A stretch of 64,000 nucleotides of DNA, taken from contig JAHLKC010000024.1 of NCBI GenBank assembly GCA_025449115.1, forward strand, positions 186,001 through 250,000. The letters run 5' to 3'. The position numbers and the translations under genes are program-made. How positions within the stretch are numbered: the stretch's first letter is position 1; every line of letters starts with the position of its first letter. This stretch comes from Chytridium lagenaria. Its lineage: Eukaryota > Chytridiomycota > Chytridiomycetes > Chytridiales > Chytridiaceae. The notes under the pieces were generated by a model. The model was given only the letters and a program-made list of their open reading frames with translations, was not told the origin of the DNA and searched no databases. This document shows positions 1 through 64,000 of the stretch, piece after piece.

Positions 1-47
1 ATCATCATCAGCATCATCATCATCATCAGCATCAGCATCAGCATCAG
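1..47. repeat. ATC/AGC trinucleotide microsatellite
   Basis: The first 47 bases are a run of ATC triplets with interspersed AGC, directly visible. They lie upstream of the pyruvate carboxylase start, so they belong to its promoter or 5' leader. No function can be assigned. Confidence 0.9.
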
Positions 48-175
48 CCCTCTCGAGTCTCGATCCTCTCTGTTTGCATCATCCTTTGGAACAAGCACCT
101 TGTCTCTTGGATAACGTTATTCTTATATCCATCCACCTTTCACATCTTCATTCTATCCATCCATACATACATACC

Positions 176-3100
176 ATGACGGTGGACCTGGACCTTGACG
201 GTGCTGCAGAGACCACCGCGGGAAAGGCCATTCTTGTGGCCAACCGCGGTGAGATTGCCATCAGAGTCATGCGCGCTGGCTTTGAGCTCGGCATGAAGAC
301 CATCTCCATCTACTCTCATGAGGGTGAGCTCCATGTTCTCTTTCTATCTTTTCTTGCTTGCTTGCTTGCTTGTCGCATTATTCTAATATTTACTTTCCGA
401 CCCACTCCCCCGTTCTCTAGATCGCTTATCCATGCACAGATACAAGGCGGACGAGTCATTCCAAATTGGTGCTCAAGGGCAGTACTCTCCTGTTCAAGCG
501 TACCTCGCTATTGATGAGATTGTGGCCATTGCAAAGAGGAGGGTGTTTCTTGCATTCATCCGGGTTACGGGTTTTTATCTGAGAACCCTCAGTTTGCTAG
601 ACAGGTACACTTTTAGTCAAGGCCATTGTTTTGTTTTCCAGGGCTTGAAACGCGTAGCGAATTATGCTAAGCAGATGATCCTACTGACAAGGATCCATGT
701 GTTTCTCTCGTTATTACAATGAATACAGGTGGATCGCACTGTTTGCGATCAAGCTGTTTTGGCCTTTTTTGTTCATCCCTTTTTACGAGCATGCATACTC
801 ACCCCCCATATTTCCTTTTTTTTTATATAAAGGTCGAGGCTGCAGGCATCGCATTTGTTGGCCCACCCCCTTCCGTCATTGATGCATGCGGTGACAAGAC
901 TCGGGCACGTTCCCTCGCCATTGCAGCCGGTGTCCCTGTCGTTCCCGGCAGTGACGGCCCCGTTCAAACCGTTAAAGAGGCCGTCGCCTTTGTCCAAGCG
1001 CACGGCCTCCCCGTCATCATCAAAGCTGCCAATGGTGGTGGTGGTCGCGGCATGCGAGTTGTCCGGGACCACGCCTCCCTCCGCTACTCTACGATCGTGC
1101 CAAGTCAGAGTCCCTTGCAGCGTTTGGTGACGATACCATGTTTATTGAAAAATTGGTGGAAAAACCTAGACATATTGAGGTCCAGCTGTTGGCGGATCAT
1201 TATGGCAATGTGGTGCATTTGTTTGAAAGGGATTGCTCGGTGCAGAGGAGGCATCAAAAGGTGGTGGAGATGGGACCCGCGAATTTACCGGATAATGTTA
1301 GGCAGAAGATTTTGGGGGACGCTATCAAGTTGGCGACTAAAGTTGGATATAGGAACGCTGGAACTGCTGAATTTTTGGTTGACCAACACAACAACCACTA
1401 CTTTATTGAGATCAACCCCAGGTTAGTCCTCTTTTTTGTTTTTTTCGTGCCTTTCTTTTTTTTTGTGCGTCGTCCCGTCGCTTCTACCCTCTGTGTATAC
1501 CTAATTTAATCATTCCTAAATCATTACTTTCGTGACCGTTTTTCGCACAATTAACTTCCAAATTTAAAAAATTAGAATTCAAGTCGAGCACTGCGTCACT
1601 GAAGAGATCACGGGCATTGACATTGTCTCTGCCCAGATCCAAATCGCGCTCGGCGCTTCCCTCGCCTCCCTCGGTCTCGACCAATCCACCATTACCCTCC
1701 GCGGCACTGCCATTCAATGCCGTATCACTGCCGAAGATCCCAGCCTCCAATTCCGCCCCGACACTGGCCGTATCGAACAGTACCGTACTCCTGGTGGTCC
1801 CGGTGTCCGTCTTGACGGTGGGCCCGCATACACTGGCGCAATCATCACTCCTCACTACGACTCCCTCCTCGTGAAATGTATTTGCACAGGACACGATTTC
1901 CAAGCTGCGCGTCGAAAGATGCTTCGCGCGCTCGCCGAGTTCCGTGTGAGGGGTGTCAAGAACAATGTGTCGTGGCTGATTAAACTTTTGCATCATCCTG
2001 TTGTCGCCAAGGGCGAGGAAGCGATTTGGACAACGTTTATTGATGATACTGCGGAATTGTTTGAAGGGTTTGAGAGGGACCGGAATCGTGGACAGAGGAT
2101 GTTGAGGTGGTTGGGTGATGTGGCTATTAATGGGCCGAGGATTGTTGGACAGAGTGGGGTGCCAGCTTTAGATGCTGTGGTGCCTGTGCCTAAAGGAGTG
2201 GCTGGGTTTTTGTCGGCAGATGATGCAGAGGTGCCTTGCAAGACGGGGTGGAGAAAGGTGTTGTTGGATGAAGGACCAGAGGCTTTTGCGAAGGCGGTTA
2301 GGAAGCATCCTACAGTGTTGATTACTGACACCACTTGGTAAGTTTACTTTTTTATTTATTTTTTGAAAATCTACTTTGCATTTTGCGTTCGCCTGCTTCT
2401 TTTATTCTGTTTTGCGTTTTTCGTTATGTGGCACCCTACCTAACACGAGAATTTCTTGGATACCAGGCGTGACGCCCATCAATCCCTCCTTGCTACTCGC
2501 GTCCGCACCCTTGACATGTCACGTATCGCTCCATTGACGTCCCACGTCCTCAAAAACGCCTTCTCCATCGAATGCTGGGGTGGCGCCACCTTTGACGTCT
2601 CCCTCCGTTTCCTCCATGAATGCCCTTGGGACCGTCTTGCAACTCTCCGCGCTCTCGTTCCCAACTTCCCTTCCAGATGCTCCTGCGAGGGGCCAATGGT
2701 GTCGGGTACACGGCTTACCCCGATAACGTTGTGAAAGCGTTTGTCCGTAAAGCAAGGGAGTGTGGAGTTGATGTGTTTAGGGTGTTTGATTCGTTGAATT
2801 ATGGCGAGAATTTGGCGATTGGTGTTGAGGCTGTTAGGGAGGCTGGAGGAGTTTGTGAAGGCGCTGTGAGTTATACGGGGGATGTGGGGGATGAGAAGAG
2901 AGAGAGATATGGAGTTGATTATTATTTGGATGTGGTGGATATGTTGGTGAAGGCTGGTATCCATGTTTTGGGAATCAAGGTGCGTGATAGCTTTCTTGTT
3001 AATTCAGTCGACGTTGCCACCTCTACTCTTCTTTTTGGTTTTTTCTTGCTTACGTCGTCTAATCATGTGGCATTTCTTTACTGCAGGATATGGCTGGACT

Positions 3101-4882
3101 CCTGAAACCGAAAGCAGCAAGCATCCTTGTGCGTGCCATCCGTTCCCGACACCCCGACCTCGTCATCCACCTCCACACCCACGACACCGCCGGTACTGGC
3201 GTCGCCACCTATCTCGCTGCCGTTGAAGCTGGTGCTGACGTTGTCGATGTTGCGGTTGACAGTAAGTCACCCGATTCCATGCACCCCACTAATTTTTCTC
3301 AAGGCATGTCTGGTACCACCTCCCAACCCTCTATGGGTGCGTTCCTTGCGAGCGTTGGGGCTGATGAGGGAATGATTCAAGGTGCAAGGGCGCTTTCGAC
3401 GTACTGGGCGCAGACGAGATTGGTTTATTCTGGGTTTGAGGCTGGGTTGTTGAGTTGTGATGCTAGTGTGTATGATCATGAGATGCCGGGAGGGCAGTAC
3501 ACGAATTTGCAGTTTCAGGCGAGGCAGTTGGGTTTGGGAGATTCTTGGGAGGGTGAGTCTTATTTTGTTTTATTTCCAATTTATTTTTTTTTTCTTTTTT
3601 CGAAATCATGGCCTAATTGTTTTTTTAAAAAATCCAGCCATTAAAATCGCCTATGCCCAAGCCAACCGTCTTTGCGGTGATATCACCAAAGTGGACGCCT
3701 TCATCTAAGGTTGTTGGAGATCTTGCGCAGTTTATGGTGGCGCAAAAGTTGACCGAACAGGATGTGCTTGAACGTGCTGAGACGTTGTCGTTCCCGAGCT
3801 CGGTTGTGGAGTACCTTCAGGGATTGTTGGGGATGCCACCATATGGATTCTTGGAACCGTTTAGGAGTAGGGTGTTGAATGCAAGAGGGTTGAAGGCTGT
3901 TGAGGGGAGGTGAGTCATATTATTTTTTTTTGTTTGTTTGTTTCTTTGGTTGAAGATGCAAAAACGTTGCAAAAAGTATTTTTTTATTTATGCATGTTTT
4001 GCGTAGTAACAATGTTTTGTTTCTCTTAATAGACCTGGAAAGGACATGCCCGCTCTTAACCTCGACGAACTCAAAGCCTCCCTTGAGGAAAAGTTTTGGT
4101 CGCGGAAAAATCCGCGAAGAAGATGTACGCTCTTTTATTTCATCCCATCACTTTTATCCTCATACTCTTTCCAGGTTCTCAGCGCCGCCATGTACCCGAA
4201 AGTCTTTGACGAATACTATGAGCACCGATTGATTTACGGAGATTTGTCGAAACTCCCCACGCAGTACCTCTTGAGACCTTTTGAAAGTTGGCGAAGAGTT
4301 TACGTTTGATCTTGAGACGGGGAAGACGCTTATTGTGCAGTTGCAGGCTGTTGGGCCTGTTAATGAGGCGAATGGGAGGAGGGATGTTTATTTTGTGCTT
4401 AATGGGGAGGCGAGAGTTGTAGATGGTGAGTTTTAGCCTTTTTTTTTTTTTTTTTTTTTTTTTGGTCCTTGTCTGCTTGAACACGGTCTCTCTTGTCGTG
4501 TTGTTTGGCGATTGGTGCACGGTATTTTGACTTATTTGAATTCTTTTAGTTGAGGACCGTGCTTTCAAGTCTAGCGCAAAGGGGGCTGTCGCGTCCCGTC
4601 CTAAAGCCAGCACCAACGTTAAAGGTGAAGTTGGAGCCCCGATGTCTGGAACCATTGTTGAGGTTCGTGCGAAAGAGGGAGCGACGGTCAAGGCTGGAGA
4701 TCCCATTGTTATCATGAGCGCCATGAGTGAGTTCCTCATTTTATTATTTTTATATATGCTGATCTACTTTTGTAGAAATGGAGACGGTTGTTACGGCTCC
4801 TATTGCTGGCGTTGTCAAGGTTGCGGCGGTTAAGGAGGGGGATTCGTTGACGGCTGGTGATTTGATTGCGAAGATTGAGTAG
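176..4882 (+). CDS. PYC1: Pyruvate carboxylase, 12 exons, several frame slips
   Basis: Biotin enzyme that carboxylates pyruvate to oxaloacetate (anaplerosis, gluconeogenesis). Exons inferred from GT-AG sites: 176-323, 421-604, 833-1421, 1576-2337, 2467-2979, 3087-3261, 3304-3552, 3638-3909, 4033-4124, 4175-4425, 4550-4726, 4776-4882. Domain order is biotin carboxylase (N-terminal [30 protein letters not shown] loop near 1035, RIQVEH near 1576), carboxyltransferase ([10 protein letters not shown] near 2685, HLHTHDTAG near 3170), then the biotinyl domain with SAMKMET. About 1180 residues, the usual length. No mitochondrial presequence is seen, as in other fungi. Single-base slips interrupt the conserved frame near 539, 1090 and 2668 (base missing) and near 3692, 4097 and 4281 (extra base). 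Since both sides stay conserved, sequence error is likelier than a pseudogene. The biotin-lysine codon is split by the last intron. Confidence 0.95.
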
Positions 4883-5990
4883 ATGATTTCATTCTTTTTT
4901 TTTTTTCTTTTTTCTTTTTTTTTTTGGCGCGTCTCTTTTGTTGTTGTCTGTTACTTTTCAACGCGGTGCAGATCTTTACTCCCTTTTTTCAGTGACATGC
5001 GTGCGATTCTATCCTTTTTTTTTTTTTTTTTTACCACCCCTCATGCCCTTTCTATTTTTTTTTTTCTCTCGTTTTTTGGTAAAAAACCCATTTGATGTGT
5101 TTGTTTTTTTTTTTTTTTACGTACATACATACATTGTTTTCTGTGATTTGTGGAGTGGTAGATTATACTGCTGCAAGTACGTCTCAAAGAGTTGCTTTAG
5201 AATGTGGTGATGCGATTTCAAATGAAGATGTGGCGACATGGGTCGCTGTGAACATTATTTCATTGTGTTATCTGATACTCGTGGAAATGGGAACATCCAT
5301 CTTTAGCCAATATATTCAAGCCGTTAGATGCACCCAAACGTTTTTTCCCGCGAATGTAACGTCAGTGACGCTCTGGTATAGCATCAGAGGGGAAGGAGAT
5401 TAGGGATGGGGAACGGCGAGGCTGAGATGGTGATTAACGATATCTTTCGTGTCAGAAAGACATGTATAGATTGAACCCTTTAAAGGCCACGAGTTGTATT
5501 TTTTATGGTGTTTGTGTCGAAAAAGGAAAGGTGTGTCGTGTTTCTAATTCGATGAGCAACCTTTATAAGGAATGTTGAAATTGCTGGTTTCGCGACATTG
5601 TTAAAAAGACCTCGTTTCGTGAAAATCATAACGCGTCGACGTGCCGTTGACCTTTTTTTATATTAATGTTACCGGAATGAATTACAGCACTTTGTAAATG
5701 TTAAATTGGTTTCAACTTGAATAAAATGGGATATGTGATATTTAAAAAGTGATATTTTGACGTGTTTGATGTCAAAGACACAAAAGGTTCAAATGCAATG
5801 CTTGTGGCGGAACTGGGCTGTGGAGTGTGCACAACGACATTTTTGAACACTGCACACCTCTCCATGAATTCCATCATTGGGAACAGCACATAAGAACAAG
5901 AAGAGCAAGTCATTCCATAACCTCCCTCAGTATCAGCACCACAGAGCATTCCAATCTTCCTTAGTAACAGCATCACAGAGCATTCCAGCA
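4883..5990. other. T-rich 3' flank and intergenic region
   Basis: Roughly the first 240 bases after the pyruvate carboxylase stop are dominated by T runs of 8-18 bases, as expected of a 3' UTR or terminator region. From about 5130 to 5990 the composition is mixed. Short open frames exist on both strands but lack codon bias or recognisable motifs. No gene is supported here. Confidence 0.6.
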
Positions 5991-6935
5991 ATGACAGGTC
6001 CAGAAGAACTTCCACCCCCATACTACACCGCCTACCCCACCACCACCTCACCTCATCCTCATCCACCACCCTCACCCAAATTCCGTCAACCCATCCACTC
6101 TCACACCACCTCTACGTCGGCACCCAAGGCTACGTCTACTGTTTCCACAAAACAAACGGTAACCAAAAAAAAAAAAAAAAAACCGCTCCCCGTCCCTCCC
6201 TTCTAAACCCCCCTCTCAGGCTCATTACTCTGGCGAGCCCCTCTCACAGGGACCGGTTTCAATCCAGTCCTGGATCATCCCTCAACCCCATCTCTCCCGT
6301 CTCCTCGTCGGATCCGGTGTGAACCTCCGAAGCATCTCAGCGACCAACGGCACCCACATCTACGAAAACCCATTGACAGGGATGGGGTACGGTCAAGTTG
6401 TTATGGCAGATGCTCCGGGTGCCGCGTATACCCGTGGAATCTTGGGATCACGGTTACAGCCAACGAAACCTCGGTATGGTGTATCGAAAGACGATGTGGT
6501 GTTTGTGTGTAATGGGTGTAGGGTGAAGGCGGTGAGGATCTCGGATGGGAAGGATTTGTGGGATTTTGAACCTGGGTTTATGAAGAGAGGGAATGTGGGG
6601 GATATGCTTGTGGATGGGGATATGTTTGTATGTCACGTCTGTTGGGAAGATTTATGCGATTGATGTGTATTCCGGGAAAAAGGTACAGTTTCCTTTATTT
6701 CAAAAGAAAAAACAAACTGGTGTTTTGGGGGATGTAGATAGTAACTGGTTTGGTGTAGGTGTGGAGTGCTGTTACCCAGGAATGGTCTTATACAACGTTG
6801 GCCACAATGGAGTCTGGGAACGACCCCAGCCATTTTCCAATGAAGAGAAGCGCCTTTTCTTTATGCCTTGATCTCAACGCTCTTCCTTCATATTTTCTTA
6901 TCACCTGTAAAACGTTTCGGTTACCGTCTTGTTGA
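5991..6935 (+). CDS. PQQ-type beta-propeller protein (short)
   Basis: Not recognised as a named gene. The translation shows quinoprotein-like beta-propeller blades: LYVGTQGYVYCFHKTNG, then after an intron (about 6157-6219) SLLWRAPLTG; later the blades VRISDGKDLWDF and YVTSVGKIYAIDVYSGKKV. A second intron begins near 6682 and probably ends near 6759. The last exon starts at VWSAVTQEW and stops at 6935. ATG 5991 gives a Pro/Tyr/His-rich N-terminus, but it is one frame away from the first blade, so either a slip lies near 6090 or the start is elsewhere. Further slips lie near 6265 and 6627. About 250 residues is only part of a full propeller. Function unknown; related domains occur in dehydrogenases and in BamB-like scaffolds. 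Confidence 0.55.
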
Positions 6936-8140
6936 ATATGTACACTTTTATTTTGCAAAAGAAAAAATATTGTTTAATCGTCTCTAACGATGTCAACGTT
7001 GACCCTACACACAGACCTTTGCTTTCATAGCCCTCACCTAAACAGTTGCGTTCAACAAAGCCGACAAAATCATTCATTAGATCCTCACGCATAACATCGT
7101 TCCACGAAAAAACAAAACAAAAAAAAAAGCGAACGTGTTGAACTTCTTGTTACTTGTTCTAAAAGTGATGTGTTATGAACCAACCATAAGCTAGCCCTAC
7201 CACCATCTCATAAATAAACTATATTCTTCAGCAATTCTTAATAATCCATCTGCAACCTGATTTTCAGCCCCAAACAGTTCATTAAAAATCCTTCGTTTCA
7301 TAAGCACAAACCCCATCATCCCTAGGGTCTCCCAGGTGGTCGAATCAAAAATTTGAATGATAGAGGGGGTTTATGTTTCATGACAAAAAAATAAAAAATC
7401 ACGAAGAACAACAAGAACACTGCATATTACTACTATACTAATGAGGGCTTTATTTTTCATCTAAAAAACATCAAAAAGAAAAAAAAAGAAAACACCAGAC
7501 CCGATTATAAAAAAAAAAAAGCAACCCATAAAGAAACCTACAACGAAACGTCCAAAGAAAAACCAGCCAAAAAACATAATAAACAAACGACAGAAAGAGG
7601 AGGTGGGGGTTCATCAAATAAAGAAAGAGCGAAAGAAAGAAAGCGCGCAAAAGGCGGTATGAAACGGGACATCATCAACGAGAACTTGAATCCCCACGCA
7701 ACTCGCAGCGCAAAACGGAACTGGAAAATAAAATAAAAAACACAAACAGAATGAGGCCGAATAACACAAAAACGCTAACTTTTTAACAGAAAAAAAATGG
7801 GACAGACAGCGGCGGGAAAAAAGGAGGATCGTGCATGAACGCATTCACAAAGCCGAAGGGGGATATCAAACGAGTGAAAGGGAAAGGATGGTTTACATTT
7901 ATAGGGGATAGATGAGGAATGAGGGGAGATTTCCATGAAAGTCTATGAGGTGCTTGCTGCTCTACCAAAAAACACCAAAAATGAACGGGAAAGGAAAAAA
8001 AAAAAAAAAGACGAAACCCCACTGCAAAAAGAACGTCCACCAAAAAAAAAATACCGACACTAATAAGTAAAAAGGGGGGGAGGAGGAGAGAAAAACAAAG
8101 AGGAGGAGGAGGGGGAAGGGTACTACTGAATAATATAAGT
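6936..8140. other. Intergenic, A-rich on the + strand
   Basis: Between the convergent propeller gene and the Crz1-like gene. The + strand is rich in A runs from about 7090 to 8110, which are T runs in the transcript sense of the minus-strand gene, so much of this may be its long 3' UTR. Short minus-strand open frames at 7614-7844 and 7783-8181 encode F/L/P-rich low-complexity sequence and are not credible genes. Confidence 0.5.
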
Positions 8141-9132
8141 CTAAAATAATACTGTAGATGACGCGACGCCGAATCTTGCATCTCCTAGCGGGATCTGCAC
8201 GGGGTGAGAGAGAGAGGGAGTTTGAGGTGCGGGGGTAGCGGAGACGGAGGAGGCGGGTGAGGCATCACTGGAGCCCCCGTTAGAGCTAGGGCAATCGTCC
8301 ACCTTATTATGTCTGGGAAAAAAAAAGATTGTTTAGAAACCAAAAAAGACAATTAAAAATTAAAAATGATAGTCACCTCCTCAACGCATCACTCCTCCCA
8401 AACCCTTTCCCACACCCTCCACAAACATAAGGCCGATCATCCGTATGCAACCTCATATGTCTCTTCAAATCATGATTCCGTCTAAACGCCAAACTACAAT
8501 ACGCGCATCCAAACGGTTTATCCGGTGTATGCGTCTTCAAATGACTCTTCAAATTATGCAACCTCGAAAATGTTTTAGCGCACCCCTCATGCGGGCAAGC
8601 ATGGGACGCAGGCGCTCCACCACCGCTAGAAAGATTCGGTACATCGTCGTCCGAATCAGAGTCGGAATCGTGCTTAACGGGTGGGTTCATCATGAGCATG
8701 TTGGAAGTTGGGAGGAGAGTTTTACGGGGGAGGAAGGGACGAGAGGGGTGGATTGTTTGCGGGGTTGTTGGGAGGTGGGGAGAATGAGTTCAAAAGCGGC
8801 GTTGATGACTTCACCACCTTTGGAAGAATTTGCAGAGGTTTGAGGGGGTTGCTTTTCGTTGCCGTTGGAGACGCGTCGTTTCAGGGTGGATTTCAGGGTT
8901 GCGAGAGCGGATTCGATAGCTTTGGAAATGTTGGCGGCGGTTGGGGGGGACGGGGACGTTGCTGTTGTTGCGGGGTTGGAGCTGGGGTGGGTTGCTGGGG
9001 TGGTTGCTGCTGGCCTGCTGCTGGAATGCTTGAGCATGCTGGTGCTGTTGCTGCAACGTAGACATCATTTGAGATTCCGCGAGATGAGGTTCAATTTTGA
9101 CGGAACCCGATTGAAGGGTCTGCTGCTGTTGC

Positions 9133-9164
<32 letters not shown>

Positions 9165-11096
9165 TATGTACCACAAATTGTTCTGCATATCCATCATCCC
9201 ATTGGCATTCGGCACAGCGGCCGACACGGACGATGACGACGAGACACCCTCATAATACCCATTCTGAGCAGTAGGGAAGGCATGCTGCTGCTGTTTTAAC
9301 TGCTGTTCAATCTGCTGCTGCTGCATCAACAACAACTGCACATGTGCAAGATGTTTCCTGATTCTGCTGCTGTTTCAACAAAAGCTGGAGTTGAAGTTGC
9401 ACCAGTTGGTCTTGCTGTTGTTTAAGCACAGTCTCAGAGACGAAGTCGTTTTGAACGCCTTGCATCATGTGTGACGGCGTGGACTGGGGTTGATGGTGTT
9501 GGTGTTGATGCTGGTGGTGCTGAACCTGCTGCTGCTGTTGTTGCTGCTGCTGCTGCTGGAAAGCAAGGTTCCGTGCCTGCGCTTGGGCTTTAGCGAGAGC
9601 GAGGGCCCGGGCTTTGGCCTTGGCTTGAGAAAGCGCGTCCACAGAGGATTCGGCGGCAGGTACGGATGTGGGTACAATGGGAGTTTGTTGCTGCTGCTGC
9701 TGTTGCATCTGCTGCATCTGCTGGTATTGGAAAAGCTGCTGTTGCAAAGCAGAGGTCTGCATGTTGTTGTTGCCCATCATCATCATCTGTTTGAAAAGGT
9801 TAAGCGTTAGATCGAGGTAAGCAGAAAAACAAGAGATTAAAAAAAGCGCTTTATGGGAAAGTTTGTAAACAAAAAAAGATTGTAGTGAAGTATTCAACAT
9901 AGAAAATTATTGAAACACAAAATACCTGATTCTGTTGGTTTTGCTGAAATACCGCAAGGTTCAAAGCATCAGCAGGGGACGACGACATATTCTGCGAGGT
10001 CATAGTCATTGCACTAGTCCCATGCATGCGGTGCACAAACTGCTGATGATCATTCCCAACAACCTGAGAAGATGTAGCACCGTCCAAAGTCTGAATAGAG
10101 CCCATCATGCTTCCACTTATGTGAATGGGCTGGGAGGCGGGTGAGGCCGTGGACGAGACGCTGGATGGCGTGCCAACAGAGGAGCCTGGGGGAGGTGGCG
10201 AGACGACACCGTGGGATGGGAACCCAATCATTCTGGGGGTGCTGGTAGTATGTCCAGAGGGTTGATGTTGGTGGTGAACAAGGGGCATGTGGATGAACCT
10301 TCCATTGGTAGATTTGCAGTCGTCCGAACCACCCAGGACCGATTCAGCGTATCCGGAATCGGAGGGTGCACTACATGATCCAGTCAGACCTCCATTAAAT
10401 GACTCGGCGTAGCCGGAATCAGACGGGGCAGGAGTGATCCATGGATGGAGGCAGCATCGTCCAAGTCAGGAGAAGGTTTCGCCATCATGTTCATGCTCAA
10501 GTTCATACCGTTCAACGAGGAGAGCCCCATGCTGGTGAGCTGCGGCTGCTGCTGCATCTGAAGAGTGTCAAAGAGCATGGCAGCGTTGGCAGTGGAAGGC
10601 GATGGGGAAGCGTCTGCCATAAGTGAGCCCAAATCCATTCCCGCAAAGATGTCGGTAGAGTGTAACATTGAAGATTCAGGGGAAAGGTGGTTGTGGTGCA
10701 TGATGGGGTGGTGGTGATGCCAATAGAGGATTCAGGGCTGAGAGAGAAACTAGTAGCCTGCTGCATGTATGCCTGCTGCTGCTCCATCAGTGACTTGTTG
10801 CTCTGAAGTTGGTGATAGCCGTCCGATGACATTGAGGGGCTAGGTGAGAGGTGGAGCCAAGCATTTCCAGCAACAGAAGCCATCATGTCCTGCTGAGAAG
10901 CATTGGTTGTTGTCTGATGGTGAATGTGGTGAGGGAGCATATTCATGTTCTGCTGCTGCTGCTGCGGTTGTTGTTGAGGGTGATAATACTGTTGCTGCTG
11001 ATCCATGACCATAAACATGCCACTATCGTCTCCCCCTGTCCCCATCATCCTTCCTTTACCTTTGCAGATGTAGTAGACGGGGTTGGTGATATCCAT
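8141..11096 (-). CDS. Crz1-like C2H2 zinc-finger transcription factor with polyQ
   Basis: Probable DNA-binding regulator. The C-terminal part (8373-8640, continued after an intron at about 8310-8374) has three C2H2 fingers: CPHEGCAKTFSRLHNLKSH, then CAYCSLAFRRNHDLKRH, then CGGCGKGFGRSDALRR ending HNKVDDC. This spacing and sequence resemble the calcineurin-responsive Crz1/Prz1 group. The tail ends at 8141. The long N-terminal part is Gln/Ser/Met-rich, with polyQ near 9120-9165 and 9530-9560, an Ala/Arg-rich AKAKARALALAKAQAQAR stretch, and two copies of DSGYAES at 10340-10420. Another intron lies at about 9788-9926. Single-base slips break the frame near 8720, 8960, 9345, 10435 and 10695; Q-rich codons continue on either side. 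No PxIxIT calcineurin docking motif was located by eye, so the Crz1 label rests on the fingers. Confidence 0.8.
9117..9165 (-). repeat. CAG/CTG repeat encoding polyQ
   Basis: About 16 CTG/TTG triplets on the + strand, read as CAG/CAA glutamine codons on the minus strand inside the Crz1-like gene. Mixed CAG and CAA codons suggest selection on the glutamine run and not only repeat slippage. A second block lies at 9526-9560. Confidence 0.85.
10340..10420 (-). repeat. Duplicated APSDSGYAES peptide motif
   Basis: The coding strand carries Asp-Ser-Gly-Tyr-Ala-Glu-Ser twice, at 10400-10420 and 10340-10360, each preceded by Ala-Pro-Ser. Third-position changes (GGC/GGA, GCC/GCT, GAG/GAA) show that the peptide is conserved between copies while the DNA has drifted. 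Confidence 0.8.
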
Positions 11097-12628
11097 GCTT
11101 TGTTTGCAGTTATTGAATGTCGTTGTTCCCCCCCTTCCTGTCTATAATTCTTTTACGAAAGGGTGGGCCGATAGTTGTCTGAATGTTGCCGTCAATTAAA
11201 TGTATTCCTTTTCCACTGTATAGTGTTGAAAGCTTGGGTGGAGAGATAGGGTGGTAATAATAGTATAGTATAGTTATCCTGTAAGGTGTGATAGGGAATA
11301 GTATGGATGGTGGATGATGGATGATCGATTAGTTCAAGATGGCTTCAATGGAATGACGGACTCGGGTGATCCCTCTCACCTCTCTCCTTTTTTTTTTGGG
11401 GGGAAATCAAGTGAATGTGGAAGTATTGACAGGAAATAGGAAATGTTGGGATTTGTCTTCTTCACCCTTATTTTTTTTTATTTATTTATTATTTTTTTCC
11501 TTTTGGGAAAAGAAAGGGAAATAATTATAGTATGGTGTTATGTTACACAAAACCCAAAAGTACAGAATGGCGCAGAGTATGACAAGAAATATTATTATTA
11601 TTATTAACTAAATAACAAAAGAAGGGACGCGTCGATTTTATTCAATTATTTTTATTTATTTCCATATCTTTCCATCGCGCGCGTACTTTTGTTTTTATAA
11701 ATTTATTATTCAATTTATTGCGCGTAAAAATAAATGAAAAAAATAGTAAAAATGATTATCGAAAACCAGAGTTTACGTTGTAGGAATAAAGGAAAAATGA
11801 AATCATCTATCTATACGTTGATACCGACGTCGATACGGCAAAAGTGCTTCAAGTTGTGAGGGTCCATGCTATGTGTAATTGCATTTGGATAGAGTCAGAT
11901 GGAGGTTAACTGGTGATTACGAGTAGTAGTGAGTAGAGTTACCTATCGCAATCAGCAGTGTAAAATGAATTGGTATTAAAGTACAAACCTTCAACTCCTG
12001 CAGGCATTTATTTATTTCTTCGAGACAAACCTTCGACCGAAAGTTTTGAAAATTGCTTGGGTAGGTATCGCTGCTGCTTTGATTTCAACAACACACCACA
12101 GGAGTGAAGGTCAGTTAAGAATGTAGTGTCTTGCGCAAAGTTAAGGAGAGACATGTATCTTCACAGCCGTTCCATGGGCATCCATATATAACACGCATGG
12201 TATGCATGCCGATGGATGATTGGAGTTTTCCTGAGTTGAAGGGATACCTGACATGCATTTGCATACTTTGACGAGAATCAGAGTCGGACCTCTTGTGAGG
12301 TTTATCGCGAATTGCAGGAGTGATTACTTCGAGAACAGCAAAGCATGTCTGTCTCTGCAGAGTAGAAGAGAAACCATCCTAATAGTATTGCCGCCTAAAA
12401 CATGCTATCACTTACCACTACAACAAGCCATGCATATGAACTTTGCATCGTACCTACCGTTTCAGACTACTTTACCCTTTTCTTCATTGGAGTTTTCATT
12501 CATTTACTATTCCTCTCTCATTCGCCACATCTCCATTACCACCTCAAATGCAACAACGAACTAACCAAACAGGCCATCTTTTGAATAAAAAGGCCAGCAC
12601 TTTTACTCGCCCAAAAAAAGCTAGGTCA
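11097..12628. other. Divergent intergenic region, AT-rich
   Basis: Lies between the divergent Crz1-like and Bro1 genes, so it contains both promoters. There is a G-rich patch near 11397 and AT-rich sequence with ATT repeats near 11590-11760. A TATA-like string (catatataaca) lies at 12181-12191, about 440 bases upstream of the Bro1 start. Short open frames such as 12253-12564 show no codon bias. No gene supported. Confidence 0.5.
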
Positions 12629-15600
12629 ATGATGCAGTCCCCTCTCATCTTCCCACCGTCAAAGCGGACAGAGGACGTGAGCTTTTCCCCGCTCCGTTCC
12701 TCGATCTCGTCCACCTACCACAAAGACCCAACGACTACACAACCGAAATCGCCACCCTTGACCGTCTCCGTCAAGACATCAGGGGTGCCGGCAAAGACTT
12801 AATGGCCGTGACATTCTCTACAGATACTATGGCCAACTTGACCTCCTTGAACTTCACTTTCCCGAAGAGAAAAACATTCACTTCACCTGGTACAATGCTT
12901 TTACACACGCCAGAGTTTCTCAGCATCTCATTGCGTATGAGAAGGCCTGCGTCATTTTTAACCTCGCTACCACTTGTGCCGCCATCGCCACTCAACATCA
13001 TTCCCGTCTCGACGCCCTCCCAGCCTCTGCAACACCTCTCGGTGCATCCTCCCCACCTCCGTCCTCCGCGTCAGCTCTCCAAGCCTCCCTCCGCACCTCC
13101 TTCAACTATCTCCAAGCGTCAGCCGGATTTTTCCAATACATTAACGACAACTTTCTCCATGCCCCGTCGTCGGATCTGTCGAGAGATTCTATTAAGGCAC
13201 TCGTCGATTTGATGCTCGCACAGGCGCAGGAGGTATTTTTGGAGAGGGCCATCTCGGAGAAGAAGAAGCATGGGCTTGTGGCGAAATTGGCGGCGCATGC
13301 CGCGTTTGCTTATGCTTTAGCAGGGCAGAGCTTGGTGGTGGATACCGTAAAATCACAATTTGATAAGAGCTGGATCGATCTTTCAAAGGTGCGTCTAAAC
13401 TGTTCTGTTTTTATCTCGCTAGCGACATAAATCAAATCAAATCTCGTTCTCGCTTGTTAATTAAAAACAATCCGTTTTTTTGTTTAGATCAAGGCCAAGC
13501 ATTTTGAAGCGCTGGCTGATTATCACAAGGGTTTACAATGTGAATTGGACAATCAATATGGTGAAGCCGTCGGTCACCTCACGCGAGCCGAATACCTCTC
13601 CCGTGAAGCCATAAACTCGCCGTCACGTTTCATTCCAGCTTTTCCGCCCCTCTCCTCCGCCACTTCATACCTCGTGGGCAGCCCTCCACGGTCTGGTGCA
13701 GGTCCTTTAACCACCTCACCTAGCTCCTCCACCATCATCACTGCCGCCACCTCCTCAGCTGTTGTCGAATGGATGCGTCAAACCATGACGGTGTTGGCTG
13801 ATCGCAAAGCCATAGCCATCAAAGACAATGAGGTGATCTATCATGCATCCATACCCTCTCTTGACAGTCTGCCACCTGTTGAGAAACAGTCTGCGGTACG
13901 ACCGATCTCCTTTGTGAGGTTTGTGCGAATGGACAGACGGACGTTGCGAGGATTGTTGGGGGTGATGTGTTTGCTAGGTTGGTGCCAGAGAGCGTTGCGA
14001 ATGGGATGAAGCTTTATGAAGAGGAAAAAAGGAGGGTGCTTGAAGTGAAAAAGAGGCAGTTGAGAATGCGGATAAGGATCTTGAGGGAGTTTTAAGGGCG
14101 CTCGATGTTGCGGGGGCTGTGGAGAGGCTCAAGAGGTTTGCTAGAGGCGGTGGTGGGGGTGGGGAAGATCCTTTGGTTGTTGTGCCGCAGGAGGTAGTGG
14201 AGTTGGCGAGGAAGGTGAGGGAGGGGGAGGGAGGGGAGCGTCGAATTTGGATGAGTGGTGGGGGTTCTGGAGGGCTTAAAAGGCAGAGTTGGGGATTGTC
14301 TGGATGAGGTTGGGAGATTGTTGAATAGGGAGCAGACGGAGACGGAGCAGCTTAGGGTGAGCTTTTTTCCCGCAATTTCCACACAATGAACAACACTTTT
14401 TCGTATTTTACAACACGGCACTCTGGTTTCATTGCTTACTGAAGTCTCATAGGTCAAATACATGAATCGATGGACTCTTGAACCTTCTGCCGCGCTCACT
14501 TCCAATATCCGTCAAGAAGATCCGTCAGCACCGGGAAACACTTACACGGACGGCTGCGTTATGCCAGACGGCCGTGACGCAGTTGCATGGAGTGCAGAAG
14601 GAGATTGAGGTTTTGAAGAAGGACGAGAGGGAGTTTGAGCGGTATTTTGTGGAAAAGGTTATTGACGGGGAGAAGGAGGAGGTAGGGAAGGAGGATGGGG
14701 GTTTGGGAGGGTTGGGAGAGCAGATTGTGATTGAAAAAATTGAGAGTATGTGGAACCGGGTGAGGAATTTGAAGGGGGAGAGAGCGGCTTTGTTTAAAGA
14801 GTTGAGTGAGAAGGTTAGTGATGCTTGCCTGACGCCTTTATTGTCCTTTTCCTTTTCGGTAACACTTTTTTTTTTGGCACTAATGCTTATTGTTTTGCCT
14901 TAGATTCAACAAGACAATATTTCCACCATTCTTCTTCTCTCCAAATCTCCGGTCCAGCAGACCTTTGCCACAGAACTTACAAAGTTCAAACCCCTCCAAT
15001 CTAAGCTCCTTACCAACATTCAATCCTCCACGCGTGTTCTTAGTGACCTCTCGGTGGAATTCAACAAGCTCCGTGAGACCTCGGCCGCCATGCGCCTTCT
15101 CGATCACCGTCGAACACGACGGGATCAGCTTGTCGCGCAACTTAAACACGCTGTTGAGGTTTGGAGCGCCGCCAAGACTGATATGGAACGCGCGGTTGAG
15201 GCGGTGGGTGATTTGGAGAGTGTGGTGGGGAGTGTTAGGAATATCGTTGTGGGTTTTGTGGAACGACGTGGTGGGGAACGACGACGGCTTGAAGAGAGGT
15301 TGGGGAGGGAGCGGATGAGACGTTGGAAATTGAAAAGTTGAGCGTTGCGACACCGCCCCCTTTGAGGGAAGTGGTGATGACGCCGGTAGTGGCGGAGAGG
15401 AGGGAGTCAATCTCGTCAACTTCGTCAAAGACTTCAAAAACCTTGGAGATTTCGCCATCGGCTCCAGCTACACCTTTGGTCCCAACTTCCTCGATGGCGG
15501 CTCCTTTGCCTCCGCAAGGGCAGTTTCAGGCGACTGCAACATATCCGGGTGCTGTGCCGGTGAGCCCGGTTGTGGCTGTGAATGGGGGGTTGTCGTCTAC

Positions 15601-18520
15601 TCCACCAGGGGTTGCGAGAGTGGCGTCGGCGCCACCAGGTGAGGAGCAGGGTCAAGCATCGGTGCAGCCGCAGCAGCAGGTTCAGCCAGTCCCGTCGCAG
15701 CAGCAGCCTCAACAAGGGTATGCGGGTCCGCCGAATGTGCCACTGCAACAGGGTGCGACGCCTTATCAGGGGTATGGACAACCGCCGCCTTCTCAACAGC
15801 CACAGAACTGGGGACAGCAGGGTCCGCCGCATCCGTCTGCGCAATCGCCGCAGCAGGGTTGGACGCAGCATCCTTCTTCGCAGCAACCACCGAAGCAGGG
15901 TCCTCCGTCTGCGCAACAGCAGCAGCAGCAGGGATGGGCGCAACCTCCTCCTTTGCAACTGCAGCAGAATTGGGCTCCTCAGCAACAAGGTCCACCACAA
16001 CCTCGACCGGTGGTGTTCCAACAATCCCAATACACACCTCAACAACAACCTTACGCCACTACATCTCCTCATCAACCACCACAACAGCACCAAGGGTACG
16101 CTCCTCCAACATCGCCACGCGCTACGCCGGGGTATACGCAACAGGTTCGACCTGGGAACTACGCGCCGCCACTTCCACCGCCACCTGTACCGCTGCATCC
16201 GCAGGCGTTTGGGGGGTACGGACAAGGACCGCCGTTGCCACCAAAGGTGATGGCGAAGACTGTAACGTTTAATACGACTGGGCCGCCGCAGGGGTATAAT
16301 TTGTATGGCCAGTCTTCTCCACATCAGCCGCAACAGCAGCAGCAGCAGCAGGGAGCTCGATATGGGCCACCGACGACGCAGCAGGGATATCTGGCTTATC
16401 AAGGGCAGGGTCAACAGCAACCACCACAGCAACCGTCGGGGTATCGGTATCAGGGGCAAGGACCGCCACCGCAGCAACCGGGTCTACCTCAACAGCATCT
16501 GACTCAGCAGCAGGGACAGACGACTTATACGTATCAGGGACAGGGTGGGCCTCCTTCTCAGCAGCAGCAGAGTTCTCAGGGTTACCTCAACAGCAAATGC
16601 AGGGTCAGGGTGGGTACATGCATCAAGGCAAGGCCTGCCTCCTGCACAGCAGCAGCAGGGTGGAGCTCCTTCACAAGGTCAGCAGCACCACCAGATATCT
16701 TCACAACAACAAGGACCACCTCAGCAGCCGGTGCAGCAGGGACTGGCTCCGGGGTATGCGTATCAGGGGCAAGGTCCCTCTCCATCTCAACATGAGGTGG
16801 GTGGGACTGTGCAGCAGGCGCCCAACAATCAGCAGCCATCACCTTTGCAACAAGGGCCGCCTCAGCAGCCGTCGCAGGGGCAGATGCCTGGGCACGCGTA
16901 TCAGGGCAAGGGCCGCCTCCTCAACAGCAGCAGCAGAATGGACCTCCGCAGCAAGGGCAGCAGCAACCTCCACAGCAACAAGGGCCACCTCAGCAGCCGT
17001 CACCCGCCTCGGGGTACGCGTATCAGGGACCCCCAGGTGAGGGTGGACCTCCTCAGCATAGGCAACAGCAACAGGGTCAAGCGGCGCCGGGGTTTTCGCA
17101 AGGCTATGGGAACCCACCTGTAGCATCTCCGGGCGGTGGACAACCCCAGCAGCAGCAAGGTCCATCGTTGCAGCAGCAGGGACAGCCGCCATATGCTCAG
17201 GGGGAACATCAAGTTCGTCTAGGTCAGCAGATGCCGCCTACACAACCGAAAAGTATCCAAACTCCTACTTCAAAAGGACACGGATATCAAGACCCTTCAC
17301 CTCAGCAGCCGCAGCCGCAGCAGCAACAGGCTTCTGCTGGCTTTACCCCAACAAGTGCTCAGGGTTACGGGGCTGGTGGTGCTCCGTACCCAGCACAGCA
17401 ACAGCAGCCCCAATACTCTACTTTTCAAAGAAGTGGAAGCCTTTCTGCCGCTTCACCGGGTTCGCAGTATGGTGGGTTGTCACAGCAGGGTGCGGCTCAG
17501 CCATCGCCACAGGGTTATGTGGCTACATCACCTTCGTCACCTGGGTATCCTGTAGGGACGCCGGTACAGTATCCACCGCCGCAGACTTTTGGGACGCAGC
17601 CGCCACAAAGGCCTCACGGGTATGCACCGCTACAGCAGGCTCCTCAAGCGTATGCACCCCAGCAACAGCAGCCTCAGGCTGCACAGGTACCGCCTCAAGG
17701 GTATGCGCAACCTTTGCAACCAGCTGTGCAGGGTCAAGGTCAAATCCCGCCAGCATCTACGGGTCCTGCAAATCAGATGTACGCGGCTGGTCCTCCGCAA
17801 CAACAATTGCAGCAAGGGCAGGCTTATCCTTCTCGACCGTCTTCTGTGCAGTCCCCGCAACAGCCTCCACAACAGCTAGCACCAGGTCCGGCGTCGTTTG
17901 GGGGGATAGCGAGCCAACCTCCTCAAAATCCTCAACAACAGGGTTGGTACCACGGACCTCCTCCTAACGCTAGTCAAGGTCCTTCTGGTCAAGGAGTAGG
18001 GCAGTACCCGCCGCAATCGCAGTCCCAGCAGGGTTCCAGTCCGCAAGGTCCGGTGCAGTCCGCTTCGGTTCCTTCTCAAGAGCAACATCAGAATACTCAA
18101 GGTGCGCCTCAGCAACCGCAACCATCAGCTCCGGCTCCTGTCGCATCATCCCCATTTGGCGGCTATGGTCCCCCACAACCCTCTGCCACCGCTTTACCTC
18201 CAGGTCCACCACCTCAAACCAACGGCTCCCAACCCCCATATCCATATTCCCTACCTCCCTCCTCCGTACCGCAACCCAACTACAAGCCCGCACAACCATA
18301 CCCGTTGGCACCTTACGGCCAGCCGGCTTCAGCGCCACCGGCGTTTGGAGGGTACGCGCAGGCACCTTCGTTTGCGCCACCGCCGTCTGTTGCACCGAAT
18401 GCGGCGTATCAGGCTTCGGCGCCACCGAGTACGCCTACGGGAGCGTATCCAGCGTATCCCGGGATGCCGCAACAACCTGTGCAGGGAGGATACGCGGCGT
18501 CGGCGCCGCAGTGGAAGTGA
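12629..18520 (+). CDS. ALIX/Bro1-family ESCRT protein with giant Q/P-rich tail
   Basis: ESCRT-associated adaptor (Bro1, Rim20/PalA and ALIX family) acting in multivesicular-body sorting or pH signalling. The BRO1 domain runs from SPLIFPPSKRTEDV near 12635 through RYYGQLDLLELHFP, FTWYNAFTHA and YEKACVIFNLA to the exon starting at 13488 (KHFEALADYHKGL). A helical V-like domain follows (13990-15320, with introns near 14356-14453 and 14815-14904). From about 15340 to the stop at 18518-18520 comes a Pro/Gln/Gly/Tyr-rich tail of about 1000 residues with many GYxYQGQG and QQGPP units. PSAP motifs occur at 15455-15466 and 18122-18133. Frame slips near 12678, 12803, 13910, 14055, 14300, 14515, 15318, 16600 and 16910 are bridged by family or repeat similarity. 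Which of Bro1 or Rim20 it matches cannot be decided by eye. Confidence 0.88.
15650..18500 (+). repeat. Degenerate Q/P/G/Y-rich coding repeats
   Basis: CAG/CAA-rich low-complexity coding sequence in which units such as YQGQGPP, QQGPPQQP and GYA/GYG recur dozens of times without a fixed period. It forms the C-terminal tail of the Bro1-family gene. Open frames on the other strand through this stretch are shadows of the repeat. Confidence 0.85.
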
Positions 18521-18814
18521 CGATTTTTGTTCTTTGATTGGATATCATAGCCTCTTTGCTTACCGTAATATTTTTATTGATTTGGAGGGGCTTGTTAATG
18601 TTTTGATCTCTTTTGCTTGATTATATTTCTTTGTTGTTGATATGGCTTACGTGTCCCTTACTCGTTTTCACGGGTTCTTGTTTCAAAAGAATTGTTTTTG
18701 TTTTGTATCGGGAATAAAAAATGGTTTTGGAATCGCGTTTTTGTTTTATTCTATCGGCACAATTGAAGTTGGAAAGGTATTTCTACAGACTTAAAATCAG
18801 GGCGGAGGAATTAG

Positions 18815-19589
18815 TTATGACTCTGTGATGTCTTGAGAGATGCGGATATCGAATAACTGGTCAAGACGTCCTCGTCGACGTGGAGATACGGCGTTTTTTT
18901 TCGTCTTTAACGCTTCTGAACGTTTAATCTTTGGGGGTTCTTCGTCTGCGTCCGGAAGTGGGTCGACTTGGGGCGGGTCGTTTTGCAATGAGGTTGGGGT
19001 GGGGGTTGGAGATGGGTCGCTTAATGAGGGGACACGGCAGCCGCAATGAGAGCAGACGGGGTTTGTAGCTTGTTCGTAGGTCGGTAGAGGACGGGGGTTG
19101 TCCAGAATGGAGGAGGCGCGAGGTTCTGCGGGGATTTTAATGGGATCAAGGATTTGAATTGGCGATGAGATTGAGACGGGGGTCTTTGGGGAGAAGGGGA
19201 GCGGATGTGAGGGTAAGAAGTTTTATGACCCACGACCGACGACGAGGTTCATGAGGGTGGGTGAGTCCAAACGAACGGGTTCTTCTAATCTTTGTTAAAT
19301 ATGGGTCCATTTTTAGGGAAAGAAGTTGGTTACCTGATGGTTCATCGCGGCTGAAAGTTCCCCAACGTGGGGTACGACGACGTTGTTGGGGTGGTGCAGC
19401 GGCTGCAAGCATGAGGGGATGACGGGGACGGAGAGTGATGTTGCGGATGGAGAGACGCTCACGGAAACGGACTTTGCGTGGTTTTGGGGATAATGAGGGG
19501 TCGACTGTTGAGAGGAGACAGGGTGATGTTGGGTCCCTGCAGTGGGTGCATCCATCGCTTGCATCAGGGGAGGTGATGGTTTCCGACAT
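18815..19589 (-). CDS. Unknown protein with two Cys clusters and an RKVRF motif
   Basis: Not recognised. From ATG 19589 the protein begins MSETITSPDASDGCTHC, then has PKPRKVRFRERLSIRNITLRP (residues about 36-56; an RVxF-like match). After about residue 130 the frame must shift by one near 19170 to continue as SPIQILDPIKIPAEP, then RPLPTYEQATNPVCSHCGC, an acidic Pro-rich stretch and a basic C-terminus RRRGRLDQLFDIRIS, stopping at 18815. The slip could instead be an exon junction. The downstream frame is favoured by its C-ending codons and its freedom from stops. The 3' end converges with the Bro1 gene, about 290 bases away. A TATA box lies about 120 bases upstream. Confidence 0.5.
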
Positions 19590-19707
19590 GATGGGGGTTG
19601 TTGAGCGGAGATTGATGTGAATTGCTTGGACGGTTTTTGATCCCCTTCATGCAATAATGTCAAACAAAAAACTGGGGATGGGACAGCGGGCGAGTTCGAT
19701 GAACGTG

Positions 19708-19715
19708 TATTTATA
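19708..19715 (-). promoter_or_regulatory. TATA box
   Basis: The minus strand reads TATAAATA, a canonical TATA box, about 119 bases upstream of the proposed ATG at 19589. Position and orientation fit the unknown Cys-containing gene. No other start lies nearby on this strand. Confidence 0.45.
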
Positions 19716-19783
19716 GGAATAAGGCGGAATCAAAGACGACCATATTAATGGGGGCGTCGTCGTCGACGTGAAACAAAAGAGCC

Positions 19784-20503
19784 TTAAATCTTGGGCTTTA
19801 TCCCAAACTTGGTGCATAGGCCACGCGCAATCTGAGACTTTGGATTTCCTTCAGCGTCCATAGTGTAGATGTGGGTTGACGTGAAATCCAGTACCTTTCC
19901 GTGATGCGTGACCTCAGCAACGATCAAAAGGACCTGATCTCTGAAAAATGTAAAGCATCCGGATGAAAGGAATATGAGCTTACAGTGGTGCAGATGCGGA
20001 AAAGTTCATGGAAAGATCGGTTGAAACAGCGACAAAACCGGCTGACGAGACTGTGAAAACGGCCAGGGATGAGCAGATATCTATGATCTAGTACAACATA
20101 CAGAGTACATTTAGAAATGGTCATTCTTATTAGTGTTTGGATCTAAATGTGATCTTACCGTCGCTAGTGCCCCGCCGTGAACAAATCCCAATGGGTTACT
20201 ATGTTCTTTCTGGACGGTATAGTGAAACTGAACTATTTGGAAGCATCAGTTATTTACAAACTGACAGATATTAACCTTTCCCAACCTCCGCATCCACAAC
20301 CTTCAAACTTTCGTACAAGGAAGTGTCCCATCGTTCCTACATCAACAGGGCGAAAGCGTCAGTGCCGATGGATCAAGAGAAGAGGATTTGCTTCATACTT
20401 TGGCCTTTGGCAGTTTCGTGACCGATCGCAGGATGTTTTCCATAAACGAGATCCGCTCCCCGCTTGTGTTTAACGTCTTAAAACTCACAGCCGGGCGATC
20501 CAT
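19784..20503 (-). CDS. Hotdog-fold acyl-CoA thioesterase (PaaI/ACOT13-like), copy 1
   Basis: Probable acyl-CoA thioesterase of the 4HBT hotdog superfamily. Five exons: from ATG 20503 (MDRPAVSFKTLN), then ERWDTSLYESLKVVDAE, then VQFHYTVQKEHSNPLGFVHGGALAT, then IIDICSSLAVFTV with VSTDLSMNFSASAP, and finally DQVLLIVAEVTHHGKVLDF to the stop at 19784. The HGG segment after NPxGF is the family signature in the hotdog helix. About 165 residues, near the usual ACOT13 length. Every exon joins in frame without slips. It lies about 450 bases downstream of a paralogue on the same strand, with introns at matching positions. Substrate unknown; no targeting signal seen. Confidence 0.85.
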
Positions 20504-20956
20504 TTTGCAGCACGCATTTAATGTTGTCACCAAGATTTATAGTGTGTGGGTAATAATTTTGACCGAAATTACTAATAGAAAGTCCGCAGGCAAACAAGGT
20601 ATGGCATGGTCTGGCAGAAGGCGTGGATCAGGCGTAAATCATTCACAAAAAAAGGCAAAGGCTTTACAGTGTTTAAATATGCTAGTTATAACACAGAAGC
20701 TAACAATAACAACGATAATCAGTTTATCATTATTTGGGAGGAAATATTTGTAAGAAGCAGCGCAGCAAGAAAATCTCAGAGACTTCAACGTTTAAATCTG
20801 TTTTGATAGCGAAAACATACATCAAAGATGCAATGAAACTACATAAGAAACGGATATGAATAGAATTTCATCTTTGAAAACGATCATGAAAAGGAAAATG
20901 GATTCGGTGGTGTTGATCCCAGATATTGAGCGCTTGTAACAGATAAGGTCTCGAGG
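20504..20956. other. Spacer between the thioesterase paralogues
   Basis: AT-rich spacer of about 450 bases holding the 3' end region of copy 2 and the promoter of copy 1. Short + strand open frames here have no coding character. Nothing else seen. Confidence 0.5.
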
Positions 20957-21716
20957 TTACATCTTCGACTTGACCACGAACTTAGTGTGGAGTCCACGGG
21001 CAACTTGCTTCTTGGGCTTTCCCTCGGAATCCATAGAGTAAATGACTGTTGAGGTAAAATCCAGTAATCGTCCATGATGAGTAACCTCAGCGACAACGAG
21101 GAGGGTCTGATCTCTATAAGGTGCTGTGAGTGGAAGGCTCATATACACAATATCTCTCAAATTACTTACGCAGGTGCTGCTGCGGTAAAGTTCACTGTCA
21201 GGTCGGTGGAGACGCCGGAAAAGCCGTCAAGTTCGACAGTGAAAATGGATAATGAGGAACAAACGTCGATAATCTTAATTAAAAATAATTAGAGAAAAGG
21301 CATAGGTTAATGAGTGCAAATAATAATCTTACAGTAGCAGCAGCGCCTCCATGTAGGAAGCCGCGAGGATTGGTGTGCGACTTGGCCACTGTGTAGTGGA
21401 ATTGAACTGCCAGACAGCTTATTAGCTTTGAAGATAAAAAGATTGTTGCGTTTTGCAATTACCTTTACCAAACTCTGCATCCACTACCTTGAGGTTATCG
21501 TAGATGGTATCATCCCACCGATGCTGTTCAAATGCTAAAGTGTTAGACTCAAAAATGCCACGGCCCATTCGCATTGAATCAAATTAAACACTCCAACCAA
21601 TACAATCCACGTACATCACCAGCACCAAAGTTCCTGAGCGAGCTGATAGTATTTTCGACAAAGGCGATCCGCTCTTCTCTGGTCTTCAACGTCTTGAAGC
21701 TCACGAGGTCTCCCAT
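20957..21716 (-). CDS. Hotdog-fold acyl-CoA thioesterase (PaaI/ACOT13-like), copy 2
   Basis: Paralogue of the gene at 19784-20503. ATG 21716 opens MGDLVSFKTLKTREERI; later exons give HRWDDTIYDNLKVVDAEFGK, VQFHYTVAKSHTNPRGFLHGG, IIDVCSSLSIFTVELDGF, and DQTLLVVAEVTHHGRLLDF, ending KFVVKSKM. All five exons splice in frame with GT-AG borders. The HGG signature and the acidic residue of the following IID helix are present. The start is only about 95 bases from the divergent NOM1 start, so they share a promoter. A longer in-frame open stretch upstream of 21716 is rejected because it runs into the NOM1 coding region. Confidence 0.87.
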
Positions 21717-21810
21717 TCTACCGGTCCAAGTTTGTTGACTGACAATTCCAATGCCATCACACCAACTTGGGCCTTTTTTTTTTTCTTTCCAGAGGCTCGT
21801 TTTCAACAAG

Positions 21811-24800
21811 ATGGTGCGGTCAAAACGTACACTAAATGACACGACAAAGTTCCCGTCCGCGGTGCAAGATTTGATCGATGCGAAGGCAAAAGATGCTGAA
21901 GCCCTGGCGCTCTCAAGACAGCAGAAGAAAGGAAAGAACAAAAATGGGAATCCAGTGTCGGACACTCAGTCAAAGTTCATGGGTGAGAAGAGCCCCATAA
22001 TATTGTAAATGAAAGTGAACTGATTCCGACTTCGAATGTAGCTAGGGAGCAGAAGATGATTGATAAGCGGTTTGGATTCCGGTTTAACAAAAAGATTTTG
22101 GATCGGAAGAAGGACAGGAAGAAGGAGCGAGAGCTTAAGAAAAAGAAGAAGAATGAGCACTTTTCTACAGCAAAAGATCGTGGTGTGAAAGGCGAAGAGA
22201 AAGAGAAAACTCAAAAAGAACAACTCAAGACGCAGTCCGGAAAGAATGCAAAGAAACGCCCGTCAGAGGATGTCGCAAAGGAATCTCCCGTCAAAAAGGT
22301 CAGGCGAGAGGAACCGGTCGAGCCCGCCCTCAGCGCAAAAGAAAAGCGGGATATTGAAGAAAGAAGAATGAAACGCTTTGCTGCTACACATCCGAACTTC
22401 TTCAAGCTTATTCAGGAACAGAATTTGATTCCAGGAGCTGGGGCAATAGGTGGCTCCAAGAAAGTGGACGACGATGATATTGATTACTACGCAAAAAAAC
22501 TTGGCTATAACAAGAAGAAACGGGAAGCTATGTTTGACAGTCTAAATAGAGGTGGTCTTGACGGTGGGAAACTCAATCTATTTCTTTTATATTAAAGGAT
22601 TTATATTAGGCATCTTTGGCGATTCCGATTTTAAAGATAGTAAAGGATTGGATGAAGGTATCGAGGCAGACGCGCCGGCAGTCAAAAGACCAAAGTCTGT
22701 TAGCAAGGAGAGCAAGGACTCGAAATCTTCAAAAGAAGACTATGAGAAGAACGTGGAGGACATGTTTGCAGATCTCGATGGATCTGATGATGAGGAGATG
22801 GAGGGAGAAGAAGCTGATTTTGATTTTGATGAAGAATTGGATGATGAGGACGAAGATGGTATGGAGGATATTGGTGATTTTGAAGGGGAAGACGAGGAAG
22901 AAGAGGATGACGATGACGATGATGGTGACGAATTTGACGGACTGGTGGTGATGATGATGATGACACGGATGAAGACGATAGCGAAGAATTGGACATTTTG
23001 GAAGAGGATTCGGGTGATGATATTGATGCTTTGGATGCAGAGGTTGAGAAGGCGAATGCAAGGGCATTGACCAAAACGGACAAGAAGGGCAAGGTTTGTT
23101 ATTATTAAAGGCTTTCTCCTTATTAAACGTTAAATAGGCATCAAAGGAGGTCGCTAAGCCTTCAGAACCTGAACAGACAACAGGAAAGTACATTCCACCG
23201 AGTCTTCGAAAGCAGGCAGACGTCAAGACTGAAAGCTACAACCGTCTCAAGCGCCAACTTCAGGGTTTGCTTAACAGGCTCACTGATGCAAATATGGAGT
23301 CGATTGTTTCAGGAATTGAGGAAGCTTATAGAGATAACCCTAGACACGGTAAGGCGAAAAAGAAATGTTGATATATAATTTTGACTTACCAACCATGTAG
23401 ACGTCACTGAGATCATTACCAATAGCATTCTCGGCTTCATTGGTGATCACGCAAACCTTCTCGACTCCTTCGTCATGACCTACGCCGCCCTCATCTCCCT
23501 CCTTTTCACATTAATCGGCGTGGATTTCGCCGCGCATGTGTTTTCAGACCGCCGTAGAGATCTACGAAAAAGCCATCGCACAATCAACATCATACTCTGG
23601 TGGTGAGGATCCAACACCTGAACACTCGAAGAAAGCCAACAACCTGGCATCGCTTGTTTCGCACTTGTACATGTTCCACATCGTGTCCGCCAGGCTCATC
23701 TTTGATATTGTCAAGGATTCTATCGCGAGGGGGAGCGAGTTGGATGTGGAGATTATTTTGAAAATGTTGAGAATTGCGGGGTTCCAGATTCGATCAGATG
23801 ATCCGGCTGCTTTGAAGGATATAGTGAATCTAGTTCAAGAGGTAGCAGACAAGAACGAGGCATTAAAAAGGTGGGTTACGATAATACTCACAATATTAAT
23901 AGTTTTAATTTTCTCACGAATATTTTTTACAGCACTCGTGCTAAGTTCATGGTTGAGATGATTATGGACCTTAAGAACAACAAAAAGAAGCTCTCAAAGA
24001 AAGCAGCATCTGGTGCTTCCGGTGCGGCGGGTGACGTCCAACAAGAACGGTTGAAGAAGTTCATTGGCAACTTTCTAAGGAGACGCGGTATCTCCAGCAA
24101 GGAGGCACTTGGCGTTTCTATGGCCGATATTCGGTCGATTGACACTAAGGGAAAATGGTGGCTTGTAGGAGCTGCATGGGCGGGTCATGAGTTTAACGAA
24201 GACGGGAAAAGAATATCAGATATGGCTGCGAAGGATGTTTCAAGCACAAAAACCGAAAGTGGATACTTGCTGAAACTTGCAAAGGCGTCGAGGATGAATA
24301 CGGATATCCGAAAGGCTATTTTTGTAGAGCTTATGGCCAGTGAGGTGGGTTATCCATTATACAGTTGATTTTAACCATGTCTGCGTAATAGGATTACGTT
24401 GATGCATTTGAGAGGCTTCAGCGGTTGAATTTGAAGGATAAGCAGGAACGTGAACTTATCCGTGTCCTTATTCACTGTATGGCGGATGAGGCTATCTACA
24501 ACCCTTTTTACGCACTAGTAGCGTCCCGCTTTTGCAAGGCGTCGCACGGGTACAAGATTACGTTCCAATATGTACTTTGGGATGCGTTGAGGGAGTTTGA
24601 TGAAGGATCGGGTGACGATGATGAGGGTAGTGTTATCAGGAAGGTTAGCCACTATGCAAAGTTCTACGGCTATTTGATCAGCAATGGATTCCTAGGGTTG
24701 ACGATCTTGAAGGTACGCCGGTCATACCTCTTTTTCCATTTTATTTTATTTTTGCTTGCCATTTCTTATGGCTAACATTGACTGAACTTGTATGATTTGA

Positions 24801-25131
24801 ATAGGCGCTGGACTTTTCGATGGTCCCACCCATGTCGGCGCTGTTTGCGCAGATTATGTTTACTCAAGTGCTCTTGACAAAGTCAACGTCTTCTAGGGAT
24901 CCCGATGCACCTATTCGGAGCATCTTTGAGCATCTGGCTACTTTGGAAGACACTGAGCTTCTTCGTGAGGGCATCCACTTTTTCTTGACGCAATACGTTC
25001 AGCTGAACAAAGACGGTCGCTCACGGATGGGTATCCGTGTTCCTGGTGCTGCGCTAGGAGAGGAAGAGAGGGAGACGATCAGAAGAAGGATAAGGCTCAT
25101 TAAGGCCGTGTCCGCTGAGGAAGTTGTTTAA
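21811..25131 (+). CDS. SGD1: NOM1/Sgd1 ribosome-biogenesis factor (MIF4G-MA3)
   Basis: Nucleolar protein of the NOM1/Sgd1 family, needed for small-subunit rRNA processing. Exons: 21811-21982, 22042-22563, 22610-23093, 23138-23348, 23401-23870, 23933-24344, 24392-24712, 24805-25131. The N-terminal part is very Lys-rich (RKKDRKKERELKKKKK) and is followed by a long Asp/Glu tract (22740-23040). GKYIPPSLRKQ opens the MIF4G domain (exons 4-6: YNRLKRQLQGLLNRLTDAN, LIGVDFAAH, KGKWWLVGAAW). The MA3 domain is in exons 7-8 (LKDKQERELIRVLIHCM through FLTQYVQLNKDGR). About 820 residues. Single-base slips lie near 22945 in the Asp-rich stretch and near 23541 after FAAH. The start is supported by the short divergent gap to the thioesterase and the basic MVRSKRTL opening. 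Confidence 0.93.
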
Positions 25132-25289
25132 AAGCTACTTTATTTTCAATAATTAAAATCGTTGTTTGAGGGACATTTGACGCGCCCTTTAGTTTTGCTC
25201 GCTTGTCTGAAGGGTTTTTTTGGAAAAACTTTTTTTTTTTTTTGTTTGGTGTCAGAACCAAGCATCTTTCCTGTAATATCATACAATTA

Positions 25290-26937
25290 ATGGCATCGTC
25301 GTCGACCGCCCCAACGGCGACTGCATCATCGCCAACATCAGCACAAAAAAACCCTTCCCGCTTCCTTCCTCCTGACCAGCAGCAATCCACATCAACACCA
25401 TCATCTGTCCCCACACCACCCATGACAGCAGAAGACCTCCCATTGGCACATCAAGGCCCAAGATCCACTGATGTCGTCTACCTATCACTCCGCGGAATCC
25501 GTTTCTCCGTTTCCAGTGAGATCCTCGGTCTATTCCCCGACTCTGTCCTTCTTTCCCTCTTCCCATCGGGTCTCATCGCTTTCTTCCCGGCCCCACACCA
25601 TTACCATCATCGACCACCGCCATTCCACTTTTGCTCACAGCTACGTACACCGGACATGCCGTCAACATGGACGTTGAATGAAGACGAGATGGATGGGAGG
25701 AAGGATGCGGATGGGAGTTGGTTGAGTCAGGTTGAGGAGTTTAAGATTGTGAATGTGGATATGGATCCCCACCTTTTTCAGTATTTGATTACAGCGTTTC
25801 GGGACTTCCTTGTGGGAAATGCGGAGGCTAGGAAGGAGGGGATCTTGGAAACACCATCAACAAAAGAGGATTCAGAAACCTCCATCCCAAGCGTGACATG
25901 CGCAACCGAAGAACTCTCAACACCTGAGAAACCCACAAAGGTACCAGATTACCATCCCCGCCCCCTTTAATCTCATTTCCAAAGAGGGACGGGTGAGCAC
26001 CCCCCCGCAAGACTCCTCCCCTTCGTGACTTTGTATTGAACTGGCGTTGAACTTTTACTCCTTCCTTTGAAAAAAACAGACCCCTGACGTTCCCGAATTT
26101 GTTGACACGGTGCTTGTGCTTCGAGAAGAGATGGAATATTTTGTCATCAACCCTTCTGCGTCTTGCGATGTCAGGCGGCGGTACTCTGCGTCCACGGAAG
26201 AAGCGCGTGAAAAGTCGTCAAAAGGGTGGAAAAAGGTGATGGGTAAATTTAGACGGATGATACCGAAGCGACGGAAAATAAAGGAAGGGGCTGAGGTTGG
26301 GGATAGGAAGGAGGAGGAGAAGAAGGACGGGGTGAATGATTCGGCGGATACGCTTGATGAAGTCACGGGGGAGGCGTTGTGTTTGGATGGGGTGGGGGAC
26401 GGGTTGGATGTGGATGATATTAGTTTGCGATCAGAGTCGTCGACGAAAAGTCAAGCGCCTGGGTCTCTTCGTCGACGATGTGGGGAGCATCTTTCGTCTA
26501 CTTCGCTTGTGTCGTCCATGTATGGGGAATCGGCGCATAGTGTTCGGCAAGGAGACGTATCGTCAACGCATACCCCGACGTCGTTTGACGACGGCGTGGA
26601 AGCGGAACAGACGGAACAGACGTTACAAAGAGAGCATTTGGTGGATGCTGTGGAGTTGTTGTCGGATTTTGGGAGAGGGGAGACGTGTTGGGGACATCGA
26701 TCGTATGATCCTTCGAAATCAAAAATTGTGAGCGTTGCGCTTATGAAGGCGAAACCTGTCGCGGTAGGGAATGTTCCAGATGTGGTGAAGGAGGTGAAAG
26801 GGGAGGAAGAGGAGGTGGATGGGAGGGTTGAAGGGCTTATCACGCAGGTGGATGATCCTGATGAGGCTGCTGCGAATTTGTCGGTACCGGGACTAGAGCA
26901 GCATCTTGCGGCGAGGATGCCGGTGAGGAAATGTTGA
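25290..26937 (+). CDS. Whi2-like BTB/POZ domain protein
   Basis: Two exons, 25290-25940 and 26080-26937, joined in frame with no slips. After a Ser/Thr/Pro-rich N-terminus of about 70 residues, the split BTB fold reads VYLSLRGIRFSVSSEILGLF, PDSVLLSLFPSGLI, VDMDPHLFQYLITAFRDFL and, just past the intron, FVDTVLVLREEMEYFVI. This order and the LLSLFPxGL plus VLREExxYF signature match the fungal Whi2-type BTB proteins, which in yeast scaffold the Psr phosphatase for stress and TORC1 control. The C-terminus (from about residue 250) is basic, then Ser/Glu-rich with no known domain. Starts 158 bases after the NOM1 stop. Function by family analogy only. Confidence 0.78.
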
Positions 26938-28256
26938 GGGGAGACTGTGAAAGGTTTGGGTGATGTTGGAGGGAAGGGGAAGAGAAGGAGGAAGGGTTTT
27001 GAGGAGGAGGAGTTGGAGGGTTGGGAAAGGGTTTGGTAAGATGGAGGAGGAAGGGGAGAGAAGGAGGAGGGAATTTGAGGTAAAGGTTTGGGTGAGAAGG
27101 GTATGGTTATTGGAGTTTGTGACGTTGTGAACATATTCCTAAGAAGGGCTTGTTTTTTTATAACGCTCTGCTTTTACTCCTCCTTTATGCTGTGGTTTTC
27201 ATTCACAATCGCACCTTTTTTCTTTAGTTCCCCCCCCCCCTCAAACCTGATTGTTTTTTTGTTCTATTTGTTTAATTTCAAAGGAGATAAAGCTTCTTCT
27301 TGCCTCCCCACGAATGCATATCCGTATCTAGTCTGTTATTATTATCCCTGGCTGAGGCTCTTTCCCTTTATTTTTCTCCTCTCTCTTATTCAGTTGTACA
27401 TCCATTTTTGATTTTTACCCTTGATTATCTTTTTTTCTACATCAATAATATATACACTTTATTGGACATATGCTTTTTTTTGTGACTAGTATAGTATTGG
27501 AGTGCCATGATTTTATTTCTTTACTAACTTTCTTCTTGCGTGAGCTATACGGGTGATTGCTTCGGTTAGAGTAGAGTTGGTTCAAAACTCTGCCTGTTTC
27601 TGTGTTGTTTGATGTTATCATTTTTCCGTCCCCACTTCTTTTGTAGGTGACATTGTACTTCTTTCGTCTTTGTAAAGTGACATTGTTGTTTGTCTTTCGA
27701 TTACATAAACGTGTGGGGTATTATTTTATCCCCCATAAACGTTGTTTTAGTATCACAGCAAGGCTGGAGGATATTGAGGTTTAGTGGTAAAATAAGAACA
27801 AGATTAAGAGAAAACAAGAAAGCCTATGCGAATAGACTTGAGTAGAAAAACACAAACGCAGACTTTAAAAAAAAACTCGGTGCAGACAGATAAAGAATGT
27901 ATGATATATTTATTCGGCATTTGGGGGACATAATTGATGGAGAATGAGAAAGAACGAGAAATCAACAGAAAGAATGGAAAATAACAAAGAAACTACGGCA
28001 TGGTAAACAGATATATGATGATGAAAGAGGTGGCCGTAGCAAAGCAAATAAAAGAAATAGACGGGATGGGGGGAAGAAATAACTATTCGTTTTTAGCATA
28101 ACGAAACGAGACTTTAATATATATAACACTGGTGCCCTTCTGATTCGACCCCAGATTGTTCTGTCATTATATCCATTTCACTATCAAATGTAAAAGATAA
28201 CAATAAATCTAAAAGCGTGGGGGTAAAAGTAACATAGGATATGTCACTCCAACAGT
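26938..28256. other. 3' flanks of convergent genes
   Basis: About 1.3 kb between the convergent BTB and F-box/ankyrin genes. The first 170 bases are G-rich, then T-rich sequence follows (27150-27480) with a C10 run at 27231-27240. From 27780 on the + strand is A-rich, matching a T-rich 3' flank for the minus-strand gene. No gene or RNA recognised. Confidence 0.5.
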
Positions 28257-30775
28257 TTAACCTGTTTTCAAGGCCTTCAACTCTTTCAAGACCTCTAACC
28301 CCTCCATGCACATCTTTAAACATTCTTTTACTTCCCCAGTCTTCGCAACATCAATCGCTAACCTCCCGTCATTATCCCTCGCTTCCACCATCTCCTCTCC
28401 AATACACCCAACACCATCCGCACCCCTACCTACCCCATCCGAACCCCTACCCACCCTATCCGCAGCCCAACCCACCCCATCCATACCAACATTTCCATCA
28501 ACCCTCCCCCCCACTCCCTCCCCAAACCCACACAAAACCTTCACCACCTCCCTGGCGCCACTCCCAAACATCGACCTCGCCACAACATGCAAAGCAGTAC
28601 CCCCACTCCCATCTCTCAACCCCGCAACACCCCTCACCCCCAACAAATACCTCACCGCCTCCACATGCAACATCTCAGCGGCGCGATGCAGCGTCGTGAA
28701 TCCCGGTCGTGGAGGGATGAGACCCGCCGGATGGTGTGTGCAAGGAATCCAAGGGTCGGCACCGTACGCGAGGAACGTGTTGGGGATGTCCCCCGTGATA
28801 CCGTGGTATCCGACCATGATGTGGAAGGGTGTGGCGCCGTCGGGGGTTTGAGCGTTGAGGAGATTAGGGAGGGGGGTGATGTGGTTGAAGGCGTGGGTGA
28901 GGAGGTGGAGGGTGAGGGATGGGCGGGGTGGGGCGTTGTATCCGGATGCAGCGTGGAGGGGGTTTGTGGATGAACGGGGTTGGAGTAAAGGGTGAGGGGA
29001 TGTAGGGGGGATGTTGTTGAGGATGGTGGAGATGATGGAGGTGATTGTTTTGTCGGATGTTGAGGTTGTGTTTGCGCAGAGGAGGTGGAAGGGGGTGATG
29101 TGGTCTTTGTTTGGGGTTGAGAAGGCTTGGAGGAGGGTGGCGCGGGTGGACGGGGTTGGGGTTGGGGTGAGGAGTTGGGTGATGAGGTAGTGGAAGCCTT
29201 TGGGGGAGAGTGGGACGTGGGGGGAGCAGATGTGGTGGAGCCATGTGCCGTCGGTAGTAGAGTTGGTGGAAGGGGTTGTGGGGGGGAGTGGTTGGTCGCA
29301 CATGGTAAGGATGACGCGACGGCGGAGGGTGGGGATGGAGTCGAGGGATGTTGGGGAGTAGAGTTGATGGACAAGGACGGTGAGAAGGTATTCGGCAACG
29401 TCGGGATGACCTCGTGATAGGGCTCTTACAAGCGGCATGGAGAAGAATGTGACGGTGGATGAACCGTTTCCAATAAGGGTGAGGATGGACGCACCACGGT
29501 CAACTAGGGCTTTTACGATATCCAAAGCGCCGATCCCTGCTGCCCAACACAATGGTGATAACCCCGTCACGTCCCTCACATCCACGTCAGCTTTCCCAAC
29601 ATCAATCAAAAACTTGACAGTCTCTAACCTCGCTTCTGCGTCGTGGTCATCGGATTTTCGACCTGCGATGGCGAAATGCAGTGGCGCCCAACGCATGGAG
29701 CAGAAAGTGTTGGCGGCGTTGATGGAGATGCGGTTGGATGCGATGAGGACTTTGAGGATGTTTATGTGGGCGTGTTTGGAGGCGGTGCAGAAAGATACGT
29801 GGAGGTCGTGGTGAACGGAGGGAGATGGGGGGTCGGCGGCGGCGGTGGTGAGGAGGAGGGGGTCGATGGAGGAGGCGTTTGAGAAGAGATGAGGGAGAAG
29901 GAGGTGGACGAGGGGTGGGTGGTTATGGTGGGATGCACGAAGGAAGGCATTGCGGAGATCGAGAAGGTGGGTGGGGTTGGTGGTGACGGGGTTTGAGAAG
30001 AATTGGGAGATGAAGAGGGTTGCTGCTTCAAGACAACCGTGTTCGGCGACGAGTTGGAGGATGTTGCGAGGGGGTTGGATGTTGTGGTTGAGAAGGGATA
30101 GGATGAGGTTGGGATGGTTGAGGAGAGATGCGAGTAAAAAGGCGTCATCCCAAAATGCTTGAGGCCCAAAAGTTGGTAGACGGTGGGTTTTTTGAGTGTA
30201 TCTTGGAAGGAGATGAAGGAAATGGTGAAGGACTGTAAGAGTGTCTGGGACGTGGAGAAGGGTCATGAGAAGGCATGCTGATGGGCCTAGATTGTGAAGT
30301 TTTGGGGATGAGAGCGGAATTTTTGCACGTTGCTGGGCCTCTGCTGTGCCTGATGTGGCAGTGAAGGACGACGACGTTAAAGGAGTTAAGGCGACGGTCA
30401 AGTCCAGGGTGAGGCCAGCGAGGATAGAAGCGGGTACTTTTATGCTAGCTCCTTTGAAGGGCTGAGAGGCTGCGGTGGTGGTGGTGGTTCCTGACCATTG
30501 GCTTCGAATGGCGGCGCTTGCACCCAGGGGATAGAACGGAACGGCTATTCCCAATGCCTGCTGTTTGGTGATGGCGGGGCCGAGAAGCTTTGAGCAGCAG
30601 CTCTGCCTTGAGAAGTGGACATGCGTTCCAGTAAACAGAGCGAAGGTCCTTATTGCAGGGTGGTATACCTCGCAAGGTCTTGCACATTACTTGAAGCGAG
30701 CAGGAGGATATGTGACCACAAATCCAGTGTCAATGGTAAAGAGGATGAGTTCGTGTCCGTCATATGTTCCGTCAT
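28257..30775 (-). CDS. F-box and ankyrin-repeat protein
   Basis: A 765-residue uninterrupted minus-strand frame (30554-28257) shows ankyrin units, for example WAPLHFAIAGRKSDDHDAE with TVKFLIDVG, DVTGLSPLCWAAGIGALDIV, DGATPFHIMVGYHG, GFTTLHRAAEMLHVEAVRYLL and GGTALHVVARSMFG. Upstream, the frame 30859-30650 carries an F-box-like SSLPLTLDLWSHILLLA (ATG 30775 or 30763), and a third frame supplies CNKDLRSVYWNACPLLKAE. Two single-base slips near 30657 and 30585 would join these into one F-box/ankyrin protein of about 835 residues, the plan of SCF ubiquitin-ligase substrate receptors. The ankyrin part is certain; the F-box link is likely. No introns are seen, unusual in this window. Substrate unknown. 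Confidence 0.78.
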
Positions 30776-31394
30776 GGAGTTGAGTTGACTGCAACTTGGA
30801 TGCATTGTCTTTGTGATGAAAGAGTCTTTGTTCTTGAGAAATAAAGTAGGTTTATTCATTTAGGGGGTTTCAAGTGCCGCTCGTTGGCTCACAAGACTTT
30901 TCTTTCTAATAATTAAATTCCTTTCAAATGAGGCCCCTCCTGGTTAAATTGAATGAGGCGGGGATCAGCGATCCAAAGACCATTGTGAGTTGAGATCAGG
31001 TTAAGATGGTGATCACAGCGCAGGTTTAGAAAGGTATAAATGTATTAATATTTAACACTGTATCACAAAGTGGATATTTATAATGTATACATGGCAAGTA
31101 GAAAGATATAATAGGTAATAGATTGTGTCACAAAGTAGATACATACTATTGGTGGTAGAAAGGTTACAAGCAAAAGTAAATTGACTTGATTGAGAAAAGA
31201 AAAAGAAAAAAAAAAGAAAAAGAATTTGACCAATCACGCAAAGCAAAGCATTGATAATATATTTGCAAAAGAAGCGATAAAAGAAAAGAAAAGAATTAAA
31301 ACAAACATTATTATTCACCATGCACTTTCCCCATCAAACAACCAACGGATTCAATTGGATCCAAACAAACATCCACACTCTCCTGTAAAACCCT
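30776..31394. other. Intergenic between two minus-strand genes
   Basis: Promoter side of the F-box/ankyrin gene and 3' flank of the sulfide:quinone oxidoreductase gene. AT-rich, with purine-rich A/G runs at 31190-31290. No coding sequence recognised. Confidence 0.5.
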
Positions 31395-33396
31395 TTAGTT
31401 GCTGTTGAAGGGGTTGAGGAACATCCTGAAAGGCTGGGGTCCGATCCAGTTGCCCTTGACCATACGGTTCCAGTAACTATAATCAACGGTAAATTATGAG
31501 AATCACAATTTTCAATGAAAAGGGGGCGGGAAAAGTAAAAAATAAAAACAACTACAAAATATATATGAAAATACAGGGAATGGTAAAGGAAGCATCGATA
31601 TAAGGAAACTCACATGGAAGGGATAACATCAGAGGTAAGGTAGTAGAAGAAAGAGTTTTGCTTGCCCTGGTCAAGGAAGAAAGTCTAAAATCACATGCAA
31701 CCCAAAAGAGAAACAAGTGATTAGTTTTCGAATCTTTACCAACAAACAAAGAAAAAAAGAAGAAGAAAAAAACAACTTACCTCACGCGGCTTCAAGTCAT
31801 AGTCAAACTCTGCAAGGATAAGCTTTCCCTTGCCCGTGACAAGCGGACAACTCGTGTACCCATTATACTCTGCTCCACCCTCCCGTCCCTCCATAGCCGC
31901 AACAAGATTCCACACCAACACCCCAGACTGCGCCGCGGCCGCGGCCGCCGTCTTGGAAGTCGGCATACTCGATGCATCCCCAACCGCAAACACATTCGCG
32001 TACTTGACATGTCTCGTCGAAACCTTATCAACGCTCACCCATCCATCGGCGTTGGTCAAATCCTCACATTCTTTCAAAAACGATGGTGGACCCATGGGAG
32101 GGGTGACGTGCATGAAATCGTAATCGAGGGTGGTGGTTTCGCCGGTCGAGGTTTTCTTAAAAGTGGCTTTGCGGTTTTGACCGTCCACCGCAACTAGATC
32201 CGAGAGAAGGTTGACCGCAATGTCGCGTTCTTTGCAAATGTTGGTGAGTTCTGAGCCGTATTTGTCGACAGAAAAAATCTTGCCCATGCCGCTGTGGAAG
32301 GAAATGTCGGTTTTGGAGCGGATGTTGGACGCGCGAAATTGCTCTTCGGCAAGGTACATGATCTTTTGGGGAGCGCCGGCGCATTTGACGGGGGTGGCGG
32401 GTTGGGTGAAGATGGCTTTACCACCTTTAAAGTTGCGAATGTACTATGACAATATTTTGATAAGTATTTGATCCCTTCAAACGTAGCTTTTGTTTACTTT
32501 GTCGCCGAAAACTAACCTCAGCAGTCTTCTCGACATAATCCGCAGAGTAATTGGAGGAGACGCCGTCTTTTCCAAGCGCCTCCTTCAATCCAGGAATCTT
32601 GTCCCAGTTAATCTGAATTCCAGGGGCAACAACAAGGTAATCGTACTTGACAGCCTCTCCTGTCTCCGAAAGCACCAAGTTTTTGCTGGGAAGGATCTTA
32701 GAGACCTTTGTCTTGAGCCAATCTGTCTGATGTTTTTTAAGAGTGAGTCACGTTGGCTTCCAGCGGATTATGTAATTCAAGATAAAAATACCTTTCCAGG
32801 GATCAGAGATGACATGGGCCTTCCACTGTCCTTGAGGGTTTTGAGACCCCCACCAACGAAGGTCCTATTAGTTTAAGGATTGAAAAGTAGAGATGAGTCA
32901 GGTTATGTTGTCAGGAAGACCCAAGGGACACTCTGTAATAGCAAATGATGCTCAGGAGTCTGAAAGGCACTATCAAAAGTCCATGCCGTCAATAAAACCA
33001 CTATAGTAATCCATCACCCTATAGCCTCAACCACGTACAAAAAGTCCTCCAACCATCCCTAATATCTAGCCAAGCCCCCCACATCCCCGATATATCCCCT
33101 TTCCCCCCACCCCCCAACAAAACTCACCATAACGGCTGATAGTAATGCGTATCAGCGGGATCAATGACAAGCAACTGGTTTGACGAGCTTGCAGCAAACT
33201 CTGGTACTTTGCAAGCTGCGCGGCCACAGAGAGACCTGCGGAACCACCCCCTACGATCACGACCTTGTAGGATTTGGGAGGGTTTGACATTGGAGGTGGT
33301 GGCGAGGGTGCGTCTGAAGAGGGGAAATGCGGGGGTAGTGGTGGTGGTGGAAGCGCGCAAGATGCTGCGGCCTGTGAAGAGTGAGGATGGATGCAT
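31395..33396 (-). CDS. Mitochondrial sulfide:quinone oxidoreductase
   Basis: FAD enzyme that oxidises hydrogen sulfide and passes electrons to ubiquinone (SQOR/Hmt2 family, inner mitochondrial membrane). ATG 33396 opens a presequence rich in Arg, Ser, Thr (MHPSSLFTGRSILRAS, FRRTLATTS). The Rossmann motif VVIVGGGSAGLSVAAQ is near 33255; DPADTHYYQPLW is followed by an intron and TFVGGGLKTL. Active-site cysteine candidates are in VKCAGAPQKIMYL (near 32380) and SCPLV (near 31845). The second FAD motif is VFAVGDASSMPTSKTAAAA. The last exons give LDQGKQNSFFYYLTSD and IGPQPFRMFLNPFNSN, stopping at 31395. Introns of about 44-250 bases. Slips near 33285 (between presequence and domain) and 33210 are bridged by family conservation. 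Confidence 0.92.
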
Positions 33397-34472
33397 GTGG
33401 GTGTGGTTGGTGGTGTAGGTGAAGCCTTACTAAATTCCTACTAAATAATGACTGATGACAAATTCCAATTGTTTACTTTTTTTTTTCCTTTCTGTATTAA
33501 ATATAATAATATCCATGTCCGATAATATTATTAGTTAGTAAATTGTTTGTCCTACTGTAACGCTGATTTCGCAATTCTGATCCAACGGAATACGAGTATT
33601 AATTACATTAGTCCAGCATGTTCGGACTAGTGGATATCAAATGTTATAACATGTTGGGTGACAATGTTTAATGAAGTTGACAACCACGACCTCCATCACA
33701 CAGGAGAAACCATGCTGTATTTATTTACGTGTAGTTCTTTAAACGTTACGTTGATTAGCTCAAGTTAAATTTATTGGGGTGGGGACAGCTGTAACTAGTA
33801 TGGCTAGACGGAGGCTTATGGATTTTTTCGATATCTTAAAGGTAAAGAAGTTGTACAGTAAAAGGCAGTCATGAGTCTTAGCCTAATTGTTTAGTACTTT
33901 AAACCCTCTGGAAACTGTAAAACCTCATTATAAGTTGCTGGCTTTAGATTGATATTTAACCCAACTGCTCATACTTGGACTAAAAAATTACTCTCTTTTC
34001 AAGAAAGTCTCGGCAATTTTATGCTGTAAGTACTGCAGTAAAAAAAATGGCCAACGGCACCTACACTTGCATCCCATAGCTGGCCTCTCTTCACAAATTC
34101 CATCGGTGCTTTCATGAAATGATTCGCTACTCGTTCTACATATATACTTAAAACCTGATTGGACGTGTCACTTTTGCAACGGCGCGTTTCTTCGAGAACA
34201 CGTCTTGCCTTTAGACACTCCCCACAAGCTACAGTCCTCCGCAGCAAGAATAACAACAAAATCATAGTATCTTTCAAATAAGACTCATCTCACCTTGACG
34301 CATATAATTCTTTCTTGGTGGTTCCATGAGCCTGCAGTCTCTCGGGACATCTGGAGTAACCACAAGGACTACGCTTGAACCAGTTGCGGTGGAGCCCCAT
34401 AAAACTGAAAGAGGCGGACGTTGATACGGTTTTGTGGAATGGAGAGGAGATGGAGGAGCCCTTGGCCTTTAG
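33397..34472. other. Divergent intergenic region
   Basis: Contains the promoters of the sulfide:quinone oxidoreductase (minus) and the chitin synthase (plus). AT-rich, with a T run at 33477-33486. A minus-strand open frame at 33999-34277 begins with a hydrophobic stretch but lacks codon bias. No gene accepted. Confidence 0.45.
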
Positions 34473-37400
34473 GTGAAGATGAAAATTGGGGAGCCTATGG
34501 AGGATGATGGTTGGGAGTTTAATTTTGGGGACGGAATGGGCATGGCGACAAGAGGGGAGAGCTTGACAACGGCGATAGCGTCGACATCAACTACTTCAAG
34601 TACGGTCTTCGCCCATATCGACTCTGAGGCCAATACAATCTTCCACTTTGACATCCACTCGCTTGAGTCCGACCTCATCCACCTGGACATCCTCAACGCT
34701 TCATCTATTACCTACAAGATCTTCCTCCCCAGTGACGTCAACGCGGGACGCTATTGGTGTGCTCCCTGTCGAGGCCACTCAAGTACCGTCAAGCACAATT
34801 CAAACGCTGTCGAGTTCTTTTGTCACGATGATTCGATCTTGTTGCCGTTGCAGTCAACAGATGCCGCCACGTCATTAAGAATGAGTACCACTGCATCCGT
34901 AACAAATAGGTAACCTCAATAACAGCCGGTGTAGGAAGAACATCAGCAACATCATTGCCCACATCCACACGTCTTGTAACGACGATAGGAGGGACGGTTG
35001 GAGCTACATTCTCGAGATTGAACGATATCACAGTCCACCCCTGCCACTTCACAAACAGCGACCCGGCGAACGGAAGCAAGTACTTCAGCAGTTGTTTCGT
35101 TTCCTCCAAACTCTACCGTCTGGACTTCATCTACCATGTCAACGCGTCCCGCCATGTCAACTACAACCATAGACTCTTCCGCTCCGCGAACCATCTCAAC
35201 TCAAACTCATTTCTCGTCGCTACTCACCAAAACCTCAATCTCACCGTCATCTACCGTAAACATCCCAATAATGTCGATTTCAGAACCTATTCCCATCCTG
35301 ACGACTACATCACCGCCACCAACCTCCACCCTCCGCACTGACCACACACCACTCCCTCTCGCAACCCTCACCAAAATTGACATGATATTTCCTTACTTCC
35401 CAGTCTCTCCAAACCCATCTCCAACACATGCATTTTCCTCACCCTCACTCCCCCGTTTCCCAAACTCCACTACGCTTCACTCAACATCTCGGACCCATCT
35501 CCTCGCCATCACAACCTTCCCCTTCCCGTACCAACTTCTCGCAACGATCCTCACCTTCATATCTCTTATCGAGACTCTCCTCACGCTTCTCTCTTTCCTT
35601 CATTGTCTCCGTCGCGCCGCATCCCACCTTCGCTCTCCATCCTATCTCGCCCCCATCATCTCCCTCGTGTTCCTCGCAGTGAGGTCGCTGTTCTTTCCGC
35701 TCTTTTGGGTAAATCTAACATGGATACCTGGATTTGCGGTACCAGAGTGGGGAGTCGTGGGGGTTTGGAGATGGTTTGGGTTCGCGTTTTGGACAACAAT
35801 TACGGTATATATGGTCTTGCTCTTAGCACCTATTGGTGGGGTTGTTTGGAATGTGGCTAGAGCAAAGAACGGAGTCGAGGAAGCTGGAGTCGTCGGTGGA
35901 ATAGTCAGTGGAATAGTTGGCGGAGCCGGGGCGGCTGGTGGTGGCGACGAGAAAGCTAAAGATGTTATTGTGATTATCCCAGTGTATAACGAGCTTCCTG
36001 AGGTAAGATGTGATTCCGAATTCTGTTGCTGCTTGCCACGCTGGTGTTTTTTATCATCTTAACGCCAATGAATAGATTCTCCTTCAAACCGTCATATCCG
36101 TGGTGGAATCTCGGTATCCGAAGCCAAGCTCCATATCCTTCTCGCAATGGATGATCCCACAGAGTCACCGCTCTACCTCCAGACCCGTAAAAATCTTGAC
36201 CCAAAAAACAAAGCGATACGAACGCCACGGATAGAAAGCGCCGAGTCATTTGGTCATCCTGTTTCGATTGTATTTAGGGAAGTGGATGTTACGATTTGTA
36301 GGTTTGCCCATGGAGGAAAAAGACACACGCAGGTTTGTTCAAGTTTAAATCTTTCCAACCAGGCATACTAATACCTTACAATTCAAGTCTAAAGCTTTTG
36401 AACTCGTCGACCATCTTTGCGTAGCCTCTCGACCCTTTTCAACTGCATCCATCACCTCCACTTCCTCCGATCTCTCCACAGCTTTTGACCCATACATACT
36501 TTTCATCGACTCCGACATCATCCTTGAATCTCTCGCTATTCTCAATATGACAGCAGATATGACGAAGCATCGGAGAGCTGCTGTCACGGGACTTGTGCTA
36601 TGCTCCAACCCTGTGTTTAACTTTTGGTGGATTTTCCAGGATTTAGAGTATGTTCAGGGACAGCTTATGGAACGACAGCTGGAAAGCTTATGTGGGGGGG
36701 TAACTTGTTTACCAGGTAAGTTCAAATTTTAGTGGAAATGATTGTCATCTAACGATATTTGCATTTAAATTAGGCGCTCTTACCATGATCCGTCTCGATA
36801 TTCTGCGCTGCGTCGCCCCCTATTACTTCCAGAGCCCTGAATTCCCTTCAAAATCTTCCACAGAGCCACAAAAAAATTCCGATGACATCCGTGCACCATC
36901 CAACTCATGGCGTCGTAAAGGCTCCATCGGTCCTGCCAATGCCCTTGCTCCACCTCCACCCCCTGCAAAAGGCATGGATATGTTCACGTACGCTATGCTG
37001 CATCTTGGAGAGGACAGGTACCTCACAAGGTTATTGTTGGAGGGTGAGGAGGAGGGTGGCGAAAAGGGACTTGAAGCGGGGAGGTGGGGAGGGTGGGGAG
37101 GGTCATTTTCCGTGGCTTTTGTTGATGAAGCTGTGTGTCGGACAGTTGCGCCGGATTCAGCGGAGGTGTTTTTAAAGCAGAGAAGAAGATGGTTTTTGGG
37201 TAAGCGACTTTTTTGATATAGGAATCGATTTGACGATTATATTAGGGACTATGGCAAACCGAGGCATGTATTCTATGTTCGCCCAAGATGTGGAAAAATG
37301 TAAGTACATTCTTTATGACTTAATCCTTTTTACTAATCTAGAATTACATTGATAGTATCCACTTCTTACTTTCCTCCGTCTCCTTACCACATCACTTCAC

Positions 37401-38585
37401 TCTGTGACCTTCCTCTCCTATATCCTCGTCCTCTCTATTATCATCCTCTCAGTTCACGACCCCACCTCAGAACCCAACGCTATCGATAACACCTCCCCAT
37501 TCGAGTCCATCAATTTAATTATCCTACCCGTTTTCCTTCCTCCTCCTTCCACTTCTCTTAAATTGGGCGTGTTTCATCTACTTCGCGATTCGCCTCCACC
37601 GAGCCAAAATGTTGTTGTATCCGGCATTTTATTTGTTACAGCCGATTGTGAATTGGGTGGTGACGATATACAGTATATGCACGGCATTGAGGAGAAGTTG
37701 GGGGGGACCGAGGGTTGGGCCTAATAGAACGGGGGAGGTGGAGGTGTTTGCAGACGACAATGCAGATATAATCGCAATGTATTCGGAGGACTATAACAAG
37801 GTAAACCTATTTCGTATTTTTTTCAGGTTGTGGCTTTTTTTCTGGTTAAACTATATTTTCCTCTTCCTGTCTAAAAAACTCTCTAACCCGCTGTCCTAAA
37901 TCATAGACCATGTACCGCATCTCTCGAGACTTCTATCCTCTCATACTCCCTCCACCCCCTGTCAAATCCTCCCTCTCCAAAACCCCACGCTTCATCGCCG
38001 CCTCTCCAACCTGGGAATCGACCGCAACCTCCGACACACAAGCCACCACCAACACCGACATCTCGCGCGCTTCCAGTTCTAAGCGCGTCCACTTTGATCT
38101 TGCAAGCCCAGCGTCTACCCATTCTGCAATATCAACACGCTCCTTCTCCCTCCGCATCACTCCAGGCCGTTCTTTACCTCTCATCACCACAGACCTCTCA
38201 ACTCCCCAAACACCCAAAGCTCCGACCCCGTTCCCACGAGAAGTTCCTTTAGACGATGATGATGAAATTCCGTTGGCGAAACGGCCTGAGCGTCCTGAAC
38301 GGCCGCCGTCCGCATACCTTCCCTAAAGCGCGGCCTGACACACCAACGTCGTTGTTTTGGGGGTGGGTCAGAACCGGGTCCATCGTGAAGAGGGATGACG
38401 TTGAAGTGGCTTCGGCCACCATAAATCGTGATTCCGTCTCGGCTTCTCTTGCGCCAACTTTGCCAGAGATGTCGCCAATTGAAAAATGGGATGAGGATTT
38501 GATTGAGGGATATACGGTATTTCATGAAGATCAAGTAAAGCCCGCGGAAGAGGATGCGGATGTGGTGAATGTGCCGAAGGAATGA
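34473..38585 (+). CDS. GT2 chitin synthase with long unexplained N-terminus
   Basis: Membrane glycosyltransferase adding N-acetylglucosamine from UDP-GlcNAc to chitin. Membrane segments at 35520-35870 (PYQLLATILTFISLIETLL, FWTTITVYMVLLLAPIGG) precede the catalytic core: DVIVIIPVYNE at the end of an exon near 36002, LLAMDDP near 36150, DxD-type LFIDSDII near 36505, ESLCGGVTCLPGALTMIR across an intron near 36716, LGEDRYLT near 37010, and the QRRRWFLGT signature near 37180, followed by more membrane helices (to 37700) and a Ser/Pro-rich acidic tail ending at 38585. The core signatures are complete. Slips lie near 35340, 36120, 38320 and possibly 37360. The 34473-35130 part is coding-like (C-ending codons, FHFDIHSLESDLIHLDIL) but matches no domain I know; the exact start is uncertain. 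Chitin synthase class was not determined. Confidence 0.82.
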
Positions 38586-39055
38586 TGTGCACCTTTTGAT
38601 TGCGCTCGCTTTTGCCGATGTTATTTTAATACAATGTAGACTGGAGATTCTCCCTGTTTTGTTTTATAAACCAGTAGGATTGCACTGTTTGTTTTTAATT
38701 TTTTTTGCTATAACTTTTTACCGATTTCATAACTTTGATTTTCGCTCATCATATTCAAGGAAACCGCATATCCTGGTTGCTTTTTTCTTGTATCCTTTTT
38801 TCTGGTGAACTGATAAAAACTGGGGGTGGGTTACGATAAAAACTTTTGGAGGTTTGGGTTTTTTTTGAGAAACGCCACAACTCGCAACCAAAAAAGAGAC
38901 ACAAACGGCAAAGGAAAAAATTTGATTGTACACCCAACTCTCGGTGTGCAATTGTTCAACCCGCGTTCAGAAACCGACGACGGCCCATCCATCCCACCCC
39001 GTCTCCGCAGGGTTGAGATCGTGCCGGATCATACAGAGTCTTTCTGCCTCAAGTG
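38586..39055. other. Leader of the TIR gene, possibly coding in part
   Basis: T-rich 3' flank of the chitin synthase until about 38780. The stretch 38930-39052 has C-ending codons in one open frame (FNPRSETDDGPSIPPRLRR, then a stop) that sits one base out of frame with the TIR gene, so it may be an N-terminal extension interrupted by a slip at about 39053. No in-frame ATG was found upstream of it. Confidence 0.4.
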
Positions 39056-41622
39056 ATGATGCTGGGTTGGGCATCTTCCTCAACCACACCCTACTTCTCT
39101 GATACCAACACCATGCGCAAAGACTCTGTCCACATCCTCAACTCACTAGTTAATCTCACACCGTCCTCTTCGTCTTCAGCGTTGAACGCAGGAAGAATGT
39201 CAACAGCTCCTGTAAATGATGGTGCGGTAGTGAGGATCAAGGTTGCTACGTCTAAACGGTCGATGGTTGTGGTTGTGAAGGGGGATGCGACTGTGTCGGA
39301 TTTCTTGGATGTGGTGTCTTCCAAGATCATAAGAGGATTTCCTATTGGGAGTGTGGTGGGTTTTATCAGAAGATGCCAAATGATATGCGTACTCATCAGT
39401 GTTTTTAGGTGCTGAACCCGCAACCAGTCGTAGCCGCCATGTCGAGGGATGGGTTTTTTTTTGACGAAGACGATTTGGTGAGTTTTTCACCATTCCCGCC
39501 TTTACTACTGATGTACCTTCCGTCTCAATCTTATACTGATGACTAACCGCATTTCAGGTCCGTTACGCCTTTGACACAGATACAGAAGTCTACGCTTTCA
39601 CCAACGACGAGCTTCGCAAAGTCCTTCGCACCCAGCTCGATCCTTCTTCTCACGTCTCACCCTTCCTTCAGGTCCCCGACCAACCCCAAACCGCTCCGAC
39701 TCCACCCCCACAGCGCTCTTCCCTCCTCCTCTCCTCATCATCCTCAGCCCTTCCATCCCCATCTGTCGACCAAGAGGATGACCACCCAAATCCACATAAG
39801 CTTCGTGATCACCTTCGTGTGGGTCCATCAAGACGAGGATCGCTGATAGGAGCTGTCACAATGAATCATGATGCGGTTGATCCGGGGTTGGTGAGTTTGG
39901 GGGGTGCGCCAATTTTACCGGCGGTTGGGAGTAAACCATTAGTTTTTGTCTCCTTTACACGGCTGAATTCGGCAAGGATGGTGGGAGTCGATAAAGCTGT
40001 TGGGACCTGTGATCCTCACGTGAGTTTCTTCTTCCAACTGTTGAAATTATTTTCTTTTCTGTTATTTCCAGCCCACATATTTTATACGTCAAAAAACTGA
40101 CTGATTTTTGCGTGCAGTGGATTTACAAGGGATTAAAGGAAGCCGGGTTTAGCGTCTTTATTGACGAAAGCGAACGCGAAGCTGGGGAACCGCTTTCTGA
40201 GGAGCTCGTCGATATGATGTTAAAAGGTAATTCAGCCTAGTATCCTGTTTCCCTAACCATTTTCTTTTAAGCCACCCACTTCGTCACTTGTATATCCCGC
40301 GAATACGCCGAATCCCCACTTTGCGAAGCCGAATTCAAGTTTTCCCGATTTAAAAAGCGTTTCATCGCGCTTGTCGGCACAAATCCCCATCCGTCCACTA
40401 AACTCCCACATCGACGCGCTTCAGGAGTGTGGGGACCAACTGCTCGCGTCATACCGGCGTCTGAAGGATCTGCGGCGTCGTATGTGTCAGGCACCGCTGT
40501 GGGCCATATGATTGGAGGCGGGGATACGGCGTGCATTGATTTTAGGGTAGACAGTGGACGGGCACTTGAGGGGCTTGTGGCTGCCTTAAGGGGGGATACG
40601 GAAGTTGTGGGACACGATGCGGTAAAAGCTGTTGAAAGTATTGTTGGAGCGAGCGGGGTTGCAAAACGTGCTGTCAGAGTATTAACAGAGATGGCTGTGA
40701 ACATGGCGAAAAAGGGTGGGAAGGAAGATGTTTTCTCTGTTCTTGGCTATGATGATGTCGAGGAGGCAGTTGTGAAGGAGGTTGTGGTGGATGGACCGAC
40801 ACCACGAAGGGGACGAGTGTACGTAGCGTATTGTTGGGATAACAGCGTGAGCGCCATGAAGAGCATGGGACAACTTGTTGGAGGTGGAGCGGGTGTTTGT
40901 GACCCAAGAAGGGTTGCAGCAAAGCTTGGGGCGGCTGGGTTTGAGGTTTGGATGGATGTGAGAAGACGTGATGTGAGGAGGATTGCGCGAGGGGAAAGGA
41001 GGGTTGAGAGATTGAAGAGGCGATTGGAGGAACGACGGGGGGTCGTGGAGGAGGTTGGACACGAAGATGATGATGCTGATACAGAGAAAGATAGGGACGA
41101 AACTTTGGAGGATTCTCCAACTTCACCCTCGGATGTATCGTTGTCAGAAAGTGATTCGGATGATGAGGAACTGGCGGATGCGTTGACGTTAGGGATGGAT
41201 CATGCGGATTGTATGATTGCGTTCATTTCTGATGAATTCGCCTCATCCCCCAACTCTCACGGGAATTCCATTTCGCCCATAATGTCCTCCGATTACCCCT
41301 TATTCCCGTCGTCGTTGGAGTCGGTGTCGGCAACATTTGGCGAACCGGACCCCTAGGAAAGGCCGTTCGTGGGTACGTCAGTCTTGATGCCACGGTGCAA
41401 GATGTGGATTTGGATCAGCTGCTTTGTATGGTCTACAAGGTCGTGGGGGCGTCGCCTGCTCCTGAGGGACCTAGACGAGAGGTTGGGGTGGTCGAGGACC
41501 TACAGGGCCCTGTATCACCGCCTGCTTCAACTGCGTCCTCGATGTCGTTTGCAGGATTTGGTGGGAGGGTTGGGCCGCCGTTGGCGGATGGGATGAGGAT
41601 GTCGCCAACACCGTCAAACTGA
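39056..41622 (+). CDS. PB1-like/TIR/TIR protein, candidate NAD-cleaving signalling protein
   Basis: Exons 39056-39355, 39409-39477, 39558-40019, 40118-40226, 40272-41622, all phase-consistent. Domains: a PB1-like module (VVRIKVATSKRSMVVVV, then FFFDEDDLVRYAFDTDTEVY and FTNDELRKVL); a Pro/Ser-rich linker; TIR1 (KPLVFVSFTRLNSA, CDPHWIYKGLKEAGFSVFID, THFVTCISREYAESPLCEAEF); a helical linker; TIR2 (GRVYVAYCWDNS, CDPRRVAAKLGAAGFEVWMD, HADCMIAFISDEFASSPN, then FHFAHNVLRLPLIPVVV). One base is missing near 41250 inside TIR2; the frame resumes with SREFHF and stops at 41622. Both domains keep a Glu where TIR NADases have the catalytic one (CEAEF and SREF). TIR2 carries a roughly 60-residue charged insert (40980-41170) rich in Asp, Glu and Ser. 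TIR identity is from motif order; NADase activity and partners are inference. Confidence 0.78.
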
Positions 41623-43221
41623 TCCACTCTTACTAGATTTTATTTCTACATTTTGTTACGTTTATCTTTCTTGTTCTTTTTTTGCTTCGTCATTCGGACA
41701 TTTTTTAAAGGCACGTTAATGGAAGAATAACCTTTTCCCCGTCCTTGCTTTTATCTCTCTTGCATACGCTTGTTTTAAACACATAATATTAAATACATAG
41801 ACAGGTGCTGAAATGACAATTACAAAAGCACACTGCTTTCAGACAAAAGTTGTCCGAACAATATTTTGTTTTCAGAATGAACACGTCACCTGTCGCGTCA
41901 ATGCCACGAGTATACCCTTCATCCTGTTTCCCTTCATGCCGTCAATCACAACCAAAAGATTCGGCTGAATTCACGTCGTATCATCCATGCAATCAATGTT
42001 CACACAGTATAAAACGAGTGCTTTGATCGTTGACCACAGAAACTTACATCACCCATCAACCGCACTTCATATACAGTTCTTCCTCCTTACCTCCCAATCC
42101 ACTAAACTCGCATGCCGTTATGTACGATTCCATCCCACATCGACTAAAATTGGATTCATTTGCGTGATTGGCAACATATTGGAAGGATAGCGATCCGCTT
42201 TTAGAATGCCGGCCATCGACAGGCTCTTTCACTCTATCAGCCATTCTGATCCATTTTGTTGCCATCCAATTCCACTGCCGCAGTAAACATGCTCGCGAGC
42301 TCCACCAAAAAGTGTCCTCGACCGCGGCAATCTTTCAAAGGCATCATGGGTTTTGCAAATCCTCTCACTTAAGTAGCGAGGATTAATCGGTATGTCTCAA
42401 TGGCCTTTCTTTTCTTGCACCCGGCCATTATGACCCAAAATTAACGGTAACTTCTCGCAGATGACCTACCTTCATATTCAAGTGCAGCGACTGACGTTTT
42501 GTGCACGTAGAGCCTTTAGATCAGGTCTCCCGTCGAGCACAATCTACAACACATTTATTCTGGTGAGTCATATTATAGGACTTTCTTGCTGAATATCCAT
42601 ACACTATCTGACACTCATCGTAGTTCTCTTCCATATCTCTTGAATTGCAGTTAGTATGGCATCGTTCAACTTTTTTATCTTTAAAAGACACGAACTCATG
42701 TTGGCGACTAAGTTGAATGCTCATCAAAGCACTGGTTTCCTTTTACTTTCTGCTGTGGGGAGTACTTTTCTCAAAGGTATGCATCCTTGTTGTCAAAGAA
42801 CCATATATGTTTAATTGGATGCTTCACATGATTTTACAGCTACATATTCCCCTCCTGCCTTGCATGGTTCAACCGGACATAGACAACATACAAATGTAGG
42901 TTGTTGAGCTTTCCATACAAGGAAAAGTACATCATTGACTCATTTATTCTCTAAAAAGCATCGGCATCGTCTTTTTTTGCCATCCTCCGAGTCTTCCCCA
43001 TGAATTAAACCTCTCGGCAATCCCGATGCATGCTACTTCACTGATTATCCCATCCTGGACGACGGGAGCCTGCGTTAAAACCATATTGAATTAGCATCTG
43101 GGAAGGCAGCGACGACAAGCTTAACCTTCGACTTTACTACCTCCTCTCTTCTTTCCTTCCTCTCTCCATTTTTGTCTTTAACCTTTATTCGCACGCAAGT
43201 TCCGCTCCTTGGGAAGTGAGG

Positions 43222-43229
43222 TATTTATA
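43222..43229 (+). promoter_or_regulatory. TATA-like element
   Basis: The + strand reads TATTTATA within gtatttatag, followed about 25-50 bases later by pyrimidine-rich sequence that could hold the transcription start of the acidic FHA gene. The proposed ATG is about 490 bases downstream, so the leader would be long or contain an intron. Weak evidence. Confidence 0.25.
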
Positions 43230-43502
43230 GAGCCCCCTTTCAGGGTCCCTTTTCTTCCTTTTTCTTCTTTGTCGTTCTGTTTTGCAAGAAATCGTCAGAA
43301 ACGACGGTATAATAAAGACGCGGAGTTCTTTCGATTTTGACCATCGTAAAGAAATGACTCAATCTGGCTGGTGGCGGAAAATGCATGAATATCCTCATGT
43401 CGGAGTTGATTTATTTGTTAAGGGGATTAGCAAAAAAAAGCGTCAATTGCGTATTGCAAGGGGTGCTCACTTGGAAAGAATCAAATGCTTGTCTTCGGTT
43501 GA

Positions 43503-43588
43503 ATATCTCAGCGGAGGGAAGGGCAATTAAAATTAAAAAAAGGCATATCTCAGCGGAAGGAAGGGCAATTAAAATATAAAAAAAAGGC
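43503..43588. repeat. 42-bp direct tandem repeat, two copies
   Basis: The unit beginning atatctcagcgg and continuing with aagggcaattaaaat and an A run plus ggc occurs at 43503-43544 and again from 43545, differing by a few bases and A-run length. It sits in the probable leader of the acidic FHA gene. Confidence 0.85.
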
Positions 43589-43714
43589 AGGAGGAGGAAA
43601 GAACGGGCAGAAGTAGATTTTACTGGACTTTTCCCATTACACCCTTTAGAACAACATAGCACTCTTGCCTTGGGATCACCTCCTCTGGAGAAGGTATCTC
43701 AGGGAGATATAGCT

Positions 43715-46700
43715 ATGATGTTGCGACAGGAGGATCCTCCGGACAAGCAACAGCCCACGACGAACTCTGGAGCTCCTAATCAACGTCCTCTTTTAAACCC
43801 TACCTCGACCAAAGCGAAAAACACCACCATTTCTCACTCCAACCGCAGCACAATGGATTCTATTCGTCATAGCGCTGCCAAGACTGCTACTAAGACTGCT
43901 ACCTCAATACCTTGCGGGTTTGGAAGCAGTTCTAGCAGATTCCCAACTTTGGGTGAAAGCTCGACGGATAGGAGTTCGAACTACGCTACAGCGGACATTG
44001 GGAGATAAGAGCTTGAGGCATGAAATGGTAGGCGTCATCTCATCTTATTCCTTTTCCAATGCAGACCAACTCACGGTTTTTTGATGATTTTACAGGTTTC
44101 GCATTCAACCGCAGCAGTATCGGACATCCGTTCTGGAAGGCATTCAGCGCAAGCAAAGTCAAGCTCTGTGACCACCTTCATTCCTCGCTCCATTCCTCGT
44201 AAAACTGCTCATTCTACGATCTCGAGTACAGCTGGAAACGGCCGCGTTTTTGGCAAGACATCCCCCAGCAAGATTCTCGGTCCAAGAACGGAAAGAACGA
44301 GTCCTATTAAGAAAGCGTCCAAAAGGACTGTTTTCAGCCAAAACAGGATGCCAGTGATCGCTGCTTCGCAAAAACGTCGAGGTTTACCGCTTGAAAGCAT
44401 CATCATAGCACACTTCGAATATTATTAAGACTGAGAGCGTTACTGGTACCGCGAAGAACGTTGTCGGAAACTTGAAAAAGGGAGGCGACAAATTGGTAAG
44501 CTGTTTTATCTTTTCGCATGTGTATGCGCATCAATGCGTGTTTATTTTTGCTTCAACCCAAACTGACGATATTTGTATCTTTCAATAGTTTACGCCAACG
44601 CTTACGGAAGTTGCGGTTATGTCTAGTTCACGAAAAGCCACGCTCAAGCCTTTCGCACTCAAACCCACCTTGAAGACGGGTACCTCGGCTATCTCGAATA
44701 CTACCAGCAAAACGAATGTTTTGGAAAAGCTCCTCGCAGGCTTGAGATGGTGGATGCGGGCAAGCCGAGTGTCTCGATTTTTGGTACCCGAAGGAGTAAC
44801 ACTTGGCCCGTTGCGAAGACATCCGCACAAGTCCTTACTCATCCGGCGAAGAAGGTTGAGCCAGAACGTGGTACGAGAAGTCTCCGAGCGATGCTGTCTC
44901 TACGAAGTACTCTCCTCCTGTGCAGGTTTTGGAGGATATGGTCCCCGCAACCAATACTTTGTCTCAACCTATTGAAGTAGATGTTCTCATGGAGGACTGT
45001 CAAATTGCCGAGGCAGCTTCTAGTACATTGGGTTTGGACATAATTGTTATGGTAAGAGTGATATTTGTTTTATTATGGCCATATGTATTCTTGGATGGTG
45101 ACTAAGCCTTATCTTTTATCTCAACAAATCCAATAGCACCCATGCGGTCAAATTGATCCAACGCAAGAGGTTGGCAGCTTGTCCGCTACATTGGTCGGTG
45201 CAAGCCGTCCCATCTTCAGTACCCCCAGTTTGGTCAAGGCTGACCGCGCACCTTCACATGAACTCACTGCTGATGACGCGTCAGCGGCTTGTGAAGGCAA
45301 TTGTCCGAGTGCAATGGTTTCGTATGACGCATTTGCCTTTGCCCCCTCCACCCCTAATGCACAAGCTCTGGGGTGCTTCCAAACTCTGGCTACCGCGGCA
45401 AATTCAACTGGTGTTGAACCCATCGTCTCACTCTCACGCACCGTCAGTCCTATTTGAACAAAGAACCATTGGTAAGCACATTTGTTCACTTTTTGCTTAA
45501 ATTGTCGATTGTCTTTCACTAATATACATTGTTACATTCAGAAGGCTACCTCGTTTAGTGAAGAGAAATGCGCGGAAACCTTTTTTAAAGGTCTCTCCAG
45601 CGCCACGCTGGGGAACCAGACCCCAGAGATTTCTTCTTTCGTCATTTTCGAGACTCCCAACGGTGCATCTGGTTCTGCCTCGTCTACCCCACCTTCTCAG
45701 GCTCAGGATGCTCATCAAGCCTGAGTTTGGACGTGGATTCAGCCAGTGTTGAACCCATCGAGTCCGACCACTTTTCCGTTGAGAGACGCTGTCCTCCATC
45801 TGACGCGGCAGGACATTCTCCCACACTCCCTCGCCCTTCCTCTGAGATGATTCACCCCACATCCGCTCCTGCTTGTTCTTCTGCCGTCAATTCAGTTCCG
45901 CTTCAAATTGTTGAAAAGAACTTTGTTGATCAAGCGAGGCTACAAGATGCTTTGACAAACGTTATTGAGACGCTTTACAGGGCCAATTCTGGGCCTGTTA
46001 CGAGTCTCTTGAAAACCTTCTGCAGCGAAGTTCATAAGCTGATGCGGATGAGAATCGATGAGATGGAGGATGGTTACCTTGCGGACGACGAAGCTAGCAG
46101 CCCCACCGGCGAGGATGTCCGTGTCCACACCAACGCCAACGACAAAGATCATGGCGCGGAAGTGGCGGACGCTAATGGTGATGAGGATGCAGATATGGCG
46201 GAGGATGACGCTGTTGAAGATGAAAAGATGGATGATCCTCCTCTTGAAGTCGTTGCTGATGAGAATCCTGGTGATGCAGAGGACGCTGGTGAAGAGGTTG
46301 AGGAGAAGAATGCGGATGAAGAAGGTGCGGTAGATCATGTTGTTGAAGAGGTGGAAGAAGTTGACAATGAAGCAGCGGGAGTCGATGAAATTGAAAGAGA
46401 GGCTCCGGAGGGGGAAGCAGAGAGGTTGATGACGCCGAGGAAGAGGAGAGGGAAGTTGTAGAGGGTGCTATGGGAGTTGATGTTGAGAGGGAGGATGAAG
46501 AAGGTTTGGAGGAAGGTGCTGTGAATGTTGAGGTCGTTGGTGACGAAGACGTTGTCATGAACGACGCTGATGACGTAGAGGACGAGGAAGATGTCGTGGA
46601 GGAAGGCGGTGCGGAAAATCAGGCCGCAGAAATCCGTGACAACGCCTCTGACGACGAGGAAGTTGAAGACAACGAGGTTGAAGGGGCGGTGGATGAAGAT

Positions 46701-49700
46701 GCTGTGGGAGAGGAAGATGTTGTTTTGTTGACCACGAAGAAGACGAGGAAGACGAGGACTACGAGGAAGAACATGTGGAGGAAGGTGGGGTGGAAGAAGG
46801 GGACGTTGATAACGATGTCTCTGAAGACGAGGAAGACTGGGAAGAAGATGTGGAGGAAGGCGGGGCGGGTGATGAAGTTGCCGAAAATAGGAGCGACGTT
46901 TCTGAAGACGACGAGGGGGAGGCAGTGGCGGATGATGATGCTGTGGGAGAGGAAGAAGAAGTCGTGGTTGGAGGGGCGGCGGATATTGATGTTGTAGGAG
47001 AGGAGGATGATGTTTCTGAAGACGAAGAAGACGAGGAAGACGAGGAAGAACCTTTGGAGGAAAATTGGGTCCAGGAAGAGAACGTTGCTGATGACGTCTC
47101 TGAAGACTTAGACGAAGAAGTCTGGGAAGAAGATGTGGAGGAAGGCGGGGCGGACCAATGGGCCGCTGGAGAGATGGGCGCCTTTAACAACATCATTGAA
47201 CGCGAGGAAGGCGAGCAAATAGACGTTGGGCTTCTTGGATTTAATGCAGATGACGCGATGGTTGATATTGTCAATAACTATGTCGAACACCCCCCGGTTC
47301 CTTACCTCGGGGTCATGGATATCGACAATGTGGAGGGGGGACAAGAACGTCAGGCCAACGACAGGCTTAATGACGAAGACATGGCCTCAAGGGCATCCGA
47401 CTCTGAGGATTCAGATGCGTCGAGCATAGACTTGAACGTATATGCTGCGGATCCTGAGGCTGAAGCTTTCCAAAATGTGGAGCACGACCAAGCCAACGTC
47501 GCTCACGTTTTCGCTGGCCTGGGTGACGACGCTCGACTTATCAACGCCGAGTGCCGTTGCCTGCTGCTAATTTGGCTTTAATGTAAGTTTTATTCGTCGT
47601 TCATTGTAAAAGTTTTTCGCTAACTTAAAACTTTTAGGCTTGAGTTAAGGCCATTAAATGGTGGCTTTGAAAAGAAAATGTTGGACTTATCGCATCCCAT
47701 CAAAATTGGACGAAAAGTTGCCGGTGGTGTTGACCCACAACCGAACAACGGTATCTTTGACTCAAAAGTATTGAGTCAAAAGCACGCCAAGATATGGTGC
47801 GAAGGAAATCAGGTGGAGTATTTGACTTTTTTGACTATTATTTATACCCTTTACTTCATAGGTTCTCATCAAAGACCTCGACTCTTCCAATGGGACGGTC
47901 GTCAATGACTATCCGTTGGTTGCAGGAGAAGTTTTTGAGCTCGAGGACGGATGACATTATCGAGTTTGGAGTTGATCTGGACTTTGACGGAGGTATATTT
48001 GGCACAATCTTATATTTAATACTAACGTTGATTCCATAGGTGAATACAGTAAGGTGTCCTGCTCTGCAAGAATTTTGGGAGCACCTGATGTGACGTTTGT
48101 CGATAAACCGCCAAGTTGGAGATGGGGAGGCTTCTGGGCAGAGGGAAATGCCTGTGCTTGAGCCTCAGGTAGAGGGAGGGACGAGTTCTCGTGAAACAAC
48201 CGGGCTTCTCTGGGGAGGTGTTGAGGGGCAGCATGAGTATGACGATGCCTGTAGGATTGGCTTCCCTAGGTGCGCCATCGAGTATTCCTGTTGGGGTCGA
48301 CGAGGGACAGAGATATGCGGGGCCTTTTGACATTGCATCTCTGCGCCTCCCCAGCTGGAGCGAGCAGCTGGACCGTGCTGCGGTCCTCTTCGCCCAAATC
48401 CGACGATTCCGACTGAATTTATCCACCTCCCTGCTAGCTTGATGGAACAAGAACGTCAGGCCAACAACAGGCTTAATGACGAAGATATGGCCTCAAGGGC
48501 ATCCCGAAACGAGGATTCAGATGCGTCGAGCATAGACTTGAACGTGTACGCTGCGGATCCTGAGGCTGAAGCTTTCCAAAATGTGGAGCAAGACCAAGAC
48601 AACGTCGTTCACGTTTATGCTGGCCTGGGTGACGACGCTCGACTTATCAACGCCGAGGTGCCGTTGCCTTTTTGTGGCGACAACAGAAATGCACTTGAAG
48701 TCATTTGCGAGAGGCCTTTATTAAATGGGCCTGCTGCTAAGTTGTACGCTGCGGATCATGAGGCTGAAGCTCTCCAAAAATGTGGAGCAAGACCACGCCA
48801 ACGTCGTTCACGTTTTCGCTGGCCTGGGTGACGACGCTCGCTTATCAACGCCGAGGTACCGTTGCCTTTTTATGGCGACGTTAACAGAAATGCACCTGAC
48901 GTCATTGGCGAGAGTTCTTTAAACGGGCCTGCTGCTAAGTTGGCTTTAATGTAAGTTTCGTTTAATCGTTCATTATGATATTTTTTTTTCTAACTTTAGA
49001 CATTTTAGGCTTGAATTAAGGCCGTTAAATGGTGGCTTTGAAAAGAAAATGTTGGACTTATCGCATCCCATCAAAATCGGACGAAAAGTTGCTGGTGGTG
49101 TTGACCTCAACCGAACAACGGTATCTTTGACTCAAAAGTATTGAGTCAAAAGCACGCCAAGATATGGTGCGAAGGAAATCAGGTGGAGTGTTTGGACTTT
49201 TTTTGACTATTATTTATACCCTTTACATCATAGGTTCTCATCAAAGACCTCGACTCTTCCAATGGAACGGTCGTCAATGACTATCCGTTGGTTGCAGGAG
49301 AAGTTTTTGAGCTTGAAACGGATGACATTATCGAGTTTGGTATTGATCTGACTTTGACGGAGGTATGTATGGCTCATCTTATATTTAACACTAACGTTAA
49401 TTCCATAGTTGAATACAGTAAGGTGTCCTGCTTTGCAAGAATTTTGGAAACACCTGATGTGACGTTTGTCAATAAACCCATCAAGTTGGAGATGGCGGAG
49501 GCTTCTGGGCAGAGGGAAATGCTGTGTTTGAGCCTCAGGTAGAGGGAGGGACGAGTTCTCGTGAACAACCGGCTTCTCTGGGGAGTGCTGAGGGGCAGCA
49601 TGAGTGTGACGATGCCAGTAGAATTGGCTTCCCTATGTGCGCCATCGAGTATTCCTGTTGAGGTCGACGAGGGACAGAGATATGCGGGGCCTTCTTGGCA

Positions 49701-50625
49701 TTGCATCTCTGCGCCTCCCCAGCTGGAGCGAGCAGTTGGACCGTACTGGCGGTCCTCTTCGCCCAAATCCGACGATTCCGACTGAATTTATCAACCTCGC
49801 TGCTAGCTTGGTGGACGACTTCAATACTGCAAGAGAGTGTAACGACTTTACCCAGGGTCCCGCCGACCAGATGATAGAGCCTGTATTGGAAGATGAGGTT
49901 GCTGATAAGCGAGTTGGTAATGGTGGAGGTGCTGTTGAGCTTCCTGCTTGCAGTTTCAAGAACCATAATCGCCATCTACTGTCGTCGACCACGTTCGCAG
50001 CGATCCTATCGTTGAAGCTGTACGAAATTACGTATCAGTCCGTCCTTTGGAAGTTGGTGTTGAGCTTTCAGCTAATGTTGGTGACTCCCAAGCTTCAGCG
50101 ACGCCTATTTCTGTCAGTATCAAAAGCAAGGGTCCGTTGCCAGACACCTTTGCAAGCAGTAACACTAGACAAAATTCAGTCTCGCCATCTGCGGATTCGG
50201 GCATTGAGAGTATGGCCGTATCAACCTCTGTTTCTCCAACACCCGTTGATAATGGGGGTGGTACTTCTTCAAAGGGTTCCACTGCAATTATCTGTGAAGT
50301 GGCGGTCGCCCCTCTTGATGGTATCATCAAGAAGGTTGCACCCTCGGAGATCGTTCCTCTCGATCAGCCAAATCTCCCAGCATTGCTGGTCCCTTCTGAA
50401 ATGCCCATTGTCACTGTCTTTCCGGCGCGACCGTTGAAGGCTATCCGTCGTCAGCCAGCTATTCCACCCGCGCGGGTCCGTCCATTCTTCCCCTTACGAG
50501 ATATTCCTTATGTCTCTCCTGTTAGGGCGAAGAAGAGGAAGTGCGAGGATGATTTTGACCTGCTTGTACTGGATGAGATGTCGCCGAAGCGGCAACGCAC
50601 GGAACTGGAGTTGGTTATGGGGTGA
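43715..50625 (+). CDS. Large acidic nuclear protein with duplicated FHA domain
   Basis: Multi-exon gene not recognised as a named protein. N-terminal exons (43715-45720) are Ser/Thr/Lys-rich (PIKKASKRTVFSQNR, SSSRKATLKPFALKPTLKTG). Next is EKNFVDQARLQDALTNVIETL with a helical stretch, then about 1.1 kb of Glu/Asp/Val repeats (46050-47170). Two FHA domains follow, FHA1 at 47638-48060 and FHA2 at 49009-49440. Each has LRPLNGGFEKKMLDL, IKIGRKVAGG, SKVLSQKHAKIWCEGN, an intron, then LIKDLDSSNGTVVNDYPLV, so the GR, SxxH and NG phosphopeptide-binding residues are present. The sequence type resembles the SLMAP/Far10 FHA. The C-terminus carries basic nuclear-signal-like RAKKRKCEDD and SPKRQRTE and stops at 50625. 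Frame slips are frequent (near 43990, 44430, 44740, 46455, 46760, 47950, 49110, 49795). Gene boundaries could differ; the N-terminal block may be a separate gene. Confidence 0.6.
46597..47160 (+). repeat. Acidic coding repeats (VEEGGA units)
   Basis: Within the acidic tract the coding segment for (D/V)VEEGGA recurs at about 46597, 46848 and 47133, spaced 251 and 285 bases, each followed by a short polar stretch. GCTGTGGGAGAGGAAG recurs at about 46704 and 46941. This is an imperfect tandem repeat of an approximately 250-base unit. Confidence 0.65.
47338..49812 (+). repeat. Tandem segmental duplication of an acidic-FHA-tail module
   Basis: Unit A (about 47338-48437) and unit B (about 48444-49812) each contain an acidic segment (LNDEDMASRAS, SSIDLNVYAADPEAEAF), an intron, an FHA domain with an internal intron, and a Gly/Ser-rich tail. 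The FHA parts are offset by 1371 bases and nearly identical in exons, while the introns have diverged more. Unit B has an extra internal duplication: the acidic segment is repeated partially at about 48742-48840, with a CGACxxNAGAAATGCAC stretch in both sub-copies that is deleted from unit A. Confidence 0.88.
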
Positions 50626-50774
50626 AACGACGGGAGCGCGATGAAGATGATGAAGAGTGGGGAGGGGATAGGAAGCGGCATTGTGGGGAGTGATGAGTTT
50701 TTGTTCTTGGAGGTTTTTTTGTTTTTTTTTTTTTTTTTTTTTATATTATGTTTGGGTTTTTTTTCTTTTTTGTT

Positions 50775-51008
50775 TTAATTTATTACTTTCCATTGTTTTC
50801 CTAAGGATTTTGGAGATGGAAGAGAACATTGCTCTGTGAATGTTTGTTGTTGTTTTTAGTGTTTTTGTTATTTCTATTTATTGTTTCCATTTTTTTCCGT
50901 GGTTCTGAATGGGAGATGGAAATGCTATGTTGTTTTTTGTTTGTTTTTGTTTTTATATTTATTCTTTCCATTGTTTTTCCCTTGGTACTGATGGGAGATG
51001 GAAAAAGG
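50775..51008. repeat. Three imperfect copies of a T-rich unit
   Basis: A module reading attta-ttNctttccattgtttt followed about 15-20 bases later by ggagatggaa occurs three times (about 50779-50822, 50875-50922, 50957-51005), separated by T-rich sequence. Periods are about 96 and 83 bases. Directly visible, diverged. Confidence 0.65.
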
Positions 51009-52810
51009 CACCGCGATGCGAGTGCGTGTTGTATATATATATGTATATTTATGATGTTGTTATTGCTGTTTGATTGTTTTACTTTTTACAGTGTTGGCCT
51101 TTACATGGTCAATATAAACGATAGACGGTGTGAAAAATGAGAAAGACAAAAACAACGTTTGCTTTAGCCTTTTGTCTATTCTTGGTTGTCCTTTGGTATG
51201 TACATTTTTAAGTTGAGTATGAAAAAGTCTTGTTTTCTCTTTTTGTTTTCCCGGTTCTCCAAAACTATGCATCGAGGTAGACGATTCACATTGTGTTCCA
51301 GTAGCTGCTTTTGCTACCGTGTTTTATTGGGGTTTTGAAAGGCCTATTTCTCCTGTTTCGGCTCATCTCACGAATAAACTCTTACCCCTTATCCGTTAAA
51401 CAGAGGGACATACTTTAGCGCCGTTTTTATAAACCACAGCTCTCATGGTTTAGACGGAAGGTTGGGAGAGGGGGCGTATACGCGTATGTATATCATGTTG
51501 AAGGATAATGTCACTTTAACGCTTCCACGCGATGTGTCGTTGTTATCGCGACGCGTCAGCGCGTTTTTATATTCGTGTTTCATCGCCTTTTCTATTTCCC
51601 TTGTTATTCCACGTTCTTTGTCGTGGGATAGTTCCGCGGAATACGCTTGAATGGGCTGACTAACCTTCTGTTTGTCTGTTTTACAGTAGGTTGCTTTCCT
51701 TAGTTCACATGTTTTGGGGGCATGGTTATTAGTTTGGGAGGTTTGATTACATGTTTTTTAGTAGTTGGTTTATGGGGATTTATGGATGGGTGGCGTTTTC
51801 GTATGACAGGACGTTTTTTTGTTGTTGTAAAAGTTACTCGATGTTACCAAATAAAAGGAAGACCAAGAGAAAGAAAAGAAACTAACTCAAAAGCAATTAT
51901 TTGGGTGAGGTCTCTTACAGCTCCTGGGAGCATGTTGCCCGTCGTGAATTCATTCTCTTCATGCTTTTGTGTAAAAAAGGGGAGTTCAACATATCACCTT
52001 CAGAGGTTTATCTTGATTTTGGGTATCCCGTTCCTCTCAAGTCCAATTCATGGCAAGATTCGTGTTTAGAAGATTACCCTTTCCAGACACGCCCTTTGAC
52101 ATTTTTTCGTTTTACTTTTTTGCGCGTAACGAAATGATGAAGTGGTTTTCCACCCCTTAAAAACCATCCCATCCTTATTGGACTATCATATCAAATTTGA
52201 AATACTTTTTTTTTCGTAGCTTTGGAGAATGGACGATACATTGGGCGCGGTTTCATGTTCTCTTTTGCGTTGCCCGTGTTCCTTGTTTGTCTCTTGAAAT
52301 CAGCTTTAGTTTTGATTTATGACGTTTCATTATGCAAATGACTTTATAGGTATCCATCATCGTTATATAATAGGAGTGGTTTGCGTTGGGTCGTGTGCGC
52401 GGCCTTATCATTGAGCGTCCCCTACGTACTGGCCGCCTTACCGGTTCATGCGCTTGAGGGCGGGGATTTCTCGATTATCGACGTCTTTATGTTTTGCTTC
52501 GATTTACCACGTCCTTTTCTTTATTGGTTAAAGTGATTCAGAGCCGTTTCGGTGAGGTTTCAGTGGAAATTGAAGTACGCGGAGGGCATGGACAGCTCCG
52601 AAAGTTTCATCGATCCACCCATAACAAGAGAATGATTTGCCGCCGTGAACTGGTGGATGATTTGATCAAATTGTACCATTGCAACAAGCAAAGATGCTTT
52701 ATAGACTTAACACTGTTTTTGCAGACATAACACTTTTGCATACCACGTCTGATCGAGATTCCTTTAGTGGGCTGAACGTTAATAGAGATAGGGTACTGGG
52801 AACGATTTTC

Positions 52811-53068
52811 TCTGTTCTTGTGGCGGGGGTGTTGTTGGACTGATTCAAGGAATTCCGGGTGGTTTAATGGACTTTTGAGATTTGTAAACGGGCAATCGGC
52901 ATCTTTGTGATTTTTTTTCTCTCCAATTACCACACCACGGCTCTTTGGTCACTACGGTCACTATCCCTCGGTCAAAGTATTTCAGAGCCGTTTCGTCGAG
53001 GCGCTCTGTTCTTGTGGGGGTGCCGATGGAATTCCGGGTTCGAGATTCCAGGTGGCTTAATGGACTAT
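52811..53068. repeat. Diverged direct repeat pair
   Basis: Both 52811-52873 and 53004-53068 contain tctgttcttgtgg, a short G-rich stretch, ggaattccgggt and ggt(t/g)g(c)ttaatggact. The shared tcagagccgtttcg at 52538 and 52983 extends the relation. This is an intergenic duplication with internal indels and no obvious function. Confidence 0.6.
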
Positions 53069-54003
53069 GGGGATAGATGATGCCTTGTTTTCAAGAATTT
53101 CTAAAAAGTTATGTTTTTCCGTTCATAACTTGATTCAATCTGCTCTTTTCACCCATCCTCCAGAAAAAACGACACAGAAAACAAAGATACATATACATAT
53201 CCATTCTTTAATACTTGCCAACTCTTTTGCACGTATGAAAACCCAATGCACATATTTAAAACAAAGGAAAAGCACAAGATCAACGGTAAAGAAAAGGGTT
53301 GCTTTTTTAAAAAAAAAAAAGCCGACAAGAAACTAGGCGTACAACAGAGAGGAGTAGAAGATTTGAACAGAAAGGGAGGTTTTAAACAAAGTACAGATGT
53401 AAAAGGAAAACAAAATTAGGTGGAGGACGTCTTTGACATAATATACAACAACGTACAGATATTAATATACAACAACGTAAAGGGAGGGAAAGGAAAAGAA
53501 TGTTGAAGAATTTGGATGGGATAAGGATAGGTTGTGCTTTTGTTTTTTTAAAGGCGCGCACAAATCAATGTTTGTGGCGCCTTCAAAAAAAAAGGCCTCA
53601 AAGGTGAAAAACAAGAAAGTTGATACCCTCGAGCAAGCAAGCAAGCACTCAAGCAGTAATAGGGATGTGTGGATGTGGATGTGGATGTGGGTGGGTTGAG
53701 TAAATGGGAATTGTCAAGGTTTGGGGCTGGGCGAGTGAGAGAGAGTTTGTCTTCTATTTTTCCTTGCCCCAAAAGGGATGAGAAGGGAATGGACGGACTT
53801 GTCAGCATGCAAATTTGTGTGGACTTGAACTTTTTCCTTGAATTCCTCGGATGGACTAATTGGATGATGGGATTTGGGAGAGAGTAGGTAGTGTGGGAAA
53901 GAGGTTTGATCGATGGATAGATGATGGATGATGAATGTGGTTGATGAGTGATGACGAATGCGTGACCATTCCAGTTCTCACACGCACGCACAACTAAGGT
54001 CAA

Positions 54004-54793
54004 TCAATCTTCCTCAGTGATGGTCTCCAGAGACATGCGGGGGCGGTAAGAGCATGGTGAGCCAGGTGGAGCCAGCATTGTCGTGTCAGAGGCGTCCATG
54101 TCAAAAGAGCAAGGTGAGGGAGGAGTTGAAAAGTCCAGCGAAGAAGAGAATGAGGATGAAAGGAGCATATCGTCCAGAATGAGTTCTTCGTCTTCCGTGA
54201 TGGAGCAGAGGGAGCTGTGAGCCGACATTGGTGGGGAACTTGGCATGACGTTTGGGAAAAAGGGGGGCATGCGGATAGGGGATGTGGAGCTTGACCTTGA
54301 ACGTGAGGTGTGGGTGGGCAGGTAGAGGTCAGAGATGGGGATTGGGGATGAAGAGGATGAAGGGGGTGGAGAGAGAGGTGGTCGATTTTGGGCTTGATGC
54401 TGGCGAAGACGGGATGGGGAAGGAGAAGAGGAGGTGCGAATTCTTAGAGATGAGCGATGGTTCTTTTGAGACGAGGGTGTTGTTGTGGATGATGAAAGGG
54501 GATGTGGGTACTGAGGAAAACGGAGAGAGTGAACGATGGCGACGTGGTTGGGAGTCCTTGTCATTGTCGTTGACGTTGACGTCTGCATGCTTTGAGGTGT
54601 AGTTTGAAGGGGTGAGGGAGGAGGCCATGCGAGAGATGCGAGAGCGCAGGTCGTCCAAGTTTAGCCTTTTCGAGCTCTTGCAGTTCTTGACAGTGCTGGT
54701 AGCAGCAGCAGTGATGGTGGATGAGTTGAAGAAGAGGTCTTCATCCTCTCGTTCCTCGTAAAGCGGGCAAGCATGGTCATGATGAGCAAACAA
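54004..54793 (-). CDS. Serine-rich protein of unknown function
   Basis: Not recognised. ATG 54793 begins MFAHHDHACPLYEEREDEDLF, followed by SSKRLNLDDLRSRISRMASS, which is helix-forming and basic, then a very Ser/Thr/Pro-rich middle. A one-base slip somewhere near 54500 moves to the frame ending SAHSSLCSITEDEELILDDML, LDFSTPPSPCSFDMDASD and SYRPRMSLETITEED, with the stop at 54004. Alternating acidic and Ser-Pro sites suggest a disordered phosphoprotein. Coding status is supported by C-ending codons and a stop-free 585-base C-terminal frame. About 260 residues, no introns seen. Confidence 0.5.
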
Positions 54794-54826
54794 GTAAGCA
54801 GTTGATTGTGTTGTAGAGAGAGGGAT

Positions 54827-54852
54827 GGTAGGTAGGTAGGTAGGTAGGTAGG
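54827..54852. repeat. (GGTA)n microsatellite
   Basis: About six perfect GGTA units, 34-60 bases upstream of the minus-strand ATG at 54793, hence in its 5' leader or core promoter. Confidence 0.9.
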
Positions 54853-55286
54853 GAAGGTAGGCAAGTAGGATGAAGAAAGTTTCTCTTATTAATGAATATA
54901 GACTATATAGGGACTAAGGGAAATAAAAAAAAATTAAAATAAAATAAATAAATATAATATTTAATTTTATAAAATAATAATAATAATATGTCAATGTGAA
55001 ATGTTGATGTGACGATTGAATGATGATATGTAGGTAAAATAAAATAAATAATGCTTAATAATAAATAAACAAAAATAAAACAATGAATAATACCATATGA
55101 ATTGTCAGTCATATCTTTTTGTATTACACTCATTTGTTTGTTTGTATTATTAATTATATTACACATGCTATTTAACCAGTTTACCCGCTTATTACTATTA
55201 CCTAGGTACATACATACCCTAAATAGGATATGAAGAAATGAACAAAGTCCCATTATTGCTGATAATGAAATGAGAGAGAGTGTATT

Positions 55287-55303
55287 TATATATATATATA
55301 TAT
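55287..55303. repeat. (TA)n microsatellite
   Basis: Eight TA units in the divergent promoter region. Could act as a TATA element for either neighbour, but it is more than 450 bases from both starts. Confidence 0.85.
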
Positions 55304-55917
55304 CGGTGATGGATGTAGTGGGATGGGAGAGTTGAGATCACATCCATACTTACATCCATCCATCCATGCATGTCCATGTCCATGCATACCTACCTCGTAG
55401 TATACTGTGCTAGCCCATACTACATACCATACTCCATATTCCATCTCCCTTACCCTATAATACATACAGAATAACTAGAATCCATACTCTCTGAAATGGT
55501 CATCACCACTGTTAAATACTAAAATAGTTTAGCTTCTCTGCATCCCTCTCTCTCCTCTCCTCGGTCAATGCACTAAAAGTTGACTCGAAAAGCATCCATC
55601 ACATCCAGCCAAAATAAAATAAATATTTTTGAATAAAATAAAACCAAACGTCGGAACCGTCGCTTGTAAATATAAAATTTTCATCTAAACAAAAAAAAAC
55701 AAGCGCTCCCTCCGGCCTCCATCCATCTAAACATCCCGTCTCCCTTCTGTCTACCTAATTCTTAGTGTTTGGAGCCTAAACGCGCAGACTTGCCAAAGAG
55801 AGTTTACTGTAAACCATCTTGGTTTCCCTCAGTCATCCAAGCAACCAAAAAGTACCTAGTATTTTGAAACGAGTGTGCAAAAACACTTGCAGCAAACAAT
55901 CACACCATCACAAAGAA

Positions 55918-57942
55918 ATGCTGCAGGGTGCCATCCCGCGAAGCGAAAGCATGGGCTCCGCAACCCTCACAAACTCTTCATCCGCTTCATCCCTCAACAA
56001 ATGCAGTCCACACAGCAACAGCAACCCGTCAATCCATCATCCTACCCAGCCCTCCCTTCCTCTCCCAAGTCACACCATCAAGTCCGCTACAATCGATCCC
56101 ATGCCCATCATCAACGCGCCACATCCTCCTCTCCTCCTCTCTCTCCCCATCTCAGCCACAATCTCCCCATCAGCAGCCCCAGCCGCCGAACCACCAACAA
56201 AACAATCTCCCACCAACCACTGGACACTGACCTCCATCTCTCCTCGACTCTCTCCAGAAACCGTCGTAAACCCGTCGACTACAAACCCCACCCCCTCCTC
56301 CTCCTCCAATCCATCATCTACCCCCTCCTCCACCTCCACCTCCTTCTCGCTCCTTTTTTAAACTCGATAAACATCCAAGAAGTTTCACCGAACAACTGGA
56401 CCAACCACCCAACTCTTTACTCTACGCTTCCCCTGAACACGTTCGACGCTTAACCGCCAATGACGCCGAGACCCTGGCCGCAGCCGCAAGACGAGACATG
56501 GACCTTGCGAACAAGACTACCCCCGTCACATGCGTTCATCACTCAGTCTCTAGCAAATGGAAGCTGAAAGCTTTTTCCATGTAAGTTCCCTCATCCCCTC
56601 CCCCCCCCCCCCCCCCCCCCAATAACTATTACCCAAACTCACCCATTTCGTTTTCTCACACCAACCCCCCCATAGGTTCCAAAAACCCAAACACCAACGC
56701 AGCCTCACCACCGCCTCACCACGACTCACTCGCGCAAACCACCACCCGTCGCTGGATGACGAAAATCGCAGACCGTTTCACCTTTCTCAGACAACCAGAA
56801 AAGACGGCCCCGACCCATCCACCTCGACGCGGGTATGCGACGTTACCGACTGGAGGGGTGTTTGTCAGGCCTAGCGTGTTTGCCGCGTCGTTGGGGAAGC
56901 GGGCTGGAGGGGTTGTGGTGGAGCAGAATGAGGTTAGCGGAGTTTTGGAGAATGGAGAGGTTGGGGAAGTGGATGGGAGGGGTGGGAGGGTTGGGAAGGG
57001 GGTGGTGGTGGGGAGGGGAAAGAGAGGGGAACGATTTGGAAAGAGACTGCGGCGAGGTTTGAGAGGAGGCCTGCGGGGCCGAGAGGGTCGACTTCAATAG
57101 AGTTGGTTGGGAGGACGAGTTTTAGTTCAATGGCTAGGAGGTGAGAAAAACCCCCGTTTTCATAGTATTGTTTATTGGAGTTTTAGGTCTTATATTAACT
57201 CTGCACTGTGTTTTTTTTTCTTTCTTTTTGTTTTAAAAGTTCTTTCAGCGTCGATGGACCTCTGTCTTACCCTCACCGCACCACCACCCAGCCTCCCCCA
57301 CCTCTCCCCTCTCTCTCCGTATCACCACGAAGTTCCATCGCCGCATCCTCCCCAACCTCCTCTCTTGCTCTTCTCCGTCGAAGCCTTCCCGTTCCATCGG
57401 GTCCTCGCATCCTCCCAGTTCCACTCAGCAACGCGAGCAACGCAAGCAACGCAAGCCAAAGCCAAATCGCGCAAAGCCCTGACGCGTCCAGTGTTGCAGG
57501 GAGCGTGACGTCGCTTGCGGGGAGTTTAGCGACGAGTCCGAGTTTAGCTTGCGTGGTGGAAGATCTTTCTAGACAGGTTGCAGAGTTGAAGGCTGAGTGT
57601 GAGAGTTTGAAACGACGCGGGGAGGTTGTGAAAGGGGATGAAGGGGTTTTGCAGGATGATGATGATGATGATGATGTGTATGATGATGAAGCGGAGGTGG
57701 AGGACAAGTATGACGCTCTGGCTGTCCCGTCTGTTATTCCTATTGATCCGTCGATGATTGTGACGGCGCCTGTTCCACCGCCACCCCGGAAATCGGGGCC
57801 GCGTGTGGATATGTTGAGAGAACGGTTTAGGGAGGTTGAGAGGGAGATTCGGACGGGGGGCAGTGATATGGGGTCGAGGAGTTCTACGGTGTCGTCTGTG
57901 GAGGTTGGGGGACATTGTGGGGGTGTTGGGGTGGAGTGGTGA
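55918..57942 (+). CDS. Ser/Pro-rich protein with C-terminal coiled coil, unknown
   Basis: Not recognised. ATG 55918 (MLQGAIPRSESMGS) opens a Ser/Pro/His-rich stretch. After a one-base slip in a T6 run near 56352 it continues RSFFKLDKHPRSFTEQLD, SPEHVRRLTANDAETLAAAA and SSKWKLKAFSM up to an intron (56581-56674) holding a C21 run. The next exon includes RWMTKIADRFTFLRQPEK and GGVFVRPSVFAASLGKR, then a Gly/Arg-rich run. After another intron (about 57141-57238), SFSVDGPLSY leads into a Ser-rich part, a heptad-like VVEDLSRQVAELKAECESLK, an Asp run and RVDMLRERFREVEREIR, stopping at 57942. The coiled coil suggests a cytoskeletal or scaffold role, which is speculative. Exon joins near 56674 and 57100 are uncertain. 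Confidence 0.5.
56600..56620. repeat. Homopolymer C run (21)
   Basis: Twenty-one consecutive C bases within an intron of the coiled-coil gene. Long C runs are prone to sequencing and assembly error, so the exact length is doubtful. Confidence 0.9.
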
Positions 57943-58593
57943 GTGGGGGGACGTTGGTGGGACTTGGGTTGCAGGAGATTGGGAGGGCGGATGCTGTTGG
58001 ACGGGGGAGGGGGGGGGGGATGTGGGGAGGAAGAGGTGGGGTTTGAGGGTGGGAGATGAGGTGGGCTTTTTTGAGGGGATTGACGGTTAGGGGGGTTTTT
58101 CCCGTGAGCGTGGTGGTCTAGATGGCGGTGGCGGCAAGTATACATGGTTTGATTTGTTTTTTTTTTCTCGACTTTTTTTGTTTTGTTTGAACCGTGAATT
58201 TTTTGGTTTTGTTTGTTTTTTTTTGTTTTTTGGCTGGGGAAGGGTATATTTAATTTGGTTATATATTTATGAGGTGGTTTGTTTGTTTTTTCTTTGTTTT
58301 TGCTGTTTTTTTCCAATAAGATGATTGATTTTGGCGGTTATTAGAGTTGATGGAGGCATGTATTCTTCATGTAGAGGGTGATAGGGAGTTTTTTGGGACG
58401 TTGGCGTGATTGTTTTGGTTGTTCTTTTTGTTGTTTTGTTTCCGTGCTGACCGTTTAGATTTAATGTATAACGCAAAAAGTGTATGCGTTTTAACGAAAA
58501 TAATTACATTATGGGAATATATGGGAATGTATCGCGTTTGTTCTAATGTTATTGATACAGCTTTCCTCCAGCTGCATCCGCTTGACCGCTAAA

Positions 58594-58871
58594 AGTGGTC
58601 GGGGGCAGCACCGTACGTGTGGGGAAAACTGTTCGAATGTCTTTTGAATCTTGACCACCCTGCTGCTCAAAAGGAGGCGGTAGAGGCAACGAGGTCTTGG
58701 AAAAAGGCTGGGTTGAGAATGTCTGCCATGAATGAGGTAAATGGGTATCGCGCTTTGGTGGATGAGTTAAGTTGCGCTTGTGAGGGATTTGAGAATAGAG
58801 TTGGTGAAGATGACGATTTTGATAAGGATGAAATGACTCAAGATTATGCTGAGTTGTTTGCAGCATTTTGA
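58594..58871 (+). CDS. Possible small gene or 3' exon, unknown
   Basis: An open frame of about 90 residues after an AG at 58594-58595: LNLDHPAAQKEAVEATRSWK, SAMNEVNGYRALVDELSCAC and an acidic end DKDEMTQDYAELFAAF. The sequence is soluble and helical with balanced composition, unlike the T-rich shadows around it, so it could be the last exon of a gene whose upstream exons I cannot find. No ATG opens it. Confidence 0.25.
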
Positions 58872-59172
58872 TGGGCGTGTGCGGAAAGAGCGTAATTTCT
58901 GGGAAGCGAATATGGCCATTCTTTGGGTTTTTACTTTGTATGTTTATTCTCCTCGTCGCCAACCTTTTCACTTGTACCGTGTATCCACTCTCTCTATGCT
59001 TCGTTGAATTTTATAAAGCTGAGGATGTCTGTTTTTTCTTTTGGTCTAGGTATCGCCATAGGTCTTCGGTTTTACCTGTTCACATTTAGAGTGAAGACAA
59101 CAGCAGCGGAAGCTGATTGGACAACAGTAAAGTCTCAAGTGACTTTTCAAAAAACCTGCAATCATAGACGAC

Positions 59173-61405
59173 ATGCCTACTCCAACGAACGACGCTGCAG
59201 CAGCTCCCTTCCTCAAGCAAACCTCTTCAAATTCAACAACGCGATCAAACGGTCCTCCCCTTTCTACCCCTCGATGGTGGACTGCCGAGTTCATGGTCTA
59301 CTTTGCCATCATCATTGGCGTGCTATGGTGGATGACCGCCGTCGCCCTCGACATGGGTTCTCCCTCCTTCCCAAACTATGAAGCGTATTCCTTCCATCTT
59401 GAACCTGGATGGCTTTTCGGACGACACATCGATAACTCTGATCTTCAATACCGTGGATTCCGAGATAAGATCCCCATCCTTCTTGCACTCGCCATTGGCC
59501 ATGTCGCCATCGGACGGGTGCTCCGCGCGATCCTTGCAGAGGAAAGAGGGGCCACAGGATCAAAGGGTAGCAGGAAGAGAGGAGAGATTGCATCCAAGAT
59601 TTCATTGACGTCATCGCTGATCGTCATGATGGTTTTGCATGGGGCAGGTATCATCAAGATGTTGGTGATGCTGGCATTACCTTACGTTGTTACGAGAAGG
59701 TTGACAGAAATGACGGCGAGGTTGCAGAAGCAACATTATTCGCCGACACAGAGTCAGTCTGGGACGTCGTGGTTGGTGTCTGCGCCGTCGTTGCCGTATG
59801 GTCCGGCCGTTGTATGGGCATGGGGGATTTTCGCATTATTTGCAAACTCGTATTATGGGGGGGTATCAGTTTGCATGGATATCGAGCTCTTTGACGTTTT
59901 TGGTGGGTTTTTTTTACTTTAAATGACGTTTGCTGAGGATGGCGCTTTTTTTAAACAGGATCAATGGAAAGGCATGATGCCAAGATGGTACAATTCTTTC
60001 AACTTTCAAGTTCTTCACATGATATCGTATTCGATGGATCATTACTGGGCAATACAAAGCTCACCTGGGATGCAGGCTGATGAGGTCCACGACAAGAATG
60101 CGCGATCCCCTAAATCTACCATCCTGGATAGCAAAGAACCCGGTGGTGGATCTTCCTCAAATGGGACGCCATCTGCAAAGTCTAGGATTGATGAGCATCG
60201 TAGAATGAGCGAGTATGGGATGATCTATTATTTGGACTACTGCCTGTACCTGCCATTGTATTTTGCCGGTCCGATTATCACGTTCAATGATTATGCGTCT
60301 CAAGTGAGTTCTGCGTTTCTGATTCCAAAGCTAACCTTGCTTTGAAGCTGTCGAACCGCGGCCCAATATGGACATGGAAAACCGTGACTTATGCACTTCG
60401 TTGGGTTTGGAGCCTTGTTTCTCATGGAATCGCTCATGCATATTCTTTACGTTACCGCCATAGGAAAGGGGAAGGCGTGGGCTGGACTCACGCCTTTCCA
60501 GTTCATGGTCATGGGGTATTTTAATTTGCAATTTATCTGGCTAAAGGTATGTTTGGAGTTCGTTACTGTATTCATAGTTTAAACGCGTGTTTTTCGAAAA
60601 AAACTTAGCTCCTTGTGATATGGCGCTTTTTTTCCGTTCGGTGTGGGCTATGTTAGATGGTATTGATACCGTCGAAAACATGGAAGATGCATATACCAAT
60701 TATAGCGCAGCTGCGTTTTGGAGATCATGGCATCGAAGTTATAATCGTTGGATTATTAGGTATTGCTGAGGTCTACGTTGTTATCTATTATGCTGAAAGT
60801 TACATTAGATACATTTACGTGCCGTTTGGTGGCTCGAAATACGCGCATTCTTAACTCTTTTGTCACGTTTACCTTTGTGGCATTGTGGCATGACATTTCG
60901 TTGAACCTTTTAGCTTGGGGATGGCTCGTTGTAATTTTCATTTTGCCAGAGATTCTAATAACTCAATACTTTAAGAAGCCTGCTGTAAGTTATTGCCTTC
61001 TTTTGGTTTGAATTAACTTGTGTTGTGTTGGGAGGACCTAACAATTCTACCTATCTAATTGATTGATATACAGTGGCAAAACTGGCCTTACTTCCGTCAT
61101 TTCTGCGGTATCGGATGTGTGATGAACATTCTCCTCATGATGCTCGTCAATCTTATCGGATTCGCTGTGGGGCTTGAAGGCGCACAAGCGTTGCTAACCT
61201 CTTACTTTACATGGAAAGGTAACCAAACATCTTTTCTTTTCTTCATAAACTAGTTGATGAACCAGCTCTAAATGCTATATTGTTAGGTTTGGTGTTTTTC
61301 TCAATGGCCTTTCCGACTCTTTTTGCGCTCAACCAGGTCCAGTTTGAGGTTAGAGCAAAGGAGCAAAGACAGGGAAAGATTGCTGGAGACAATATTCGAT
61401 ACTAG
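59173..61405 (+). CDS. GUP1: GUP1-type membrane-bound O-acyltransferase
   Basis: Multi-pass ER protein of the MBOAT superfamily; yeast Gup1 remodels GPI-anchor lipids. ATG 59173 gives a short polar N-terminus, the [21 protein letters not shown], then the GUP1-typical [20 protein letters not shown]. Later exons show [75 protein letters not shown] and the catalytic-His helix [17 protein letters not shown] (near 60880), then a C-terminal TM and [18 protein letters not shown] to the stop at 61403-61405. Length about 600. Introns are short GT-AG; one splits the Arg-Tyr of RYIYVPF. Slips: an extra G in the G7 run near 59860 and a missing base near 60417. Tail to head with ECT1. Confidence 0.93.
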
Positions 61406-61754
61406 AGGGTTTAGAGTAAATTCACAAATGAACGGTCTTGTTTAAGAAGATAATTGAGTTTTGTTGAAAATAACTTTTAATGCTGCTCCTTTCATGAATA
61501 TGAGCTGGATGGAAAGCTTCCTTCATTTACACCGTCAAACTTGCTTTAAGAAGATGGAGAAACCCCATCAACTCCATCCCTTCATTGCAACACTTTCCGT
61601 AAAAACGTCACAGAACAGCTGATGTGATCCCAGTGCTCCCAGACTTGGTTTCTTTTTTTCCATCCATGAAGACCCCAAACGCAAACACCCCCCCAAAAGG
61701 AAAAAATCTCAACAATTCTTTCATTTTGCCCTATACATAACGACTTTAACCAAA
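61406..61754. other. Intergenic between GUP1 and ECT1
   Basis: About 350 bases of mixed composition with a C9 run at 61688. Contains the GUP1 3' flank and the ECT1 promoter. No motif stands out. Confidence 0.5.
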
Positions 61755-63819
<2,065 letters not shown>

Positions 63820-64000
63820 ACCTCATCGTAGTTTTTAGGATATTCTGGTGATTTGTATCACGATCTGATCCGCGTACTCGTGTTATGAGGAACGGTTTTA
63901 TAAAACGAAAGCTATCTTTGACTCCCTGTTCATTGTCCATGCCCCCTTTATTTTATTTGACATTTTCTCTTTGTCTCTTTGTTTTTTCTGGTTTGCTGTT
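63820..64000. other. 3' flank of ECT1
   Basis: Short T-rich tail after the ECT1 stop, running to the window edge. Nothing else recognised. Confidence 0.5.

Follow-up and report, generated by a model that had tools for sequence, protein, structure and literature searches.

The 64,000-nucleotide stretch of Chytridium lagenaria DNA that we analyzed (hereafter the window) contains, at positions 39056-41622 of the forward strand, a gene for a protein made of an N-terminal beta-grasp-like domain followed by two TIR domains (TIR1 and TIR2). The gene is real, consists of five exons with one frame break in the fifth, and has six relatives in other species. In our estimate, there is about an even chance that this protein, with its conserved beta-grasp domain, canonical TIR1, and diverged TIR2, works as a regulated TIR enzyme; NAD cleavage, assembly, the functions of TIR2 and the N-terminal domain, and the purpose in the cell are what we infer. 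Reports of true TIR domains in fungi are very few. A family of beta-grasp-TIR-TIR proteins that keeps both catalytic-type glutamates in six chytrids, and that the present genome also encodes, would close a gap between the TIR systems of bacteria, plants, and animals, and it would open NAD-based cell death in fungi to direct testing. With two unlike TIR domains in one chain, the protein also lends itself to testing how a pair of TIRs forms an active site.

All parts of the gene lie on the forward strand. Exon 1 (39056-39355) holds the start, a low-complexity leader, and the first part of the N-terminal domain, exon 2 (39409-39477) the middle of this domain, and exon 3 (39558-40019) its end, a variable linker, and the first strand of TIR1 up to the CDP motif. 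Exon 4 (40118-40226) encodes helix A, strand B, the BB-loop region, and helix B of TIR1, as assigned from a weak structure model of a relative, P0001 (from Phlyctochytrium planicorne, the nearest one). Exon 5 (40272-41622) encodes the remainder of TIR1, a linker, TIR2, and the C-terminal tail, and contains the frame break near 41250. The four introns are of the GT...AG type, have 53, 80, 98, and 45 bases, and are in phases 0, 0, 0, and 1. In the protein alignment, the relatives read uninterrupted through all exon junctions, which bears out the five phase-consistent exons proposed by an earlier, sequence-only reading of this DNA. At the extreme N-terminus (39056-39073), a LxW motif is kept in the window and in five relatives (P0006 being partial), and the residues that follow it drift.

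The spliced product has 674 residues and ends at an in-frame stop (41354-41356) within TIR2. The earlier reading implied a frame slip, and it is present in the given sequence, where the homologous frame switches near 41250. Beyond the break, the open reading frame at 41236-41622 takes over. It runs through 128 codons to a stop in this other frame at 41620-41622 and shares 80% identity with residues 769-909 of P0001. All six relatives are in frame at the break site as annotated. We rejected an intron across the break, since there is no AG between 41192 and 41318 and a GT-AG intron bridging it would thus have to excise the conserved stretch around the break.

The gene overlaps an inverted duplication of about 11 kb, whose arms are 44 kb apart with repeats inside. 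The right arm spans 40164-51165 (+) of the window and the left one lies outside of it, at C24:170578-182085. The main pieces of the arms are 96.6 and 97.3% identical and the repeat-rich pieces less so. One arm breaks off within exon 4 of the gene. The same contig carries a second, inverted copy of the gene's 3' half, beginning inside exon 4 (C24:180743-182083). The duplication may be genuine or may stem from the assembly. This copy bears on whether the locus is a pseudogene in the present genome, decaying while the genes of the relatives are intact, a view that we consider very unlikely and that is compatible with any other reading of the protein. The frame break itself speaks for decay, and so does the sister copy: the first half of the gene is missing from it, and it carries several frame lesions, including one a short distance beyond the break site. 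Against it, the sister copy reads in frame across the break site itself, the other frame stays open and close to P0001 past the break, and the frame of 674 codons is otherwise open. An alignment of the arms over 7003 columns shows 57 substitutions and 42 gap events, with 31 of the gaps in the copy outside the window. Most gaps (31/42) involve a single base and 21/42 fall within runs of one base, a pattern that suits long-read errors, even if half lie outside such runs. We think that a sequencing or assembly slip is likelier than a real lesion in exon 5.

Three protein searches identified six relatives, all named hypothetical and all from Chytridiomycetes: Phlyctochytrium planicorne, P. bullatum, Irineochytrium annulatum, Blyttiomyces sp., Zopfochytrium polystomum, and Cladochytrium tenue. 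They were found among the best 7998 and the best 7984 candidates scored in the word-based searches. We found one protein per species, and the six share the order N-terminal domain, TIR1, TIR2. The N-terminal domain alone as a query retrieved the same six only (proteins of 0.55-1.75 times the query length). P0003 has a metallophosphatase domain behind the TIR domains; in P0005 and P0006, TIR1 has short gaps that are probably due to gene-model faults. Scans of genomic and viral contigs, both of limited reach, confirmed none of 199 pattern stretches as prokaryotic relatives and none of 60 as viral ones, and a plasmid search, also of limited reach, returned one TIR with an E-value of 0.3.

The domains are conserved and the regions between them drift. 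The mean pairwise identity is 74% in the N-terminal domain, 75% in the TIR1 core, and 50% at the end of TIR1. It is 71% and 81% in the front parts of TIR2 (21 pairs each) and 66% in the rest of it (15 pairs, the window being excluded because of the frame break). The leader, the linkers, the insert of TIR2, and the tail have 22-24%. The TIR1 insert has 49%, a value from only three aligned pairs. Directly after TIR2, a PEGPRR motif (41458-41478) is invariant in the six relatives in a tail that otherwise drifts, and it is possibly a binding motif.

TIR1 spans 39933-40594, contains introns 3 and 4, and is matched by TIR profiles. Its CDP motif (codons within 40008-40129) is separated from its helix by intron 3. 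TIR2 (40805-41478) ends with the PEGPRR motif and has an acidic low-complexity insert at the place expected for the BB loop, after strand B, which drifts freely (22% identity). In the window protein, the Pfam profiles TIR_2 (PF13676, E 1.9e-16) and TIR (PF01582, E 1.8e-5) both score over their curated cut-offs; among five relatives, TIR_2 does so in all and TIR in four. When TIR2 was cut out alone from four of the six relatives, it passed the TIR_2 cut-off in every case. The two TIR domains and the landmarks quoted for them earlier are thus confirmed. Both follow the layout [SA][FY]...NS...GxCDP...L..AG[FL].[VC][FW].D...S.E[YF]...EF, and an alignment of six TIR1 with one TIR2, whose row was shortened by hand, has 22 invariant columns. 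In the structure model of P0001 (pLDDT 40.6), the order of elements fits a flavodoxin-like TIR in TIR1 and mostly so in TIR2, and TIR1 aligns with known TIR domains in a comparison that shares the weakness of this model. The best Foldseek matches of the model are plant TIR domains (best E 2.6e-3, none at E <= 0.001), with non-TIR flavodoxin-like folds scoring alike.

Each TIR domain has a glutamate at the position used by NAD-cleaving TIRs, as had been claimed. In TIR1, the codon at 40331-40333 (+) encodes residue 334 of the spliced protein, which shares its profile column with Glu 86 of Roq1. In TIR2, the codon at 41263-41265 (+) lies just past the break, in the frame of the open reading frame at 41236-41622. 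In the alignment of the helix C region, the TIR1 glutamate is kept in the 7 members of the family and that of TIR2 in the 6 relatives. A tryptophan four residues before the glutamate is common in active TIRs and does not strictly define them. TIR1 has Leu or Met at this position, and TIR2 has Gln, Leu, or Arg. Judged by its sequence, TIR1 has the core features of an enzymatic TIR, this upstream tryptophan excepted. If the protein is an enzyme, TIR1 is the probable NAD-consuming half, with TIR2 as a diverged partner.

Both TIR domains might instead serve as a scaffold or adaptor that only binds other TIR proteins, without enzymatic activity, as in TLR/MyD88 signalling. According to one study, the glutamate is kept in over 70% of TIRs (PMC7075850); it is not diagnostic alone. 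The missing tryptophan in both domains, the drifting insert at the expected BB loop of TIR2, and the match of TLR2 to the family profile (E 0.004) are also consistent with a scaffold, and the same genome has other TIR genes that are possible partners. Nevertheless, both glutamates are invariant in the relatives while the linkers drift to 22-24% identity, and Cat1 and Roq1, which are NAD-cleaving TIRs, are among the best-ranking matches of the family profile. We regard the scaffold as possible but rather doubtful.

The possible partners of such a scaffold include the TIR proteins encoded on contig C36. A PF13676 search of the C. lagenaria genome pointed to three places there (L001; L016, 3919-5786; L017, 3753-5610), and a PF01582 search to none at E <= 0.1. 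Two of the TIR_2 places are about 9 kb apart, each with Sel1 repeats just downstream (3e-51 and 4.2e-20), and are apparently TIR-Sel1 paralogs by their sequence. The PF13676 search missed the present locus, yet the exon 5 frame of the window alone scores 34.3 bits. Hence, the count of TIR genes in this genome is a lower bound.

The N-terminal domain (39227-39650, +) extends over exons 1 to 3. The sequence-only reading had seen it as PB1-like, an identity that we dropped. The PB1 profile (PF00564) matched none of the seven family members at E <= 10, Pfam scans of six proteins returned no PB1, and the fold matches are too weak to separate PB1 from RA or UBL. PB1 domains are defined by an acidic OPCA motif or a basic strand-1 lysine. 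In the present domain, R-D-G is invariant, strand 1 is basic, and there is an acidic cluster; the spacing of these features also suits other ubiquitin-like domains. OTU1_UBXL (PF21403) matches five of the seven members (best E 0.00066; member 1 scores 16 bits against a cut-off of 22.7), and the profile of YukD, which we take to be ubiquitin-like, matches one. A model of the domain (pLDDT 59.8) has strands and helices in the order of ubiquitin and an extra last helix. Its Foldseek matches are weak and include RA, UBL, PB1, and CIDE chains, all with E-values of 0.12 or worse; with residues 1-52 only, leucyl-tRNA synthetase chains rank as high as ubiquitin-like ones. We therefore call the domain beta-grasp-like, i.e. 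ubiquitin-like in the broad sense of the superfold only. A PB1-like self-association is possible. The 22 PDB matches of the N-terminal profile are all TAL effectors (TAL effector, Hax3, dHax3; E 0.14 or worse), which we discarded as a chance resemblance of short repeats.

If the protein is a regulated TIR enzyme, a signal would be received via the beta-grasp domain or the variable linkers, and the molecules would then assemble through their TIR domains. With its glutamate, TIR1 would either cleave NAD+ or produce a messenger of the ADP-ribose type. TIR2, with its BB-loop region replaced by the acidic insert, would restrain TIR1 or complete the TIR1 active site in the same chain. The conservation of the domains and the single protein per species suggest a likeness to SARM1, a conserved stress switch, over a variable immune receptor, and the lack of a recognised receptor module together with this conservation favours such a switch over allorecognition. 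More tentatively, and with clearly less confidence than in a regulated enzyme as such, the protein may be a fungal counterpart of SARM1. The ubiquitin-like domain would gate an intramolecular TIR-TIR pair in which TIR1 cleaves NAD+ at a composite site closed by TIR2, making the protein a conserved cell-death or dormancy switch of zoosporic fungi.

The protein differs from the known TIR systems in its other domains. In contrast to SARM1 and Caenorhabditis elegans TIR-1, which are NAD+ hydrolases, it has a beta-grasp domain in place of ARM and SAM, neither of which is matched by Pfam at E <= 5 in six proteins; it also has two TIR domains per chain, and no NAD/NMN sensor was recognised. The TIRs of plant TIR-NLRs (RUN1, Roq1, RPS4/RRS1) give the best fold matches and near-best profile matches, besides the alignment with Glu 86 of Roq1. 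However, NB-ARC, NACHT, and repeats such as LRR are not matched by Pfam at E <= 5 in the six proteins, and the chytrid protein has a tandem TIR and, between strand A and helix A, an insertion that contains the CDP. Core TIR similarity extends to bacterial defence proteins (Cat1, Thoeris ThcB4, the TIR models of PADLOC), but P0004 scores only 27.3 of 220 bits with ThcB4, far under the curated cut-off, and the chytrid gene is spliced and eukaryotic. Dictyostelium TirE is likewise eukaryotic with two diverged tandem TIRs, as described in a recent atlas (PMC13142454); by that description, it is set apart by its RCC1 repeats, where the chytrid protein has a beta-grasp domain. According to two papers, the HET domain of fungal proteins is a distant relative of TIR, and it is a driver of cell death in fungi (PMC4986451, PMC10197012). 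In the six chytrid proteins, HET (PF06985) is unmatched at E <= 5, whereas TIR_2 is over its cut-off.

The sequence-only reading had also proposed non-self recognition or antiviral defence, i.e. an executioner whose TIR activity kills the cell once a virus or foreign cytoplasm is recognised. TIR, and in fungi the TIR-related HET, act in immunity and cell death, as stated in PMC10197012, and the models of NCBIfam and PADLOC matching TIR1 represent antiphage proteins for the most part. Yet, Pfam scans of six proteins revealed no NACHT, NB-ARC, or repeat sensor domain, the domain cores are conserved with one protein found per species, and there is no defence gene among the 4 ORFs named by Pfam out of 20 scanned (of 61 long ORFs in the window). 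The proposal of a defence role is thus weakly supported: a conserved regulator is likelier than a fast-evolving recognition gene, and an executioner of this kind seems unlikely to us.

TIR proteins do seem uncommon in fungi, as noted earlier. A 2026 atlas of eukaryotic TIRs has fungal ones only in Rhizoclosmatium globosum, with none in the STIR clan of InterPro at its date; its database is poor in fungi, and it excluded a very small number of reported fungal TIRs (PMC13142454). A survey of 2010 found no PF01582 protein in its fungi (PMC2939053), and another study found no NLRs in chytrids (PMC4986451). A 2022 paper notes that TIR occurs in NLRs of Chytridiomycota and that Pezizomycotina have TIR-like effectors (PMC9815663). 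Among the literature matches listed, from a search in which most subscription papers fell outside, no title or start of an abstract describes a beta-grasp-TIR-TIR protein in fungi. Within the searchable papers, this architecture looks unreported.

Concerning the neighbourhood, neither Rfam (at the gathering threshold) nor ARAGORN gave a hit anywhere in the window. A cluster of defence or NAD-metabolism genes was considered and rejected: the 4 ORFs named by Pfam among the 20 scanned are an ankyrin, a pyridine nucleotide-disulphide oxidoreductase, a chitin synthase, and a cytidylyltransferase. The last three are gene pieces of ordinary neighbours. The closest match of the oxidoreductase (31739-32443, -) is a sulfide:quinone oxidoreductase and that of the cytidylyltransferase (62298-62972, +) an ethanolamine-phosphate cytidylyltransferase; the chitin synthase piece is at 36704-37213 (+). 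The ankyrin repeats are in a large open frame at 28260-30686 (-), matched by Ank_2 with an E-value of 6.1e-26.
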